From Kytococcus sedentarius DSM 20547 (GTDB taxonomy: Bacteria > Actinomycetota > Actinomycetes > Actinomycetales > Dermatophilaceae): 64,000 nucleotides of DNA. The DNA is taken from contig NC_013169.1 of NCBI RefSeq assembly GCF_000023925.1, positions 62,001-126,000 of the forward strand. Reading direction: 5' to 3'. The notes beneath the pieces are model-generated. The model was not told the DNA's origin, did no database searches, and worked only from the letters and a program-made list of their open reading frames with translations. The position numbers and the translations under genes were made by a program. Shown in pieces: positions 1 to 64,000 of this stretch. Every line of letters starts with the position of its first letter. Position 1 is the first letter of the stretch.

Positions 1-1028
1 GTGCTCCACACCATCACGGCCTGGCGGCCGGCGCCGCCCTCACCCCGGCGGATGAGGTGCATGGACTCGGCACAGGCGCGGCCGTAGCCGTCGACCACCG
101 CGATGGTGGTTCCGTACATCACCACGAAGGCGAGCAGCGCCATCAGCGGACGGGCCCACTCGCCCATCGTGTTGGTGTACATGGTGATCAGCTGCGGGAT
201 GTATGCGCCACCGGCGCTCTGGATCTGGGTGCCGGTGCCGAACTGCACCAACGCACCGAGGGCGATGAAGAACACGGCCAGGATGGCGCTGATGACGTAG
301 CCGACGTTGAAGTCGAAGATGACGTCGCGCGCGTTGGCGGGGCGGAAGCGCTGCTTCTCTGCGATCCACAGGGACTGCAGGGCCGAGATCTCGATGGGGG
401 CGGGCATCCAGCCGATCAGGGCCACCAGGAAGGGCAGGGCGACCAGCGTCCACGGGCTCGGGGCCACCGCATCGGCAGCACCCTGGGCGCCCTTCGAGGC
501 GGCGACGATCACCGTGACGACCGTGACGACGGTGAGGATGGTGATGATCAGCTTGGTGAGCTTGTCCAGCACCGGGAACCGGCCGGCCAGCAGGATCAAC
601 CAGACCGAGGCCATCATCAGCGCCGCGACCCACGGGACGCTCAGGCCCCAGGAGGTGGGGAGCGCGAACTTCAGGATGACCGCACAGAGGATGCCGACAC
701 CGGCGGCGGAGATGACCGACGACACGGCACAGAAGACGAAGAAGACCCACAGGGTGACGCGACCCTTGCGGGCGTAGCCCTGGACGAGGCTCTCACCGGT
801 CTCGGCGGTGTACTGGGCACCGAACCGGAAGAAGGGGTACTTCATCAGCAGGGCGAAGAGCACCAGGCCGACGAGCTGCCACTGGTAGAGGGCGCCGGCC
901 TGGGTGGAGCTGACCAGGTGGGAGCCACCGATGGCGGCGGACGCCATGAGCAGGCCGGGGCCGAGGGCGGACAGACGGGACTTCCAGGAGGACTGCTCCT
1001 GGACGGGAGGATGGGTTGCGGTCGCCAT
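1..1028 (-). CDS. Nramp-related (SLC11-like) membrane transporter, 3' end outside window
   Basis: An open frame runs from an ATG at 1028 to the left edge without a stop; about 342 residues are visible. The protein is strongly hydrophobic with repeated membrane segments. It opens with SALGPGLLMASAAIGGSHLV, the TM1 region of the Nramp family. The metal-binding DPGN motif of classical Nramp proteins is absent (IGGSHLV stands there), and the TM6 MPHN motif is replaced by GWMPAPIEIS. It therefore belongs to the divergent Nramp-related branch, and manganese or iron transport should not be assumed. Proton-coupled transport of some cation or small solute is the family expectation. The next gene upstream on this strand is a sugar porter, separated by the 73 bases 1029-1101, so cotranscription is possible. 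Confidence 0.8.
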   Translation of the reverse strand, partial: MATATHPPVQEQSSWKSRLSALGPGLLMASAAIGGSHLVSSTQAGALYQWQLVGLVLFALLMKYPFFRFGAQYTAETGESLVQGYARKGRVTLWVFFVFCAVSSVISAAGVGILCAVILKFALPTSWGLSVPWVAALMMASVWLILLAGRFPVLDKLTKLIITILTVVTVVTVIVAASKGAQGAADAVAPSPWTLVALPFLVALIGWMPAPIEISALQSLWIAEKQRFRPANARDVIFDFNVGYVISAILAVFFIALGALVQFGTGTQIQSAGGAYIPQLITMYTNTMGEWARPLMALLAFVVMYGTTIAVVDGYGRACAESMHLIRRGEGGAGRQAVMVWS

Positions 1029-1101
1029 GCCCCACCCTGACACGGCACAAACCCTGCTCCTGCGCAACCGGAGGGTCGCGGGCGAATCTGTTGCCGATTC
1101 T

Positions 1102-2601
1102 TTACGTGGCGGGCTGGGTGACGGGGGTCTCCTCGCCCATCTCCTCGAGCTCCTTGCCCTTGGTCTCCTCGATCACCTTGAACACGAACAGGAAGGACAG
1201 GGCCGCGAAGGCCGCGTACAGGCCGTAGGCGAGCACCAGCGAGGTGCTCGCGAGCCAGGGGAAGGTGGTGGTGATGACGAAGTTCGCCAACCACTGCGCG
1301 GCCGCGGCCACGCCCAGGGCCATGCCGCGGATGCTGTTGGGGAACATCTCGCCCAGCAGCACCCACACCATCGGGCCCCAGGTGGCGCCGAAGGAGACCA
1401 CGAAGGCGTTGGCGGCCACCAGGGCGATGACGCCCCAGGGCTCGGGAAGACTGACCGACTGGTCCGGGCCGGACCCCTCGGTGACGGCCTGGGAGAAGGC
1501 CACGGCCATGGTGCCCAGCGACAGGGCCATGCCCGCCGAACCCCACAGCAGGAGCCGGCGACGGCCGATCTTGTCCACGAGCAGGATGGCCACGATGGTC
1601 ACCACGATGTTCGTGATCGAGGTGATGACGTTGATCATGAGGGACTGGGACTCCTCGAAGCCGACGGCCTGCCACAGGGTGGAGCCGTAGTAGAAGATGA
1701 CGTTGATGCCGACGAACTGCTGGAAGACGCTCAGCAGGATGCCCGCCCAGACGATGGGCTTGAGGCCGGCGGCGGCACCCTTCAGGTCCGCGAGCGACTG
1801 CTTGCGCTCCCGGTACAACGAGCGGCGGATCTCCTCGATCTTGCGCTGCGCCGCACCCTTGCCGCGAATGCCCACGACGTCGCGCAGCACCTCGCCGGCC
1901 TTCTTCAGGTCACCGGTGTTCACCAGGTAGCGCGGCGACTCAGGGATGCTCAGCGCCAGGGCGCCGTAGAGCACGGCCGGGACGAGCTCGGAGGCGAACA
2001 TCCAGCGCCACGCCTCACGGTCCATCCACAGCACCTCGGCGGCGCCGCCCGCGGCGTCGGCCAGGTAGGCGTCCACGAGCAGGGCGATGAAGATGCCGAT
2101 CACGATGGCGAGCTGCTGCAGGGAGCCCAGGCGGCCACGCACGGCCGCCGGCGAGATCTCGGCGATGTAGGCCGGGGCCAGCACCGAGGCCATGCCCACG
2201 CCGGCGCCCCCGACGAAGCGCCAGAAGATGAGGTCCCACGGGCCGAAGCACAGGGCGGACCCGATGGCCGATGCGGTGAACAGCACGGACGCCACCACCA
2301 TCGCCCGGGTGCGTCCCACCTTGTCGGCGAAGGTGCCGGCGAACCAGGCACCCACCATCGCGCCGAGCAGGGCGCAGGAGACGACGAAGCCGATGAGGAC
2401 ATCGGACAGACCGAACTCCTCCTGGATGGCGTTGACGCCGCCGTTGATGACCGAGGAGTCGAAGCCGAAGAGGAAGCCACCCAGGGCGGCGACCATCGAC
2501 AGCATCACGACCTTGCCGGTCAGGGCGTCCTTCTCCGCGGGCTCGTTCCCCGTGGGGTTCCCGTCACGTGCGCCGTCCGCGGCGTGGGCTGCAGTGCTCA
2601 T
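1102..2601 (-). CDS. Sugar porter family MFS transporter (sugar/H+ symporter type)
   Basis: This 499-residue permease has the sugar porter hallmarks in order: FGFDSSVINGG in TM1, PAYIAEISPAAVRGRL after TM4, PESPRYLV in the central loop, QQFVGINVIFYYG in TM7, and a C-terminal ETKGKELEEM. Xylose, arabinose or glucose proton symport is the usual role; the substrate cannot be read from sequence. An ATG at 2610 is in frame, but the purine-rich GGGGGAGG touches it directly. The same Shine-Dalgarno sits 9 bases before the ATG at 2601, so I prefer 2601 (MSTAAHAADG). The length is normal for the family. Confidence 0.93.
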   Translation of the reverse strand: MSTAAHAADGARDGNPTGNEPAEKDALTGKVVMLSMVAALGGFLFGFDSSVINGGVNAIQEEFGLSDVLIGFVVSCALLGAMVGAWFAGTFADKVGRTRAMVVASVLFTASAIGSALCFGPWDLIFWRFVGGAGVGMASVLAPAYIAEISPAAVRGRLGSLQQLAIVIGIFIALLVDAYLADAAGGAAEVLWMDREAWRWMFASELVPAVLYGALALSIPESPRYLVNTGDLKKAGEVLRDVVGIRGKGAAQRKIEEIRRSLYRERKQSLADLKGAAAGLKPIVWAGILLSVFQQFVGINVIFYYGSTLWQAVGFEESQSLMINVITSITNIVVTIVAILLVDKIGRRRLLLWGSAGMALSLGTMAVAFSQAVTEGSGPDQSVSLPEPWGVIALVAANAFVVSFGATWGPMVWVLLGEMFPNSIRGMALGVAAAAQWLANFVITTTFPWLASTSLVLAYGLYAAFAALSFLFVFKVIEETKGKELEEMGEETPVTQPAT

Positions 2602-2671
2602 GCGGCACATCCTCCCCCTGCCGGGGCGGTGCCGCAGGCCGACGTGGCCGGGCAGGGGAGACTCTGCTGGC

Positions 2672-5600
2672 TCAGGGGTTTGCAGTCAGCTCCAGGAAGG
2701 CGCCCAGGGCCAGCAGGTCCCGCGGGGAGGCCGGGGCGATGTCGGTCAGCGCCCGCGAGCGCACCACGTACGCGGCGACCTGACCGCGGGAGATGGCCAC
2801 GTTGAGACGGTGGACATCGAACAGAAAGGCCATGCCGCGGGAGACCCGGTCGCGCGCGGAGGCGGTCATGGAGAGCACCACCACCGGGGCCTCCTGGCCC
2901 TGGAAGGCGTCGACCGTTCCCACGGGCGTGTCCGGGAAACCGGCCTGGGACAGGCGGTTCCGCAGCAGGTTCACCTGGGCGTTGTACGGCGCCACCACCA
3001 GCACGTCCGCGGCGGACAGCGGGCGCTCGCGGCGCCCCGGCTCGGCACCGGTGTCGGTGAACCGGCGCCCGACGAGGTCGGCGACGAGGGCCACCACCGC
3101 GTCGGCCTCCTCCGGGCTCGCCACGGAGTTGTCCTCGTGCTCCACCACCCGCACGTGGAGCCCCGGTTCCACGCCTTCTACCGAGCGCCCGGTGGTGACC
3201 TCGTCGTGCGAGCCCAGCCGGCCGTCGTAGGCCAGGGTCGAGACCCGCTCGGTGAGGGCCGGGTGCATGCGCCAGGTGGTGTCCAGGAAGTAGCCGTACC
3301 GCTGCGGCAGCACGCGCTCGGACCCGATCAGCCACCCCAGCGCCGAGGCGTCCAGGGGCTCGGGGTGGATGCCCTGGGAGACCTGGGGAAGCTGCTGCGG
3401 GTCGCCCAGGAGCAGCAGGTTCCGAGCCACTCGCGAGCAGGCCAGCAGCGGGGCCAGGGAGAACTGCCCGGCCTCGTCGACCACCAGCAGGTCGAGGCAC
3501 TCGGGCAGCAGGTCGGGGTGGCTGAAGGTCCAGGCGGTGCCGCCGACCACGAAGCCGTGCCCCGCATCGAGTTGTTCGGTGATCCACGCCGGGGTGGAGC
3601 CGCTGCGCAGGGAGGTCCAGCAGGTGGCGCCGTCGGCGGGTCGGCCGGCGGCCGGGGCCTTGCCCACGCGCACGTCCGGCACGCCGGCTCTCACGCAGCC
3701 GGCCAGGAAGTTCTCCACCGCCGCGTGGGACTGCGCCACGACGCCGATCCGCCACCCGGCCTGCACCAGTGAGCGGACCACGCGGGAGCCGAGGTAGGTC
3801 TTGCCCGTGCCCGGGGGCCCCTGGACGGCGAGGTAGCTGTTCTGCAGCAGGCCGACCGCCGCCGTCACCGCATCGAGCGGGGTGTCGATGCCGGGCTCGC
3901 CCACCTGCGGCAGCAGCGTGGGTGCCGGGGGAGCATCGTCGATGCTGGCGGGGGCCTCCCCATCGAGCCGCGGCGGGCGCCGGGCCAGCAGGTCCAGCCC
4001 GGCCGATGCGGGGAGCACGGGCTGGGCGGCCGGCTCGCCGGGGGTGGCCGCGCTGGTCGCGCTGGCAGACAGCGCTGCCGCTGCGAGGTCGAGCAGGGCG
4101 GCGTCGAGGTTCTTGGTCCCCGGGGGTGCGGTGGGCCCGAAACCCACCGGGAGGCAGTCGGTCTCGGGGATGCCCGGCCGGTTCGCCGACCCCTTGGGGC
4201 GCGCGAGCTCGAGGGTGCAGACCTCCAGCCCGGTCGCGGTGTCGGAGTGCGAGTCCAGCACCTCGGCCGCCGAGGGCCACTGGGCGTGCGGGTACCCGGG
4301 CTCGCACTCCAGGCCGTCGGGCAGGGGCGACCCGAAGACGGGAACCAGGCTGGTGCCGGCGGCCAGCGGACGCCCCCCGGTGTCCACGCGGGCGGTCAGG
4401 GTGCGCCGCGGGTTGCTGCGGGGGGTCGGTTGGTACCAGTCCGAGGTCCACTCGGCGCGATCGACCGCCAGGACGTCCCCGGTCAGCGGCCACTCGGCCA
4501 CCGGCAGCGCGAGTCGCTCGAAGTGGGCCCACCAGTGCGGCTTGTGCTCCCGGCGGTAGTACTGCGGTGCCGAGCCGAGCATGGTCAGCGCCTGCTCGGC
4601 CGCGGTCCGCTCGCCGCGCGGCGGCAGGTCCAGGGCCCCGAACGCGTCCTCCACCCGCTGCGCTGCCACCCACCGGTCGGGCGTGAGGGCCGGGGCGTCG
4701 GTCCCGGGCAGGGTGCCGTCACCGCGGGCGGCGGTGTCGTCGGTCCCGGTGGGAGCGGCGGTCCCGTCGACCCCCGAGGGCGCGTCGGTCCCGGTGTCGG
4801 GCTGCGGGGTGTCGGGCTGGCCCTGCTCCTGCCGGTGCTGGCGGTACCTCTCCAGCAGCCAGTCGCGCAGCCGCCAGGTGGACTCGCAGTCCAGCTCGTT
4901 GTACGCCCGGATGCGCTCGAGCAGCTCGGACGCCCTGGCGGTGTCCCCGGCGTCACGGGCGCTGCAGTAGCGCTGGTACTCCACGATCGAGTCCGCCCCG
5001 CCGGTCACCCCATCGGCACCCCGGGCCGGCATGTAGAGCGGTTCGAGCTTCTTGATGGAGTACGTCGGCTGGCTCACGCGGATGCCGGCGCGCACGGTGG
5101 CGTAGAGGTCCACGAACACGTGCTGGCGCAGCAGGTCGTCGAGCTCCTCGGTGCCGGTTCCGTGGGCTGCCGTCAGCCGCTTCAGGGCCGTCACCTCGTA
5201 GGCCGCGTAGTGGTAGACGTGCAGCCCCGGGTACGCGCGGCGCCGGGCCGCGAGCCAGCCGAGGAAGTCAGCCAGGGCCTGCTTCTCGCCGGCGCGGTCG
5301 TGCGCCCACCAGGCGCGGTAGCGGGCCCCGGCCGCGTCCGGCGGGCCGTAGGCGCCGGGGTCGTCACCCGCGGTGTCCAGCACCTCCACCCCGAACAGGT
5401 ACTCCAGGCCAGCCGGCGCCCCGGCGTGGGGGCGCCACAGCGGGTCGCCCTCGAAGTCGAAGAAGACGTCCCCGGGGCTGGGCTCGGGCAGGGCGTCCAG
5501 GGCCTCCGCGGAGACCACCTCGCTGAGCACCACCTCCGGCGCGTGGGGATCCTGCGTCCTGGCCTCCGCGGTGAGCTCGCGGGCTCGGACCTGCAGGGCT

Positions 5601-6484
5601 GCCTGGTCACGCAGCGTGGCGAAGTCGGACTCCCGCATGCCCCGCGGGCCCGTGGTCGCTGCCGCCAGCTCCGCCATGGTGGTGATGCCGCGTCCGTGCA
5701 GCAGCTTGCGCCGCGCCAGGGACATGCGGGCCACGCCCAGCAGGTCGTCGGCCGCAGCGGCCCGCGGTGTGCAGACCTCGCAGCGGCCGCAGGCACCGAT
5801 CCCCGGCGCGCCCCACTCCACGGCCTCCCCGTCACGACCTCCGACCCCGTGCTCCCGCAGCAGGCGCGAGAGCCGCGCCCAGCGGTCCCGCATCACGGCC
5901 ACCGTCGGGCCCAGCGGGTGCGACTCCACCGCGCCGGTCCCCAGCACCAGGTCCACCTCGGGGGCCACTGCCACCCCCTGCTCGGCCAGGGCGTGGGCGT
6001 AGGCGGCCACCTGCAGCATCGAGGCCACGGTCGAGTGGGCCGCCAGCTTCGTGTCGCCCACCCGCCAGCCCTGCGGCGTGCGGACCACGAAGTCGGCCAA
6101 CCCCGACAGCGGGGCCAACGGCTGGCCGTCGGCGCCGGCCCCGGTCAGCAGCACCGGCGCCTGGTGCACCACCTGCACCGCCGGCTCGGCGCACCGCTGC
6201 ACCGTCCACGCCATCCCCTCCTCGAGCGCCTGCCGGGAGAAGCCCCGCGGACGCTCACCCACCACCACGCCGCCGGGGTGCAGCTGCTGCAGCCGGGCGA
6301 GCTCCCGCTCCTCGTGGACGTTCCCCAGCTCGGCGAGGCGTTCGGCCATCGGGTCCTCGAGGACCTCACGGGGAGACCGGCCCAGGGTCACGTCCAGCCG
6401 GTGCAACAGGGCGAACTCGCACTCGCTGGCGACCCGCAGGTCCTGCGCGCTCGTGGCGAGCGACCCGTCATCGAGGAGGAACAT
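2672..6484 (-). CDS. TM0106-type RecB-like nuclease fused to DNA2/NAM7-type helicase
   Basis: A 1270-residue multidomain enzyme. Residues about 1-240 form a PD-(D/E)XK RecB-like nuclease (GLADFV near 130, GDTK near 144, then Q and Y of the fourth motif near 158-162), closing with a CGRCEVC cysteine cluster near 232-238. A second, RNase H-like exonuclease module begins near 340 (DVFFDFEGDP). The C-terminal third is an SF1 Upf1/DNA2-like helicase: Walker A GPPGTGKT near 890, DEAG box (VVDEAGQF) near 1000, LLGDPQQLPQ, and VDAFQGQE near the end. Such fusions are widespread in actinobacteria and lack an established role; DNA repair or R-loop/foreign nucleic acid processing are inferences. No obvious partner gene sits next to it. 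Confidence 0.88.
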   Translation of the reverse strand: MFLLDDGSLATSAQDLRVASECEFALLHRLDVTLGRSPREVLEDPMAERLAELGNVHEERELARLQQLHPGGVVVGERPRGFSRQALEEGMAWTVQRCAEPAVQVVHQAPVLLTGAGADGQPLAPLSGLADFVVRTPQGWRVGDTKLAAHSTVASMLQVAAYAHALAEQGVAVAPEVDLVLGTGAVESHPLGPTVAVMRDRWARLSRLLREHGVGGRDGEAVEWGAPGIGACGRCEVCTPRAAAADDLLGVARMSLARRKLLHGRGITTMAELAAATTGPRGMRESDFATLRDQAALQVRARELTAEARTQDPHAPEVVLSEVVSAEALDALPEPSPGDVFFDFEGDPLWRPHAGAPAGLEYLFGVEVLDTAGDDPGAYGPPDAAGARYRAWWAHDRAGEKQALADFLGWLAARRRAYPGLHVYHYAAYEVTALKRLTAAHGTGTEELDDLLRQHVFVDLYATVRAGIRVSQPTYSIKKLEPLYMPARGADGVTGGADSIVEYQRYCSARDAGDTARASELLERIRAYNELDCESTWRLRDWLLERYRQHRQEQGQPDTPQPDTGTDAPSGVDGTAAPTGTDDTAARGDGTLPGTDAPALTPDRWVAAQRVEDAFGALDLPPRGERTAAEQALTMLGSAPQYYRREHKPHWWAHFERLALPVAEWPLTGDVLAVDRAEWTSDWYQPTPRSNPRRTLTARVDTGGRPLAAGTSLVPVFGSPLPDGLECEPGYPHAQWPSAAEVLDSHSDTATGLEVCTLELARPKGSANRPGIPETDCLPVGFGPTAPPGTKNLDAALLDLAAAALSASATSAATPGEPAAQPVLPASAGLDLLARRPPRLDGEAPASIDDAPPAPTLLPQVGEPGIDTPLDAVTAAVGLLQNSYLAVQGPPGTGKTYLGSRVVRSLVQAGWRIGVVAQSHAAVENFLAGCVRAGVPDVRVGKAPAAGRPADGATCWTSLRSGSTPAWITEQLDAGHGFVVGGTAWTFSHPDLLPECLDLLVVDEAGQFSLAPLLACSRVARNLLLLGDPQQLPQVSQGIHPEPLDASALGWLIGSERVLPQRYGYFLDTTWRMHPALTERVSTLAYDGRLGSHDEVTTGRSVEGVEPGLHVRVVEHEDNSVASPEEADAVVALVADLVGRRFTDTGAEPGRRERPLSAADVLVVAPYNAQVNLLRNRLSQAGFPDTPVGTVDAFQGQEAPVVVLSMTASARDRVSRGMAFLFDVHRLNVAISRGQVAAYVVRSRALTDIAPASPRDLLALGAFLELTANP

Positions 6485-6508
6485 GCGCCCACCCTAGGGG
6501 CGAGCACC

Positions 6509-6542
6509 GACAGCCCCGCCGAGCTCGCTCGACGGGGCCGTC
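6509..6542 (-). terminator. Hairpin downstream of malic enzyme gene
   Basis: A 16-base arm (6509-6524) pairs with 6527-6542 at 14 of 16 positions. It lies between the malic enzyme stop and the start of the nuclease/helicase gene, both on the minus strand, so it probably ends the malic enzyme transcript. There is no clear U-tract, as is common in high-GC actinobacteria. Confidence 0.55.
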
Positions 6543-6557
6543 AGGGGGTGGCTGCGC

Positions 6558-8387
6558 TCAGCGACGCCCGGGCAGGCGCGGGCGCCAGCGGCTCAGCGGG
6601 GAGTCGTCACCGGTGTGGCGCACGCTCTTCCTCGCCGGGTCCGTGGCGCGGGGGCTGAGCGTCTCGATGGCGTCCACCACCTCCACGTCCGGGTACTCCG
6701 GCGCCCACATGAGCTTCTCGATCTCCGCGCGCGGGTTCTCCAGCTCCAGGGTGGCCACGCCCTCCTCCACGGCGGCGGCAGCCACGCGCTCGGCGACGGC
6801 CGCGGAGACCGACCGGAGCTCCCGCATCGAGGGGAGGATGGCCGCGCCCTCCACACCGACGGCGGTCATCTCGGCCACCGCCTGGGCGGCGGCGGTGATC
6901 ATGCCGTCGGTCAGGCGGGTGGCGCGCACCGCGATGGTGCCCAGCCCCATGCCCGGGAAGACCAGGGCGTTGTTCGCCTGGGCGATGGTGTGGGTCACCT
7001 CGTCGCGCACCACGGGCTTGAAGGGCGAGCCGGTGGCGATGAGGGCCTTGCCGTCGGTCCACTCCATCAGGTCCTCCGGCACGGCCTCGGCCTTGGAGGT
7101 CGGGTTGCTCAGCGGCAGGATGATCGGCCGCTCGCAGCCCTCGGCCATGGTGCGCACGAGCTGCTCGTGGAAGGCGCCGGCCTGCGCGGAGGTGCCGATG
7201 AGGATGGTGGGCTGCACCCGGCGGACGACCTCATCGAGGGAGTAGTTGCCGGCCTCGTCGGCCTCCCACTCGGCCAGCTCGGCGGCGTCGCGGGCGTAGC
7301 GCTCCTGGAAGGGGCGCATCTTCCCGCCGGTGTGGATCAGGCCGCGGCTGCCCAGGCCCCAGAAGCGCTGCGTGGCCTCGTCGGGGTCAAGGCCCTCGCT
7401 GATCATGATGTCCCGCATGAGGTCGGCGATGCCGATGCCGGCGGTGCCCGCGCCGTGGATGACCACGCGCTGCTCGGAGAGCTGCTCGTGCTTGGTCTTG
7501 CACGCCGCCAGGGCGGAGGCCACCACGATCGCGGCGGTGCCCTGGATGTCGTCGTTGAAGGTGCAGACCTGGTCGCGGTAGCGCTCGAGGATCTGGTGGG
7601 CGTTGGTGGCGCCGAAGTCCTCCCAGTGCAGCAGGGCCGTGGGGAAGCGCTCCTGCACGGCCTCCACGAAGGAGGCAATGAACTCGTCGTACTCCTCGCC
7701 GCGCACGCGCTCGCGGCGCAGACCCAGGTAGTTCGGGTCGTGCAGCAGGGCCAGGTTGTCGGTGCCGACGTCGAGCACCACCGGGAGCACCCGCAGGGGG
7801 TGTATGCCGGCGGCGGTCGTGTAGACGGCCGACTTGCCGATGGCGATGCGGATGCCGCCGACGCCCTGGTCGCCGATGCCGAGGATGCCCTCGGAGTCCG
7901 TGACCACCACGATGTCGACGTCGTCCGGGCCGTTGCCGTAGGCGGCCAGGGCGGTGGCGATGCTCTCGGCGTCCGCACCGTCCTCGATGGACAGGTAGAT
8001 GCCTCGCTGCCGGTCGAAGGTGGAGGAGAACTGCTGGATCGCCTCACCCACGGTGGGGGTGTAGATGATCGGCATCATCTCCTCGAGGTGCTCGGCCACG
8101 AGGCGGTGGAAGAGGATCTCGTTGAGGTCTTGCAGCGTGTTCAGGTACACGTACTTGGCCAAGTTGGTCGGCTGCATCTGGAACTGGCCGTAGCAGCGGC
8201 GCACCTGGTCGTCGATGCTGTTGACCGCCGGGGGGATCAGTCCGCGCAGGCCGAGGGCGTCGCGCTGCTCGGTGGTGAACGCGGACCCGCGGTTGAGCAT
8301 CGGGCGGGCGAGGACCTGCCGGCCGCGGACGGCGATCTGGACGGTCTCGTGGCCGTCTTCGTTGCGGAACTGGAACTGGCGCGGCAT
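6558..8387 (-). CDS. NAD-dependent malic enzyme, long form
   Basis: 609 residues, decarboxylating L-malate to pyruvate with reduction of NAD(P), an anaplerotic/gluconeogenic step. The large-form malic enzyme landmarks are present: MMPIIYTPTVGEAIQ (the catalytic tyrosine region), VCTFNDDIQGTAAIVVA (family signature with the divalent-metal aspartates) and VVIHGAGTAGIGIADLM (Rossmann glycine-rich loop). The length and the region YVYLNTLQDLNEILFHRL match the NAD-linked MaeA type rather than the short form of about 400 residues. The start at 8387 follows GGGAG with a short spacer. It is divergent from hmp, from which it is now separated by the nested transposon. Confidence 0.93.
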   Translation of the reverse strand: MPRQFQFRNEDGHETVQIAVRGRQVLARPMLNRGSAFTTEQRDALGLRGLIPPAVNSIDDQVRRCYGQFQMQPTNLAKYVYLNTLQDLNEILFHRLVAEHLEEMMPIIYTPTVGEAIQQFSSTFDRQRGIYLSIEDGADAESIATALAAYGNGPDDVDIVVVTDSEGILGIGDQGVGGIRIAIGKSAVYTTAAGIHPLRVLPVVLDVGTDNLALLHDPNYLGLRRERVRGEEYDEFIASFVEAVQERFPTALLHWEDFGATNAHQILERYRDQVCTFNDDIQGTAAIVVASALAACKTKHEQLSEQRVVIHGAGTAGIGIADLMRDIMISEGLDPDEATQRFWGLGSRGLIHTGGKMRPFQERYARDAAELAEWEADEAGNYSLDEVVRRVQPTILIGTSAQAGAFHEQLVRTMAEGCERPIILPLSNPTSKAEAVPEDLMEWTDGKALIATGSPFKPVVRDEVTHTIAQANNALVFPGMGLGTIAVRATRLTDGMITAAAQAVAEMTAVGVEGAAILPSMRELRSVSAAVAERVAAAAVEEGVATLELENPRAEIEKLMWAPEYPDVEVVDAIETLSPRATDPARKSVRHTGDDSPLSRWRPRLPGRR

Positions 8388-8479
8388 GGTAGTCTCCCGG
8401 TCGGTCGTCCTCGGTGCGGCACTGCACCCTCACCCAACCTAGCCCGTGGGCGGCCGGTGGTGTCGGCGGCTCGTGGGGT

Positions 8480-8498
8480 CTAGGGCGTGTCTCCCATA
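8480..8498 (+). repeat. Left terminal repeat plus CTAG flank of IS5-family element
   Basis: CTAGGGCGTGTCTCCCATA here is the exact reverse complement of 11689-11707. CTAG is its own complement, so it can be counted as target duplication or as part of the repeat; 8484-8498 is the repeat proper. Confidence 0.9.
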
Positions 8499-8535
8499 GA
8501 CAGTGAGGGCCTGTGCTGATGGGAGAATTGACGCT

Positions 8536-8874
8536 GTGCGATACGTGTTGACTGCTGATCATGAAATCCCTGACCGCGCGCCATTGGCGATCAAGCCCGG
8601 GGATGTTGTTCAGGTCGGAGATTGGGATACAGAGTGGCCCGCTTTCGTATTCGTGACAGCATCGCAGGGGACGGGATGGGTGCCCGGACGTCACCTCGAT
8701 ATTGACGGGTGCGTCGGCACTTGTCGCGTCGCATATGACACGACCGAGCTGCCGGCTGTCGCGGGCGAACGCGTCGATGTCATTGAGGACGATGCCGAGA
8801 GCGGCTGGTCCTGGTGTCGGAACTCTGGTGGTCGTGAGGGATGGATCCCGCACCGCGTCCTTACTGTTGCGTGA
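8536..8874 (+). CDS. SH3-domain protein, transposon passenger gene
   Basis: A 112-residue cytosolic protein with two SH3-like stretches: one centred on LAIKPGDVVQVGDWDTEWPA with GTGWVPGRHL, the other on AVAGERVDVI with GWSWCRNSGGREGWIPHRVL. Both follow the pattern of variant bacterial SH3 domains, in which a Gly-Trp-Ile/Val-Pro strand ends the fold. I chose the GTG at 8536 because GGGAGA lies 9 bases upstream; an in-frame GTG at 8503 would overlap the transposon end. The gene converges on the IS5 transposase with only 4 bases between stop codons, inside the terminal repeats, so it travels with the element. No catalytic motif is visible; binding to a peptide or ligand is the only reasonable inference. 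Confidence 0.75.
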   Translation: MRYVLTADHEIPDRAPLAIKPGDVVQVGDWDTEWPAFVFVTASQGTGWVPGRHLDIDGCVGTCRVAYDTTELPAVAGERVDVIEDDAESGWSWCRNSGGREGWIPHRVLTVA

Positions 8875-9544
8875 CCGATCATCGCACGCGTAGCCAGGTG
8901 AGGATGGCGCAGAGGGTGACGCCGGCGCGGTAGGTGATCGCGAGTTTGTCGAACCGGGTAGCGATGCCGCGCCACTGCTTGGCGAGGGCGAAGAACCGCT
9001 CGACGACGTTGCGGCCCTTGTAGGCGTCGGCGTCCAGTCCGGGCGGGCGTCCGCCTCGACTGCCGCGACGTTTGCGGGCGGCGGCCTGGTCGCGCTTGTC
9101 AGGGATCACGGCCTTGATCCCGCGACGACGCAGTTCGCTGCGAATCACACCGGTCGCGTAGGCGCGGTCGGCGAGCACGGCATCCGGACGAGTGCGTGGC
9201 CGGCCCCGGCCCAGCCGGGGGACGTGGATCTGGGCGAGCACCTCGGTCAGCATCGCGCCGTCGTTGCGCTGCCCGCCGGTGACGATCATCGCGAGTGGTC
9301 GGCCGTGGCCGTCGACGGCCTGGTGGATCTTCGTGGTCAGGCCGCCGCGAGAGCGCCCAATGCCATGACCGGGCGGCTCAACGTCGTGCCAGGGCAGATT
9401 CTTGTGATTTGATCCCGCCCCCTGTGTCCTGCTCGGGGCGGGTGGTGTTCGTCGCGTGCTGATGCGCACGAGCGATCGTCGCGTCGACAGACACCGCCCA
9501 GTCGATCTTCCCGGCGGCATCGGCCTCGGCGAGGATCTCCACCA

Positions 9545-9553
9545 GCACGCGAT
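9545..9553 (+). repeat. 9-bp target duplication of the IS256-family element (second copy 11405-11413)
   Basis: GCACGCGAT at 9545-9553 is repeated exactly at 11405-11413. A duplication of 8-9 bp is typical for IS256-family insertion, and the two copies abut the imperfect inverted repeats of the inner element. Confidence 0.9.
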
Positions 9554-9690
9554 GAGGAATGATCAGAACCTGTGGATGGCCCTCGGCGGGGTGACGTGAA
9601 GCGGGCGCACCTTCCCGAGGATGATCTACACGGAATCGAAGTTCTGGATCAGGACCGGCGTTGACGCGTTGGTACGGGAAGGTACGCCCA

Positions 9691-10971
9691 ATGCTCAAGG
9701 TAGTCCACGACGCCGAGACCTCCAACGACGACAGCACCGACGGCACCGGCACGGCCGGTGGGTCGCTGCTGGATGAGATCGTGCGCGACGGCGCACGGCA
9801 GATGCTCGCGGCGGCGTTGCAGGCCGAGGTCGGTGCCTACATCGAGGCGCACGCCCACGAGGTCGACGAGGACGGGCACCGGTTGGTGGTGCGCAACGGG
9901 TACCACCAGCCGAGGGAGGTGACGACGTCCTCGGGTGCGGTGCCGGTGACCGCGCCGCGCATCAACGACAAGCGCGTCGACGAAGCGACGGGCGAGCGGG
10001 CGCGGTTTGCCTCGGCGATCCTGCCCGCCTGGGCGCGCAAGTCCCCGCAGGTGACGGAGGTGCTGCCGCTGCTCTACCTCCACGGGCTGTCTTCCAACGA
10101 CTTCGCGCCGGCGTTGGAGCAGTTCCTCGGCTCGTCGGCGGGGCTGTCGGCGGCCACGATCACCCGACTGACCAAAGACTGGCAGCACGAGGCCCGCTCG
10201 TTCAACGAACGCTCCCTGACGGATGCCGACTATGTGTACGTGTGGGTCGACGGGATCCACCTGAAGGTGCGCCTGGAGCAGGACAGGGTGTGCCTGCTGG
10301 TGATGATCGGTGTGCGCGCGGACGGCCACAAGGAGCTGATCGCCCTACAGGATGGGCACCGGGAGTCGACCGAGTCGTGGGCTGACCTGCTGCGGGATTG
10401 CAAACGCCGCGGCATGAGAGACCCAGTCCTGGCCGTCGGCGACGGCGCGCTGGGCTTCTGGGCCGCCGTGCGGCAGGTGTTCCCCGACACTCGCGAACAG
10501 CGTTGCTTGTTTCACAAAATCTCGAACGTGCTCAATGCGCTGCCGAAGTCGGCGCAGCCGGGCGCGAAGAAGGCCCTCGCCGAGATCTGGCAGGCCGAAG
10601 ACAAGGAGCACGCCCGGTCAGGGGCGAGGGCGTTCGCCAGCGAGTACGGGAAGAAGTGGCCCAAGGCGGCCGCGAAGATCACCGACGACCTTGACGTGCT
10701 GCTGGAGTTCTACGACTACCCCGCCGAGCACTGGATCCACCTGCGCACCACGAACCCCATCGAATCTACGTTCGCCACGGTGCGACTTCGGCAGCGCGTG
10801 ACCAAGGGACCCGGCTCCCGCGCCGCCGGGGTCGCCATGGCGTTCAAGCTCATCGAATCCGCCCAGACCCGATGGCGCGCCGTGAACGCACCGCACTTGG
10901 TCGCCCTCGTCCGCGCCGGTGCGGTGTTCGAGAAGGGCAAACTGATCGAGCGCACCCAGGGGGCAGCATGA
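9691..10971 (+). CDS. IS256-family (Mutator-type) transposase
   Basis: A 426-residue DDE transposase. The catalytic acids sit in YVWVDGIHLKV, AVGDGALGFW and RTTNPIESTFATVRLR. QREVT-like early motifs (GYHQPREVTTSSGAVPV) and the CLFHKISNVLNALP helix, with the C of the family C-x2-H signature, are also present. The length is normal and no frameshift is visible, so it may be active. The start at 9691 follows GGGAAGG with an 8-base spacer; a TTG at 9661 is in frame but lacks a ribosome site. Its stop overlaps the ATG of the VOC gene in the arrangement ATGA, which predicts translational coupling. Confidence 0.94.
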   Translation: MLKVVHDAETSNDDSTDGTGTAGGSLLDEIVRDGARQMLAAALQAEVGAYIEAHAHEVDEDGHRLVVRNGYHQPREVTTSSGAVPVTAPRINDKRVDEATGERARFASAILPAWARKSPQVTEVLPLLYLHGLSSNDFAPALEQFLGSSAGLSAATITRLTKDWQHEARSFNERSLTDADYVYVWVDGIHLKVRLEQDRVCLLVMIGVRADGHKELIALQDGHRESTESWADLLRDCKRRGMRDPVLAVGDGALGFWAAVRQVFPDTREQRCLFHKISNVLNALPKSAQPGAKKALAEIWQAEDKEHARSGARAFASEYGKKWPKAAAKITDDLDVLLEFYDYPAEHWIHLRTTNPIESTFATVRLRQRVTKGPGSRAAGVAMAFKLIESAQTRWRAVNAPHLVALVRAGAVFEKGKLIERTQGAA

Positions 10972-11372
10972 CCACCCCGCCGATCGGATCCTTGCACCAC
11001 GTGGAGCTGTGGGTCCCCGACATCGTCCGGGCCACGACCCACTGGGGCTGGCTCCTCGGCGAGCTTGGCTACCAACCGTTCCAGGACTGGCCCGGCGGCC
11101 GAAGCTGGAGGCTCGCTGACACCTACATCGTCATCGAGGAATCACCGGACCTGACCGGTCGCGAACACGACCGGCAGCGTCCCGGGCTGAACCACCTCGC
11201 CTTCCATGCCGGGGACCGCGCCAAGGTCGACGAATTCGCCGACACCGCCCATGCGAACGGTTGGACCCTGCTCTTCGCCGACAAGCACCCCCACGCCGGA
11301 GGAGCCGACAGCTACGCCGCCTACCTCGCAAACTATGACGGCTACGAGGTCGAACTCATAGCACACGACTGA
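10968..11372 (+). CDS. VOC-superfamily protein (glyoxalase/bleomycin-resistance fold), IS256 passenger
   Basis: 134 residues spanning one VOC module with its beta-alpha-beta-beta-beta units: SLHHVELWVPDI at the start, LNHLAFHAGD in the middle and YEVELIAHD at the end. The metal-ligand positions of this superfamily are occupied (His in LHHVEL, His in HLAFH, Glu in EVELI), so a metal-dependent reaction or drug-binding role is feasible. Relatives include glyoxalase I, fosfomycin thiol transferases and bleomycin-binding proteins; which applies here is unknown. Its ATG overlaps the transposase stop and its end is 32 bases from the IS terminus, marking it as transposon cargo. Expression probably depends on the transposase transcript. 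Confidence 0.85.
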   Translation: MTTPPIGSLHHVELWVPDIVRATTHWGWLLGELGYQPFQDWPGGRSWRLADTYIVIEESPDLTGREHDRQRPGLNHLAFHAGDRAKVDEFADTAHANGWTLLFADKHPHAGGADSYAAYLANYDGYEVELIAHD

Positions 11373-11688
11373 AATCGGTCATCCACAGGTCTTGACGATT
11401 GCTCGCACGCGATCCCACGTACCGTCACCGGCATAGCGGCGGTGCCGCTTCCACACCGTCTGCCACGGCCCGAACTGCTCGCGGGGCAGATCACGCCACG
11501 GAATCCCGGTGCGGAACCGGTACGCGATGCCCTCCACAACGCGCCTGTTGTCGCCGAACGGATGACCACGCCGCCCCGAATTCGAGGGCAGCAACGGCTC
11601 GATCCGCTCCCACTGCTCGTCCGTGAACACCCGATACCGCGAACCCGTCGACCTCACCCAACCAGCATCCCGCGAGCCTCACCGACCA

Positions 11689-11707
11689 TATGGGAGACAC
11701 GCCCTAG
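11689..11707 (-). repeat. Right terminal repeat plus CTAG flank of IS5-family element
   Basis: Exact reverse complement of 8480-8498. The hmp start codon follows 10 bases after its last base. Confidence 0.9.
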
Positions 11708-11717
11708 CGTTGAGGGC

Positions 11718-12986
11718 ATGAAGACCCCCACCCTGTCCCCCCAGTCCGCCGAGATCGTCGCCGCCACCGCCGGCGTCGTGGCCGAGCACGCCGTGCAGAT
11801 CACGAGCGAGTTCTACCCGAACATGTTCGCCGCCCACCCCGAGCTCATGCGCGTGTTCAACAAGGCCAACCAGGCCGTCGGGGAGCAGCCGGTGGCCCTG
11901 GCCTCCTCTGTCGTCGCGTACGCGGTGCAGCTCATCGACCCCGAGGCCCCGGATTTCAGCCCGGTCATGGAGCGCATCGCCCACAAGCACGTCTCCCTCG
12001 GTATCCAGGGCACCGACTACATCACCGTCGGCCACTACCTCCTCGAGGCCGTCGGCACCGTCCTCGGCGATGCGGTGACCCCCGAGGTCGCGTCCGCCTG
12101 GGACGAGGTCTACTGGCTCTTCGCGACCCAGCTCATCGCCGAGGAGGCCCGCCTCTACGCGCTGGCCGGCGTGGACCCGGAGGAGCCCTACCGCAAGTAC
12201 GAGATCACCGAGCGCACCGAGGAGACCGACGAGGTCTTCTCCATCACCCTCAAGCCGGTCGAGGGCGAGGTGCCGGAGCACCACACCGGCCAGTACGTGG
12301 CCCTCGCGGTGGACCTGCCCGACGGCGAGCGCCAGCCACGCCAGTACACGATCTCCAGCCCGAGGGTCGCGGACCACATCCGCCTGACGATCCGCCGCGT
12401 CGACGGCGTGGGCGGCACCCCGAACGGCCAGGTCTCGACCTTCCTCTACGAGAACGCCAAGCCGGGCATGGTTCTGGACGTCTCGACCCCGTCCGGTGAC
12501 GTGGTGCTCGACGAGTCCGATGCCCCGCTCGTGCTCGTCTCCGCGGGCATCGGCATCACCCCGATGGCGGCGATCCTCGCCGACGTGGCCGCGGACGCCC
12601 CGCAGCGCGAGGTCGTGCTGCTGCACGCCGACCGCGCCGGCGGCTCGCACGCGCTGGCCGAGGAGATGGCCGCTGCCGCCGAGAAGCTCGCGAACGGCTC
12701 CAGCCGCGTCTGGTACGAGCAGATGGACGAGCAGGGCACCGCGCGTGGCGCCTCCGAGGGCCGCATGGACCTCTCCGGCATCGAGCTGCCGACCGACGCC
12801 CGCGTCTTCATGTGCGGCCCGCTGCCGTTCATGCGCGCCGTGCGCCGCGAGCTCATGGACAAGGGCGTGCCGGCCTGCAACATCTCCTACGAGGTCTTCG
12901 GCCCCGACCTGTGGGCGCAGGACCCGGAGTCCGGCGCCGAGAAGGAGGTCGTCGCCCGCATCGAGGAGGCCCAGCAGGGCGCCTGA
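11718..12986 (+). CDS. hmp: Flavohemoglobin (nitric oxide dioxygenase)
   Basis: A 422-residue three-domain protein that converts NO and O2 to nitrate using NAD(P)H. The globin domain (about 1-140) has the B-helix EFYPNMFAAHPEL and the proximal heme histidine in IAHKHVSLGIQ. The FAD domain carries RQYTISSP. The NAD domain carries SAGIGITPMAAIL and VFMCGPLPFM. The ATG at 11718 follows GAGGG closely. The IS5-family end lies only 10 bases upstream, so the native promoter region now sits on the far side of 3.2 kb of transposon DNA. Any transcription must start inside the element or read through from it. Confidence 0.95.
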   Translation: MKTPTLSPQSAEIVAATAGVVAEHAVQITSEFYPNMFAAHPELMRVFNKANQAVGEQPVALASSVVAYAVQLIDPEAPDFSPVMERIAHKHVSLGIQGTDYITVGHYLLEAVGTVLGDAVTPEVASAWDEVYWLFATQLIAEEARLYALAGVDPEEPYRKYEITERTEETDEVFSITLKPVEGEVPEHHTGQYVALAVDLPDGERQPRQYTISSPRVADHIRLTIRRVDGVGGTPNGQVSTFLYENAKPGMVLDVSTPSGDVVLDESDAPLVLVSAGIGITPMAAILADVAADAPQREVVLLHADRAGGSHALAEEMAAAAEKLANGSSRVWYEQMDEQGTARGASEGRMDLSGIELPTDARVFMCGPLPFMRAVRRELMDKGVPACNISYEVFGPDLWAQDPESGAEKEVVARIEEAQQGA

Positions 12987-13122
12987 CGCTGGCTGGTCGA
13001 CCCCGAGCACTGGGTTGGGTTGCCGAGCACGCTCCGATCGGACCGATTGGACCGATCACGCTCCGAGCAGCCAAGGACGAAAACCCGTCGCCCACGAGCC
13101 GGGCAGCCCGCAGCCTCGGCGC
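12987..13122. other. Intergenic region with nested GATCGG/CCGATC repeats
   Basis: Between hmp and the peptidase pseudogene. It contains CCGAGCACGCTCC at 13023-13035, a 13-mer found again at 15815-15827 in the palindrome upstream of the DUF1648 gene. Next comes a compact GATCGG...CCGATC stretch (13036-13057) and then a second CACGCTCCGAGC. It may be a transcription terminator of hmp or a degenerate copy of a small dispersed repeat. Confidence 0.4.
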
Positions 13123-13733
13123 ATGACGACGATCGTGACGCAGGGCGGCGGCGGGTTCTCCTCGACCACCGAGGGCGAGGCCACCGGGCTGGACCACTTC
13201 CTCCTGTACCTGGCCCGTCCGCGGGCCGAGGCGGCTGGTCGTGATCGGGTCCGCGTGTGCTTCGTCCCGACCGCGAGCGGTGACGGTCCGCGGTACGTCG
13301 AGAAGTTCGAGAAGGCCTACGAGTGGCTCGCCGAGACCACGGTGCTGAGCCTGTTCTGCATGGACCCGTACGGCTACCGCGACCCGGCGCTCCTGCTGGA
13401 GCAGGACCTCGTCTTCGTCGGCGGTGGCTGGACCACTTCCTCCTCGCCCTGTGGCGCCTCCACGGCCTGCCCGAGGTGCTCGCGGAGGCCGGCCGCCAGG
13501 GCGTGGTGCTGGCCGGCATCAGCGCCGGGATGAACTGCTGGTTCGAGGGCTGCTCCACCGACTCCTACGGTCCGCTGGCCGCGCTGCCCGACGGCCTCGG
13601 GATGCTGCGGGGGAGCGCCTGCCCGCACTACGACGGCGAGGCCGAGCGCGAGGGCGCTCGGGCGTTCCACGTGGAACCGGACGGCTCCGGTGGCACCACC
13701 CAGATGCCGCTCGAGGTGCGCCTCCTGGGTTGA
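13123..13733 (+). pseudogene. Peptidase E-like (S51) gene, frameshifted and internally deleted
   Basis: It starts with MTTIVTQGGGGFSSTTEG and follows the intact paralog at 17510-18244 closely through FVPTASGDG and LLLEQDLVFVGGG. Near 13430 one base is missing relative to the paralog and the frame moves, resuming as LLALWRLHGLPEVLAEAG and the nucleophile motif AGISAGMNCWFEG. After CPHYDGEAE about 40 codons present in the paralog are gone, including the HAVDDHVALVW segment, before RAFHV and the common C-terminus. Frameshift plus loss of that segment argue against a functional product. The downstream neighbour is on the opposite strand. Confidence 0.85.
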
Positions 13734-13742
13734 GGCGGACGG

Positions 13743-14267
13743 TCAGGCGTGCTCGGCCCCGGGACGGCGAACCTGCCGCAGGTGGTCGAAGGCCATCTCG
13801 AGGCCGAGGGCTCCGGTGAAGTCGAGGCCGTTTAGCGGGCGCGACTCCGTGGTGGTGCCGTGGCTCGACCGGAGCCGCACGCAGAACCGGTCGCCGTCCT
13901 GCCAGAGCGCCTCCGCCCGCACGGCCTCGCCCCTCTCCTCGCGGAGGTCCTCCACGAGGAACCAGTACCGGCCGATGTCGTGGAGGTAGACCTCCCAGCC
14001 GAGGCCGTGGGACCAGGGGGCGACGTCGCCCAGCGCCGCGAGGTCCGTCCCCGCCCAGGTCCAGCCCAGCTGCGCCCGGATCTCCTCCTGCGCGGCCTCG
14101 CGGTCAGGGGTGCAGCGCAGGCGCACGGCGGGCTCCCCTGGGCGCACGAGCTCGAGATGCTCCCCATCGTGGTGGATGGCGATGACGGGAGGGCTCGCCG
14201 GAGGGCGGTCCGCGCTGGCCTCGGCCAGGGCCATGAGCGTGGTGGCGAACCCGGAGCGCGGAGCCAT
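13743..14267 (-). CDS. Hypothetical protein, 174 residues
   Basis: I do not recognise a family. The protein is soluble-looking, without signal peptide or membrane segment. It has an IHHDGEHLELVRPGEP strand near the N-terminus, a Trp/Tyr-rich centre (GLGWEVYLHDIGRYWFLVEDL) and a C-terminal DHLRQVRRPG. The start at 14267 is chosen because its ATG overlaps the stop of the upstream secreted-protein gene as TGATG, which points to translational coupling; a GTG at 14270 is one codon earlier. Its base composition is GC-rich, unlike the coupled upstream gene. Confidence 0.6.
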   Translation of the reverse strand: MAPRSGFATTLMALAEASADRPPASPPVIAIHHDGEHLELVRPGEPAVRLRCTPDREAAQEEIRAQLGWTWAGTDLAALGDVAPWSHGLGWEVYLHDIGRYWFLVEDLREERGEAVRAEALWQDGDRFCVRLRSSHGTTTESRPLNGLDFTGALGLEMAFDHLRQVRRPGAEHA

Positions 14268-14872
14268 CACTTAACACACTTGACCCATGAGGGACAGCGA
14301 TCGCTGGTCTCATCAGGGCAGTACGACGTCACGAGTCCCTTTGTGCGCCCGTCGTAGGAATAAGGCCGGAAGTCAACGACTGTCTTCATGAGAGTCTCGT
14401 CGACCGTCCTGCAACTGATCCGGCTGGAGCAGACCTTATGCTGCAGCGTGGCCCAATAGACCCGAGAGGTTCCCTCCACTACTGAGCGACGGCCGTCGGG
14501 CCACTGGGTTGAGACTCGCACGGGGTCTGGGACGGTGATCCCGTGCTTTATGATGAGTTTGGTCATCACGTCACCTCGGACGAGGATTTCGCGGGCGTTG
14601 TGGTCCTTCCATGTATACAAGACCGCAGGTGAGGGGCCTCCCCGCTCAGGCGGGGGTTGGATGGACGAAGGTGCTAAATCCGACTGCGCTTCCCCCACAA
14701 TCTCCGCGACCATGCTGGCCGGCATTTCTGCGGGTACGGCCACGGTGACTGGCTCATGCTGAGGCAAGGGTGCGAGAGTCTGCCGAGTGTCTGACTGGGC
14801 AGGTGCCGCCAGTGAACAGAGAACGCCGAGGGCAGCCGGGATGCTCATCAGCAAATTCTTGTCAAACAACAT
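14267..14872 (-). CDS. Secreted hypothetical protein with cysteine-rich C-terminus
   Basis: 201 residues. The N-terminus is a signal peptide (hydrophobic LLMSIPAALGVLCSLAAPAQ, cleavage likely near APA-QS). The mature part has six cysteines in its last 60 residues (CSSRISC, SYC, DRC, VKC), suggesting disulfide bonding outside the cell. No family recognised. Start: GAGGAG lies 6 bases before the ATG at 14872. The gene is visibly poorer in GC than its neighbours and may be a later acquisition. Its stop overlaps the next gene. A perfect small palindrome and a run of ten G lie directly upstream. Confidence 0.7.
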   Translation of the reverse strand: MLFDKNLLMSIPAALGVLCSLAAPAQSDTRQTLAPLPQHEPVTVAVPAEMPASMVAEIVGEAQSDLAPSSIQPPPERGGPSPAVLYTWKDHNAREILVRGDVMTKLIIKHGITVPDPVRVSTQWPDGRRSVVEGTSRVYWATLQHKVCSSRISCRTVDETLMKTVVDFRPYSYDGRTKGLVTSYCPDETSDRCPSWVKCVK

Positions 14873-14889
14873 TGAGACTCCTCGGTGGG

Positions 14890-14930
14890 ACGAGTCTCAT
14901 GACTCGTTCTGCCCCACTGTGGGGGGGGGG
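14890..14930. promoter_or_regulatory. Palindrome and G10 homopolymer upstream of secreted-protein gene
   Basis: ACGAGTCTCATGACTCGT (14890-14907) has perfect 7-base arms around TCAT and ends 18 bases before the minus-strand start at 14872. A run of exactly ten G follows at 14921-14930. The palindrome could be an operator; the homopolymer could alter promoter spacing by slippage. Both roles are inferred from position only. Confidence 0.4.
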
Positions 14931-15047
14931 CTAGATGCCCCGTGGGAAGGGCTGTGCCGAGAAGGTGACCAGATCGTGACCCGCTAGCACCCGCGGCGGA
15001 CAGGCTCCAGCCTTCAGGGGAGGCCTGTGGCTGCGGCGCCTGCCCGG

Positions 15048-15671
15048 TCAGAGGTCGGCGGCGCCCTTGTAGCGACGGCCGACGGCCATGCGGGCCAGCA
15101 CGATCACCATCGGCACGATGATGATCGCGAGCACCAGCGGCATCCCCCAGCCGGGTATCACGCCATCGCGCTGTGCGGCCTGGTGCATGAGGAACATCAG
15201 CGGCGGGAAGATCGCGAGCACCGAGGCCGTGATGAGCATGAGGTCCTCGCGCAGCAGCCGCTCGAACCGGCGCACGCGCGGTGCGGTCTGCAGCCACCAC
15301 TCCTTGTGGGGCACGTTGAGGCCGTCGGGCCAGATGGTGGCGAGACGCGAGAGCAGCGGCATCGGCAGGAGCGCGACGGCCGGGATGAGTGCGGCCGGCA
15401 CGATCGCCCCGGCCCGGGAGGACCACGTGTCTGCCTGATTGTCACCCGACCAGTGCGTCGGCACCCGCTCCGGCAGCGCGAACCACGCCCACGCCAGCGA
15501 GGCCAGCCACAGCGCCACGACGCCCCAGAAGACGAGGCGCACCCACAGCGTGTCCGGTTCCGGCGGCAGAGCACGGGCCTCCTGCGCCACGGCCCGCCGC
15601 TGTGCCTCGAGCTCCTGCCAGGTCTGCGCCGGGGGCGTGGACTGCGGCCGGTCGTTCTCCGTCGTCTCCAT
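15048..15671 (-). CDS. DUF1648-domain membrane protein
   Basis: 207 residues with about four membrane segments. The DUF1648 signature is clear after the first segment: LPERVPTHWSGDNQADTWSS (residues about 65-85). The later hydrophobic stretches are ALIPAVALLPMPLL, ITASVLAIFPPLMFLMH and GMPLVLAIIIVPMVIVLARM. The N-terminal 45 residues are polar. DUF1648 proteins include SdpI-like immunity and signalling factors, but many have no assigned role. The start at 15671 (METTEND) is preferred to the longer open frame because the added residues are non-conserved-looking and run into the palindromic region upstream. Confidence 0.75.
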   Translation of the reverse strand: METTENDRPQSTPPAQTWQELEAQRRAVAQEARALPPEPDTLWVRLVFWGVVALWLASLAWAWFALPERVPTHWSGDNQADTWSSRAGAIVPAALIPAVALLPMPLLSRLATIWPDGLNVPHKEWWLQTAPRVRRFERLLREDLMLITASVLAIFPPLMFLMHQAAQRDGVIPGWGMPLVLAIIIVPMVIVLARMAVGRRYKGAADL

Positions 15672-15759
15672 GGCGGTCAGGCTAGGCGCCACCCCGTTGA
15701 AGGGGCCTGCCCGGGAAACCTGCCGACGCTGCAGAGGTCTGCTCGGGAAGCGCAAGGCT

Positions 15760-15821
15760 TGCTCGGGAAAGTGACCCGATGCTCGGGTATTAGCGCGCGC
15801 ACCGGGTCACTTTCCCGAGCA
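15760..15821. repeat. Large perfect palindrome (19-bp arms)
   Basis: TGCTCGGGAAAGTGACCCG (15760-15778) is exactly complementary to 15803-15821, with a 24-base loop. Shorter copies TGCTCGGG occur at 15740-15747 and again in the loop at 15780. It lies downstream of the minus-strand SDR gene and could end its transcript, but a long stem with a long loop and flanking partial copies looks more like a dispersed repeat element. The adjoining 13-mer CCGAGCACGCTCC (15815-15827) recurs at 13023. Confidence 0.75.
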
Positions 15822-15867
15822 CGCTCCCGGTGGGGGTGGGGGCGGCCCGCTCCCGCCGGCCGCCCCA

Positions 15868-17466
15868 TCACCAGGGGTGGGGCTCGAAGTTCTTGAGGAA
15901 CACGCCGTAGAGGTCCTCGCCGGCCTCGCCGCGCACGATGGGGTCGTACACCCGGGCCGCGCCGTCCACCAGGTCCAGCGGGGCGTGCCACCCCTCGGCG
16001 GCGATCCGCAGCTTCTCGTGGTGAGGCCGCTCGTCGGTGATCCACCCGGTGTCCACGGCGGTCATGAGGATGCCGTCGGTCTGCAGCATCTCCTCGGAGC
16101 TGGTGCGCGTCAGCATGTTCAGCGCGGCCTTGGCCATGTTCGTGTGCGGGTGGCCGGACCCCTTGTACCGCCGCGAGAACTGCCCCTCCATCGCGGACAC
16201 GTTCACCACGTAGCTGCGCCGCGCACCGCGCCGCACCGCCTCGGCCAGGCTGGGGCGCAGGCGCGAGACCAGCAGGAACGGGGCCACCGAGTTGCACAGC
16301 TGCACCTCCAGCAGCTCCATCGGGTCCACCTCCTGCACCTTCTGCGTCCACGAGTTCACCTGCAGCACATCGGGAAGCAGCCCGCCGGCATCGAGCGCGG
16401 TGCCTCTCTGGTGCGCCTCGAGCGACGCCGAGCCCGCCCGCAGCGCCAGCCGCGTCATGTCCGATGCGGTGAGCCCACCCCCTCCCTCGGCGTGCGCCAC
16501 CGCATGCTCGGACAGCGACCCGACCAACGCTGCGGGGTGCGCCTCGCTGATGCGGTCGAACGCCAGCATGGCGGGGCGCAGCTCGTCCCCGACCAGCGGC
16601 GCCTTCTCGCCCTCGGTGAGGTGGGAGTACGAGCCCGGCGTGCGTCGCACGGTCTGGCAGGCGTTGTTGATGAGGATGTCCAGCGGTCCGCCGGCGGCCA
16701 CCTCGTCGGCCAGGGCGATCACCTGGGTGGGATCGCGGAGGTCGATGCCGACGATGGAGAGCCGGTCGATCCAGTCCGCGTGGTCCGGCTGGGCGGCGAA
16801 GCGGCGCGCGGCATCGCCGGGGAAGCGGGTGGTGATGGTGAGCTCGGCACCGTCGCGCAGCAGCATCAGGGCGATGTACATGCCGATCTTCGCCCGACCG
16901 CCGGTGAGCAGCGCCCGCTTGCCGCGCAGGTCGGTGTGCTGGTCGCGCCGGGCGTGGCTGTCACCGGCGCAGCGCGGGCAGAGCCAGTGGTAGAAGCTGT
17001 CGACGGCCGTGAACTTCTCGTGGCAGATGTAGCAGCCCCGGGGGATGTTCAGCTGCCCGATGACGTGCCCGGCGCCCGCCAGGCCGGTGGGTGTCTCCAG
17101 CAGGATGCCAGCCGTCTCGTCGTCGATGCGCTGCGGGCTGCCGGTGGCGGTGCGCTCCATGAGGCGCTGGTCCGCATCGAGCAGGGGTTGACGTTCCGCC
17201 CGGCGGGCCTCGGCGCGGCGCGCCTTGCGGACGGCCTTGTACATGCGCCCCGTGGCGCGCTTGACCGTCTCGATGTCCGGATGGCCCCTGGGGAGCTCGT
17301 GCAGCTGACCGAGGACGCGCAGGGTGGCCTCGAGGTCGGCGGGGTCGAGGCCGGGGTGGTCGCCGGTCTCGAGGGGCACGTCGCCATCGAGCGGCACCTG
17401 GCTGCCGCCGGGGTGCTCGGCTGGGTCCGGGGAGGGGGTCGGGTCGTCGGGCTGCACGGTCCGCAT
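15868..17466 (-). CDS. SDR-family protein with N-terminal zinc ribbon, atypical active site
   Basis: 532 residues. The N-terminal 150 residues are charged and helical (PDIETVKRATGRMYKAVRKA). Residues about 165-200 hold RGCYICHEKFT and LCPRC, a likely zinc-binding pair of CxxC motifs. A Rossmann SDR domain follows: LLTGGRAKIGMYIA, DILINNACQTVRR, NVSAMEGQF. The catalytic YxxxK is not intact: the lysine occurs in HPHTNMAKAALN, where the tyrosine position is threonine. A noncanonical or non-catalytic role is possible. The start at 17466 (MRTVQPDD) avoids overlap with the divergent peptidase gene, whose ATG is 43 bases away; neither gene shows a strong ribosome site, so leaderless transcripts are plausible. 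Confidence 0.75.
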   Translation of the reverse strand: MRTVQPDDPTPSPDPAEHPGGSQVPLDGDVPLETGDHPGLDPADLEATLRVLGQLHELPRGHPDIETVKRATGRMYKAVRKARRAEARRAERQPLLDADQRLMERTATGSPQRIDDETAGILLETPTGLAGAGHVIGQLNIPRGCYICHEKFTAVDSFYHWLCPRCAGDSHARRDQHTDLRGKRALLTGGRAKIGMYIALMLLRDGAELTITTRFPGDAARRFAAQPDHADWIDRLSIVGIDLRDPTQVIALADEVAAGGPLDILINNACQTVRRTPGSYSHLTEGEKAPLVGDELRPAMLAFDRISEAHPAALVGSLSEHAVAHAEGGGGLTASDMTRLALRAGSASLEAHQRGTALDAGGLLPDVLQVNSWTQKVQEVDPMELLEVQLCNSVAPFLLVSRLRPSLAEAVRRGARRSYVVNVSAMEGQFSRRYKGSGHPHTNMAKAALNMLTRTSSEEMLQTDGILMTAVDTGWITDERPHHEKLRIAAEGWHAPLDLVDGAARVYDPIVRGEAGEDLYGVFLKNFEPHPW

Positions 17467-17509
17467 CGTAGGTGGCGCGGCGGGCGCGGCCACCTGCCAC
17501 ACTCGCGGC

Positions 17510-18244
17510 ATGACGACGATCGTGACCCTGGGTGGCGGTGGCTTCTCGGAGACCGGGGGCAAGCTGACGCCGCTGGACCACGTCCTGCTGGGGCTGGCCG
17601 GGCGGCGGCTCGATGCGGGGGCGCGCGGCCGTGGGGAGCGGCCGGCCGTGTGCTTCGTCCCGACCGCCAGCGGGGACGCGGCCGGCTACTGCGAGAAGTT
17701 CGAGCGGGCGTACGGGGGAGTGGCAGAGACCTCGGTGCTGACGCTGTTCAACCAGAGTCCCTGGGGCTACCGCGACCCGGCGATGCTGCTGGAGCAGGAC
17801 CTGGTGTTCGTCGGCGGAGGGTCACCGGCCAACCTGCTGGCGCTGTGGCGGCTGCACGGGCTGCCGGAGGTGCTGACCGAGGCGGGGCGACGCGGGACGG
17901 TGCTGGCCGGCATCAGTGCGGGGATGAACTGCTGGTTCGAGGGGTCGTCCACCGACTCCTACGGGCCGTTGGCGGCCCTGCCCGACGGGCTGGGGCTGTT
18001 GCGCGGGAGTGCGTGCCCCCACTACGACGGGGAGCCCGGCCGCCCGGAGCAGTTCCGCAGCGCCATCGGGTCCGGCGAGCTGCCCGAGGGCCACGCGGTC
18101 GACGACCACGTGGCCCTCGTCTGGCGGGACGGCGAACTGGTCGAGGCCGTCAGCGAGACCGACGGTGGCCGGGCGTTCCGGGTGGCGGCCGACGGGGCCG
18201 GCGGTGCCGTGGAGGCGCCGCTGCCGGTGCGTCGCCTGGGCTGA
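17510..18244 (+). CDS. Peptidase E-like S51 family protein
   Basis: 244 residues. It begins MTTIVTLGGGGFSETGG, the beta-strand/glycine loop of S51 peptidases, and includes FVPTASGDA, LEQDLVFVGGGSPANLL and the nucleophile elbow AGISAGMNCWFEG. CPHYDGEPGRPE and HAVDDHVALVW follow. PepE-type enzymes cleave N-terminal Asp-X dipeptides; this paralog group resembles them, but aspartyl specificity is not proven. It is divergent from the zinc-ribbon SDR gene with a 43-base gap. A decayed paralog at 13123 shares its sequence almost throughout, evidence of a past duplication. Confidence 0.85.
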   Translation: MTTIVTLGGGGFSETGGKLTPLDHVLLGLAGRRLDAGARGRGERPAVCFVPTASGDAAGYCEKFERAYGGVAETSVLTLFNQSPWGYRDPAMLLEQDLVFVGGGSPANLLALWRLHGLPEVLTEAGRRGTVLAGISAGMNCWFEGSSTDSYGPLAALPDGLGLLRGSACPHYDGEPGRPEQFRSAIGSGELPEGHAVDDHVALVWRDGELVEAVSETDGGRAFRVAADGAGGAVEAPLPVRRLG

Positions 18245-18308
18245 GGGTCTCCCGATGCGGGTCTCGTCAGGTGCGGGTGGTGAGCGGGTGCCGGAGGCCG
18301 ATCGGTGG

Positions 18309-18821
18309 CTAGGGGCATTCCTGGCCGTGGGGGACGGCGTGCAGTCGGCGTGCGGGGGTCAGTGAGCCCTTGCGGCCACTCTCCTCGCGGTAGTCGATGG
18401 TGAGGTGGGCCTCCTCCGTCTGGTCGCTGGTGACCTTGAGGACGACTGCGACGCGCTTGGTTTCTCCAGGTTCGACGCCCGGGGTAGTGCGCTCAGGCTT
18501 GGGAGGGATGTCAGGCGAACTCCAAGCCGCGGGATAACTGTCGTTCCAGCCGACCAAGAACCATTCATGCACTGCCATACCCGAGGAGCTGGGCAGGCTG
18601 ACATCCTGGACCGTGACGGGAGTATTACCGTTGTTGGTAATGATCTGGGTCGAGATCATCTCGCGTCCCTCCGGGCCGGGACCTACGGGTCCGCACGTTC
18701 TGGATCCCCCTTCGGGTGCCGCGAGAGCGGTGGAGGGGCGGAGCCAGATCCACCACACGGCGGCCGCCGCGAGGAGCAGTGCCCCCACGACGGCCGCTGC
18801 GGTGAGAATGCGCTTAGCCAC
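18309..18821 (-). CDS. Membrane-anchored hypothetical protein
   Basis: 170 residues. An N-terminal hydrophobic segment (ILTAAAVVGALLLAAAAVWW) anchors the protein or serves as an uncleaved signal. The exported part resembles a single beta-sandwich (TQIITNNGNTPVTVQDVSLP, AVVLKVTSDQTEEAHLTIDY) with one cysteine near each end (RTCGPVG, GQECP) that could pair. The family is unknown. The start is a GTG at 18821 that overlaps the stop of a 45-codon gene upstream; the overlap suggests translational coupling. The region is poorer in GC than the adjacent metabolic genes. Confidence 0.65.
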   Translation of the reverse strand: MAKRILTAAAVVGALLLAAAAVWWIWLRPSTALAAPEGGSRTCGPVGPGPEGREMISTQIITNNGNTPVTVQDVSLPSSSGMAVHEWFLVGWNDSYPAAWSSPDIPPKPERTTPGVEPGETKRVAVVLKVTSDQTEEAHLTIDYREESGRKGSLTPARRLHAVPHGQECP

Positions 18822-18951
18822 GGATGACCCAGGTGCGGGGGTCGGCGGCCGGTCCGTCGATGCCGAAGTTCCCCACCCCGCTCAGGAAGGGTGCTCCGGC
18901 CATGGCAATGACTGCTGGTACTGCGAACATCAACCGCTTGGTTGCACGCAT
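18814..18951 (-). CDS. 45-residue secreted peptide gene
   Basis: A short frame from the ATG at 18951 (GAGGAG seven bases upstream) to a TAA at 18814-18816. The product MRATKRLMFAVPAVIAMAGA continues with about 25 residues ending DPRTWVIRG: a positively charged N-terminus, a hydrophobic core and an Ala-x-Ala-like region, i.e. a signal peptide with a tiny mature chain. Its last codons overlap the GTG of the next membrane-anchored protein gene by 8 bases, so the two are probably translated together. It may be a signal or partner peptide, or a leader that couples translation. No homologous family is recognised. Confidence 0.6.
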   Translation of the reverse strand: MRATKRLMFAVPAVIAMAGAPFLSGVGNFGIDGPAADPRTWVIRG

Positions 18952-19134
18952 CGCCGCTCCTCGCGACTCTTGCGGGCATCCTGGTGATCCCCGCCATTGG
19001 GAAGAGCATCAGGCCCGCCGGGGGGGTGGCAAGAGGCGGCGCATTCCGTTATCGATCTGTGACTACCGGATCGCTGGTCATGGCGCGTCGTCGTCACTGG
19101 CCGGTGGTGAGTGTTTCCGGTGGTGCTCACCGTC

Positions 19135-20472
19135 TCAGGCGTGCCAGTCCACCGTGGCGAACAGGTCGTCCATCGTCTCGGCGCGGCGGATCTGGTGGGC
19201 CTGCCCGTTCTGGTCGAGTAGGTACTCCGCCGAGCGGAGCTTGCCGTTGTAGTTGAAGCCCATCGAGTGGCCGTGGGCGCCGGCGTCGTGCAGCACCACC
19301 ACGTCACCGGGGTGCACCACGGGCAGTTCGCGGTCGATGGCGAACTTGTCGTTGTTCTCGCACAGGGAGCCGGTCACGTCGTAGGTGCTGGTGGCGCCCG
19401 GGGCGAGGTCGCCCGCATCGGGCAGGCTGGCTGCATCGGGCCCGGGTAGGACCGTGATGTGGTGGTACGAGCCGTACATGGCCGGGCGCATGAGGTTGTG
19501 CATGGAGGCATCCAGACCCACGTAGGTCTTGTACTTCTGGGTCACCTGCCGCACGCGCGAGACGAGGTAGCCGTACGGGCCGGTCATCACCCGGCCGCAC
19601 TCGAAGCGCAGGCCCAGTCCCTCCAGGCCCGATGGGGTGAGCACCTGCTCGTGCAGTGCACGGATGCCGTCGCTCACGGCCTGCAGGTTCATCGGTGCGT
19701 CGTCGACGCCGTAGGGGATGCCGATGCCGCCGCCGAGGTTCACGAACTCCAGCGTGATGCCGAGCTCGTCCTTCAGGCGCACCGCCAGCTCGAAGACCAT
19801 GCGGGCGGTCTCGACGATGTAGGCGCCGTCGAGCTCGTTGCTGGCCACCATCGTGTGCAGGGCGAAACGCTGGACGCCCCGGTCACGCGCCTCGCGGTAG
19901 GCATCCAGGAGCTGCTCGGAGGTGACCCCGTACTTGGCCTGCACCGGGTCGCCGATGATGGCGTTGCCGGTGCGCTCCGCGCCCGGGTTGTAGCGGAAGC
20001 TCAGCAATTCCGGCAGGCGTCCGGCGGCGGCCTCGAGGGTGTCGAGGTGGGTGATGTCGTCGAGGTTCGCCACGGCGCCCAGCTCCACGGCGCGGGCGAA
20101 CTCCTCCGCCGGGGTGTCGTTGGAGGTGAACATGATGCGCTCGCCGCGGATGCCCAAGCGGTCGCACAGCTCGAGCTCCGGCAGGGAGGAGCAGTCGGCG
20201 CCGAATCCCTCCTCGGACAGCACGCGGACGATGGCCGGGGTGGGCGTGGCCTTCACGGCGAAGTGGTTGAGGAAGCCCGGCGCCCAGGCGAAGGCGGCGT
20301 TGAACTCCCGGGCGTGGGCGCGGATGGCAGCCTCGTCGTAGAGGTGGAAGGGCGTGGGCAGCTCGGCGGCGAGCTCCACCATGCGCTCGGCGGAGGTGGG
20401 CAGCGGCTTGGCCGGGTGGATGCGGGCGGCGAGGCTTCCCGCATCGGGGCTGGTGGGGGTGGTCTCGGTCAT
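19135..20472 (-). CDS. lysA: Diaminopimelate decarboxylase
   Basis: 445 residues, a fold-III PLP enzyme converting meso-diaminopimelate to L-lysine, the last lysine step. The PLP lysine is in LNHFAVKATPTPAIV; the glycine loop is NLGGGIGIPYG; FECGRVMTGPYGYL and SLCENNDKFA carry phosphate- and dimer-site residues. Start at 20472: AGGAGA lies 7-8 bases upstream. It is the last gene of dapB-dapA-dapL-lysA, 50 bases after dapL. The CENNDKFA variant differs somewhat from textbook LysA, so a related PLP decarboxylase cannot be wholly excluded, but the context supports lysine synthesis. Confidence 0.88.
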   Translation of the reverse strand: MTETTPTSPDAGSLAARIHPAKPLPTSAERMVELAAELPTPFHLYDEAAIRAHAREFNAAFAWAPGFLNHFAVKATPTPAIVRVLSEEGFGADCSSLPELELCDRLGIRGERIMFTSNDTPAEEFARAVELGAVANLDDITHLDTLEAAAGRLPELLSFRYNPGAERTGNAIIGDPVQAKYGVTSEQLLDAYREARDRGVQRFALHTMVASNELDGAYIVETARMVFELAVRLKDELGITLEFVNLGGGIGIPYGVDDAPMNLQAVSDGIRALHEQVLTPSGLEGLGLRFECGRVMTGPYGYLVSRVRQVTQKYKTYVGLDASMHNLMRPAMYGSYHHITVLPGPDAASLPDAGDLAPGATSTYDVTGSLCENNDKFAIDRELPVVHPGDVVVLHDAGAHGHSMGFNYNGKLRSAEYLLDQNGQAHQIRRAETMDDLFATVDWHA

Positions 20473-20522
20473 CAGGTCTCCTGGGTCACGGCGGAAGAGG
20501 GCGGCGGCAGCGACGTGCCGGG

Positions 20523-21797
20523 TCACCCGGCCACGGGGGCAGCGGAGGGGGCTGGGGCGAGCAGGGCGTCGGCGTGGTTGCGCAGCGAGGCGACGGCGGC
20601 CTCGATGTCCTCCGCCTGCCCGAACGCGCTGAACCGCACGTACCCCTCGCCGGCCGAGCCGAAGCCGACGCCGGGGGTCACCACCACCTGCGCCTGCTCC
20701 AGCAACCGGTCGAAGAACTCCCACGATCCCAGACCCTGCGGGCAGCGCACCCACAGGTAGGGAGCGTTGTCACCGCCGGTCACCTCCAGCCCCATCGAGA
20801 CCAGCGCGTCCCTGATGGTGGCCGCGTTGGCCATGTAGCCGGCCACCAGCTCGGCGGACTCGGCGCGCCCCGCATCGGACAGCGCCGCGACGGCCCCGGA
20901 CTGCGCGATGTTGCTGGCCCCGTTGAAGAAGGTGGACTGGCGGCGGTTCCACATGCGGTTCAGCTCGCCGGGCTCCGAGTCGGCCACCCGCAGCGCGCGC
21001 GGCACGATCGACCAGCCCAGCCGCACCCCGGTGAACCCGGCCGTCTTGCTCAGCGAGGTGAGCTCGATGGCGCACTCGGTGGCACCGGGCACCTCGTAGA
21101 TGCTGCGCGGCAGGGAGTCGTCGGTGATGTAGTCCGCGTAGGCGGCGTCGAACAGGATCACCGCGTCGTGCTCGCGCGCCCACGCCACCCAGGCGGCCAG
21201 CTGCTCGTGGGTGGCCACGGCGCCGGTGGGGTTGTTCGGCGAGCACAGGTAGACCACGTCGGCGGTGGTGCCGTCGGCCGGCGGCTCGGCCAGCCAGTCG
21301 TTCTCCGGCGAGCCCTCCAGCAGCACGATGCCGGCGTACGCCCCGGTGGCCTGGTCGGGCTCGCCGGTGCGGCCGTGGACGACCGTGGAGTCCACGTACA
21401 CCGGGTAGGCCGGGTTCTGCACGGCCACCACGGAGTCCGGCGCGAACAGGCCCTGGAGGTTTGCCGCATCGGCCTTGGCGCCGTCGGAGACGAACACCTC
21501 GGACGGGTCCAGCTCCACCCCGCGCCGCGCGTACTGGGCCACGATCGCCTCGCGCAGCGCGCTCTCCCCCTGCTCGTCCCCGTAGCCGCTGTAGCCCGCG
21601 GCCGTGGAGAGCGCCACCACCCGCTGGTGGAGCCCCGCCACGACGGTGGGGGTCAGCGGCTGGGTGGTGTTGCCGATGCCCAGCCGGTGCACGCTGGCCA
21701 CGGGGTGGGACTGCTCGAACTCCCGCACGCGGCGGGCGATCTCCGGGAACAGGTAGCCGGCGGACAGGGTGCGGTAGGTGGGGTTGATGCGGGCCAT
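20523..21797 (-). CDS. dapL: LL-diaminopimelate aminotransferase
   Basis: 424 residues, fold-I PLP aminotransferase converting tetrahydrodipicolinate and glutamate directly to LL-diaminopimelate. The N-terminal DapL hallmark is present: LSAGYLFPEIARRVREF followed by RLGIGNTTQPL. The PLP-binding lysine is in SLSKTAGFTGVRLGW, and SPNNPTGAV binds the cofactor. The ATG at 21797 follows GAGAGGA. It lies between dapA and lysA in one orientation. This single enzyme would replace the succinylase branch (DapD, DapC, DapE), the route most actinobacteria use. Confidence 0.92.
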   Translation of the reverse strand: MARINPTYRTLSAGYLFPEIARRVREFEQSHPVASVHRLGIGNTTQPLTPTVVAGLHQRVVALSTAAGYSGYGDEQGESALREAIVAQYARRGVELDPSEVFVSDGAKADAANLQGLFAPDSVVAVQNPAYPVYVDSTVVHGRTGEPDQATGAYAGIVLLEGSPENDWLAEPPADGTTADVVYLCSPNNPTGAVATHEQLAAWVAWAREHDAVILFDAAYADYITDDSLPRSIYEVPGATECAIELTSLSKTAGFTGVRLGWSIVPRALRVADSEPGELNRMWNRRQSTFFNGASNIAQSGAVAALSDAGRAESAELVAGYMANAATIRDALVSMGLEVTGGDNAPYLWVRCPQGLGSWEFFDRLLEQAQVVVTPGVGFGSAGEGYVRFSAFGQAEDIEAAVASLRNHADALLAPAPSAAPVAG

Positions 21798-21868
21798 GGG
21801 GTCCTCTCGGGGTGGGTCAGGTCGGATGGGGTGGCGCGTCCGGCCGGGTGCGGCGCAGGGCGCGGCAC

Positions 21869-22795
21869 TCAGGCCGGGAGCAGGGCGCCGCGGGGGCAGT
21901 CGACGGCCTCCAGGGCGCGGAGCAGCTGCTCGCGGTGCCCCTCGTCCTCGAGCGTGCACAGCGGCAGTCGGAAGCTCTCGCGGCACCACCCGTACTCGGC
22001 CAGGGCGGTCTTGATGGGGATGGGGTTGGTCTCGCTGAAGCAGGCGGCGAAGAAGGCCGAGAGCTGCGCCTCCAGCGTGCGCGCCGTGCCCAGGTCCCCC
22101 TCCAGCGCGGTGCGCACCATGCGCCCCATCGCGCCCGGCAGCAGGTTGGAGGCCACCGAGATGACCCCGTGCCCCCCGAGCCCGATGAGGTCGACCGCCA
22201 GGTTGTCGTCGCCGGCGAGCACGGTGAAGCCCTCCGGTGCCCGGGCCAGCACGTCCTTCATCTGGTCCAGCGAGCCGCTGGCCTCCTTGACGGCCACGAT
22301 GTTGGGGCAGTCCTGCGCCAGGCGCACCAGCGTGGCGGTCTCGAGGTTCACGGCCGAGCGGCCGGCGATGTTGTAGAGCACCACCGGCAGCGACACCGCG
22401 TCGGCCACGGCCTTGAAGTGCAGGTACAGGCCCTTCTGGGTGGGCTTGTTGTAGTACGGGTTCACCGTGAGGATCGCGTCGGCACCGGCCATCTCCGCGT
22501 GGCGCGAGAGCTGCACGGCCTCCTCGGTGGAGTTCGACCCGGTGCCGGCGATCACCGGGACGCGTCCGGCCACGCGGCGCACGGTGAAGGCGATCACCCC
22601 ATCGTGCTCGTGGTGGCTGAGGGTGGGGCTCTCTCCGGTGGTCCCGCAGGGCACCAGCCCGCTGATGCCGGCCTCCACCTGGGCGTCGACGAGGGCGCCG
22701 AGCGCGGTGGTGTCCACCGACCCGTCCTCGGCGAAGGGGGTGACCAGGGCGGTGTGCACGCCCCGCAGGTCGAGCGTGGGGGTGGGGCGGGTCAT
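21869..22795 (-). CDS. dapA: 4-hydroxy-tetrahydrodipicolinate synthase
   Basis: 308 residues, an (alpha/beta)8 aldolase condensing pyruvate with aspartate semialdehyde. GLVPCGTTGESPTLSHHEH is the first family signature. The catalytic tyrosine is in NPYYNKPTQKG, and the Schiff-base lysine in VAVKEASGSLDQM. Its ATG overlaps the stop of dapB (ATGA), indicating coupled translation. Regulation by lysine feedback is possible but not readable here. Confidence 0.95.
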   Translation of the reverse strand: MTRPTPTLDLRGVHTALVTPFAEDGSVDTTALGALVDAQVEAGISGLVPCGTTGESPTLSHHEHDGVIAFTVRRVAGRVPVIAGTGSNSTEEAVQLSRHAEMAGADAILTVNPYYNKPTQKGLYLHFKAVADAVSLPVVLYNIAGRSAVNLETATLVRLAQDCPNIVAVKEASGSLDQMKDVLARAPEGFTVLAGDDNLAVDLIGLGGHGVISVASNLLPGAMGRMVRTALEGDLGTARTLEAQLSAFFAACFSETNPIPIKTALAEYGWCRESFRLPLCTLEDEGHREQLLRALEAVDCPRGALLPA

Positions 22796-23601
22796 GCGTC
22801 CTCCTCGGTGGGGTGGTGGTCGATGCGGTGACTCACCGGTATGGGGGCCTCGCCCAGGCGGTGGGCGACGAGCTCGTCGAAGCGCCAGAGCCCCGGCGCG
22901 GGGGGTTGCTCGCCCAGCCAGGTGGCGGCACGCAGGGCGCCGGTGGCGAAGCCGTCGCGGGAGCGGGCGGTGTGGGTGAGCTCGAGGGTGTCCTCGGGGC
23001 CGTCGAACCACACGGTGTGGGTGCCGGGGACGTGGCCGACGCGGGTGCTGGAGATGGCGCGGTCCGCCGGGGCGTCGGGCCAGCCGCTGCGCAGTGCCTC
23101 GGCCACGTGCAGGGCGGTGCCGCTGGGGCTGTCGGCCTTGGCGCGGTGGTGCACCTCGTGGATGCCGGCGTCGTACCCGCCGGCCTGTCCCACCAGGGCG
23201 GCGGCCTGCTGGACGATGCGCAGGAAGAGGGTGACGCCCAGCGAGAAGTTCCCGGCCCAGACCGCCGGCACGGTCGCGCGCTCGAACAGGGCGGTGGCCT
23301 CGGGGAGGCGGTCGGCCCACCCCGTGGTGCCGATGACGGCCGGCACCGTGCCGCGCGCGTAGGCCTCCAGGTGGGGCCAGGCGGCGTCAGGGTGGGAGAA
23401 GTCGATCCAGACGGAGGGCGCCTCGGGGGGCGTCACCGCATCGAGGCGGCGGTGGGTGGCCTCGGGGGCGTGGGGGGAGACGATGCAGGTGACCTCCGCA
23501 CCGGCCGCGGCGGCGAGGCGGTGCAAGGTGCGGCCCATCCGGCCGTACCCGACCAGGCCGACGGCCAGCGGTGGCCGGTCGGGGCGGGGGGTGCTGTCCA
23601 T
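22792..23601 (-). CDS. dapB: 4-hydroxy-tetrahydrodipicolinate reductase
   Basis: 269 residues. The N-terminal Rossmann loop is VGLVGYGRMGRTL. The catalytic/substrate signature is EVHHRAKADSPSGTAL (Glu-x-His-His with Lys and the SGT phosphate-like loop), and GTTGW sits at the cofactor site. It reduces the DapA product to tetrahydrodipicolinate using NAD(P)H and is the first gene of the operon. The 196 bases upstream hold no other gene; I could not assign a promoter with confidence. Confidence 0.95.
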   Translation of the reverse strand: MDSTPRPDRPPLAVGLVGYGRMGRTLHRLAAAAGAEVTCIVSPHAPEATHRRLDAVTPPEAPSVWIDFSHPDAAWPHLEAYARGTVPAVIGTTGWADRLPEATALFERATVPAVWAGNFSLGVTLFLRIVQQAAALVGQAGGYDAGIHEVHHRAKADSPSGTALHVAEALRSGWPDAPADRAISSTRVGHVPGTHTVWFDGPEDTLELTHTARSRDGFATGALRAATWLGEQPPAPGLWRFDELVAHRLGEAPIPVSHRIDHHPTEEDA

Positions 23602-23744
23602 GCCCCGAGCCTAGGTCGGCCATAGGGGTCAAAAACGTTGAAGTGGAGCGGATTTCAGAGGTCACGGGGAATGCGGGAAGGTGTCCCCGCGACCGGGGGC
23701 CGGGCCGGAAGAATGCCGCGGGGCGGGGGTCCTGACGGGACGCG

Positions 23745-23782
23745 CTGAGCGGCCCCGGGGCAGGTGCCCCGGGGCCGCTCAG
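23745..23782 (-). terminator. Strong GC hairpin after Asp/Ser-rich lipoprotein gene
   Basis: Perfect 18-base arms (23745-23762 and 23765-23782, CTGAGCGGCCCCGGGGCA and its complement) with the innermost bases forming the loop. It lies 16 bases beyond the stop of the minus-strand lipoprotein gene, before dapB. Confidence 0.75.
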
Positions 23783-23797
23783 TGGGTGGTGCGTGCG

Positions 23798-24148
23798 TCA
23801 GCTGGTGCTGGCGTCGTCGTCGTCATCGTCCGCGTCGTCGGACTGGTCATCGGCGTCGTCGGACTGGTCGTCGTCGGACTGGTCGTCGGCGTCGTCGCTG
23901 TCATCGTCCGCGTCGTCGCTCTGGTCGTCCGCGTCATCGGAGCGGTCGTCCGCGTCGTCGTCGCTCTGGTCGTCCGCGTCGTCCGTGGACTGGTCGTCGG
24001 CCGACGTGGTGACCGAGGTGGTGGTGTCGTCGCCACCGGTGGAGTCGTCGTCGCTGCCGCACGCAGAGAGGGCCACGACGGCCAGCGGCACGGTGGCCAG
24101 GCTCATCAGGCGGGTCAGGGGGGAACGGGTTGCGGTCTTCTTGGTCAT
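23798..24148 (-). CDS. Asp/Ser-rich acidic lipoprotein
   Basis: 116 residues. The signal peptide ends in a lipobox (VVALSAC), so Cys-30 is probably lipidated and the protein is anchored on the outer face of the membrane. Nearly all of the mature chain is low complexity: after SDDDSTGGDDTTTS the sequence repeats DDADDQSDD-like units with almost no other residue types until the end. There is no folded domain. A polyanionic chain of this kind could bind divalent cations or act as a wall spacer; that is inference. The nucleotide repeats are imperfect and coding, not an array. The signal peptide resembles that of the lipoprotein at 28925. Confidence 0.8.
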   Translation of the reverse strand: MTKKTATRSPLTRLMSLATVPLAVVALSACGSDDDSTGGDDTTTSVTTSADDQSTDDADDQSDDDADDRSDDADDQSDDADDDSDDADDQSDDDQSDDADDQSDDADDDDDDASTS

Positions 24149-24234
24149 GACTCCTGTCTAGTGGATCCCGCCGCGAAGAACCATGAGTTCTCCATGAGGA
24201 AGTTCTCACCTGCTGGCGCCGGGGGGCCCGCGCC

Positions 24235-25272
24235 GTGCACACTCACGCGGTGATCCGCGCCCGTGCCCTGCCCGCCCTCCTCGCGCTCGCGGGGGTGGCC
24301 CTGGCCGGGTGCGCCGGGGAGAGCCCGCCGGCTGCCAGCGTCCCGGGCGTCACGCCACCGCCCTCACCGGTCACGGCGGCCGATGGGGCGGTCGCGGAGT
24401 GGACCGAGTGGCTGCCCTACGGCGCCGAGGAACGCCAGCGCATGAGGGTGCTCCCGGGGGAGCCGGGCGGGGGCGTGGCCGTGCTGGTGCACGGTGGCAG
24501 CTGGCGTGCCGGCAGCGCGGGCACCTACGTGGACCCCGGCTCGACCATGCACGCACTGACCCGGGGACTGCACGACGACGGCTGGTGGGTGGTGGCGGTC
24601 GAGTACCGCTTCGCCGACCGTTCCCCGTGGCCCACCACGGCGCGCGACGTGCACAGCGCCACCCGTGCGGGGGTGCGCTGGGCCACCGAGCGGGGTGCTG
24701 GGGAGACCCTCGCGATGCTGGGTGACTCGGCCGGTGGGCACCTCGCCTCGCTGGAGGGCGCCACCCACCCCACCCAGGTGGACGCCGTGGTCTCGTACTA
24801 CGGCCTGCACGACTTCACCACCTCGCAGGCGCAGCGGGAGGCCCGGAACTGTCCGACCATGAACGTGGGGGCACCCAACGTGTTCGGCGTCCAGCCCACG
24901 AGCGACGAGCAGCTCGCCGTGGCCCGGCACTGGTCCCCGGCCCACCGGGTGGGCCCGGAGAGCCCGCCGATGATGGTGCTCCACGGCACCGAGGACTGCG
25001 TGGTGCCCTACGAGCAGGCCGGCGAGCTCGTGGGCGCCCTGACGCTGCACGGGGTGCCGGCCGAGGTCATCACGCTGCCGGGCGAGGGCCACGGCAGCCC
25101 CGCGTTCGTGGACCCCGAGACCACCCTGCCGCGGGTGCTGGACTTCCTGGCCGAGCACTCCGACCCGGTGGTCGCGCCCCCGACCCAGGACCGGACCCCC
25201 ACCCCGACATCGCCCCCATCGTCCGCGCCCGCGGAGCCCACCTCGCCCACCGCGGGAGAATGGCGCCCATGA
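24235..25272 (+). CDS. Lipoprotein alpha/beta-hydrolase (BD-FAE/esterase-like), Pro-rich tail
   Basis: 345 residues from a GTG at 24235 (a GTG at 24250 is an alternative). The signal peptide and lipobox are GVALAGC. The catalytic domain has the oxyanion VLVHGGSWRAG, nucleophile elbow MLGDSAGGHLAS, acid in HGTEDCVVPYEQ and histidine in PGEGHGSPAF: a complete Ser-Asp-His triad of the carbohydrate-esterase/kynurenine-formamidase-like hydrolases. The last 45 residues are Pro/Thr/Ser-rich (TPTPTSPPSSAPAEPTSPT). The product is probably membrane-anchored and extracytoplasmic. It overlaps aroD by 4 bases, and a paralog follows aroD. Confidence 0.85.
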   Translation: MHTHAVIRARALPALLALAGVALAGCAGESPPAASVPGVTPPPSPVTAADGAVAEWTEWLPYGAEERQRMRVLPGEPGGGVAVLVHGGSWRAGSAGTYVDPGSTMHALTRGLHDDGWWVVAVEYRFADRSPWPTTARDVHSATRAGVRWATERGAGETLAMLGDSAGGHLASLEGATHPTQVDAVVSYYGLHDFTTSQAQREARNCPTMNVGAPNVFGVQPTSDEQLAVARHWSPAHRVGPESPPMMVLHGTEDCVVPYEQAGELVGALTLHGVPAEVITLPGEGHGSPAFVDPETTLPRVLDFLAEHSDPVVAPPTQDRTPTPTSPPSSAPAEPTSPTAGEWRP

Positions 25273-26075
25273 CCTCCGAGACGGCGTCGACCCCGGCCCC
25301 CGGCCAGGCCCTGCTCCCCCTGCGCTCGCGGGCGTTCGGCGCCGGTCGGCCCGCTGTGGCCGTGCCCCTCGTCGGGGCCACCCCGGAGGAGCTCCTGCAG
25401 GAGGCGGTCCAGCTCCGGGGCCAGCCGGTGGACCTCGTCGAGTGGCGCCTGGACCACCTGGCCCCGCTGGCGCGCGGCGCACAGCCCGATGCCGCCCGCA
25501 TCGGTCCGGTGCTCGCCCGCCTGACGGACACGCTGGGTGAGGTCCCGCTGCTGGTGACCTACCGGACCGTCGGCCAGGGAGGGTGCGGCGAGGCCGCCCC
25601 GGAGCAGTACCTGGCCCTCGTCGGGGCCGTGGCCGGGCTGCCGGGGGTCGACCTGGTGGACGTCGAGTTCGACCACCCGGAGCGTGACGCGGCCCTGCAA
25701 GCCCTGCGCTCCGCCGGGGTCCCGAGCCTCCTGAGCCACCACCACTGGGACGGCCAGCCCACCGCCGAGGGGATGGCGGTGCTCGTGCAGCGGATGCAGG
25801 CCACCGGGGCCGATGCGGTGAAGCTCGCCACCACGCCGGCCGACGAGGGGGAGGCCGTGGAGCTGCTGGCGGTGCTGGACCGCGTGGCTGGCGTCGGGGC
25901 CCCGGTGGCGATGCTGGGCATGGGCGATGCGGGGCGCCTCACCCGGTTGGTCGGCCCGGCCTGTGGGAGCTTCCTCACATTCGCCCGCCGCGGGGCCGCG
26001 AGTGCCCCCGGCCAGCTGGACCTGGCGCTCGTGGCGGCTACCGTTGACGCCCTGCGAGCGCCCGAGCGCTCGTGA
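25269..26075 (+). CDS. aroD: Type I 3-dehydroquinate dehydratase
   Basis: 268 residues of an (alpha/beta)8 class I dehydroquinase, third step of the shikimate pathway. The active-site residues are visible: Glu in DLVEWRLDHL, catalytic His in LLSHHHWDGQP and the Schiff-base lysine in DAVKLATTPAD; the C-terminal SFLTFARRGAASAPGQ loop closes the site. I chose the ATG at 25269 because it overlaps the stop of the preceding lipoprotein gene (ATGA) with GGGAGA upstream; an ATG at 25260 is three codons earlier. Its position between two exported hydrolase paralogs is unusual for a housekeeping gene. Confidence 0.92.
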   Translation: MTSETASTPAPGQALLPLRSRAFGAGRPAVAVPLVGATPEELLQEAVQLRGQPVDLVEWRLDHLAPLARGAQPDAARIGPVLARLTDTLGEVPLLVTYRTVGQGGCGEAAPEQYLALVGAVAGLPGVDLVDVEFDHPERDAALQALRSAGVPSLLSHHHWDGQPTAEGMAVLVQRMQATGADAVKLATTPADEGEAVELLAVLDRVAGVGAPVAMLGMGDAGRLTRLVGPACGSFLTFARRGAASAPGQLDLALVAATVDALRAPERS

Positions 26076-26098
26076 CCCCCACTGCCGCCGAGGAATCC

Positions 26099-27463
26099 AT
26101 GCCCCGTTCGCCTCACCGCACCGTCACCACCGCCCTCGCCGTCTGCGCCAGCCTCGTCCTCGCCGCCTGCGGCGGTGGGGAGGACGGTTCCGGGGAGGCC
26201 CAGGGCACGGAGACGACCACGTCGGTGGGCCGGGAGCCGTCGACGGATCAGGGCAGCGCGCTGCCCGAGGACCCCTCTGCCGCACCCACCACCGGCGAGA
26301 GCGGCGACGACGCGGATGAGCCGGGGGAGTCCGAGGGGCCCGGCTCCGGTGAGGACTCCAACGACGCTGGCACGACCGCCCCGGGCGGAACGCTCTCCGG
26401 GGACGGGGAGCCGTCCGGGCCCGGCCCGACCGAGCCGACGGGCCCGACGGCCCCGGCGCCTGTGCCCGACCCCACCCAGACCGCGCCCACGCAGCCTGCA
26501 CCCACGACCCCGGGTGACCCGTCGCCGTCCGCGACGTCGACGCCTCCGGGCGACCCCTCATCGGAGCCGACCGTGCCGCCCAGCTCCCCGGGTGAGCCGA
26601 CCGTGCCGCCCAGCTCCCCGAGTGAGCCGACCGCGCCGCCCAGCTCCCCGAGTGAGCCGAGCGAGCCGCCTAGCTCGCCGGCCCCCGACGCCTGGAGCGA
26701 CTGGGTGTCCTACGGCCCGGCCGGGGAGCAGGTGTACAGCCTGCTGCCCGGGCAGCCCGGCAAGGGCCTGGTGGTGATGGTGCACGGTGGTGGCTGGGTC
26801 GGTGGCAAGGCCGACGCCTTCCGAGACGAGAGCTCCCGCAAGAACACGCTGGTGCGCCACCTGCACGAGCAGGGGTGGTGGGTGGCCACGGTCGAGTACC
26901 GCAAGGCCGACGAGAGCCCCTGGCCGGCCACGGCGCAGGACGTGCACGCCGGCGTGACCCGGGCCGTCGCGGACGCCCGCGGCCAGGGTGCCGGTCAGCG
27001 CACCGCGTTGTTCGGTGACTCGGCCGGCGGCCAGCTGGCAGCCCTGGAGGCCGTCACCCACCCGGGCACCGTCGACGCGGTGGTGGGGTACTACGGCATC
27101 TACGACCCGCTGACCGCCAAGGCCGCCCGGGCTGCGAAGAACTGCCCGCCCAAGACGGCCGCGGAGGACCACATCCTCATGCACGACGCGACGGACCCCG
27201 CGGTGCGCGACCGCATCGAGAAGACGGCCTCGCCGGTGGCCCTGGCGACCGCCGCCGCCCCGCCCATGATGTTCCTGCACGGCACGAAGGACTGCGTGGC
27301 GCCCTCGGAGCAGTCGGTGGCCATGGCTGCGGCCCTGCAGGCCAAGGGGGTGGAGGCCAGCACGATCATCGTGCCCGGCGCGGACCACTCCCAGCCGGTC
27401 TTCTGGACTGCCCCGGAGCACCTCGGCAACCTGACGCGCTTCCTGACGACGCAGGGCTTCTGA
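26099..27463 (+). CDS. Lipoprotein alpha/beta-hydrolase with long Pro/Ser linker
   Basis: 454 residues. The lipobox is SLVLAACGG. About 160 acidic and Pro/Ser/Thr-rich residues follow, ending in a tandem 10-residue repeat (EPTVPPSSPG-like). The C-terminal hydrolase domain has VMVHGGGWVGG, FGDSAGGQLAAL, HGTKDCVAP and PGADHSQPVF, a complete triad. It is a paralog of the hydrolase before aroD, but here the spacer is N-terminal, whereas there it is C-terminal. The ATG at 26099 has GAGGA upstream; a GTG at 26072 overlapping the aroD stop is also in frame. The linker probably carries the catalytic domain through the cell wall. Confidence 0.85.
   Translation: MPRSPHRTVTTALAVCASLVLAACGGGEDGSGEAQGTETTTSVGREPSTDQGSALPEDPSAAPTTGESGDDADEPGESEGPGSGEDSNDAGTTAPGGTLSGDGEPSGPGPTEPTGPTAPAPVPDPTQTAPTQPAPTTPGDPSPSATSTPPGDPSSEPTVPPSSPGEPTVPPSSPSEPTAPPSSPSEPSEPPSSPAPDAWSDWVSYGPAGEQVYSLLPGQPGKGLVVMVHGGGWVGGKADAFRDESSRKNTLVRHLHEQGWWVATVEYRKADESPWPATAQDVHAGVTRAVADARGQGAGQRTALFGDSAGGQLAALEAVTHPGTVDAVVGYYGIYDPLTAKAARAAKNCPPKTAAEDHILMHDATDPAVRDRIEKTASPVALATAAAPPMMFLHGTKDCVAPSEQSVAMAAALQAKGVEASTIIVPGADHSQPVFWTAPEHLGNLTRFLTTQGF
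26564..26683 (+). repeat. Four 30-bp tandem repeats inside the lipoprotein hydrolase gene
   Basis: Units begin at 26564, 26594, 26624 and 26654, each encoding EPTVPPSSPG or a close variant. The first three units are nearly identical in DNA; the fourth is divergent. In-frame 30-bp units allow copy-number change without frameshift. Confidence 0.85.
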
Positions 27464-27570
27464 GGGCTGGCCCCCTCGGGTGGCGGTGGGTGCGGCGCGA
27501 CAGTCGTTCGACAGCACGCAGTGTCCGCGGGTCCCTGCCGGACGGGCGCCGCGACCGTAGGATGCGGACC

Positions 27571-28842
27571 ATGATGCGACGAGTCGTGCGGGGGCTTCCC
27601 CCGATCAAGTGGCGGGACCAGAAGATCGACTCCTGGCGGGAGCAGGCTCGTGAGAACAAGGAGCGGGCCCGCGAGGCCGAGCGGGCACTGAAGGAGCTGC
27701 AGGAGAAGACGGCTCGGGCGAGTTCCGCTGCGGCCCCTGCTGCACCGGTGGCCGAGCCCACGCCCGCCCCGGAGCCCGCGAAGCCCGCCCCGAAGTCTGG
27801 TGACGGCGCCCGCGTGGTGCAGGACGACCACGGGGTGATGCCGCGCGCCGACCTCACGCCGACGCAGGTGAAGGTCCTCAAGGACGCCGGCCACGTGCCC
27901 ACCGTCGGTGCCGCCGAGAGCGACCCGCGGGCCTACCCCAGCTTCGTCACCGAGCTCTTCGCCGCGCGTCGCATCCGGCAGCGTCTGAGCGACCAGGGCC
28001 TGAAGGACCACCCCCGCCGCGAGATCCCCAAGAAGCTGCAGAACTTCGCACTGGCCGCGACGCACGGGGTGCAGCCGCCCACCATCCACGCCATCTGGCG
28101 CACCGCCGAGGAGATCGACCTCTCCCAGCTGCCGGAGACCTTCGTCATCAAGTCCAACGGTGGCGCAGGCAGCCGTGGCGTCTACCCGTTGCGCCGGGTG
28201 GCCGGGGAGACCGACACCTTCGAGATCACCGATGAGACGCGCCGCCGCATCACCGGCGCCGAGGTGATCCGGAACCTCACCACGGATGCCAAGCTCACCG
28301 GTCCTTGGTTCGCCGAGGAGCTGCTGGTGCCGGACGTGGGCGAGTCCGCACTGCCCAGCGACATCAAGATCTACGCCTTCTACGGCCGGATCGGCTACGG
28401 CTTCGCCCGCCGCGCCCCCCTGCACCGGGGCTCGCAGGGGTGGCAGCAGAAGCTGGAGTTCCGGTACTTCGACGGCGAGCGCAAGGACATCGAGATGCGC
28501 GGGGCCCCCTCGCGCCGCGACATCCCGTTGACGCCCCACCTGCCGGAGATGCTGGAGCACGCCCGAGTGCTCTCCAAGGCCGTGCCGCTGCCCTTCGTGC
28601 GGGTGGACCTGTACGGCACCACCAAGGGCATCGTGATGGGGGAGATCACCCTGCTGCCCGGTGGCAACCAGCACTACATCCCGGTGCAGGACGCCCGTTT
28701 GGGCAAGATGTGGGAGGAGGCCGAGATGCGGCTGCAGATCGACCTCGCGCGCAACGGCCGTCCGTACGCGATCCTGCCGGGCGAGCACCCCATCCCGGAG
28801 ATCCTGGAGCCCTACGCGCCGGAGATCATGCGCGGCCGCTGA
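27571..28842 (+). CDS. TupA-like ATP-grasp protein
   Basis: 423 residues. The N-terminus is a charged coiled coil (about residues 17-50, SWREQARENKERAREAERAL), then a Pro/Ala linker (APVAEPTPAPEPAKPAPK). The rest matches TupA-like ATP-grasp proteins: LPETFVIKSNGGAGSRGVY binds nucleotide, and PLPFVRVDLYGTTKGIVMGE with EITLLPGG supplies the metal-binding end of the fold. Such enzymes modify cell-surface polymers, e.g. teichuronopeptide synthesis. Three ATGs lie at 27562, 27571 and 27574; 27571 is my choice but the exact start is uncertain. The final 50 residues closely match a gene remnant at 39692-39847. Confidence 0.8.
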   Translation: MMRRVVRGLPPIKWRDQKIDSWREQARENKERAREAERALKELQEKTARASSAAAPAAPVAEPTPAPEPAKPAPKSGDGARVVQDDHGVMPRADLTPTQVKVLKDAGHVPTVGAAESDPRAYPSFVTELFAARRIRQRLSDQGLKDHPRREIPKKLQNFALAATHGVQPPTIHAIWRTAEEIDLSQLPETFVIKSNGGAGSRGVYPLRRVAGETDTFEITDETRRRITGAEVIRNLTTDAKLTGPWFAEELLVPDVGESALPSDIKIYAFYGRIGYGFARRAPLHRGSQGWQQKLEFRYFDGERKDIEMRGAPSRRDIPLTPHLPEMLEHARVLSKAVPLPFVRVDLYGTTKGIVMGEITLLPGGNQHYIPVQDARLGKMWEEAEMRLQIDLARNGRPYAILPGEHPIPEILEPYAPEIMRGR

Positions 28843-28861
28843 GGCGGCACCGATCCACGGC

Positions 28862-28908
28862 GCACGCAGCAGGGGCCGCACCCGACGGGTGCGGCCCCTG
28901 CTGCGTGC
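28862..28908. terminator. Bidirectional terminator hairpin
   Basis: A perfect 22-base stem (28862-28883 with 28887-28908) with a 3-base loop lies between the convergent ends of the TupA-like gene and the lipoprotein gene, so it can serve both. Confidence 0.9.
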
Positions 28909-28924
28909 CGAGGCGGGTGCGGGG

Positions 28925-29548
28925 TCAGCCGGCGGCCGACATGCAGGCCTCCTCCACCTGACCCAGCTGCGCGCCGAGGGCCGGGTCCTCCGGGCCGGAG
29001 ACGCTGCTCATGGTGGCCGCGAGCGACTGCATGGCGCCGCGCACCTCGGTGGGGGCCACCTTCGCGAGGTCCCTCACGCCCTGGGCGCCGGCGGCCGGGT
29101 CGTCGAACGAGGCCGGGTTGGCCATGGCGCCCTGCAGGTACCCGCAGGCCTCCGGGGCGCTGAGAGAGTCGACCTTCTTGTCGATGCCGATCATGTCGTG
29201 GAAGGACGTGATGTTCAGGGCGCCGCCCTCGCCACCGCCGGTGAGGCTGGGGTCACTGGTCGGCTCCTCGCCGGGGTCCTCCGATGCGGCGTCCTCCGAT
29301 GCGCTGGACTCCTCGCCCGGCGCGCTGGACTCGTTGGCGGGCGCGCTGCTCTCGTTGGCGGGCGCGCTGCTCTCGTCGGCCGGGGCGCTGGACTCCTGGG
29401 TGGTGCTGGAGACGGAGCTCTCGGACTCCGCCGGGGTCTCCTCCTCGCCACCGCAGGCGCTGAGGGCCAGCGCGGCCACGGGCACCAAGGAGAGCTGCAG
29501 CAGCCGCGTGAGTCGGGCGGAGGGGCCGGTCAGGGGGGAACTGTTCAT
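28925..29548 (-). CDS. Lipoprotein with Ser/Ala-rich repeats and small C-terminal domain
   Basis: 207 residues. The signal peptide ends in ALALSAC, a lipobox. Residues about 40-105 are a spacer built from ESSAPAN-type repeats. The C-terminal 90 residues (LNITSFHDMIGIDKKVDSL to the end) form a small helical domain with two cysteines (EACGYLQ, EEACMSA) likely to pair. The function is not recognised. Anchor and spacer resemble the Asp/Ser lipoprotein at 23798, so the two may share origin or surface role. Confidence 0.75.
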   Translation of the reverse strand: MNSSPLTGPSARLTRLLQLSLVPVAALALSACGGEEETPAESESSVSSTTQESSAPADESSAPANESSAPANESSAPGEESSASEDAASEDPGEEPTSDPSLTGGGEGGALNITSFHDMIGIDKKVDSLSAPEACGYLQGAMANPASFDDPAAGAQGVRDLAKVAPTEVRGAMQSLAATMSSVSGPEDPALGAQLGQVEEACMSAAG

Positions 29549-29705
29549 GCTCTCTGCCTAGCACGATGGCACTGCGCCAGCCAATCCGGCGATCTTGTTT
29601 CCCCGGAGCGGGACCGGTGGGGAGCACCACGTTCTCCGCGCGATGGGTGGCACCTCACGTACCGTGGTGGCGAGTTCTCCCCGCCCGCTTTGCCGGAAGG
29701 TTGCC

Positions 29706-31694
29706 ATGCCCAGTTCCCGCCCCGAGGACGCCCGCCCGCAGCACCCGCGTCCCCGTGACGCCGTGGTCGGTGCGCACCGCGACAGCCTCAGTCACCGGAC
29801 GTCCACGCGACGCTTCCTCGACGAGGTGAACTACCCCCACAGCATCCACCCGGCCCTGGTGCCGGGTGTGTCCGTGGAGGACCAGAAGGTGCGCTTCGGG
29901 CTCGACAAGATCGTCTTCGGCGTGGCCGGCGCCGCCATCGTCGCCTTCATCGCCTGGGGTCTGGCCGATGCCGCTCAGGTCACCCGGGTGACCACGGCCA
30001 TGCTGACCTGGGTCATGACCAACCTGGGCTGGCTGTTCAACGGTCTGGCCATCGTGCTGTTGCTCTTCCTGCTCGGGATCGCCGTCAGCCCCTACGGCCG
30101 GATCCCGCTCGGCCTGGACGGCGAGGAGGCCGAGTTCTCCACGGCCAGCTGGACCGCGATGTTGTTCGGCGCCGGCATCGGCATCGGCATCATCTTCTTC
30201 GGCCCCTACGAGCCGATGAGCTACTTCCTGTCGCCCCGGCCGGGGTCGGCGGAGGCGGGCAGCGCCGACGCGGTCCCCAAGGCGATGGCACAGGCCGCCC
30301 TCCACTGGGGGGTCAACGCCTGGGCCTTCTACGCGCTGGTGGGCCTGGCGGTCGCCTACGCGTCGTACCGCCGTGGCCGGGTGCCGCTCATGAGCTCGAT
30401 CTTCGCGCCCCTGTTCCGCAAGGACCCGCACCACACGGCGGCCGGCCGCACCATCGACATCCTCGCCATCATCGCCACCCTGTTCGGCACCGCGGCCTCG
30501 TTGGGAATCGGTGCCCTGCAGATCGCCAGCGGGGTGGAGATCGTCACCGGGTGGGGCACGGGCGGCAACGCGGCGGCGATCACCATCATCGTGGTCCTCA
30601 CCGTGGGCACCATCGCCTCGGCCGTCTCCGGGCTCGCCAAGGGGATCCGGTGGCTGAGCAACGTGAACCTGGTGCTCGCGCTGCTGCTGGCCACGTTCTT
30701 CTTCGTGGTGGGCCCGACGGTGTTCCTGCTGAACATCGTGCCCTCGGTGTTCGTCACCTACTTCGACCAGATGCCCTCGATGCTCTCGGCGAGCATGGCC
30801 GACGGGCCGGAGATGCAGTCCTTCCTGAGCAGCTGGACCACCTTCTACTGGGCGTGGTGGGTCTCGTGGGCGCCCTTCGTGGGCATCTTCACGGCGAAGA
30901 TCTCCCGCGGCCGCACGGTGCGCCAGTTCATCCTCGGCGTGCTGTTCATCCCGGGCACGATCATCATCCTGGCCTTCACGATGCTGGGCGGCACCGCCAT
31001 CTGGCACCAGCGCGACAGCCAGGCCATCGCCCCCGACGGCACCCTGGAGACGCTGCCGGCCCCGCAGGACATCTTCTTCACCGTGCTCGACCAGCTGCCC
31101 GGCGCGGCGATCGTGGCCCCGGTGGTCATCCTGATGCTGGCGATCTTCTTCATCACCAGCTCGGACTCGGCGTCGCTGGTGAACTCCCAGCTCTCGCAGG
31201 GGGGAAACCCCGAGCCCAAGCGCCTCGTCACGGTCTTCTGGGCGCTGTGCATGGCCGGCATCGCGGCGGTGATGCTGCTCATCGGTGGCCAGAGCGCGCT
31301 GAACGGCCTGCAGAACCTCGTCACGGTGTCGGCCCTCCCCTTCGCGGTGGTCATGATCGGTATGTGCGTGGCCCTGCTGCGGGACTTCTCGACCGATCCG
31401 ATGATGATCCGTCGCGCCTTCCAGCAGCGTGCGGTGGACAACGCGGTGCGCGAGGGCGTGACCGAGTACGGCGACGACTTCAAGCTCGCGGTGGAGCCGG
31501 CCCACGGCGAGGCCGAGCGGTGGTCGGTGGGCAAGGACTTCGAGTCCACCGCCGAGGAGTACACCGCCTGGTACCAGCGCACCGACGAGGAGGGTGAGCC
31601 GGTGGAGTTCGACTACGCCACCAACGAGTACGTGGAGGAGGAGGTAGACGACACGGACGGCCGGCCGACGGCGGATGGCCGCCCCACCGCCTAG
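29706..31694 (+). CDS. BCCT-family betaine/choline/carnitine transporter
   Basis: 662 residues with 12 expected membrane helices. The BCCT signature in TM8 is intact: FYWAWWVSWAPFVGIFTAKI followed by SRGRTVRQF. The glycine-rich TM3 GAGIGIGIIFFGPYEP lines the sodium/substrate site. It takes up compatible solutes such as glycine betaine, usually with Na+ and under osmotic control. The C-terminal 90 residues are acidic and cytosolic, ending in a GRPTADGRPTA repeat. The ATG at 29706 has GGAAGG 6 bases upstream; earlier in-frame starts lack a ribosome site. Its stop codon overlaps the stop of an IS481 transposase remnant on the other strand, which marks the left edge of the accessory island. Confidence 0.93.
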   Translation: MPSSRPEDARPQHPRPRDAVVGAHRDSLSHRTSTRRFLDEVNYPHSIHPALVPGVSVEDQKVRFGLDKIVFGVAGAAIVAFIAWGLADAAQVTRVTTAMLTWVMTNLGWLFNGLAIVLLLFLLGIAVSPYGRIPLGLDGEEAEFSTASWTAMLFGAGIGIGIIFFGPYEPMSYFLSPRPGSAEAGSADAVPKAMAQAALHWGVNAWAFYALVGLAVAYASYRRGRVPLMSSIFAPLFRKDPHHTAAGRTIDILAIIATLFGTAASLGIGALQIASGVEIVTGWGTGGNAAAITIIVVLTVGTIASAVSGLAKGIRWLSNVNLVLALLLATFFFVVGPTVFLLNIVPSVFVTYFDQMPSMLSASMADGPEMQSFLSSWTTFYWAWWVSWAPFVGIFTAKISRGRTVRQFILGVLFIPGTIIILAFTMLGGTAIWHQRDSQAIAPDGTLETLPAPQDIFFTVLDQLPGAAIVAPVVILMLAIFFITSSDSASLVNSQLSQGGNPEPKRLVTVFWALCMAGIAAVMLLIGGQSALNGLQNLVTVSALPFAVVMIGMCVALLRDFSTDPMMIRRAFQQRAVDNAVREGVTEYGDDFKLAVEPAHGEAERWSVGKDFESTAEEYTAWYQRTDEEGEPVEFDYATNEYVEEEVDDTDGRPTADGRPTA

Positions 31695-32023
31695 GTGTAG
31701 TTGGTCATGACGTTGTTGACGCGGGCCGGGGTGCGTGAGGCCGGGGGCTGGTCTGCGCAGGCGGTGTGGGGCCGATGGTAGTTGTAGTGATTCACCCAGA
31801 CGCTGATCGCCCGAGCACGGTCGTGCTCGCTGGTGTACGGGCGGGCGTAGAGGCATTCCTCGGCCAGCAACCGCTGGTAGCGCTCGACTTTGCCATCGTG
31901 GCGGGGCGTGTAGGGGCGGATCCGCTGGTGCCGGCCGATGAAGGCCCGCGTGGTGCGGGTGAAGGCCTTGGCGGTGTAGTTGGGCCCGTTGTCGGTGATC
32001 ACGCTCCCGTTCTGACCGATCAT
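31691..32023 (-). pseudogene. IS481-family transposase, C-terminal fragment
   Basis: 110 residues of an rve-fold transposase: SVITDNGPNYTAKAF holds the second catalytic aspartate, and PYTPRHDGKVERYQRLLAEE holds the catalytic glutamate region. The C-terminus RVNNVMTNYT looks natural for the family. The N-terminal helix-turn-helix and first aspartate are missing, and no terminal repeat is seen beyond the stop. The stop codon shares the CTAG with the end of the BCCT gene, so the border is exact. Between 32024 and 32171 I see no gene, only possible IS-derived debris. Confidence 0.85.
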
Positions 32024-32171
32024 CGCTCCATTCCACCACGCTGACCTGAACCGACCGCGGGTGACGACGACCGCTCGCTCTCGATCCCATAGACGAGGTA
32101 CTACATGGAGGAGGGCACCCCGTGTGGTGGTGAAAGTAGTCCAGTCTTGATCGGTTTACTTCGGGTATTTC

Positions 32172-33557
32172 CTACTGCGTCAGGTGAGATGAGTCGGTGA
32201 CCTGCGCGTCATGACGCGCCTTACGGAGTGTTGAGATGGCGAGGAGGATGCCGGCGATGGCGACGGCGGTATTGAAGCCGAACGCCCATGCGAACCCGGA
32301 GGTACCGGCGATGTGGGTGACGAAGATCGTGAGGATCGCGATCCCGACCCCGTTGGACACGTACTGAGCCGAGGTGAGTACTGCACCAGCGGCACCACTG
32401 AGCTCGCCGGGCACGCCGGTGTTGCCGAGGACGAACACGGAGGTGAAGACCATGCCGTGCCCGAGTCCGCTGACGAGGAAGCCGGGCAGCAGGCCGACCC
32501 AGAACGATTCGACGCCCAGCATGGCCGCGAGCATCAGTAGGCCAGCGGCCGAGATGCTGAAGCCGAGCAGCAGCACTCGCGGGGCCGTCCACGTCTTCAA
32601 GAGTCGTCCGGCCCAGATGTTGCCGACCGTGACGAGCGCAGCCAGGGGCAGGAACGCGATCCCGGCCGTCAGCGGTGAGAAGCCGCGCTGGTCTTGCAGG
32701 AACAGTGTGACGATGAAGAACTCCGTACCCACGCTCGACATGTACAGGGCGGCGGCGAGCGCCCCGCGACGTAGGTTCTTGATCTTGCGCAGCGGCCGGT
32801 CGATCAGTGGCGTCTGAGAATGGTGCTCATTGGTGAGGAACACGATCAGGGTGAGGAGTGCGACCGCGCCGACGATGCCGAGTTGGAGCGGGTCGGCGCC
32901 GGTCTCTCCGAAGAGGGTGAGAGTGAGGACAACGAGCAGGATCGCGGCGGTGCCGAGGATCGTGGAGACGGTGGGTATGCGGGAGCGGGCCGCGTCGACC
33001 TTGATGGTGTCGGTCATCTTCCGGGTGCCCCAGATGCAGATGAGCACGATGGGGATGTTGACCAGGAAGATGAGTCGCCAGCTCACCTCGGTGAACAGGC
33101 CGCCGAACACAACCCCGGCCGCAAGCCCCGAAGCGCCCACGGCACCCCAGATGGAGTAGGCGCGGGCACGTACCGGCCCTGTCGGGAAGTTGACCGAGAG
33201 CAGCGCGAGGATCGCTGGCGAGAGGAACGCTCCTGCGAGCCCTTGGAGCGCCCGGCCGAGGATGACCAGCCAATCGGCGTTCGCAACACCCGCGAGGACG
33301 CTGGCCGCGCCGAAGACCGCGATCCCGGCGACGAAGACACGGAGAGCACCGACTCGATCGACGACCTTGCCACCGAACAGCAGGAAGCCCGCGAACGGGA
33401 GCGAGTAGGCGGTGATGAGCCACTGCAACGTCGCGGGGTCCATGCCCAGGTCGGCACCGATCGTGGGCATCGCGACGTAGACGATGGAGAAGTCCATCGC
33501 GACGGCGAACTGGGCCAGGCCGATCGTCGCGAGCGCGAGCCGCTGCACCCGGCTCAT
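32172..33557 (-). CDS. MFS drug/multidrug efflux transporter
   Basis: 461 residues from an ATG at 33557 (MSRVQRLALATIGL), immediately before TM1. Motifs of drug:H+ antiporters are present: AVAMDFSIVYVAMPTIGADL in TM1, GGKVVDRVGALRV (motif A), LGRALQGLAGAFLSPA, and GAVGASGLAAGVVFGG (motif C region). In-frame starts also exist at 33596 (GTG) and 33620 (ATG). The 33620 ATG falls inside the predicted operator/promoter, and a transcript start near 33597 would make the 33596 GTG leaderless. It is divergent from a MerR regulator, which probably controls it. Base composition is poorer in GC than the chromosome. Confidence 0.85.
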   Translation of the reverse strand: MSRVQRLALATIGLAQFAVAMDFSIVYVAMPTIGADLGMDPATLQWLITAYSLPFAGFLLFGGKVVDRVGALRVFVAGIAVFGAASVLAGVANADWLVILGRALQGLAGAFLSPAILALLSVNFPTGPVRARAYSIWGAVGASGLAAGVVFGGLFTEVSWRLIFLVNIPIVLICIWGTRKMTDTIKVDAARSRIPTVSTILGTAAILLVVLTLTLFGETGADPLQLGIVGAVALLTLIVFLTNEHHSQTPLIDRPLRKIKNLRRGALAAALYMSSVGTEFFIVTLFLQDQRGFSPLTAGIAFLPLAALVTVGNIWAGRLLKTWTAPRVLLLGFSISAAGLLMLAAMLGVESFWVGLLPGFLVSGLGHGMVFTSVFVLGNTGVPGELSGAAGAVLTSAQYVSNGVGIAILTIFVTHIAGTSGFAWAFGFNTAVAIAGILLAISTLRKARHDAQVTDSSHLTQ

Positions 33558-33603
33558 CGCAACAGAAGGTGTCGAGGTCGGTGATGTTGTCGTCACGACG
33601 ATC

Positions 33604-33637
33604 AGGGTAAAACTTGACATCAGTGTGAAGTGCAAGT
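33604..33637 (-). promoter_or_regulatory. Predicted MerR-type promoter/operator of the MFS gene
   Basis: Reading the minus strand, TTGCAC (33635-33630) is followed by a 19-base spacer and TTACCC (33610-33605), the over-long spacing typical of MerR-activated promoters. A dyad ACTTG (33612-33616) ... CAAGT (33633-33637) spans the spacer. The -10 match is weak, so this rests mainly on spacing, dyad and the adjacent merR gene. Confidence 0.5.
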
Positions 33638-33719
33638 CCAGAAGGAGAATACGTGCACGCTGCCGCCAAAGAAGGCCAGATACTGGGGCAATCGCGGGAG
33701 CATCGGCTACGATGAGGGC

Positions 33720-34109
33720 ATGTCGGCAGTAGACGTAGATGTGAAGATTCCGGCCGGTGAGATGCTGTCGGTCGGCCGCCTCGCCGAGGCCAGCGGGGTC
33801 AGCACACGCTCGATCCGGTACTACGAGGAACAGGGGCTGCTTGAGTCGCAACGCACCCACTCTGGGCATCGCCGCTTCGACCCGGAGACCGTGGAGCGGG
33901 TGGTGCTGATCCAGCGCCTGTTCTCAGCGGGGCTCAGCAGTCGCGAGATCGAGCCGGTGCTGCCATGCATGGTAGACGAGAGCGCCCGCACCTCCCTGCT
34001 CGTGGACGTGCTGCGCGACTACCGCGAACGACTCGCGCAGGAGATCAGGAAACAGCGCGAGACCGTCCGCATCCTCGATGAAGTCATTGATGAGTACGAC
34101 ACCGTATGA
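33720..34109 (+). CDS. MerR-family transcriptional regulator
   Basis: 129 residues: an N-terminal winged helix (LSVGRLAEASGVSTRSIRYY EEQGLL reading on) and a C-terminal coiled-coil dimerisation helix (RDYRERLAQEIRKQRETVRI). There is no cysteine pair typical of metal sensors; the single Cys in LPCMVDESA is weak evidence, so an organic ligand is more likely. The ATG at 33720 follows GAGGG. A 20-codon frame with its own AAGGAG runs from 33653 to 33715 just before it and could be a leader peptide. It is divergent from the MFS efflux gene it presumably activates. Confidence 0.88.
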   Translation: MSAVDVDVKIPAGEMLSVGRLAEASGVSTRSIRYYEEQGLLESQRTHSGHRRFDPETVERVVLIQRLFSAGLSSREIEPVLPCMVDESARTSLLVDVLRDYRERLAQEIRKQRETVRILDEVIDEYDTV

Positions 34110-34223
34110 CTGATGCCCCGCCAGAGCACTTTTTGGAACGCGGCAGACACGACCTCAAGGGCGGAACTCCGTACGGTCGTAGCGAAGTTCCTTGTTGTCG
34201 AGCCCGAGCTGTGTCAGCCGTAG

Positions 34224-35285
34224 CTACTGGTTGAGCGTCGCGCCGACGGCGAGGGCTCCGAGTCCCAGACCGATGTCGAAGCAGATGTTCCATGCGGCGC
34301 TGGCCCGGTTGATCCCGGTTGTGGTGTCAGTCCGTTGCATGAGCCAGGTGAGCGCTACGGTCTGGCACGCGCCCGATGCGAGACCCACCCCGATGGTCGC
34401 GGCAAGCGTCAGTACCGGGAGCGGGTCGAGTAGTGCGATCCCGGTGGCTCCCAGCAGTAAGACGAGGGCAGATGTTCCGACCACGAGTGGTGACCACCGA
34501 GTGACGACCCAGCCGCCGGTCATGCGGCCGATCGCGAGGGAGGCCTGGATCGCGAATGCTGCCAGCACCGGTAGCCAAGTTCCTCGTCCGTTCTGGTCGC
34601 TTGCGAGGCCGGAGAGTGCGGCGGCGTAGATGGTCACCGCGAGCAGATGCGCGCCGAGTCCGATCAGACGGCTATTACTCCAGAGGCGGGAGGCCCTCGG
34701 CGCGGTCTCCGATGCGGTGCTCTCCCCGGGAGAAACATCCGAACTCACGGCGGTTCTCAGGCGCAGAACCGGCAGGATGGAGGCGAGGGCGACGAGACTG
34801 CCCACTACGGCGGTGCCGGGGGTACCGGCCTGTTCGATGAGGATGAGGCCGAGAGGGGCACCGAGTGCGCCTCCGATTGCCGAGCCGAAGCCGTAGAGGC
34901 CGAGCGCTCTGCCGAGCAGACCCGAGGGTGCGGTCTCCTTGATCCAGGCGGTGCTGGCGACGACGAAGACCCCGAAGCCGACCGCGAGAAGGAGCATGCC
35001 AGGCCAGTGCCCGGCAAACGGCATGATCGCGCTGCCGAGCCCCATCGAGATAGCCGCCGAGGTAACCTGTAGCCGCCTGGTCGCCATCCATCGGCCGAGC
35101 AGACCCACGAACGGTTGTACGGCGACGACGACGGCCATCACGATGCCCACCCGCACCCCGGCCCCGAGGCTCGCCCCAGCAAAGGCGATCGGGGCGGTGG
35201 TGTAGAAGATGTAGAACGCGGCAAAGGCTCCGCCCGCCGTGAACGCGATACGGCGGGCGGAACCCAAGGGCGGTGCGATCATCAT
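34224..35285 (-). CDS. MFS transporter, last gene of the MarR-linked cassette
   Basis: 353 residues, about 10-12 membrane helices, e.g. GGAFAAFYIFYTTAPIAFAG, MLLLAVGFGVFVVASTAWI and GLYGFGSAIGGALGAPLGL, with a polar central loop (SSDVSPGESTASETAPRAS). The specificity is unknown. Tandem ATGs lie at 35285 and 35282; I use the first. Only 5 bases separate it from the stop of the SMR gene upstream, so the two are almost certainly cotranscribed. No terminator was seen in the 114 bases 34110-34223 between it and the convergent merR gene. Confidence 0.8.
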   Translation of the reverse strand: MMIAPPLGSARRIAFTAGGAFAAFYIFYTTAPIAFAGASLGAGVRVGIVMAVVVAVQPFVGLLGRWMATRRLQVTSAAISMGLGSAIMPFAGHWPGMLLLAVGFGVFVVASTAWIKETAPSGLLGRALGLYGFGSAIGGALGAPLGLILIEQAGTPGTAVVGSLVALASILPVLRLRTAVSSDVSPGESTASETAPRASRLWSNSRLIGLGAHLLAVTIYAAALSGLASDQNGRGTWLPVLAAFAIQASLAIGRMTGGWVVTRWSPLVVGTSALVLLLGATGIALLDPLPVLTLAATIGVGLASGACQTVALTWLMQRTDTTTGINRASAAWNICFDIGLGLGALAVGATLNQ

Positions 35286-35290
35286 TCTTT

Positions 35291-35689
35291 TCAGGCTGCC
35301 TGCGTCTTGGCTTCGAGCTTCGGGCTGTCGGCGAGCTTGAGCCAGACGACTCCGGCGATGATGACCGCGAGCCAGAACCCCTTGATCAGCGTCAGGGTCT
35401 CATCGAAGAACACCGGCCCGAGCACCGCGGCACCGATTGCGCCGATTCCGGCCCAGACCGCGTAGCCGATGCCGACATCGATCTTCTTGAGCGCGACGCT
35501 GAGGAAGAACAGGGTGAAGAGGAAGAACACGACCGCGATGGCCGACCAGAGAGGGTTGGTGAATCCGGCGCTGCCGTTCACGGAGAGGGCGTAGCCGACC
35601 TCGAAGCCGCCGGCGATGAGCAGTGCGATCCACGCCCCTCCTTTCTTCTCAGTCTGGACAGGAGACGCGGGAGTGATTGTCGTAGTCAT
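35291..35689 (-). CDS. SMR-family efflux subunit (second of a pair)
   Basis: 132 residues, four membrane helices. Helix 1 has the essential glutamate (WIALLIAGGFEVGYALSV); helix 3 has KKIDVGIGYAVWAGIGAIG, the SMR dimer signature; helix 4 is LAVIIAGVVWLKLAD. The N-terminus carries a 20-residue soluble extension. Paired SMR genes usually form heterodimers exporting quaternary ammonium or guanidinium-type cations. Its partner at 37134-37502 has been separated from it by an ISL3-family insertion; before that event the two genes were 33 bases apart. Confidence 0.88.
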   Translation of the reverse strand: MTTTITPASPVQTEKKGGAWIALLIAGGFEVGYALSVNGSAGFTNPLWSAIAVVFFLFTLFFLSVALKKIDVGIGYAVWAGIGAIGAAVLGPVFFDETLTLIKGFWLAVIIAGVVWLKLADSPKLEAKTQAA

Positions 35690-35739
35690 GTGGGTTTCCT
35701 TTCGGGAATGTGCGGGCCGGAGTCAGGCGGTGCCTGCGA

Positions 35740-35747
35740 GGTTGAGG
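35740..35747 (+). repeat. 8-bp target duplication of the ISL3-family element (second copy 37199-37206)
   Basis: GGTTGAGG is present exactly on both sides of the element, the length expected for ISL3. Collapsing the two copies rejoins the first SMR gene to its original last codons and stop at 35723-35725. Confidence 0.93.
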
Positions 35748-37198
35748 GGCTCTTCACAGATGAGGGTGTAGGTGGGGTCTGAAGCCGCCGGTCTCGAGCA
35801 GGCTGCGGGCGATGTAGTTGGTGAGGTTGCGGAAGCCGAGGGCGGAGCCGCGGAGGTGTTCCAGGCGTCCGTTGAGGGCCTCGGTGGGCCCGTTGGATGT
35901 GCCGGGCCGGTCGAAGTAGGCGAGCACGTCGGCGGCGCGCTTGGCCAGGGTCCGGCCCAGCGTGGTGAGCTCGACCAGTGGCTGCGGGATGCCGGCGCCC
36001 AGGTCTGTGATCAGTTTGTCCATCAACTCCCGGCCCTGGCGCCGGTCCTGGTGCCGGTAGGCGGCGATCATGCGCTGGTAGATCCCCCAGGTCGCCTCGA
36101 CCTCGAGGTGTTCCTCTGCCGCGAAGAGCGCGTGCAGGCGGTCGTTCTGCTTGTCGGTGAGCAGGTCCGCGCCGGTGTGCAGGGTTCGGCGGGCCTTGTA
36201 GAGCGGGTCGTCCTTGAATCCTCGGTGGCCGTGGATCATGAGCTGGACCCGGCGTCGGCACGCATCCAGGGCGTCGCCGGCCAGTCGAACGACGTGGAAG
36301 GGGTCCATCACCGCGACCGCGTCGGGGACCTCCTCGGCGGCGGCGGTCTTGAAGCCGGTGAACCCGTCCATCGCGACCACCTCGACCCTGTCGCGCCAGG
36401 GCTGGTCGCGGTCGGCCAGCCAGGTCTTGAACACGGCCTTGGAGCGGCCTTCGACCATGTCCAGTAGCCGGGCCGGGCCAGTGCCGTCGCGAACCGGGGT
36501 GAGGTCGATGATCACGGCCGGCGTACTTGTCGCCCTTGCGGGTGTGGCGCCACACGTGCTCGTCTACGCCGAGGACACGCACCGAGTCGAACCGGGCTGG
36601 GTCATCGATCAAGACCCGCTTGCCTTCGGCCAGGACCGCGTCGTTCGCGGTGTTCCAGGCAACACCGAGGCCTTCGGCGACGCGAGACATCGTCAAGTGC
36701 CCGACCACGATCCCTTCGAGTGCCCACCGCAGCCCGGCCCGGGAGATCTTCGCTCGTGGTTCAGCCGCGGCGGTGGTGTCCTGCCGCCACACATGACCGC
36801 ACCCGGCGCACCGGTACCGGCGGATCGTGACCAACAGAGTCGTGGGGCGCCAGCCCAGCGGTTCATGGGCCAGTTCCCGGGTCACGGTGTCACGCGGGAC
36901 ACCCTGACAACCGCACCGCCGGCACCACTGGTCCGGCTCCACGACCCGGCAGGCCAGCACGGCACGGTCGGGTTCGAGCCGTTGGCCCACTGCTTCCAGG
37001 CCGAGCACGTCCAGACGGCAGTCAGGTCAGGGTGGTCGAACAAATCAGCGCGGCCACCGACGGTAGCGTCGTACATGTCGAGGTCTTTCGAGATGGGCGT
37101 GTAGGAACCTCCATCCTCGGAAGACCTCGACCCCTACCCCCACACCGACGCGCCACCCGACCGCGCGACATGCCCTACACCCTCATCTATGAAGAGCC
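35748..37198 (-). mobile_element. ISL3-family insertion sequence
   Basis: 1451 bp bounded by near-perfect inverted repeats: the first 25 bases of each end agree at 24 positions (both begin GGCTCTTCA and contain AGATGAGGGTGTAGG). It is flanked by a perfect 8-bp duplication. It contains one transposase gene on the minus strand with two frameshifts, so this copy is probably inactive. It is inserted in the last codons of an SMR efflux gene. Confidence 0.93.
35754..37076 (-). pseudogene. ISL3-family transposase with two frameshifts
   Basis: The product starts at 37076 (MYDATVGGRADLFDHPDLTA). Near 37012-37022 the frame shifts to RLDVLGLEAVGQRLEPDRAV. The N-terminal zinc-finger pair WCRRCGC and YRCAGCGHVW and the DDE start VLGVDEHVWRHTRKGDKY follow. 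Near 36515-36523 a second one-base shift leads into VIIDLTPVRDGTGPARLLDM, VVAMDGFTGF, MDPFHVVRLAGDALD and SNGPTEALNGRLEHLRGSA. All parts of the family are present, so it decayed recently. No programmed frameshift is known to me for this family. Confidence 0.9.
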
Positions 37199-37502
37199 GG
37201 TTGAGGCCGACGACGCCGCCGATGACGACGAGGATGCCGAGGAACTTCTTCCAAGTGAGCTTCTGCGACAGGAACAGGGCGCCGACGATGACGATCCCGA
37301 CCCCGGCGAGTGACGTCCAGAGGGCGTAGCCGACGCCGACGTCGAACGTCAGGAGCGCGAGACTGAGGAAGAACGTCGCGATCGCCCCGGAGGCGAGGGT
37401 CGCGATCGTCCACCAGAGGTGCTTGAAACCGTTGGCCTTGCCCGCGGCGATGCCCACGGCGACCTCGAAGACGACAGCGATGGCCAGGTAGAGCCAGCTC
37501 AT
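37134..37502 (-). CDS. SMR-family efflux subunit (first of a pair), C-terminus replaced by IS sequence
   Basis: 122 residues as it stands. Helix 1 holds the coupling glutamate (LAIAVVFEVAVGIAAGKANG), helix 3 FDVGVGYALWTSLAGVGIV and helix 4 GILVVIGGVVGLN. After VGLN the frame enters the ISL3 terminal repeat and continues RLFIDEGVGHVARSGG to a stop at 37134. The reconstructed original ended VGLN-LAGTA. All four helices survive, so the subunit may still fold, with a 21-residue foreign tail. The ATG overlaps the stop of the deaminase gene (ATGA). The partner subunit is beyond the IS at 35291. Confidence 0.9.
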   Translation of the reverse strand: MSWLYLAIAVVFEVAVGIAAGKANGFKHLWWTIATLASGAIATFFLSLALLTFDVGVGYALWTSLAGVGIVIVGALFLSQKLTWKKFLGILVVIGGVVGLNRLFIDEGVGHVARSGGASVWG

Positions 37503-38026
37503 AATGATGTTCCTTTCGATACAGTGCCCGGCCGCGCGGTCGCGTGGCCGGGAAGATGCAGATGCAGATAGTGGGCGAACGGGTCGATGCCGTGCTCGAC
37601 CGGTAGCGGGCGCAAGTGCTCGGTGCGCTGGGTGTCGGTGATGCCGAACGCGGGATAGCTGGAGCGGTAGTCGAATCCGAGGTTCGCGACCTCCTCACGG
37701 TCGACGGCGACATAAATCGTGTCGATGCCGTGGTCGACCGCGTACCGGTAACACAGGCCACACGGTTCCCCGGTCGCCAGCAACGTGTACCCGGTGAGGG
37801 AGTCGAGGCCGTGGCGGGTCATGGCGTCGCGCATGGCGACGACCTCGGCGTGCGCCATCGGATCGCCGGTCTCAGCGACCTGGTTCACCCCGAACTCCGA
37901 GAGCATCTCGCCGTCGGCGTTCACGACGACTCCGACGAACGGGAGGCCGCCCGCATCGACGTGCTCGGTGCAGGCATCGACCGCCTGCGCCATCACCGCG
38001 GTCAGGGCGGTGGCGTCGGCGCTCAC
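37499..38026 (-). CDS. Cytidine-deaminase-fold enzyme
   Basis: 175 residues. The zinc site is complete: MAHAEVVAMRDAM (His-Ala-Glu with the proton-shuttling Glu) and TGEPCGLCYRYA (Pro-Cys-x2-Cys). Overall it resembles nucleoside/guanine deaminase-like proteins rather than the tRNA adenosine deaminase TadA, but the substrate is open; the C-terminal 50 residues are non-standard. The start is a GTG at 38026 overlapping the stop of the FrnE-like gene (GTGA), and the stop overlaps the SMR gene. Its setting between an oxidoreductase and efflux pumps suggests modification of a toxic amine or heterocycle before export. Confidence 0.83.
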   Translation of the reverse strand: MSADATALTAVMAQAVDACTEHVDAGGLPFVGVVVNADGEMLSEFGVNQVAETGDPMAHAEVVAMRDAMTRHGLDSLTGYTLLATGEPCGLCYRYAVDHGIDTIYVAVDREEVANLGFDYRSSYPAFGITDTQRTEHLRPLPVEHGIDPFAHYLHLHLPGHATARPGTVSKGTSL

Positions 38027-38646
38027 GCCTGCCCCTGCCCCGACGCGGCCTTGCGGTCGGCGAGGTCGCCGACGACTTTCTTTAGCCGGCTCGCGGACGG
38101 CACGCCTCGCAGCACTTGGCCCTCGATCACGATGCCGGGCACCGAGTCGATCCCGACCGTGTTCACCGCGTAATCCTGGTCGGCAAGCTGCCGATCACGG
38201 CGCTCCTCGCTCCGCAGCGCTTCCTCGACCTCGGCCTTGTCGAGACCGACCGAGGCGGCGACGTCGATGATGACCTCATCGAGACCGATGTTGCGATCCT
38301 GCTGGAAGAACGCGGAGAACATCGCCTCCGTGTACGCCTCCGCCAAGCCACGTTCCTGCGCGAGCTGCAGCACCATGAACGCCTTGTCCGTGCGCGGCTG
38401 CGGCGAGATCGAGGGCAGCGTGATCGGCAGGCCGACGCGATCGGACATCGGGTACACCGACTGCTTCCACACGCGCGGTAGGTACTCGTCCTCCGGGCGC
38501 AGCGTCGGAACCGGGTCCGGGCGTAGCTCGAACGGGCGGATCGTCACCTCCACGTCACGGTCGCGCTTCAGCTCCTCGATGGCGGGCTCCACGAGGAAGC
38601 AGAACGGGCAGACATAGTCCACGAACACGTCGATCTTGGTAGTCAT
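38023..38646 (-). CDS. DsbA-family FrnE-like oxidoreductase
   Basis: 207 residues of thioredoxin/DsbA fold. DVFVDYVCPFCFLVEPAIEE contains the CPFC redox pair, and GIDSVPGIVIEGQVLRG carries the cis-proline loop (SVPGIV). FrnE-type proteins are cytosolic; some act on polyketides or in oxidative and metal stress. Start at 38646: AGAGAGG lies 9 bases upstream, whereas it would touch the alternative ATG at 38655. First gene of the cassette. A 14-bp palindrome sits at 38670-38683, and the same palindrome precedes marR. Confidence 0.85.
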   Translation of the reverse strand: MTTKIDVFVDYVCPFCFLVEPAIEELKRDRDVEVTIRPFELRPDPVPTLRPEDEYLPRVWKQSVYPMSDRVGLPITLPSISPQPRTDKAFMVLQLAQERGLAEAYTEAMFSAFFQQDRNIGLDEVIIDVAASVGLDKAEVEEALRSEERRDRQLADQDYAVNTVGIDSVPGIVIEGQVLRGVPSASRLKKVVGDLADRKAASGQGQA

Positions 38647-38669
38647 AGGGATCATCCTCTCTCTAAAGG

Positions 38670-38683
38670 TGTATGTACATGCA
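38670..38683. promoter_or_regulatory. MarR operator before the FrnE-deaminase-SMR cassette
   Basis: TGTATGTACATGCA is a near-perfect palindrome centred on TGTACA, 23 bases before the start at 38646. It differs by one base from the site before marR (39198-39211), and both are preceded by TCTAAAG. Confidence 0.75.
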
Positions 38684-38728
38684 TATTCTGGCGCAGAAGA
38701 ATGCGCCCACAGCGAGACGCTGCGGGCG

Positions 38729-39175
38729 TCAGGGTGTGACGAGCGCGCTCACCTTTCCGAGCGCCGCTGCTACGAGGCCGGCGTCCAGGTGGGGGAAGTG
38801 CTTCGCCGGGTTGCTCAGCAGATCGTGCACGCGGGCCTCGAACGGCTCGCGCACCTCACGCAGCAGCGCCTCGCCCGGCTCATCGATCACGGCGTAGACG
38901 CCGCGCCCGTCGTCCTGGCATACGTCGCGGCGGGCGTGCCCCTTGGACTCGAGTCGGCTCACCAGGCGCGTGGTCGAGGTTGAGGTGAGCCCGACCCGCT
39001 GCGCGAGCACCGTGATCCGCAACTCCTTGCTCGATTCCTGGCTGAGGAGTGTCAGGGCGCGGTACTCGGTCAGCCCGAGGCGGTAGTTGTCGCCCAGCCA
39101 CTTGTCCAGGCTGGCATCCACGGCCGAGGCGAAAGCCGCGACCCGCGACCATGCACCGCTGGCGTTGCCGGTCAT
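38729..39175 (-). CDS. MarR-family transcriptional regulator
   Basis: 148 residues with the MarR winged helix: ELRITVLAQRVGLTSTSTTR is helix-turn-helix, LVSRLESKGHARRDVCQDDG leads into the beta-wing (DGRGVYAVI). Flanking helices form the dimer interface. The cysteine in the wing region might respond to electrophiles, as in some MarR proteins, but this is only a possibility. The ATG at 39175 follows GGAGGA. It is upstream of and codirectional with the cassette; its own promoter carries the same palindrome, so autorepression is likely. Confidence 0.88.
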   Translation of the reverse strand: MTGNASGAWSRVAAFASAVDASLDKWLGDNYRLGLTEYRALTLLSQESSKELRITVLAQRVGLTSTSTTRLVSRLESKGHARRDVCQDDGRGVYAVIDEPGEALLREVREPFEARVHDLLSNPAKHFPHLDAGLVAAALGKVSALVTP

Positions 39176-39197
39176 GGCGTCCTCCGATCCTCTAAAG

Positions 39198-39211
39198 TGT
39201 GTGTACATGCA
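39198..39211. promoter_or_regulatory. MarR operator before marR
   Basis: TGTGTGTACATGCA, 22 bases before the marR start, shares 13 of 14 positions with the site at 38670-38683. From 39212 to 39312 I see no gene. Confidence 0.75.
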
Positions 39212-39312
39212 CCTATGTTAGTACGGTGACTCTCGCTGTCAAGTTCGCGCTTCCGTCTCTACGACCCTCCTCCGCAACCGATCTGTGTGCCTGGGTCTCG
39301 GCTGCGGTATCC

Positions 39313-39447
39313 GAGCGGAACTACTGGTTCAGCCACCAGCGACTCCACGGCGAGATCGGCATGGTCCCACCAGCCGAAAAGGAGAACAACTACCATCAGC
39401 ACCACCCCGTGACGGCACCCGCCGACACGGTCCTTGAGAGCCTCTAA
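39313..39447 (+). pseudogene. IS3-family OrfB, C-terminal fragment
   Basis: The frame reads ERNYWFSHQRLHGEIGMVPP followed by AEKENNYHQHH, the conserved C-terminus of IS3-family OrfB transposases. The rest of the element is absent. It is one of three transposon scars packed into the right end of the accessory island. Confidence 0.8.
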
Positions 39448-39458
39448 GAAACCCGGGG

Positions 39459-39695
39459 CGATTCACCCGACCGTACCGGCCGCAGACCAACGGGAAGATC
39501 GAACGCTTCCACCGCACCCTGGCCGACGGATGGGCCTACGCCCGGCTCTACACCAGTGAGACCGAACGACGCGACGCCCTCCCAGGGTGGATCCACTTCT
39601 ACACTCACCACCGGGTCCACTCCGCGATCGGAGCCCCACCCGTCACGAGGCTCAACAACCTGGCTGGACATCACACCCAGTCTCATGCGCCATGA
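39459..39695 (+). pseudogene. IS481-family transposase, C-terminal fragment
   Basis: The frame RFTRPYRPQTNGKIERFHRT (catalytic glutamate region) is followed by YARLYTSETERRDALPGWIH and VHSAIGAPPVTRLNNLAGHH, the C-terminus of IS481 transposases. It is a different family member from the fragment at 31691. It has no start and runs directly into the remnant of a TupA-like gene, so it marks the junction where the island replaced chromosomal sequence. Confidence 0.85.
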
Positions 39696-39847
39696 GGCCT
39701 CGCATCCCCCGCCCGCAGCGTCTGGGACGGATGTGGGAGCGCGCCCAGGTGCGTCTGGAGATGGACCTGGCAAGCGGCGCCCGCCCCTACGGCATCGTCG
39801 CGGGGGACCACCCCGTCCCAGAGCTGCTGCGGCCCTTCCTGCCCTGA
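39692..39847 (+). pseudogene. TupA-like ATP-grasp gene, 3' remnant
   Basis: The last 50 codons read PRPQRLGRMWERAQVRLEMD then LASGARPYGIVAGDHPVPEL and stop at 39847. This parallels the end of the intact gene at 27571-28842 (ARLGKMWEEAEMRLQIDLAR, GRPYAILPGEHPIPEILEPY). The upstream 85% of the gene is missing; IS481 sequence takes its place. The genome therefore once had a second TupA-like gene here. Confidence 0.85.
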
Positions 39848-39848
39848 G

Positions 39849-40454
39849 CTACAACCAGCCGTTGTCGCGGGCCGTGGTGGCGGCCCCGGCGCTGGTGCGT
39901 GCCCCGGTCTTGCCGATGGCCGAGGAGAGGTGGTTGCGCACGGTGCCCGGGGAGAGGAACAGTGCCCCGGCGATCTCCGCCACCCCCTGGCCGTCGGCCG
40001 CCAGGCGCAGGACGTCCGTCTCGCGGGGGCTCAGCGGGTTCGGGCCCGCCAGCGCGGACTCGGCGGCCAGGTCGGCATCGACCGTGCGCAGCCCGGCTGC
40101 GGTGCGGCGGACCGCCTCGAGGAGCTCGGTCGGCGGGCAGTCCTTCACCACGAACCCGCTCGCGCCGGCGTCCAGCGCGCGGCGCAGGTAGCCCGGCCGC
40201 CCGAAGGTGGTGACCACCAGCACGCGCGGCGGCGTGGGGGCGGTGAGCAGGTCCGGCAGGGCGTCGATGCCGCCCCCACCGGGCATCTCGATGTCGAGCA
40301 GCACCACGTCCACCGAGGTGTCGCGCACGAAGTCCACCGCCGCGGGCCCGCTGTCCACCTGCCCGACCACCTGCAGGTCGTCCTCCAGGTCGAGCAGGGC
40401 AGCCAGCGCCCCGCGCACGAGCGCCTGGTCGTCCACCACGAGGATCCGGGTCAT
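39849..40454 (-). CDS. NarL/LuxR-family response regulator
   Basis: 201 residues. Receiver domain: ILVVDDQALVRGAL (acidic pocket), phospho-acceptor aspartate in VDVVLLDIEMPG, and the threonine/lysine switch in VVTTFG and GFVVKDC. The C-terminal LuxR helix-turn-helix is LSPRETDVLRLAADGQGVAE ending GTVRNHLSSAIGKTGA. The ATG at 40454 overlaps the stop of the histidine kinase (ATGA). It is the last gene of a four-gene ABC transporter/two-component operon, which it probably regulates. Confidence 0.93.
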   Translation of the reverse strand: MTRILVVDDQALVRGALAALLDLEDDLQVVGQVDSGPAAVDFVRDTSVDVVLLDIEMPGGGGIDALPDLLTAPTPPRVLVVTTFGRPGYLRRALDAGASGFVVKDCPPTELLEAVRRTAAGLRTVDADLAAESALAGPNPLSPRETDVLRLAADGQGVAEIAGALFLSPGTVRNHLSSAIGKTGARTSAGAATTARDNGWL

Positions 40455-41569
40455 GCTGCTGCTCCCGTCGGCAGGGTGACCATCAGACGGGTGCCCGGGG
40501 CGTTGTCCTCCCACACCACGGTGCCCCCGGCAGCGGCGGCGCGCTCACGGATGCCGTCGCTCCCCGATCCGGACGGCTCACCGGTCAGACCCTGCCCGTC
40601 GTCACACACCACCAGGCGGTCGGGCGCCAGGGTGACGTCCACCCTCGAGGCCCGGGCGTGCCGGCTCACGTTCGTGACCGCCTCACGCAGGATCCAGGCG
40701 GCGACGGGACGGTGGCGCGGGGGCACGTCCTGGGGGTCACCGTGCACGGTCAGGGTGACCTCGCTGCTCGAGGCCAGGTCCCGGGCGCGCTCCACCTCAT
40801 CGGCCAGGTCGGCGGACCGCAGGCCGACCACGGTCGACCGGGCCTCGCTGAGCGCCTGGCGGGCCAGTGCGGCCACCTGCGAGATCTCGTCGCGGGCCCG
40901 GTCGTCGTCGCGTCCCACCAGGCGCTCGGCGAGGTCGGCCTTCAGCACGATGGCGGTGAGCGAGTGCCCCAGCACGTCGTGCACGTCCCGGGCCACCCGC
41001 TCGCGCTCGGCGGTGATGGCCAGGGCCGTCTCCACCTCACCCAGCTCGACACCGCGGTGGATCATCTGCCGGACCGCCAGCATGCCGCCGCCGACGGGGG
41101 CCGCGATGAGGGCGAACAGTGCAGCCGGCGGTTCGACCAGCGCCACCACCAGCGGGGTCAGCGCCGCCGCGGCGGTGGCCGCGTAGTGCGCCGGGCGGGG
41201 CAGCTCGAGCGCGGCGTGCGTGGCCACGTACGGCAGGAGGCCGCAGGCCCCGACGCCCAGCACGGGGACCGTGGCCACCATGAGCGCGAGCATCCCCGCG
41301 AGCACCCACCACGGGCGGCGCTCGCTGTAGCCCCACAGGTAGAGCGCGGCGAACGCGATGATGGCGGCGACCGTGACCCCTCGGGCCAGCGGTGCCGCGT
41401 CGGCCTGCGCGGCGCCCAGCAGGGGGAAGGCCAGGAAGACCATGAAGACGATGGCGATGACGAGCGACCACCGGTAGTAGGGGTCGTCCCGTCGCGGGCC
41501 CGGGGCTGCGGGGTGTGTGGCGGGGCCGGACGACGCGGCCGGGGACCGCTCCGGCGCCGGGGCGCTCAC
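40451..41569 (-). CDS. Sensor histidine kinase (HisKA_3, DesK-like)
   Basis: 372 residues from a GTG at 41569 overlapping the permease stop. The N-terminal half has about five to six membrane helices with no large external domain, so it may sense membrane state or its own transporter. The phospho-acceptor histidine is in RERVARDVHDVLGHSLTAIV. The ATP-binding domain carries REAVTNVSRHARASRV (N box), DDGQG and GIRERAAAAGG (G boxes). It phosphorylates the adjacent LuxR-type regulator. Confidence 0.92.
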   Translation of the reverse strand: MSAPAPERSPAASSGPATHPAAPGPRRDDPYYRWSLVIAIVFMVFLAFPLLGAAQADAAPLARGVTVAAIIAFAALYLWGYSERRPWWVLAGMLALMVATVPVLGVGACGLLPYVATHAALELPRPAHYAATAAAALTPLVVALVEPPAALFALIAAPVGGGMLAVRQMIHRGVELGEVETALAITAERERVARDVHDVLGHSLTAIVLKADLAERLVGRDDDRARDEISQVAALARQALSEARSTVVGLRSADLADEVERARDLASSSEVTLTVHGDPQDVPPRHRPVAAWILREAVTNVSRHARASRVDVTLAPDRLVVCDDGQGLTGEPSGSGSDGIRERAAAAGGTVVWEDNAPGTRLMVTLPTGAAA

Positions 41570-42333
41570 TCGCGCCGCCCCGTGCGCCGCATCACCAGGG
41601 TGCACGCCACCGCCAGGACCAGGAACCATGCCCCCATGTTCGCCCATGCCTGCCAGACGGGGATGTTCACCCCGCTGCTGATCCACCCCTCGGTGATGGG
41701 GCGCTCGGCCGCGTTGACCACGCCGAACATCGGGGTGAACCGCGCCAGCGTGAGCAGCCAGCCGTCCAGCGGCATGAACACGTTGCCCAGGAAGGCCAGG
41801 ATCACGATGCCGCCCGACGCGATGCCGATGGAGGCATCGGAGCGGATCACCAGCGCCAGCAGCAGGCCGTACAGCGCGAAGAGCGACGCGCCCAGCCAGC
41901 CGATGAGGCCGCACAGCAGCCAGTTGCCCAGCGGTGCCTCGGCGCCGGTCGCGGCCGCGATGGCCAGCACCAGGACCACGGGCACCAGTGCCACCACCAG
42001 GGCCGTGACGAGCTTCTGCAGGGCGAACCCGAGCGGGCTCAACGGGGTGAGCAGCAGCTGGCGGGTCCAGCCCTGCTGACGCTCCCAGGCCGTCAGGGCG
42101 CCGATGGAGGCACACGCCGTGCAGGCGCCGTAGACGGCCATGCGCACGGCCAGCATCGAGTTGCCGTCGCCGCCGGGCATCTCGGCGTCGATGGCGTTGC
42201 CGGCCGAGAAGATCAGGTACATGAACACCGGCAGGCCGATGGTGAAGATGACGTTGGAGACGTTCCGCAGGATCCGGACGGTGTCGATGCGGAGGTAGGT
42301 GGGGGAGAAGAGCATTCCGGTGGGGGTCGACAT
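41566..42333 (-). CDS. ABC-2 type transporter permease
   Basis: 255 residues, six membrane helices in the ABC-2 pattern, e.g. NVIFTIGLPVFMYLIFSAGN, LVTALVVALVPVVLVLAIAA and GIASGGIVILAFLGNVFMPL. The ATG at 42333 follows AGGAG and lies 15 bases after the ATPase gene. Together they form an export system, commonly for drugs, lipids or peptides. Confidence 0.9.
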   Translation of the reverse strand: MSTPTGMLFSPTYLRIDTVRILRNVSNVIFTIGLPVFMYLIFSAGNAIDAEMPGGDGNSMLAVRMAVYGACTACASIGALTAWERQQGWTRQLLLTPLSPLGFALQKLVTALVVALVPVVLVLAIAAATGAEAPLGNWLLCGLIGWLGASLFALYGLLLALVIRSDASIGIASGGIVILAFLGNVFMPLDGWLLTLARFTPMFGVVNAAERPITEGWISSGVNIPVWQAWANMGAWFLVLAVACTLVMRRTGRRE

Positions 42334-42348
42334 GGTGGCTCCTGGGGT

Positions 42349-43368
42349 TCAGGCGGCGGTGGCCGCGGGCTCGGGGCGGGCGGGCGAGGTGGGCTGGTCC
42401 GGGTCGGTGCCGCCGTGCGGGTCGGTCGCCTCCCGGGTGAGCTCGGCGAAGGCCTCGTCCAGGCCCAGCGGCACGATCTGCAGGCCCGTGGCCCGCCACT
42501 CGGTGAGGGCCAGCCGGGCGAAGCGGTCGGAGTCCGTCACCCGCATCTCCAGCCGGTCGGGGGTGGGGGTGCGGACGTCGACCACGTCGGGCTCGCCCGC
42601 CAGCTGCTGGGCGAGGCGTCCCGCATCGGGGGTGGTGCAGGTGAGCACCCGGCCGGGGACCCGCGAGCGGACGGCCTCGGTGGTGTCGTCGGCGATCACG
42701 CGGCCGCCGGCCATCAACACGGTCCGGGGCGCGTACTCCTCGGCCTCCGCGAGGTAGTGGGTGGCGAAGACGATGGTGCGTCCCGCCTGCGCCTCGGCGC
42801 TGACCACCTCCCAGAACTCCTGCCGGGCGGAGACGTCCATGCCGGCGGTGGGCTCGTCGAGCACCATCAGGTCGGGGTCGGGCAGCAGCGCCAGGGCGAA
42901 GCGCAGCCGCTGCTTCTCGCCCCCGCTGCAGCGGCTGACGCGCCGGGTGGCCAACGGGGTCAGGCCGGCGCGGTCCATCACCGAGCCCACGCGGCGGCGG
43001 CCGCCGGGGTGCAGGCTGGCGACCGCGCGGACGGTCTCGGCCACGCGCAGGTCGTCGAGCAGCGCGCCGGACTGCAGCATCGCGCCCACCCGCCCGGCAG
43101 ACACCGCGCGGGACGGGGGGTCGCCGCAGACCCGCACCTCGCCCGAGGAGGGGGCCTGCAGGCCCAGCGCCATGTCGAGGGTGACGGACTTGCCGGCGCC
43201 GTTGTGGCCCAGCAGGGCCACCACGTCGCCGCGGTGCACGGTCAGGTCGACGCCGCGCACCGCATCAACCCGTCGGGTGCCGCGGCCGAAGGACTTGTGG
43301 ACCCCGCGCAGGTCGAGCACGGGCGCCGCGTCGGCGGCGGGGGGCAGGGAGTCGCTGGTTCGTTCCAT
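42349..43368 (-). CDS. ABC transporter ATP-binding protein
   Basis: 339 residues. Walker A GHNGAGKSVTLDMAL, Q-loop GAMLQSGALLDD, signature CSGGEKQRLRFALAL, Walker B LMVLDEPTAGMD and the switch histidine in VFATHYLAEAEE are all intact. The C-terminal 110 residues form the extra domain seen in DrrA/CcmA-like export ATPases and end in a Pro/Ala tail. The ATG at 43368 is preferred to the GTG at 43377. First gene of the operon ATPase-permease-kinase-regulator. Confidence 0.93.
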   Translation of the reverse strand: MERTSDSLPPAADAAPVLDLRGVHKSFGRGTRRVDAVRGVDLTVHRGDVVALLGHNGAGKSVTLDMALGLQAPSSGEVRVCGDPPSRAVSAGRVGAMLQSGALLDDLRVAETVRAVASLHPGGRRRVGSVMDRAGLTPLATRRVSRCSGGEKQRLRFALALLPDPDLMVLDEPTAGMDVSARQEFWEVVSAEAQAGRTIVFATHYLAEAEEYAPRTVLMAGGRVIADDTTEAVRSRVPGRVLTCTTPDAGRLAQQLAGEPDVVDVRTPTPDRLEMRVTDSDRFARLALTEWRATGLQIVPLGLDEAFAELTREATDPHGGTDPDQPTSPARPEPAATAA

Positions 43369-43504
43369 GCCACCCACGGTGCCGGGACGGCGAGGTGGGC
43401 GCCCACGACCGGCATCACGCCCCCACCGTGACCGGAGTCACGGCCCGGGGTCACGACCCGGCGGGGGCGTGGTGCGGGCGGGGCGTGGTGCCGGCGGGCG
43501 TCGG

Positions 43505-44482
43505 TCAGGCCGAGGGGTCCAGCAGCAGTTTGCCGCTGGTGCGGCGCCCCGTGAGGTCCGCCTGGGCGCGGGCCGCCTCGGTCATCGGGTAGGTCTCGCC
43601 GATCGTGAGCTCCAGGGAGCCGTCGGCCACCATCGCGAAGACGGCCGAGGAGTGGTGCAGCAACTCCTCGCGGGTGGAGACGTAGGTGGCCATGCCCGGG
43701 CGGGTCAGGTACAGGCCCCCACCGGCGTTGAGGCGCTGCGGGTCCACCGGGGGCACCGGCCCGCTCGCCGCGCCGAAGAGGCAGAGCAGGCCGCGCGGGG
43801 ACAACGAGTCCAGCGACGCGTCGAAGGTGCTGGCACCCACGCCGTCGAACACCACCCGGACGCCGGCGCCGCCGGTGATCTCGCGGATGCGCTCGGTGAC
43901 GTCCTCGTGGTCGTAGCGGATGATGTGGCTCGCCCCGGCCGCCCGGCCCGCCTCGGCCTTGGCCTCGGTGGAGCAGGTGCCGATCACCTCGACCCCGTCC
44001 GCCGCGAGCACCTGCGTCAGGAGCAGCCCGACGCCGCCGGCCACCGCGTGCACCAGCACCCTGTCACCGGCCTGCAGCGGCCACACCTCGCGGGCGAGGA
44101 AGTGCGCGGTCATGCCCTGCACCATCCCCGCGACGGCCTGCTCGTCGGTGACGCCCTGCGGCACCGGCACGGTCTTCTCGGCCGGCACCACCGCGTGCGT
44201 GGTGTAGCCCTGCCCATTGACCAGGCACCAGGCCACCCGGTCGCCCACGGCCACGTCCGTGACGCCCTCGCCAACGGCGCTGACGGCGCCCACTCCCTCG
44301 TTGCCCGCGGTCAGCGGGAGCTCCGCCGGGTAGAGACCTTCGCGGTAGTAGGTGTCGATGAAGTTGACGCCCGCTCGGGCGACCTCCACCACGACCTCCC
44401 CGGCACCCGGGGTGGGGTCGTCGGACTCGCGGACCTGCAGGACCTCGGTCCCGCCGTGCTTCTCGAAGACGATGCTGCGCAT
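43505..44482 (-). CDS. Zinc-independent quinone oxidoreductase
   Basis: 325 residues of the medium-chain dehydrogenase family without structural or catalytic zinc ligands. ARAGVNFIDTYYREGLYP is the QOR N-terminal signature, AGNEGVGAVSAVGEGV precedes the NADPH domain, and VLVHAVAGGVGLLLTQ is the nucleotide-binding loop. It reduces quinones by one electron using NADPH (family knowledge). The gene stands alone, with 103 bases to the upstream gene. Confidence 0.92.
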   Translation of the reverse strand: MRSIVFEKHGGTEVLQVRESDDPTPGAGEVVVEVARAGVNFIDTYYREGLYPAELPLTAGNEGVGAVSAVGEGVTDVAVGDRVAWCLVNGQGYTTHAVVPAEKTVPVPQGVTDEQAVAGMVQGMTAHFLAREVWPLQAGDRVLVHAVAGGVGLLLTQVLAADGVEVIGTCSTEAKAEAGRAAGASHIIRYDHEDVTERIREITGGAGVRVVFDGVGASTFDASLDSLSPRGLLCLFGAASGPVPPVDPQRLNAGGGLYLTRPGMATYVSTREELLHHSSAVFAMVADGSLELTIGETYPMTEAARAQADLTGRRTSGKLLLDPSA

Positions 44483-44585
44483 GCGCCCAGCCTCGCATCA
44501 CGGACCGCAGCGCGCACGCGGCAGGTGGCCGGGACGGTGCCTGGGGTGGGCGGGCCCAAGGGGGCAGCCACCCCGGGCCGGCGCC

Positions 44586-45983
44586 TCAGCGGACCCGTGC
44601 GCGCTCCACGATGCCCTGGTGCACCCTCGTGAACAGGGCGCGGTGGGCGGGGTAGGAGCCCCACCAGGAGGTCTCTCCAGCCAGCCCGTGGGGCACGAAG
44701 GTGACCTCCTGGGTCAGGAGGGACTGCCCCGCATCGTGGGGGGCGGGGGTGACCGCGAGGGTCAGCCGCGCCGTCCCGGGCAGGGCGCGGGTGGAACGGA
44801 GCCGTACCGAGCGGGTCGTGCCCTCCCGATCCGTCGACTCGAGGGCCCACGGGCCCAGCGCGCCCCGGGGGCCCAGCGAGCCGCTCGAGCCGATGGACTC
44901 CACCTCAGCCCACAGGTCGTCCGCCGGCGCGTCGACGATGCTGCGCCAGGTCTCGGTTCGCTGCTGGCGGCCCACCCACTCGGGGTCGCCCGGCAGCGCG
45001 TCGGCGGGCTCCTCGCCCTCGGCTGCGGGGTCCACCGCATCGGCCCGGACCAGGGCGCGTGCCACGGCGTCGTCGAATGGGGTGTGGCCGCCGGCCGGGG
45101 CGCCGGTGAACTCCTCCAGCGCGCGGCCGTCCTTGACCACCACCTCGTGCACCAGCGAGCCGACCAGCGGCTTGGCCACGCCGGCGGGCACCGGCGTCAC
45201 CAAGCCCACCCAGTGGCTGGCGAGCCAGGGGGTCATCACCGGCGCCAGGGCGATGCGGCGGCGTCGCAGGCCGGCCACCTGGCCGTAGCGCACCAGCATG
45301 TCGCGGAAGCGGAGCACCTCGTCGCTGCCCACGTCGAAGGCGCGGTTCACCCCGGCGGGCAAGGAGGCGGCCCCGACCAGGTAGTGCAGCACGTCGGCCA
45401 CGGCGATGGGCTGGATGCGGTTGTCCAACCAGCGCGGGGCGAGCATCACCGGGAGCCGGTCGGTGAGGTGGCGCAGCATCTCGAAGCTGGCTGACCCGGC
45501 GCCGACGATCACCGCGGCCTGCAGGACGGCGGCAGGGGTGTCGGCCGCGAGGAACACGTCACCGACGGCCTTGCGGCTGTACAGGTGGGTGGACAGCGGC
45601 TCGTTGTGCGGATGCATGCCGCCCAGGTAGACGATGCGGCCGACCCCGGCGGCGTCGCAGGCGGCGGCGAAGGTCTGGGCCATGGCGCGCTCGCGCTCCA
45701 CGAAGTCGCCCTCGCCGTCCATCGAGTGCAGCAGGTAGTAGGCGACCTCCACCCCCTCCAGGGCGCTGGCGAGGTCGTCGAGGGAGTTCGCGTCCCCGGC
45801 GTGGACGTCTACGTCAACGGCCCAGGAACGGCCCTCGAGCTTCTCCGGTGAGCGCGCCAGGACCCGCACCGTCCACCCTGCCTCCAGCAGCGCCGGGACC
45901 AAGCGCGAGCCGATGTAGCCGGTGGCGCCCGTGACAAGGGCCTGTCCTGGGGTGGTCCCCGTGGGGGTCCCGGAGGTGGTCAT
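44586..45983 (-). CDS. NAD(P)-binding SDR protein with C-terminal DUF2867
   Basis: 465 residues. The N-terminal 280 are an atypical SDR: LVTGATGYIGSRLVPALLEA, VEVAYYLLHSM, RIVYLGGMHPH. The C-terminal 140, beginning near WRSIVDAPADDLWAEVESIG, are a DUF2867 SRPBCC-like ligand-binding fold. This fusion is common in actinobacteria; the substrate is unknown, an NADH-dependent quinone or sugar-nucleotide role being guesswork. It is followed on the same strand by the quinone oxidoreductase gene. Confidence 0.85.
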   Translation of the reverse strand: MTTSGTPTGTTPGQALVTGATGYIGSRLVPALLEAGWTVRVLARSPEKLEGRSWAVDVDVHAGDANSLDDLASALEGVEVAYYLLHSMDGEGDFVERERAMAQTFAAACDAAGVGRIVYLGGMHPHNEPLSTHLYSRKAVGDVFLAADTPAAVLQAAVIVGAGSASFEMLRHLTDRLPVMLAPRWLDNRIQPIAVADVLHYLVGAASLPAGVNRAFDVGSDEVLRFRDMLVRYGQVAGLRRRRIALAPVMTPWLASHWVGLVTPVPAGVAKPLVGSLVHEVVVKDGRALEEFTGAPAGGHTPFDDAVARALVRADAVDPAAEGEEPADALPGDPEWVGRQQRTETWRSIVDAPADDLWAEVESIGSSGSLGPRGALGPWALESTDREGTTRSVRLRSTRALPGTARLTLAVTPAPHDAGQSLLTQEVTFVPHGLAGETSWWGSYPAHRALFTRVHQGIVERARVR

Positions 45984-46022
45984 GCCCCCAGCGTAGGCGC
46001 GCGCTGGCCCACCCGCGCCCCC

Positions 46023-46757
46023 TCAGGCTGCCCGGTCCATCACAGCGGGGAGGACCAACAGCATGCCCAGCGACCAGGTGCAGTGGATGAGCACCGGCGC
46101 CAGGATGCCGCCGGTCACGCGACGCTGCAGGCCCACCACCCACCCCAGCACGGCGGCGGCCAGGACCAGCCCGAGGGAGCCGGTGGCGATGGTCGTCAGC
46201 GTGTAGACCACCGTGGTGACCAGCACCGGCCGCCACGGGGTGGCCGAGTACATGGCGCCGCGGAAGAACAGCTCCTCGGCGACCCCGTTGACCAGGGCGA
46301 GGGCGACCACCAGCGGCAGGATGCCCAGGCGCGCGTGGTCGAGCACCGCATCGACGCTGGCCGACAGGACCGGGATGCGGGCGGCCACCAGGGCACCGAC
46401 CATGAACAGGGCGATCACGCCCAGGGCCACGAGGACGGGCTGCAGGACGGGCCGGACGTAGCGGTCGCCGGACCGGGTGTGGGCCCAGCCCAGGTGCAGC
46501 GGGCCGGAGGCGAACGAGCCCGCCGTCCACGTGATGGCCAGCGCGGTGGCCGCTCCGTAGAACGAGGCCGATCCCGGCTCGGAGCGCAGCGACCACGCGA
46601 GGAAGACGGTGCCCACCAGCAGGGTCAGGGCCACCACGACCTGCCGTCGCCTCAGCTGGCGGGGGTCGGCCCGGTGGTCCCGCGGGACCTGGCGCACGAA
46701 CTGCGCGGAGCCGAACCGGGAGAGCTCCTGCAGCAACGGGGCGAAGGGGGTGCGCAT
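46023..46757 (-). CDS. CPBP-family intramembrane metalloprotease
   Basis: 244 residues with seven to eight membrane helices. The CPBP (Abi/CAAX protease) motifs are visible: NGVAEELFFRGAMYSA (EExxxR) and GGILAPVLIHCTWSLGML (second histidine motif). The family cleaves prenylated or other membrane substrates, or gives bacteriocin self-immunity. The ATG at 46757 is chosen; the longer open frame reaches into the PHO-box region. It is divergent from phoD. Confidence 0.85.
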   Translation of the reverse strand: MRTPFAPLLQELSRFGSAQFVRQVPRDHRADPRQLRRRQVVVALTLLVGTVFLAWSLRSEPGSASFYGAATALAITWTAGSFASGPLHLGWAHTRSGDRYVRPVLQPVLVALGVIALFMVGALVAARIPVLSASVDAVLDHARLGILPLVVALALVNGVAEELFFRGAMYSATPWRPVLVTTVVYTLTTIATGSLGLVLAAAVLGWVVGLQRRVTGGILAPVLIHCTWSLGMLLVLPAVMDRAA

Positions 46758-46923
46758 CACCAGAGCGTAGGCGCCGTGGGGCTCGAGTGCGCCAAAACTG
46801 TTGTGCGAGCGTGGTTGACTCGTCGGCGGCCTGTGAGGAGCCGGCCCCGGCCCCGGCCGGGGCGTCTGCTCCCGCGTTGGACAGATGGGGTGAGTCCCCC
46901 ACGTGGGTGAATCCTGAGCCAAA

Positions 46924-46945
46924 GTTCAGCCGCCGTTCACCCGAA
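46924..46945 (+). promoter_or_regulatory. PHO box upstream of phoD
   Basis: Two adjacent 11-bp units, GTTCAGCCGCC (46924-46934) and GTTCACCCGAA (46935-46945), match the actinobacterial PhoP direct-repeat consensus GTTCACC(C)-like. They end 41 bases before the phoD ATG. Predicts induction of the phosphatase under phosphate starvation. Confidence 0.7.
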
Positions 46946-46986
46946 GAGCACCGGCGCACCACCCGGGTGCGCCACCCTCATCGTCC

Positions 46987-48609
46987 ATGACCCCCACGAA
47001 ATCCCTGCCCCACACCACATCCGGCGCCCTGCCCGTCGACTCCTCGTGGCCCGAGCAGCCGACCGCGTCGCGCACCGCACCCGGCGCCTCGCCCTCCCGC
47101 CGCCTGGTCCTGGCCACCGGCGCCGCCACGCTCGGCGCCCTAGCCCTGGCCACCGGCCATGCCACCGCCGGCGATGCCTACCCGTTCACCCTGGGCGTCG
47201 CCTCGGGTGACCCGACTCCCGACGGCGTGGTGCTCTGGACGCGCCTGGCCACCGACCCCGTGGCCCCCGACGGCCTCGGCGGGCTCGGCCAGACCACCTC
47301 CACCGTCGAGTGGGAGCTGGCCACCGACGAGTCCTTCCGTCGCATCGTGCGCCGGGGCACCGTCACCACCGACGCCTCGGTCGGCCACAGCATCCACATC
47401 GAGCTCGCCGGCCTGCCGTCCTCTGCCCGGTTCACCTACCGCTTCCGGGCCAACGGCCACCTCTCCCCGGTGGGGCATACGCGGACCGCTCCGGCCCCGG
47501 GCAGCGACGAGCGCGCCACCTTCGCCGTCGCCTCCTGCGCGCAGTGGGAGCACGGGTTCTTCACCGCCTACCGCCACATCGCGGCCGAGCAGCCGGACCT
47601 GGTCGTCCACCTGGGCGACTACATCTACGAGCACGGCCCCGGCGGCTACCCGGTGTCCTCCGGCCGCGCCCGCACCATGGTGGGCGGGGAGATCCACTCG
47701 CTGGCCGACTACCGCCGCCGCCACGCCCTCTACAAGTCCGATGCGGACCTGCAGGCCGCGCACGCCGCCGCCCCCTGGGTGGTGGTCTTCGACGACCACG
47801 AGGTCGACAACGACTGGGCCGAGCTCTACCACGAGGTCTGGGGCAAGGTGCCGGCCTTCGCCGAGCGCCGTGCCGCCGGTTTCCGCGCCTATTGGGAGAA
47901 TATGCCGCTGCGCCGCAGCTCGGTCCCGGGCGCCGACGGCATCCAGCTCTACCGTCGCCTCACCTGGGGGCGCATGGCCACGCTGCACGTGCTGGACACG
48001 CGCCAGTACCGGTCGAACCAGACCGGCCTCATCGGCCCGGTGCGCAGCACCTACGACTCCCGCCGCACCATGCTGGGGTCCACCCAGGAGGCCTGGCTCG
48101 ATGAGGGGCTGCGCACCTCGGGAGCCCGCTGGGACCTGCTGGGCCAGCAGGTGATGGTGGCGCAGTACGACATGATGGCCGGCCCCGGGTTCCTCACCAA
48201 CCAGGACGCCTGGGACGGGTACGTGGCCGCCAAGGACCGGCTGCTCACGAGCCTGGAGCGCTCTGATGCCCGCAACCCGGTGGTGCTCACCGGTGACGTG
48301 CACGAGTCCTTCGCGAACGACCTGTGGCGCACCACGGACTCGGGGCGGGTGACGCTGGGCTCGGAGTTCGTCACCACCTCGGTCACCTCCGGCGGGGACG
48401 GCAAGGACTCACAGTTCACCGGGGACGCCGACAACCCCCACATCCGCTACCACGAGACCACCCGCGGCTACCTGCGGCTGGACCTCACCGCCGACTCGAT
48501 GGCGGGGACCTTCCGCGCCGTCGACACCGTCAGCTCCCGCGGTGGCGCCGTCCGCACCGACGCCCGGTTCGCGCTGGAGGACGGCCGCCGCGGCCTGCAG
48601 GCGGTCTGA
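46987..48609 (+). CDS. phoD: PhoD-like alkaline phosphatase/phosphodiesterase, Tat-exported
   Basis: 540 residues. A Tat signal occupies the first 60 residues (SRRLVLATGAATLGALALA). A PhoD N-terminal beta domain follows (TLGVASGDPTPDGVVLWTRL), then the metallophosphatase core: FAVASCAQWE, VHLGDYIYEHGP (metal ligands), VFDDHEVDNDW, and NPVVLTGDVHESF. PhoD enzymes use Fe3+ and Ca2+ and release phosphate from mono- and diesters outside the cell. The upstream PHO box supports this role. A hairpin terminator follows at 48627. Confidence 0.95.
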   Translation: MTPTKSLPHTTSGALPVDSSWPEQPTASRTAPGASPSRRLVLATGAATLGALALATGHATAGDAYPFTLGVASGDPTPDGVVLWTRLATDPVAPDGLGGLGQTTSTVEWELATDESFRRIVRRGTVTTDASVGHSIHIELAGLPSSARFTYRFRANGHLSPVGHTRTAPAPGSDERATFAVASCAQWEHGFFTAYRHIAAEQPDLVVHLGDYIYEHGPGGYPVSSGRARTMVGGEIHSLADYRRRHALYKSDADLQAAHAAAPWVVVFDDHEVDNDWAELYHEVWGKVPAFAERRAAGFRAYWENMPLRRSSVPGADGIQLYRRLTWGRMATLHVLDTRQYRSNQTGLIGPVRSTYDSRRTMLGSTQEAWLDEGLRTSGARWDLLGQQVMVAQYDMMAGPGFLTNQDAWDGYVAAKDRLLTSLERSDARNPVVLTGDVHESFANDLWRTTDSGRVTLGSEFVTTSVTSGGDGKDSQFTGDADNPHIRYHETTRGYLRLDLTADSMAGTFRAVDTVSSRGGAVRTDARFALEDGRRGLQAV

Positions 48610-48626
48610 GCCACCCACCGACGGCA

Positions 48627-48663
48627 CCGGCCCGCCGCCCCGGACAGGGGGGTGGCGGGCCGG
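48627..48663 (+). terminator. Hairpin terminator after phoD
   Basis: CCGGCCCGCC (48627-48636) pairs perfectly with 48654-48663, with further C/G pairing inside. It begins 17 bases after the phoD stop. Confidence 0.7.
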
Positions 48664-48728
48664 ATTGCTGCCGAATCGTGACCATCGACCCCTCGCGTCG
48701 CGGGGTGCCCCGGTGGTGGGATGGGCCC

Positions 48729-50279
48729 ATGAACATCGCCACCTTTCTCACCGACACCGCCGAGAAGCACGCGCAGGGGGTGGCCCTCATCCAGGACGAC
48801 ACCCGCCTCACCTACGCCGAGCTGCGGGACGCCACGGCTGCCGTCGCCGGGTACCTGCGGGACAAGGGCCTGGGGGAGGGCGACCGGATCTGCTTGATGC
48901 TGCCCAACGTCATCCCGTTCGTGCCCTTCTACTACGCCGCCCTGTCGCTGGGGGCCGTCGTGGTCCCCATGAACCCGTTGCTCCGCGACCGCGAGATCAC
49001 CCACTACCTCAAGGACTCGGGGGCCACCCACATCGTGGCCCTGGGGGGTGAGGCCGGCGCCGCGCTGGGCGGTGACGTGGGCGGGGTGGCCGAGCGCCAC
49101 CGGGTGACCGCGCACCTCATCGACCCCGCCCAGGGCCTGACCCCCTTCCTGGGTCAGCCGGTCACCGAGGTGGCCGACAAGGCACCCGGGGACACCGCGG
49201 TGATCCTCTACACCTCCGGCACCACCGGCAGCCCCAAGGGTGCGGAGCTGGCGCACGAGAACCTGCGCACCAACGTGCTCGCCACGCAGGAGACGCTGGT
49301 CCACCTGGAGCCGGGCGAGGTGGTGATGGGCTGCCTGCCGCTGTTCCACGTGTTCGGCATGACCTGTGCGCTCAACACCAGCGTGGTCGCCGGGGCCACG
49401 CTCACGCTGCTGCCGCGCTTCGAGGCCGGCAAGGCGCTGGAGATGATCGAGCGCGATGCGGTGAACGTCTTCGAGGGCGTGCCCACCATGTACGGCGGCC
49501 TCATCGCCGCCGCGAAGGCCCGCGAGGCCGAGGGCAAGCCGCCGGTGGACACCTCCACCCTGCGCCGCTGCGTCTCGGGCGGGTCGTCCCTGCCGATGGA
49601 GACCCTCCGCGCCTTCGAGCAGACCTTCGGTGCCGACATCCTGGAGGGCTACGGCCTCTCGGAGACCTCCCCGGTGGCCTGCTTCAACCACCCGGGCCGC
49701 ACCCGCGCCGGCAGCATCGGCCACCCCATCCGCGGGGTGGAGATGGCGATCCTCGACCCGGTGACCGGCCAGCCGGTGGAGCCCGGCGAGGTGGGCGAGG
49801 TCGTGATCCGCGGCGAGAACATCATGAAGGGCTACTGGGACAACCCCGAGGCCACCGAGCGGGCGATCCGCGACGGCTGGTTCCACTCCGGCGACCTGGG
49901 CCGGGTGGACCCCGACGGCTTCTTCTTCATCGTCGATCGCGTGAAGGACCTCATCATCCGCGGGGGCACCAACGTGTACCCGCGGGAGGTGGAGGAGGTC
50001 CTGTACGAGCACCCGAAGGTGCTGGAGGCCGCGGTGGTGGGCTCGGCGCACCCGGAGCTCGGCGAGGAGGTGACCGCCTACGTCGTCGCCCAGCCCGGGG
50101 AGCTCGACGAGGCCGCCCTGTCCGATGCGGAGTCGCCCGCCGCGCGGGCGCTCGCCGACGAGCTGCGCGCCCACGCGAAGGACCAGCTGGCCGCCTACAA
50201 GTACCCGCGACACATCCACTTCCTGGCCGAGCTGCCGAAGGGCCCCACCGGCAAGATCCTGAAGCGCGAGCTGGGCTGA
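48729..50279 (+). CDS. Acyl-CoA ligase (fatty acid-CoA ligase type)
   Basis: 516 residues of the ANL adenylating superfamily. The P-loop-like A3 motif is VILYTSGTTGSPKGAELAHE; A5 EGYGLSETSP; A7 WFHSGDLGRVD; A8 FFIVDRVKDLIIRGGTNVYP; A10 PKGPTGKILKRELG with the catalytic lysine. It activates a medium- or long-chain acid to its CoA ester via acyl-AMP. The ATG at 48729 lies 120 bases after phoD, beyond that gene's terminator, so it has its own promoter. Confidence 0.92.
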   Translation: MNIATFLTDTAEKHAQGVALIQDDTRLTYAELRDATAAVAGYLRDKGLGEGDRICLMLPNVIPFVPFYYAALSLGAVVVPMNPLLRDREITHYLKDSGATHIVALGGEAGAALGGDVGGVAERHRVTAHLIDPAQGLTPFLGQPVTEVADKAPGDTAVILYTSGTTGSPKGAELAHENLRTNVLATQETLVHLEPGEVVMGCLPLFHVFGMTCALNTSVVAGATLTLLPRFEAGKALEMIERDAVNVFEGVPTMYGGLIAAAKAREAEGKPPVDTSTLRRCVSGGSSLPMETLRAFEQTFGADILEGYGLSETSPVACFNHPGRTRAGSIGHPIRGVEMAILDPVTGQPVEPGEVGEVVIRGENIMKGYWDNPEATERAIRDGWFHSGDLGRVDPDGFFFIVDRVKDLIIRGGTNVYPREVEEVLYEHPKVLEAAVVGSAHPELGEEVTAYVVAQPGELDEAALSDAESPAARALADELRAHAKDQLAAYKYPRHIHFLAELPKGPTGKILKRELG

Positions 50280-50285
50280 GCCCCC

Positions 50286-50316
50286 GGCAGGGGTGCACCG
50301 AGGGTGCGCCCCTGCC
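50286..50316 (+). terminator. Hairpin terminator after acyl-CoA ligase
   Basis: The 14-base arm 50286-50299 pairs with 50303-50316 at 13 positions around a GAG loop, directly after the ligase stop. Confidence 0.75.
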
Positions 50317-50373
50317 TACGCTGGGGCCAGAGTCACCCACCATCGGCGGAACCGTCCGCCACGAGGAGGAACG

Positions 50374-52326
50374 ATGACCCCCGAGAACGACGCTGCTGCC
50401 GTCCGCACCTACCCGCCGGCGGCCGAGTTCGCCGCACAGGCCAACGCGACGGCCGAGCTGGCCGAGCGCGCCGGCGCGGACCGCGAGGCGTTCTGGGCGG
50501 AGCAGTCCCGCGAGCTCCTGCCGTGGGCCACGGACTTCTCCGAGGTGCTGGACTGGTCCGAGGCCCCCTTCGCCCGCTGGTTCGCCGACGGGGAGATCAA
50601 CGCCTCCTACGCCTGCCTCGACCAGCACGTCGAGGCCGGCCGTGGCGACGAGGTCGCCATCCACTGGGTGGGTGAGCCGGAGGGCGACCGCCGCGACCTG
50701 ACCTGGAGCGACCTGCTCGAGGAGACCTGCCGCGCGGCCAACGTACTGGAGGACTTGGGCGTCCAGGCCGGGGACCGGGTGGCGATCTACCTGCCGATGA
50801 TCCCCGAGACGGTCGTGGCGATGCTTGCGTGCGCCCGCATCGGCGCCACCCACTCGGTCATCTTCGGCGGGTTCGCGCCCAACGCCATCCGGGCCCGCGT
50901 GCAGGACGCCGAGGCCAAGGTGGTCATCACCGCCGACGGCGGCTACCGCAAGGGCAAGGCGAGCGCCCTGAAAGCCAACGTGGACGAGGCCCTCAGCCAC
51001 GAGGACACCACCGTGTCCACGGTGCTGGTGGTGCGCCGCACCGGCCAGGACGTGGGCTGGCAGGACGGCCGCGACCAGTGGTGGCACGAGGCCATGGAGA
51101 CGGCCTCGTCGGACCACGAGGCCCAGCCGATGCCGGCCGAGCACCCGTTGTTCATCCTCTACACCTCCGGCACCACGGGGACACCCAAGGGCATCTTCCA
51201 CACCACCGGCGGGTACCTGACGCAGACGGCGTACACGGCCAAGATGGTGCTTGACCTGGAGCCCGGCCGGGACGTGTACTGGTGCACCGCCGACGTCGGC
51301 TGGGTCACCGGGCACTCCTACCTCGTCTACGGCCCGATGGCGCTGGGCGTCACCCAGGTGATGTACGAGGGCACGCCTGACACCCCCCACAAGGGCCGGT
51401 GGTGGGAGATCGTCCAGGAGTACGGCGTCACCGTCCTCTACACGGCTCCCACCGCCATCCGCGCGGCGATGAAGTGGGGCGACGACATCCCCGCGCAGTA
51501 CGACCTCTCCTCGCTGCGCCTGCTGGGTAGCGTGGGTGAGCCCATCAACCCCGAGGCCTGGGCCTGGTACCGGGAGCACATCGGTGGCGGGCGCACCCCC
51601 ATCGTGGACACGTGGTGGCAGACCGAGACGGGCGCGATGATGATCGCCCCCCTGCCGGGCGTGACCGAGCTGGTGCCCGGGTCCGCGCAGACGCCGGTGC
51701 CCGGCATCACGGTGGACGTGGTGGGCGAGTCCGGCCAGTCGGTGGGCAACGGGGAGAGCGGCTACCTGGTGATCCGGGACCCGTGGCCGGCCATGCTGCG
51801 CGGCGTCTGGGGCGATCCGCAGCGCTTCCGCGACACGTACTGGTCGCGCTTCGAGGGCATGTACTTCGCCGGGGACGGGGCCAAGCGGGACGAGGACGGC
51901 AACGTCTGGGTGCTGGGCCGCGTGGACGACGTCATGAACGTCTCCGGGCACCGCCTGAGCACCTCGGAGATCGAGTCCGCCCTGGTCAGCCACGATGCGG
52001 TCGCCGAGGCCGCGGTGGTCGGCGCGACCGACGCCTCCACCGGCCAGGCGGTGGTGGCCTACGTGATCCTGCGCGGGGACGCCGCCGAGGCGCGCGGTGA
52101 GGGCGATGACGACGCCGAGCTGGTGGCCGAGCTGCGGGCCCACGTGGGCAAGGAGATCGGCCCGATCGCGCGCCCGCGCGACATCACCGTGGTACCGGAG
52201 CTGCCGAAGACGCGGTCTGGCAAGATCATGCGTCGACTGCTGCGGGACCTCGCCGAGGGCAAGGAGGTCGGTGACGTCTCGACGCTGGCCGACCCCTCGG
52301 TGATGGACTCCATCCGTCGTCCCTGA
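50374..52326 (+). CDS. acs: Acetyl-CoA synthetase
   Basis: 650 residues, AMP-forming acetate activation. The N-terminal Acs-type cap (WFADGEINASYACLDQHV) precedes the adenylation domain: LFILYTSGTTGTPKGIFHTT, VDTWWQTETGAMM (acetate-pocket Trp) and RVDDVMNVSGHRLSTSEIES. The C-terminal PKTRSGKIMRRLLRDLAEG carries the catalytic lysine that is the usual target of protein acetylation control. GAGGAGGA precedes the ATG at 50374. A lipoprotein gene follows 16 bases later and may be cotranscribed. Confidence 0.96.
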   Translation: MTPENDAAAVRTYPPAAEFAAQANATAELAERAGADREAFWAEQSRELLPWATDFSEVLDWSEAPFARWFADGEINASYACLDQHVEAGRGDEVAIHWVGEPEGDRRDLTWSDLLEETCRAANVLEDLGVQAGDRVAIYLPMIPETVVAMLACARIGATHSVIFGGFAPNAIRARVQDAEAKVVITADGGYRKGKASALKANVDEALSHEDTTVSTVLVVRRTGQDVGWQDGRDQWWHEAMETASSDHEAQPMPAEHPLFILYTSGTTGTPKGIFHTTGGYLTQTAYTAKMVLDLEPGRDVYWCTADVGWVTGHSYLVYGPMALGVTQVMYEGTPDTPHKGRWWEIVQEYGVTVLYTAPTAIRAAMKWGDDIPAQYDLSSLRLLGSVGEPINPEAWAWYREHIGGGRTPIVDTWWQTETGAMMIAPLPGVTELVPGSAQTPVPGITVDVVGESGQSVGNGESGYLVIRDPWPAMLRGVWGDPQRFRDTYWSRFEGMYFAGDGAKRDEDGNVWVLGRVDDVMNVSGHRLSTSEIESALVSHDAVAEAAVVGATDASTGQAVVAYVILRGDAAEARGEGDDDAELVAELRAHVGKEIGPIARPRDITVVPELPKTRSGKIMRRLLRDLAEGKEVGDVSTLADPSVMDSIRRP

Positions 52327-52342
52327 CCCTTCCGGAGGGCCC

Positions 52343-52999
52343 ATGAGCTCCAGTGCGCTGCGCCTGCGTGCGGTCCCCGTGGCTGTTGCGGCGCTGCTGG
52401 TCCTCGGGGCCTGCACCACCGGGTCCGAGGAGGCGGGGGAGGACCCGGTGGTCGTCTCCCGCGAGCCGTCCCCCGAGGGCTCGCCCTCCTCGGGCCCGGA
52501 TGCGTCGGACGAGCCCTCCGGCAGCTCGCCGGAGGGGACCCCGGAGCCGTCCGGCTCGGGGCCGGATCGCGATCTCACCCCCCTGGAGCAGCACCAGCGG
52601 GTGGCCTTCCTGATGCCCTCGCAGAACGTGGCCTGTCTCATCGAGGAGCAGGGCGTCTCCTGCGACATCCGCAACACGCGCTACCAGCACACAGTGGTGC
52701 CGGCGGCGGATTGCGTGGAGCCGACCGTGGAGCTCTACCGGGACCGCCCCGAGTGGACCTGCTCGCGCTCCTCACGCTTCGTGGACGCCCAGACCGCCAA
52801 CGACGGTGCCTGGGTAGAGCTGGTGCCGCGGGGTGAGGTGGTGGAGATCAACACCATCGACCACACGGTGCTGCCCTACGGCGAGGAGCTCCAGGCGTTC
52901 GACTTCCGGTGCGAGAGCCGCCGCAACGGCGTGCGGTGCATGCGGCTCTCCGACGGCCGAGGCTTCCGCATGGCCGTGCGAGACTTCGACCTGTTCTAG
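52343..52999 (+). CDS. Lipoprotein with cysteine-paired C-terminal domain (DUF6636-like)
   Basis: 218 residues. The lipobox is LLVLGACTTG. A Pro/Ser/Glu spacer runs to about residue 78. The C-terminal 140 residues form a beta-rich domain with paired cysteines (VACLIEEQGVSCDI, CRSSR-like WTCSRS, RCESRRNGVRCM), resembling small actinobacterial domains where FxSPSxNVxC-type sequences occur: FLMPSQNVACLIE. The surface role is unknown. It ends 38 bases from a convergent gene. Confidence 0.75.
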   Translation: MSSSALRLRAVPVAVAALLVLGACTTGSEEAGEDPVVVSREPSPEGSPSSGPDASDEPSGSSPEGTPEPSGSGPDRDLTPLEQHQRVAFLMPSQNVACLIEEQGVSCDIRNTRYQHTVVPAADCVEPTVELYRDRPEWTCSRSSRFVDAQTANDGAWVELVPRGEVVEINTIDHTVLPYGEELQAFDFRCESRRNGVRCMRLSDGRGFRMAVRDFDLF

Positions 53000-53037
53000 G
53001 GCTGTCCTGCGGCGCACTGGGCGCGCTCGGGTGCGCC

Positions 53038-53802
53038 TCAGTGCCCCTCGGCAGCCTGTCGGACGTCGGGCAGGTTGCGGACGTCCACCGGCTCGCCGTC
53101 CCACTGGAGGTGGTCGGTGGGCTCGGCCGGCTCCCCGCTGGCCCAGGCCTCGTGGAGTGCCTCGCGGCGAGCCTCCCCCGCATCAAGGGACTCCTGGCAG
53201 GCGGCCTCCTGCTCCTGCGTGGGGCAGAAGACCAGGGCCGCCGAGAGGCGGGAGGTGCCCTCCTGCCGGCCAGCCGACCAGTCGACCTCCACGCCGTCGA
53301 AGGCGGGGATGCGGGAGGCCCCCAGGTCCGTGGTCGAGAGCACCACGTGCACGCGGTTCGCCCGGTCGAGGGAGCCGCCGCGGTGCTCAGCGCAGGACGC
53401 GGTGACGCCAGGGCCCCAGCTGGAGTACTCGGCGTCGGGGGCCGGCCACCCGGCGCCGGCACCACTGCCCAGCCGCCCCGCCGCGTCGTCGTCCTCGCGG
53501 AGCGTGGCGTCCACGAACACCGACTCCACCTGCACCCCCTGGGCGTTGACGAGGCGGACGTCGCGGATCTCCACCGAGTGGCCCGGCTCGTCGTTCACAC
53601 AGGCGGGGAGGGCGACCCAGGCCAGGCCGGGGGCCGCGACCTCGCCGTCCGCGAGGCCGGCGTAGCTCAGGCTGCCCTGATGGTCGGTGAGGAAGGTGAT
53701 GGGGGTGGGCCCGCCTGCGGCCTGACCGGCCGCGACGGTGCCGACGACCAAGCCCCCCACGATGGTTGCCGCGAGCGCGATCTCGCGCCTCGTCTCGTTC
53801 AT
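53038..53802 (-). CDS. Exported or membrane-anchored hypothetical protein
   Basis: 254 residues. The N-terminal hydrophobic helix EIALAATIVGGLVVGTVAAG acts as signal or anchor. Four cysteines lie outside (LPACVNDEPG, ASCAEHRGG, VFCPTQEQEAACQES) and are likely paired. The chain looks beta-rich up to about 190 and helical, charged afterwards. No known family recognised. It overlaps nothing and converges on the lipoprotein gene, with a short GGCGCAC/GTGCGCC inverted repeat between the stops. Confidence 0.6.
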   Translation of the reverse strand: MNETRREIALAATIVGGLVVGTVAAGQAAGGPTPITFLTDHQGSLSYAGLADGEVAAPGLAWVALPACVNDEPGHSVEIRDVRLVNAQGVQVESVFVDATLREDDDAAGRLGSGAGAGWPAPDAEYSSWGPGVTASCAEHRGGSLDRANRVHVVLSTTDLGASRIPAFDGVEVDWSAGRQEGTSRLSAALVFCPTQEQEAACQESLDAGEARREALHEAWASGEPAEPTDHLQWDGEPVDVRNLPDVRQAAEGH

Positions 53803-53940
53803 GGGTGCCAGTGAACACCGCCGGGGACGCCCGCGCGGCCGTCGTCACCGAATCGTGACCAGACGGAACGGGCCGCCCGGGTGGTCCGGATGGCCCGCTC
53901 GATGGGGGTGGTGCTCGATGGGCGGTGTGTTCCTCGGTGC

Positions 53941-56202
53941 TCAGTCCCGGCGAGCGTCCTGCGGGGCGGGTGCCTGCACGGCACGGTCCTGCGGCCGGGC
54001 GGGCCACCAGACCGTGTCGCCCACCAGGTCGAACACGGCCGGCACCACGACGGTGCGCACCAGGAAGGTGTCCACCAAAATGCCTAGACCCACCACGATG
54101 CCCACCTGCGTGAGGGTGATGAGGGGCAACACGCCGAGCACCACGAACACCGCGGCCAGCACGATGCCGGCGCTGGTGATGACGCCACCGGTCGCGGCGA
54201 CGGCACGCACCATCGCGCGGGCGGTGCTGCGCTCGCGGCCGGAGAGGAGCTCCTCGCGGGCACGGACCACCAGGAAGATCGTGTAGTCGATGCCCAGGGC
54301 CACCAGGAACAGGAACGAGTACAGGGGCACCGAGATGTCCAGGGCGGGGAAGCCGAAGACGTGCTCGCTCAGCAGCGCGCCGGCGCCCAGGGCGGCCACG
54401 GAACCCACGACGCTGATGAGCACCAGCAGGACCGGGGCGACCAGGGAACGCAGGACGATGACCAGGACCACGAGGATCATCACGAGCATGAGCGGGATGA
54501 CGACGGTCATGTCGCGCAGCACGCCGGAGCGCTGGTCCACCGTCTGGGCCTCGCTGCCACCCACCAGGGCGCCCTCCGTGGCGCCGGATGCGGCGGACCG
54601 GACGTCCTCGACCACCTGGCGGGCGGCCGCACTCGCAGGGGCCGCGTCGCTGGTCACCTGCAGCTGCTGCCAGGTGGTGCCGTCGACGGTGGCGCTCGAC
54701 TGCGGCTGCACGCCGGTCACGCCGTCGACGCCCTCGAGCGCCGTGACCACCTGGGCCGCGGGCTCGGCCAGGTCCGCGGCCGGGCCCTCGCCGCCACCGG
54801 GCGGGCCGGACCGGCCCCCCTCGCCGGCCTGTACGCCGGAGCCCTCGGGCACCGGGACGAGCACCGACAGCGGGGTCGCCGCGCCGGAGGGGAAGTGCTC
54901 CTCGAGCGCCTCCAGGCCGGTCACGGACTCGGCCTCCACCCGGAACTGGTCGGTCTGGCTCAGACCCACCTTCACGCCCACCAGGCCCAGCGCCATCGCG
55001 CCGAGCAGGGCCACCGATGCGGCCAGGACCACGGCGGGGCGGCGCACCACGGCGGTGGCGATGCGGTGCCAGATGCCGGTCTCGGTCTTGTCGCGGTCCC
55101 CGGGGCGGGGGACGAACGGCCAGAAGAGGCCGCGCCCGAACAGCGCCAGCAGGGCCGGGAGCAGCGTCAGGGCGAACACCAGGGCCACCAGCAGGCCCAC
55201 GCCGGTGGACAGGCCCAGGGCGCGGTTGGAGGGCTGGACCGCCAGCAGCAGCAGCGCCACGGTCAGCACCACCGTGATGTTGCTCGCGAGGATGGCCGGG
55301 AGGGCTGCCCTCCAGGCCCGGGCCAGCGCCACCCGGTGGTCGGGGGTGTCCCGCAGCTCGTCGCGGTAGCGACTGACCAGCAGCAGGGCGTAGTTCGTTC
55401 CGGCGCCGAAGACCAGCACGCTCGTGATGCCCGAGGTCGAGCCGTCGAAGGCCAGGTCGGCGGCCTCGTTCACCGTGCCGGACACGCTGGCCGCCACCCG
55501 GTCGGCCAGGGCGATGACGAGCAGCGGCACCAGCCACAGCACCGGCGAGCGGTAGGTGATCAGCAGCAGCACCGCCACCACGATCGCCGTGGCGGCCAGC
55601 AGGCGGAAGTCCGCGCCCTCGAAGGAGCCGGCCACGTCGGCGGAGAAGCCCGCGGCGCCCGTGACGTAGGACTGGGTCCCCGGCACCAGGCCGTCGGTCG
55701 CGCCGCGCAGGTCCTCCACAATGTCCGGTCCGTTGGCCTCCATGGCGGCAGCGTCCAGCGGGACCACCAACAGGGCGGCCTGGCCGTCCTCGCTGGGGAT
55801 CGGCCCCTCCACCGTCGCGTCCTGACCCACCGCGTCGTCGGGCAGCGCGGCCAGCAGCTCCTCGCCCTTCTGGCCGAGCGTCCCCAGGGCTTCTCGGCCC
55901 AGCTCACCGTCCTGCGACTCCACGACGACCACGGCCGGCACCACGTCCCCACCGGGGAACTCGGAGGTGATGCGGCTGACCTCGGCCGAGTCGGCGCCCT
56001 CGGGCAGGGAGGTGGGCCCGCCCGCATCGGACGAGCCGGGCAGCAGGGCCATGGCGGCACCCGCCAGGAGAACCATCACCAAGGCGATGACCGGGGCGGT
56101 CCAGCGGCCCGTGATCAGCCTCGCCGGGCCCGTGACCTCATCCCCCTTCCGGGACGTCGACGAGAGGGCGTGACGCAGGGAGAGGTCACGAGTTGATGAC
56201 AT
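53941..56202 (-). CDS. MMPL-family RND transporter
   Basis: 753 residues with the MMPL/RND plan: an N-terminal helix (TAPVIALVMVLLAGAAMALL), a large external loop, five helices with YRSPVLWLVPLLVIALADRV and VFGAGTNYALLLVSRYRDEL (the GTNY proton-relay motif), a second loop rich in Gly/Pro, and a second bundle with ALGIDYTIFLVVRAREELL. MMPL proteins export lipids, siderophores or drugs. The ATG at 56202 has no Shine-Dalgarno and lies inside a palindrome-like TGTGTACATGTCA, so the mRNA may be leaderless. A GTG two codons upstream is possible. Confidence 0.9.
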   Translation of the reverse strand: MSSTRDLSLRHALSSTSRKGDEVTGPARLITGRWTAPVIALVMVLLAGAAMALLPGSSDAGGPTSLPEGADSAEVSRITSEFPGGDVVPAVVVVESQDGELGREALGTLGQKGEELLAALPDDAVGQDATVEGPIPSEDGQAALLVVPLDAAAMEANGPDIVEDLRGATDGLVPGTQSYVTGAAGFSADVAGSFEGADFRLLAATAIVVAVLLLITYRSPVLWLVPLLVIALADRVAASVSGTVNEAADLAFDGSTSGITSVLVFGAGTNYALLLVSRYRDELRDTPDHRVALARAWRAALPAILASNITVVLTVALLLLAVQPSNRALGLSTGVGLLVALVFALTLLPALLALFGRGLFWPFVPRPGDRDKTETGIWHRIATAVVRRPAVVLAASVALLGAMALGLVGVKVGLSQTDQFRVEAESVTGLEALEEHFPSGAATPLSVLVPVPEGSGVQAGEGGRSGPPGGGEGPAADLAEPAAQVVTALEGVDGVTGVQPQSSATVDGTTWQQLQVTSDAAPASAAARQVVEDVRSAASGATEGALVGGSEAQTVDQRSGVLRDMTVVIPLMLVMILVVLVIVLRSLVAPVLLVLISVVGSVAALGAGALLSEHVFGFPALDISVPLYSFLFLVALGIDYTIFLVVRAREELLSGRERSTARAMVRAVAATGGVITSAGIVLAAVFVVLGVLPLITLTQVGIVVGLGILVDTFLVRTVVVPAVFDLVGDTVWWPARPQDRAVQAPAPQDARRD

Positions 56203-56262
56203 GTACACATTTTCGCAGTCCCGAACCCACCGCGCAGGGCCGGCCACCAGTACGCTGCCACC

Positions 56263-58083
56263 ATGTCCCCGTCGATGATGACCAGCTGGTGGAAGGACAA
56301 CCCACCGCAGCACCTCCCCGGCCTCCTGCACGGGACGGCCGCCGAGTTCCCGGACCGCGTGCTGATCAGCCGGCGCCAGGGACAGTCCTGGGTGGACCTG
56401 ACCTCGCAGCAGTTCCTGGACCACGTCAACAGCGTCGCCCGAGGCCTGGTGGCCGCCGGCGTCGAGCCGGAGGACCGCGTGGTCCTCATGGCCAAGACCC
56501 GCTACGAGTGGGCGTTGCTCGACCTGGCGATCCTCTCCACCGGAGCCATCGTGGTGCCGGTGTACGAGACCAGCTCGGCCAACCAGCTCGCGTGGATCAT
56601 GGAGAACTCCCGCGTCACCTGGGCCCTCACCGAGTCCGACGCCCTGGCCGCCACCGCCCGCGCCGCCGCCGACCAGGCGGGTGCGCAGCTCAAGGGCGTC
56701 TGGGCCATGGACGCCAAGACCACCGAGGGCATCGACCAGCTGATCGCCGGTGGGGCCGAGGTGGACCAGGCGGAGATCGACCGCCGCTGCGAGGGGCTCG
56801 GGCGCGAGACCCTGGCCACCCTCATCTACACCTCCGGCACCACGGGTCGCCCGAAGGCCTGCATGCTGCCGCACCGCGCCTTCATCGACGAGGTGACCGC
56901 TGCCTACCAGGGACTGCCGGAGCTCTTCGAGGACGACTCCTCCACGCTGCTCTTCCTGCCACTGGCCCACGTCTTCGGCCGGATGGTGCACTTTGCCGTC
57001 ATCGGCGCCGGCGCGCGGACGGGCCACACCGACATCGCGCGCGTGGCCAAGGACCTGCCGGTCTTCAAGCCCACCTTCGTGCTCGCGGTGCCCCGCGTCT
57101 TCGAGAAGATCTACGAGTCGGCCCACCTGAAGGCCACCAAGGGAGGCAAGGAGAAGATCTTCGCCGCCGCCACCCAGACGGCCATCGACTACTCCAAGGC
57201 GCTCGATGCGGGGCGCGTGCCGCTGGTGCTGCGCGCCAAGCACAAACTCTTCACCAAGCTGGTCTACGGCAAGGTGCAGGCGGCCTTCGGTGGGGAGCTC
57301 ACCTGGGCCATCTCCGGGGGTGCCGCCCTGGGGGAGCGCCTGGGCCACTACTTCCGCGGCATGGGCGTGAACATCATGGAGGGCTGGGGCCTCACCGAGA
57401 CCTCGGCGGCGGCCACGGTGAACCGGCCGTCGATGCAGAAGATCGGCACGGTCGGCGTGCCGCTGCCCGGCTTCGAGGCGCGGCTCTCCGACGAGGGCGA
57501 GATCCAGGTGCGCGGCGGCCACGTGTTCGCCGGCTACGAGAACAACCCGGAGGAGACGGCGAAGGTCCTGGCGGAGGACGGGTGGTTCTCGACCGGCGAC
57601 CTCGGCGAGATCGACGACGACGGGTTCCTGCGCATCATCGGGCGGGCGAAGGACATCCTCGTGACCGCGGCGGGCAAGAATGTGGCCCCCGGCCCGCTGG
57701 AGGACATCCTGCGTTCGCACCGCCTGGTGAGCGAGGCGATGGTCGTCGGCGACGGCCGCCCCACCGTGATGGCGCTGATCACTCTCGACGAGGAGCAGCT
57801 CCCCGAGTGGCTCAAGCACCACCACCGCGAGGTGGTCCCGGCCTCCGAGCTCACCGAGGACGAGCAGGTGCGGGCTGCCATCCAGAAGGTGGTCGACAAG
57901 GCCAACGCGTCGGTGAGCAAGGCCGAGGCCATCAAGAAGTTCACCATCCTGTCGCGTGACTTCACGTTGGAGGACGAGGAGATCACCAACTCGTTAAAGG
58001 TGCGCCGCCACATCGTCACCGAGCACTTCAAGGACGAGATCAACGCCATGTACGGGACCCGCGACTCCCAGCTCCGTGACTGA
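56263..58083 (+). CDS. Long-chain fatty acid-CoA ligase (FadD15-like)
   Basis: 606 residues of the ANL family, long-chain type. TLIYTSGTTGRPKACMLPHR (A3), NIMEGWGLTETSAAATVNRP (A5), GWFSTGDLGEIDDDGFLRII (A7-A8) and the late KDILVTAAGKNVAPGPLED motif identify it. The C-terminal lysine lies in TLEDEEITNSLKVRRHIV. It activates long-chain fatty acids for lipid synthesis or degradation. It is divergent from the MMPL gene (60 bases) and overlaps the next gene by 8 bases, suggesting a lipid-related operon. Confidence 0.93.
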   Translation: MSPSMMTSWWKDNPPQHLPGLLHGTAAEFPDRVLISRRQGQSWVDLTSQQFLDHVNSVARGLVAAGVEPEDRVVLMAKTRYEWALLDLAILSTGAIVVPVYETSSANQLAWIMENSRVTWALTESDALAATARAAADQAGAQLKGVWAMDAKTTEGIDQLIAGGAEVDQAEIDRRCEGLGRETLATLIYTSGTTGRPKACMLPHRAFIDEVTAAYQGLPELFEDDSSTLLFLPLAHVFGRMVHFAVIGAGARTGHTDIARVAKDLPVFKPTFVLAVPRVFEKIYESAHLKATKGGKEKIFAAATQTAIDYSKALDAGRVPLVLRAKHKLFTKLVYGKVQAAFGGELTWAISGGAALGERLGHYFRGMGVNIMEGWGLTETSAAATVNRPSMQKIGTVGVPLPGFEARLSDEGEIQVRGGHVFAGYENNPEETAKVLAEDGWFSTGDLGEIDDDGFLRIIGRAKDILVTAAGKNVAPGPLEDILRSHRLVSEAMVVGDGRPTVMALITLDEEQLPEWLKHHHREVVPASELTEDEQVRAAIQKVVDKANASVSKAEAIKKFTILSRDFTLEDEEITNSLKVRRHIVTEHFKDEINAMYGTRDSQLRD

Positions 58084-59143
58084 GGTCCCGCTGGCCACCG
58101 CGAAGCCGCACTACGCGGCCCGGTGGGAGAACCGCCTCCGTGGCCGCGTGGCCGACGTGCTCCGCTCCCGCGGGTGGCTCCCGCGACCGGCGGGCTTCAC
58201 CGGCTACGGCACCACCGAGTTCGCGCGGGTGTACGCCCGCATCCAGCTGCGCCGGCCGGGTGGGGACGTGGCCCTGCCCACGACGGTGCAGGACGTGCAG
58301 CAGTTCCTCACCCGCCGTGGGTGGCGCGCCTTCCTCAGCGCCCCCGATGCGGGGGTACCGGTGAAGGTCACGCTGGGCGATGCCTCGATCATGGCCCGCG
58401 CGGACCGCGGCGGGTATGTCGAGCAGGTCATCACCGGCCATGGACTGCCGCCGGGCACCCACCGGGTCACCTTCGAGTGCCCGGGGGGCGCCGAGGCCCA
58501 GGCCGACGTGCACATCGCCGAGCCGGGCGCCCGCATCGGGCTGGTGAGCGACATCGACGACACGGTGATCAGCACCCACCTGCCGCGGCCCCTCATCGCG
58601 GCGTGGAACACCTTCGTGCTCACCGAGCAGGCGCGCGACGTGGTGCCGGGCATGGCCGACGCGTACCGCGCCGTCCTGGCCGAGCACCCCGGCGCGCCGG
58701 TCTTCTACCTGTCCACCGGTGCGTGGAACACCCAGCCCTTCCTGCACCGCTTCCTGCAGCGGCACCAGTTTCCCGCCGGTGCCCTGCTGCTGACGGACTG
58801 GGGCCCCACGAACACCGGGTGGTTCCGCTCCGGGCGGGACCACAAGAGCCGGCACCTGGTGCGGCTGGCCGAGGAGTTCCCGGGTGTGCGCTGGGTGCTG
58901 GTCGGTGACGACGGCCAGCACGACCCGGGCATCTATGACGAGTTCGCGGAGTCCCACCGGCAGCACGTGGCGGCGATCGCCATCCGCCAGCTCACCGTCA
59001 TCGAGCAGGCGCTGAGCCGTGGTCTGCCGGTGGCGCTCGCGGAGTTGGTTCGCAAGCACTCGGGCACCGTGCCCGTGGTGACCGGCGGCGACGGGTTCGC
59101 GCTCATGCCCGCGCTGCTGCGGGCGCTGGGACGCCGGGGCTGA
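58076..59143 (+). CDS. App1-type phosphatase (DUF2183)
   Basis: 355 residues from a GTG at 58076 inside the end of the ligase gene. The catalytic domain begins near 155: LVSDIDDTVISTHLP is the HAD DxDxT nucleophile loop, FYLSTGAWNTQPFLHRFLQ the second motif, KSRHLVRLAEEFPGVRWVLV with GDDGQHDPGIY the third. Yeast App1 is a phosphatidate phosphatase, so lipid dephosphorylation is the best guess, in line with the preceding acyl-CoA ligase. The N-terminal 150 residues are a beta-rich accessory region. Confidence 0.88.
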   Translation: MTEVPLATAKPHYAARWENRLRGRVADVLRSRGWLPRPAGFTGYGTTEFARVYARIQLRRPGGDVALPTTVQDVQQFLTRRGWRAFLSAPDAGVPVKVTLGDASIMARADRGGYVEQVITGHGLPPGTHRVTFECPGGAEAQADVHIAEPGARIGLVSDIDDTVISTHLPRPLIAAWNTFVLTEQARDVVPGMADAYRAVLAEHPGAPVFYLSTGAWNTQPFLHRFLQRHQFPAGALLLTDWGPTNTGWFRSGRDHKSRHLVRLAEEFPGVRWVLVGDDGQHDPGIYDEFAESHRQHVAAIAIRQLTVIEQALSRGLPVALAELVRKHSGTVPVVTGGDGFALMPALLRALGRRG

Positions 59144-59152
59144 GGAGGCGAC

Positions 59153-60097
59153 GTGCCCGAGCTGCCGGAGGTCGAAGGACTGGCTGCCGCGCTGCGTGAG
59201 CGGCTGGAGGGTCGCGTCGTGGCCGAGGTGGCCCTGGCCAGCTTCAGTGCCCTGAAGACGGTGGACGTGCTGCCGCAATCGCTCCACGGCCGGCCGGTGG
59301 ACGACGTGCGCCGGTACGGCAAGCTGCTGGACCTGGTGGTGGACGGGACGCACGTGGTGGTGCACCTGATGCGGGCCGGCTGGGTCACCTGGCACGACGA
59401 GGTCCCGCGCACCCGGCTGCGGCCGGGCGGCAAGTCCCCTGTGGCGGTGCGCATCACGCTCGACGACGGCTCGGGGATGGACCTGTACGAGGCCGGCACC
59501 CGCAAGGGCATGGCGGTGTATCTGGCCGACGATCCGGGCACCCTGGAGGCGCTCACCACCCTGGGGCCGGATGCGGTGAGCCTGCGCCCGCCGCTGGAGT
59601 CGCCGCCCCTGGTGGGTGTGGACACGACCACGGGGGAGGTGGGCGTCACCGCATCGACCACGCCCGAGGAGCGGGTGGCCTTCTGGGTCGAGGCGCTCGA
59701 GGGGCGGCGCACGCAGATCAAGCGGGTGCTGCGGGACCAGTCGGTGGTCAGCGGGATCGGGAACGGGTGGTCCGATGAGATCCTGCACACGGCGCGGCTC
59801 TCGCCCTTCGTGCTGGCGGCGACCCTGGAGGCCGAGGAGGTGGGGCGGCTGGCCGAGGCGGTGCACGAGGTGCTGGTGGGGGCGGCCGAGCGCGCGGTGG
59901 GCCGGGCGCCGGCGGACCTGAAGGACGGCAAGCGAGGCGGCATGCGGGTGCACGGGCGGACCGGCGAGGAGTGCCCGGTCTGCGGCGATGTGGTGCGCGA
60001 GGTGACCTACGCGGACTCGTCCCTGCAGTACTGCGCCACCTGCCAGACCGGTGGGCAGGTGCTGGCCGACCGCAGCACCTCGAAGTTCGTGAAGTGA
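59153..60097 (+). CDS. Fpg/Nei-family DNA glycosylase
   Basis: 314 residues, GTG start with GAGGAGG upstream. The N-terminal PELPEVEGLAAALRERL provides the catalytic proline and glutamate. The conserved lysine is in RRYGKLLDLVV. The helix-two-turns-helix is VLRDQSVVSGIGNGWSDEIL. The C-terminal zinc finger uses CPVCGDVV and YCATCQTGGQ. It removes oxidised bases and nicks the strand. VSGIGNGWSDEILH rather than the usual GIGNIYADE and a GG at the zinc-finger end place it in an actinobacterial Fpg/Nei subgroup. Confidence 0.92.
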   Translation: MPELPEVEGLAAALRERLEGRVVAEVALASFSALKTVDVLPQSLHGRPVDDVRRYGKLLDLVVDGTHVVVHLMRAGWVTWHDEVPRTRLRPGGKSPVAVRITLDDGSGMDLYEAGTRKGMAVYLADDPGTLEALTTLGPDAVSLRPPLESPPLVGVDTTTGEVGVTASTTPEERVAFWVEALEGRRTQIKRVLRDQSVVSGIGNGWSDEILHTARLSPFVLAATLEAEEVGRLAEAVHEVLVGAAERAVGRAPADLKDGKRGGMRVHGRTGEECPVCGDVVREVTYADSSLQYCATCQTGGQVLADRSTSKFVK

Positions 60098-60123
60098 CGC
60101 CGCACCTCTGCGATGCTGGGGGC

Positions 60124-60447
60124 ATGGACAACATCACGCCCCAGGACCTTCCCGACGACGCCGTCGTGCTCGACGTTCGCGAGCCCGAGGAGTGGGCCGC
60201 CGGCCACGCGCCGAACGCCGTGCACATCCCGCTGGCCGACGTCCCGGCCCGCGTCGACGAGCTCCCGGACCCCTCCACCGACGGCCCGCTGCCGGTGACC
60301 TGCCGCTCCGGTGGCCGCTCGAGCCGCGCCGTGCAGTGGCTGCAGGCCCAGGGCTACGAGGTCGTGAACGTCGACGGCGGCATGAAGGCCTGGTCCGCTG
60401 CCGGCAAGCAGGTGGTGTCCGATGCGGGGGAGCCCCAGGTCATCTGA
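60124..60447 (+). CDS. Single-domain rhodanese
   Basis: 107 residues, one rhodanese domain. VVLDVREPEEWAAGHAPNAV is the CH2A region and VTCRSGGRSSRAVQWLQ the active-site loop with the persulfide-forming cysteine. YEVVNVDGGMKAWSAAGK closes the fold. It handles sulfane sulfur; the partner is unknown. It follows the glycosylase gene by 26 bases. Confidence 0.93.
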   Translation: MDNITPQDLPDDAVVLDVREPEEWAAGHAPNAVHIPLADVPARVDELPDPSTDGPLPVTCRSGGRSSRAVQWLQAQGYEVVNVDGGMKAWSAAGKQVVSDAGEPQVI

Positions 60448-60525
60448 TCGCAGCCCTTCTGCCGGGGCATAGCCGGCTCTGCCGAAATCCGTAGATTCGC
60501 CTCGACGGAGCCATAGGCTGCCCCC

Positions 60526-61809
60526 GTGGACCCGATCACCAACCCGTACGCCCCCGGCGCCGGCCAACGCCCGCCCGAGCTCGCCGGCCGCGACGAGTAC
60601 CTCCGCCAGTTCGACGTGGTGCTCGAGCGCATCCGGCGGGGCCGCCCGGACCGCAGCGTCCTGCTCACCGGCCTGCGCGGCGTCGGCAAGACGGTCCTCC
60701 TCAACGCCCTGCGCGGCCAGGCGGTACGGGCCAACTGGGGCACCGGCAAGCTCGAGGCGCGCCCCGACCAGTCGCTGCGCCGCCCGCTGGCCAGCGCCCT
60801 GCACACCGCCGTGCGCGAGCTGGGCCACCCGCAGCAGGAGGACGTCGACCACGTCCTGGGCGTGGTCAAGGCCTTCGCCCAGCGCGACGCCCCCGCCAAC
60901 GCCAAGCTCCGTGACCGCTGGAGCCCCGGCATCGACGTGCCGGCGGTCTCCGGCCGGGCCGACTCCGGCGACATCGAGATCGACCTGGTCGAGCTGCTCA
61001 CGGACGTCGGCGGGCTGGCGGCCGACGTGGGCAAGGGGGTAGGCATCTTCATCGACGAGATGCAGGACCTGGGGCCCGATGACGTCTCGGCCGTCTGTGC
61101 GGCGTTCCACGAGATCGGGCAGCAGGCTCTCCCGGTGCTTGTGGTCGGCGCGGGACTGCCGCACCTGCCGGCGGTGCTGAGCGCCAGCAAGTCGTACTCC
61201 GAGCGGCTCTTCCGCTACCACCGCATCGACCGGCTGGAGCGCGCGGAGGCCTACCGCGCCCTGCAGGCGCCGGCCGCCGACGAGGGCGCCGAGTGGCAGG
61301 ACGACGCACTGGCGGCCATGTACGCCGCCACGGGTGGGTACCCGTACTTCATCCAGGCCTACGGCAAGGAGGTGTGGGACTTGGCGCCCCAGTCGCCGAT
61401 CACGGCCGAGGACGTGCGCGTGGCGGCGCCGAGCGCCGAGGCCGAGCTGGCGGTCGGGTTCTTCGGGTCCCGCTACGAGCGCGCCACGCCGGGGGAGCGG
61501 GAGTACCTGCGTGCGATGGCTGAGGCGGCGATCACCGTGGCCGAGGAGGAGGTCGCCGCGGAGGCGGGCGGCGCCGGCTCGGGCGAGGAGGCCGTGGCCC
61601 CGGCGGAGTCGAAGGACCCGCTGACGCGGGCCGAGGAGGTCGAGGCGGTGCCGACCTCCGTGGTGGCCGAGGTGCTGGGCCGCAAGCCGCAGTCGCTCTC
61701 CCCGGCGCGCGACGCGCTCATGAAGAAGGGCCTGGTCTACGCACCGGAGCGCGGGAAGATCGCGTTCACCGTGCCCCACTTCGGGCGGTACCTGCGCAAC
61801 AGTGCGTGA
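60526..61809 (+). CDS. AAA ATPase with C-terminal winged helix
   Basis: 427 residues, GTG start. Walker A is LTGLRGVGKTVLLNAL, Walker B GVGIFIDEMQDL, sensor-1 region LVVGAGLPHLPAVL, then RLFRYHRIDRL and GGYPYFIQAYGKEVWD as in ORC/Cdc6-like and STAND-type ATPases. The C-terminal 100 residues include an Ala/Glu linker and a winged helix (VVAEVLGRKPQSLSPARDAL MKKGLVY reading on). Such proteins bind DNA or regulate toxins; its actual partner is not evident. It stands alone. Confidence 0.85.
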   Translation: MDPITNPYAPGAGQRPPELAGRDEYLRQFDVVLERIRRGRPDRSVLLTGLRGVGKTVLLNALRGQAVRANWGTGKLEARPDQSLRRPLASALHTAVRELGHPQQEDVDHVLGVVKAFAQRDAPANAKLRDRWSPGIDVPAVSGRADSGDIEIDLVELLTDVGGLAADVGKGVGIFIDEMQDLGPDDVSAVCAAFHEIGQQALPVLVVGAGLPHLPAVLSASKSYSERLFRYHRIDRLERAEAYRALQAPAADEGAEWQDDALAAMYAATGGYPYFIQAYGKEVWDLAPQSPITAEDVRVAAPSAEAELAVGFFGSRYERATPGEREYLRAMAEAAITVAEEEVAAEAGGAGSGEEAVAPAESKDPLTRAEEVEAVPTSVVAEVLGRKPQSLSPARDALMKKGLVYAPERGKIAFTVPHFGRYLRNSA

Positions 61810-62242
61810 GGTGTCCGCGTACGGGTGATTTTGATCCTGAGACGCGTCCAGGCAAAGAGTTTGATCAAAGTGATCCACGGAGGACTCGGTTTGGGCGAAA
61901 TTGATCCGGCTGGCGGCCGATTCTGATCCTTACGGGTGGTGTTTGAATCGCCCGGGTCTGGTGGAGGCTCTGATCCAACGGAAGGATGCAGAGCATGCCA
62001 GCACCAAGGAAGTACCCCGACGAGCTCCGTGAACCTGCTACGAGGATGACCCCCGAAGCCCGTCAAGACCCCGCTACGAGGTCTGGAGCAGTCCCGTCTT
62101 TCGCCATGTCGTGAAGCGGGCCGCAACATCATGCTGTGGGTCTCCCCCCACCCCTGGTGGTCCCGGCAGACGGCCATGCGGATCGCGTGTTCAGTGACCG
62201 TGGAGGCCAGGCAAGTGCTCCGTGGAGAAGAACGCGGAGAGG
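61810..62242. other. 433-bp transposon-scarred intergenic region
   Basis: No intact gene. Six TGATC words occur between 61832 and 61976, and TACGGGTG followed by a T-rich TTTGA recurs at 61820 and 61931, apparently degenerate IS ends. GAATCGCCCGGGTCTGGTGG near 61945 resembles the left end of actinobacterial IS3 elements. An OrfA remnant follows (separate entry). From 62115 to 62242 nothing is recognised. Confidence 0.6.
61995..62114 (+). pseudogene. IS3-family OrfA, N-terminal remnant
   Basis: 39 codons reading MPAPRKYPDELREPATRM and then PEARQDPATRSGAVPSF before a stop: the characteristic start of IS3-family OrfA, with the DNA-binding helix-turn-helix missing and no OrfB downstream. Confidence 0.8.
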
Positions 62243-63499
62243 TCAGACCCGTGCCCCGCTGGATGCCGAGGGGGTGGAGGGCCGGCGTGGGTGAGTCCGG
62301 AGCGCCCAGAGAGCGCCGCCGACAGCGACGAGGACCTGCAGCGCACCGGTGAGCACCAGGGTGGTGCCGGCGCCAAGCCATCCGATGAGGGCGCCGCCAG
62401 CCAGGAGTCCCGCCGAGGTGCCCCCCGAATGGAAGACTGTCTGGGCGGTGAAGGCCGCGCGGCGCTCGTTGCCACGAGTCTGGTCGGTGATCACGCCGTT
62501 GAGGGCCGCAATCCCCCAGGGCATCGCGGCTCCGCCCACAGCGGCCAAGGCCACGATGCTGGTGAGGCTGGGTGCCACGAGTGGAAGGGCGATGAACACC
62601 GACCCGAGGATGGCCCAGGCGGTGAGCATCGTCGGCATCCGGGGGATCCGGTCGATGACCAGAGGAACCAGCATCGAGGCGATCACCGAGGCCGCTCCAT
62701 ACCCGCTCATGCCGGCGGCGATGAGGGCCCCGGGGCGGCCGTGATCCACCCCCAGGACGGCCAGTCCGAGGCTGAAGCCGAACCAGCACAGACCGCCGAT
62801 CCCTGCCATGAGCACTCCCGCGGCGATCTGGGGGTGGGCTCTCAGTACCGTGCGCGCCGAGGTGGCGCGCTGCGGCGGTCCGCTCGGCGAGGCGTTGGCG
62901 GAGTCCTCCCCGGGAGTTGCCGGCGCGCCGGGGACGAGCGTGAAGGCCAGAGCTGCCGCCGCGATCACGACGGTCTCGCACCACAGCAGGGAAGAGGCCC
63001 CGAGCGCACTCACGCCCCACGCGCCCAAGGGAGGCGCGAAGACCATCGACACCCGGTGGGCCAGGTCCTGCCACGCGAGCCATTGGGCGGGTCCCGAGCG
63101 GCCTCCCTGTGCTAGGTGGGCATCGGCCAGGTCTGAGGCGAGGGAGCGCTGTGCTGGCCCGAGGAGTGCGCCGGCGGCACCGGAAATGAGGCCTGATGTG
63201 CACAAAGTTGCAGAGGTCACCTGTCCGTGCAGGGCAACCACCGGGACGACGGCGAGCCCCACGGCGTTCACGCCCATCACTGCCGCCAGGGGTCCCCCGC
63301 TGGTCAGGCGCTGGAGGATGCCGCGACCCCACCAGCCGACCGTCAGCAGCGGGAGCCCCGCCATGCCACCCACCAGTCCCGTGGCCCAAGCCTCTCCAGT
63401 CTCCTCGAGGGCGACGAGCGGCAAGGCGATGGCCGTCATGCGTGTGCCGATCCACGTGATGAAGGTGATGGCGGTCATGAGGAGGAGTCCGGTGCGCAC
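62243..63499 (-). CDS. MFS transporter
   Basis: 418 residues from a GTG at 63499. About 12 membrane helices, e.g. GLLLMTAITFITWIGTRMTA, LGPAQRSLASDLADAHLAQG after TM4, and VGGAAMPWGIAALNGVITDQ. A polar central loop (PGEDSANASPSGPPQRATSA) splits the two halves. It resembles macrolide-efflux/enterobactin-exporter-like MFS; the substrate is unknown. It is divergent from a LysR regulator 72 bases away, which likely controls it. It lies beside an IS3 scar, so it may be acquired. Confidence 0.83.
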   Translation of the reverse strand: MRTGLLLMTAITFITWIGTRMTAIALPLVALEETGEAWATGLVGGMAGLPLLTVGWWGRGILQRLTSGGPLAAVMGVNAVGLAVVPVVALHGQVTSATLCTSGLISGAAGALLGPAQRSLASDLADAHLAQGGRSGPAQWLAWQDLAHRVSMVFAPPLGAWGVSALGASSLLWCETVVIAAAALAFTLVPGAPATPGEDSANASPSGPPQRATSARTVLRAHPQIAAGVLMAGIGGLCWFGFSLGLAVLGVDHGRPGALIAAGMSGYGAASVIASMLVPLVIDRIPRMPTMLTAWAILGSVFIALPLVAPSLTSIVALAAVGGAAMPWGIAALNGVITDQTRGNERRAAFTAQTVFHSGGTSAGLLAGGALIGWLGAGTTLVLTGALQVLVAVGGALWALRTHPRRPSTPSASSGARV

Positions 63500-63571
63500 G
63501 AGACGATCGTCCTGGTCGATCGTCGGCTCGGGTAGGTCCTGAATGGGGCCGCCAAGTCATACGCTTTGAGC

Positions 63572-64000
63572 ATGAGGCCCCGGCTCACAGTGGATGACCT
63601 GATGCTCGTCGAGTCCGTGTCCCGGCACGGCTCGGTGGGCGCTGCTGCGCGCGAGCTGCTGACGACCCAGCCCTCGGCCTCTCGACGACTGGCCGCGCTG
63701 GAGCGGCGCCTGGGGGTCACGTTGTTCGAGCGGGACACCACCGGGGCTCGTGCGACGCCGGCGGGGCGGGAGTTGGCTCGACAGGCGGCTCGCCTGCTCT
63801 CGGAGCTGGAGGCCGTCCCCGCCCGAATCGCCGCGGCAGTGGAGGCCCCCAGCGTGAGCCTCGGCACGATCCAGGCGCTGGCACCCATGGTGTTCACTGC
63901 CGCTCAGATCGAGCTGGAGGGCATCAGGGTCCAGGCGGAGGTTGACCACGGACCGGTCCTGATCAGCGAGGTCGCGCAGGGGGTCCTGGACGCGGCGATC
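63572..64000 (+). CDS. LysR-family transcriptional regulator, 3' end outside window
   Basis: 143 residues visible. The N-terminal winged helix is classical LysR: LMLVESVSRHGSVGAAAREL, TTQPSASRRLAALERRLGV, TLFERDTTGARATPAG. The linker helix and the start of the effector domain (VSLGTIQALAPMVFTAAQI) follow and run off the right edge. It is divergent from the MFS gene, the usual arrangement for its target. Confidence 0.9.
   Translation, partial: MRPRLTVDDLMLVESVSRHGSVGAAARELLTTQPSASRRLAALERRLGVTLFERDTTGARATPAGRELARQAARLLSELEAVPARIAAAVEAPSVSLGTIQALAPMVFTAAQIELEGIRVQAEVDHGPVLISEVAQGVLDAAI

Follow-up and report, generated by a model that had tools for sequence, protein, structure and literature searches.

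The window analysed here, a stretch of 64,000 nucleotides from Kytococcus sedentarius DSM 20547, holds at 8480-11707 what appeared to be one insertion sequence (IS) inside another, and each layer contains a gene other than the transposase. This raises the question of how the nest was assembled, and whether the two additional genes are cargo of the elements that enclose them. A sequence-only reading had proposed an IS256-family unit within an IS5-family unit. We confirmed this nest, with the IS256-family unit (9554-11404) sitting within the transposase of the IS5-family unit (8484-11703), and the repeats, the duplications, the in-frame rejoining and the profile matches all agreed. The features are as follows.

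8480-8483, no strand: CTAG, left flank of the outer IS5 unit (target duplication); from the sequence, CTAG on both sides, CTAC in the sister species
8484-8498, plus strand: left terminal inverted repeat of the IS5 unit (GGCGTGTCTCCCATA); perfect repeat, and the motif also ends IS5 relatives
8503-8874, plus strand: SH3-domain passenger gene of the outer unit, in convergent orientation to the IS5 transposase; Pfam SH3_2, 1.1e-12
8879-9553, minus strand: 3' part of the IS5 transposase (DDE domain; second frame); DDE_Tnp_1, 1.2e-18; NF033580 IS5
9545-9553, no strand: 9-bp target duplication GCACGCGAT, left copy; from the sequence
9554-9581, plus strand: left inverted repeat of the IS256 unit; inverted repeat, second genomic copy
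9661-10971, plus strand: IS256 transposase (likely ATG 9691); Transposase_mut, 1.1e-63; NF033543, 6e-88
10968-11372, plus strand: VOC (glyoxalase-fold) passenger gene of the inner unit; Glyoxalase_4, 9.6e-13; second copy, independent elements
11377-11404, minus strand: right inverted repeat of the IS256 unit; inverted repeat, second genomic copy
11405-11413, no strand: 9-bp target duplication GCACGCGAT, right copy; from the sequence
11414-11657, minus strand: 5' part of the IS5 transposase (DUF4096 domain), severed by the inner unit; DUF4096, 1.1e-28; in-frame rejoin
11689-11703, minus strand: right terminal inverted repeat of the IS5 unit; perfect inverted repeat
11704-11707, no strand: CTAG, right flank of the outer IS5 unit; from the sequence

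The outer ends (8480-8498 and 11689-11707) were 100% complementary over 19 nt, comprising the 15-bp inverted repeats and CTAG, while the inner repeats (9554-9581 and 11377-11404) were complementary at 22 of 28 nt. A perfect 9-bp duplication, GCACGCGAT, borders the inner unit at 9545-9553 and 11405-11413, and excision of 1860 bp brought the IS5 transposase back in frame as GTWDRV-LVEILAE. Pfam and NCBIfam profiles matched the IS5 transposase (in two overlapping frames), the IS256 transposase, the VOC protein (Glyoxalase_4) and the SH3 protein. The outer unit has the IS5-type DDE transposase and the short inverted repeats with a CTAG/YTAR target that mark the IS5 family, and the inner unit has the Mutator/IS256-type transposase, the imperfect terminal inverted repeats and the 8-9 bp class of target duplication that mark IS256.

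A clear order of events had also been proposed, together with a search for the empty IS5 site in related genomes. This site was present in a sister Kytococcus, in which the malic-enzyme/hmp junction is uninterrupted, with 79% identity across the site and CTAC replacing the window's CTAG. Given this empty site, and with the IS5 transposase broken by the IS256 unit, the proposed order stands: an IS5-family element bearing the SH3-domain gene inserted first, at a CTAG that lies between the malic-enzyme gene and the gene for flavohaemoprotein (hmp), and an IS256-family element bearing the VOC gene inserted second, breaking the IS5 transposase.

The inner unit, as the sequence-only reading had suggested looking for, occurs elsewhere in the genome. 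A second copy (C1:631574-633424) ends exactly as in the nest, differs at 3 of 1851 bp and has its own 9-bp duplication, ACCAGGATG; the gene that it splits has an open frame once the flanks are joined. That gene, interrupted by the second copy at L031 2575-4425, has a HELGH motif and looked ImmA/IrrE-like by eye. Since this copy shares the borders of the nested one but not its 9-bp duplication, and since the outer site is empty in the sister species, a chance arrangement is excluded; since it has the same ends and its own duplication, the VOC gene belongs to the mobile inner unit. Scanning species genomes with a pattern joining the VOC gene and the right repeat yielded related IS256+VOC elements, among them those of Nocardioides glacieisoli (L096; transposase 84%, VOC 67%, own exact 9-bp duplication) and Streptomyces canus (L093; transposase 68%, VOC 61%, own exact duplication). 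Further such elements are L089, L095, L175 and L187, the last two from a survey of presumed Streptomyces, and the other elements from the pattern scan have damaged or unresolved ends. The pattern matches L091, L094 and L097 were left out of the element count; L091 (7417-7600, Mobilicoccus caccae) is a scrambled remnant in which an IS256 right repeat and the two ends of a VOC gene survive. In L095 (1881-5421, Streptomyces sp. MZ04), about 1.7 kb of other DNA interrupts the VOC gene. The inner unit thus has the property that defines a transporter IS, a gene not for transposition within its ends, present in copies with their own duplications, and these copies demonstrate, at the level of sequence, that the VOC unit is mobile as a whole.

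We further examined the VOC gene itself, the ATG of which overlaps the stop codon of the IS256 transposase (ATGA, 10968-10971). Between Kytococcus and Nocardioides, synonymous divergence was 0.753 for the transposase and 0.755 for VOC, and given this equality the two genes probably travelled together; in other element pairs the two values agree less well. With a dN/dS of about 0.3 in the same comparison, the VOC gene bears the codon signature of purifying selection. The candidate metal-ligand positions His10/11, Glu57, His67/76 and Glu127/129 were conserved in 35-36 of 36 homologues, so that the protein has conserved His and Glu residues that could bind metal, as in the metal enzymes of the VOC superfamily; its nearest solved structure is 3ct8. 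None of the fetched loci examined for VOC homologues from the search carried IS256 ends. In one locus (L037, 1898-2770; G052), a single long frame joins an apparent Nudix domain to a VOC homologue behind it.

The transposase tree placed the VOC-bearing elements in two well supported separate clades, both of which also include elements with no cargo or with other cargo, and the element-borne VOC proteins formed two clusters on the best VOC tree. Both observations are in line with two captures of VOC by two IS256 lineages, as against a single capture after which elements lost or exchanged their cargo. However, a single origin was not rejected (AU p = 0.34), and the stop/start overlap and the position of the gene are common to both VOC groups. 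We regard a double capture as quite possible, at somewhat under an even chance.

When relatives were compared, the cargo between the transposase stop and the distal repeat proved to vary in each of the two IS lineages, and this stretch can be described as a variable cargo slot. The slot takes up about 15-37 bp in cargo-less relatives (31-37 bp in IS256, 15-35 bp in IS5); in inner-unit relatives it was measured between the transposase stop and the right repeat. In presumed mycobacteria, about 25 IS256 elements had a slot of 32-34 bp and two carried cargo, and in presumed Streptomyces the slot was at least 388 bp in about 20 of 25 resolvable IS256 elements and 36-37 bp in four, these counts being of elements and not of independent events, as several copies share a genome. 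The IS256 slot held VOC, GNAT, HAD, RibD_C, alpha/beta hydrolase, limonene-epoxide-hydrolase-like and MDMPI genes, as well as HEAT, methyltransferase, AAA kinase, a DUF2773-like group and unknowns; in L171 and L178 the slot is long and shows no clear gene. Exact duplications confirm the borders of five of these cargo elements, of 9 bp for L116, L120 (LEH), L177 (MDMPI) and L196 (AAA kinase) and of 8 bp for L117 (HAD), and an 8/9 match was seen for L125 (RibD_C) and L164 (GNAT).

Similarly, four IS5 relatives (L133, L148, L136 and L156) carry other cargo in the slot corresponding to that of SH3. In two IS5 elements of the sister Kytococcus the slot encodes a membrane protein of 87 aa and an unknown protein of 139 aa, and in other IS5 family members it holds AHSA1-type or DUF2975 plus HTH genes. 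A related IS5 element (L155, G741:C1:3425150) has an IS110-like transposase frame, seen by eye, in its right part and is possibly another nest. The stacking of two cargo-bearing ISs had been called unusual, a view to be tempered by the finding that cargo often occupies this place in the Streptomyces IS256 lineage and recurs in the IS5 lineage. Cargo is probably gained, swapped and lost in the slot behind the transposase while the element ends stay constant.

An ATGA or GTGA overlap of the transposase stop with the cargo start was found for 13 of 21 same-strand cargo genes, from seven unrelated families, with the proviso that the caller of open reading frames uses the 5'-most start and some start-codon calls and overlaps are possibly artefacts. 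The annotated starts in two public records (L089 and L090) fit this type of overlap. Through it, we infer, the translation of same-strand cargo is probably coupled to that of the transposase.

How is cargo captured? Judging from a few elements, the most likely route is the use of a further repeat, in which the transposase would skip its own distal repeat and use the next similar repeat past a neighbouring gene. In L125 a transposase tail and the start of a repeat flank the cargo at both sides, L123 retains a decayed inner right repeat, and L120 is counted with them among the hints of capture (traces of an inner repeat or of a duplicated transposase tail). Moreover, in L149 (1190-3528; G741) two genes, one for an ArsR-type regulator and one AHSA1-like (287 aa), lie between an intact IS5 right repeat and a further IS5 repeat with TAG, making this locus a possible capture intermediate. 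In L105 (1518-3793; G000:C1, about 2448.0-2450.3 kb), an IS5 directly adjoins a transposase-less unit with IS5-type ends and CTAG; this unit has two genes (156 and 135 aa, no Pfam match at 0.01) and looks like a mobile insertion cassette. A decayed inner repeat was rejected as a general signature of capture, as in 28 cargo elements the 45 nt that follow the stop resembled the repeat no more than control windows did overall, and L123 alone clearly exceeded them. The lack of a general inner-repeat trace, like the occurrence of the same VOC in distant transposase clades, would suit the entry of cargo through homologous recombination of one element with a related one, or through insertion of a cassette. 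We hold this route to be possible but less likely than not, given the traces in L123, L125 and L120 and the inner repeat that is intact in L149.

The claim that each layer has a passenger gene held in full for VOC, which is present in a second copy and in independent elements; for SH3 it held in that the gene is bracketed by the outer repeats, with a single IS5 copy known. No second SH3-bearing IS5 copy was found in 58 relatives by DNA comparison. A survey of 396 genomes of the order plus plasmids yielded only SH3 homologues at about 60-70% identity, and those checked lie outside IS5 ends. Likewise, no second copy of the outer unit was found in the 2.79-Mb genome, in which the outer-end 16-mer GGGCGTGTCTCCCATA matches perfectly only at the two ends of the nest. 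The nearest relatives of the outer unit have transposases 74-77% identical, are cargo-less and have 16 bp between the transposase and the end of the element. Judged by its homologues, the SH3 protein probably begins near GTG 8536 and not at 8503.

It is unlikely that the SH3 gene is host DNA caught between two IS5 ends by deletion or recombination of two IS5 copies, so that the outer unit would not be one element. Such an origin would agree with the one known copy and with the adjacent IS5 ends at L105 in the same genome, but the repeats are perfect with CTAG at either side, the empty site of the sister species has no SH3, and other genes lie between the same kind of ends in four IS5 relatives. 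Given the perfect repeats with CTAG, the empty sister site and the relatives that are cargo-less or have other cargo at that place, we assign SH3 to the outer unit. Although known from one copy, this layer is very probably the same kind of cargo element as the inner unit, and the SH3 gene would be mobile beyond that copy. As for VOC, its fixed place, its stop/start overlap, its purifying selection and its transposase-like synonymous divergence in some pairs would also fit a working part of the IS256-lineage transposition system, such as a regulator, which we consider very improbable because cargo-less relatives are flanked by perfect 9-bp duplications and occur in many copies, unrelated genes occupy the same place in other IS256 relatives, and VOC relatives with the same conserved residues are common outside IS256 elements. 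Taken together, these results make it highly probable that two transporter ISs were nested in two steps, with the contents of the cargo slot gained, swapped or lost in both lineages.

As a probable pair of transporter ISs, the nest is of an already known kind, with its own transposase and ends plus a gene unrelated to transposition (PMC9330008, PMC3129680), and transporter-type cargo has been noted for several IS families (PMC7986276). The elements described here share these traits, but their cargo differs between elements at one fixed place behind the transposase, often overlapping its stop, and this variable, often overlapping slot is the less expected part. The PubMed Central literature, with ISfinder and subscription papers outside the search, gave no description of such a slot in IS256, and a literature search for IS256 with passenger genes in Streptomyces returned nothing specific. 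The ISRer3/IS666-like actinomycete members of IS256 resemble the inner unit in 9-bp duplications and in a transposase region of about 75% DNA identity, whereas the relatives in presumed mycobacteria are mostly cargo-less. The outer unit shares the two-frame transposase, the GGGCGTGTCTCC ends and the CTAG target with the NF033580 group of IS5, and differs by the extra gene between the transposase and the distal repeat. ISPst2 (ISL3) and ISArsp12 (IS481) are simple ISs with passenger genes, in their case regulator and permease cargo (PMC6305408); they are like the nest in this respect but differ in family and cargo. Mobile insertion cassettes resemble the L105 unit, with IS5 ends and no transposase, while the nest itself has transposases. 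Integron gene cassettes are single small genes of varying kind at one place, and the slot resembles them by analogy, although the elements here are without integrase or attC and are moved by DDE transposases. We give about an even chance to the wider reading that two unrelated actinomycete IS lineages act as cassette carriers, whose slot takes up, swaps and loses small genes under coupled translation and gives an integron-like repertoire most developed in Streptomyces.

How passenger ISs gain cargo and keep up its expression is not settled in the papers cited. These lineages include elements without cargo, elements that differ in their cargo and candidate intermediates of capture, which would allow a direct comparison of capture routes and of selection on cargo. 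Our findings suggest that small enzyme genes of actinomycetes may move on very small elements that are annotated merely as a transposase and a hypothetical protein.
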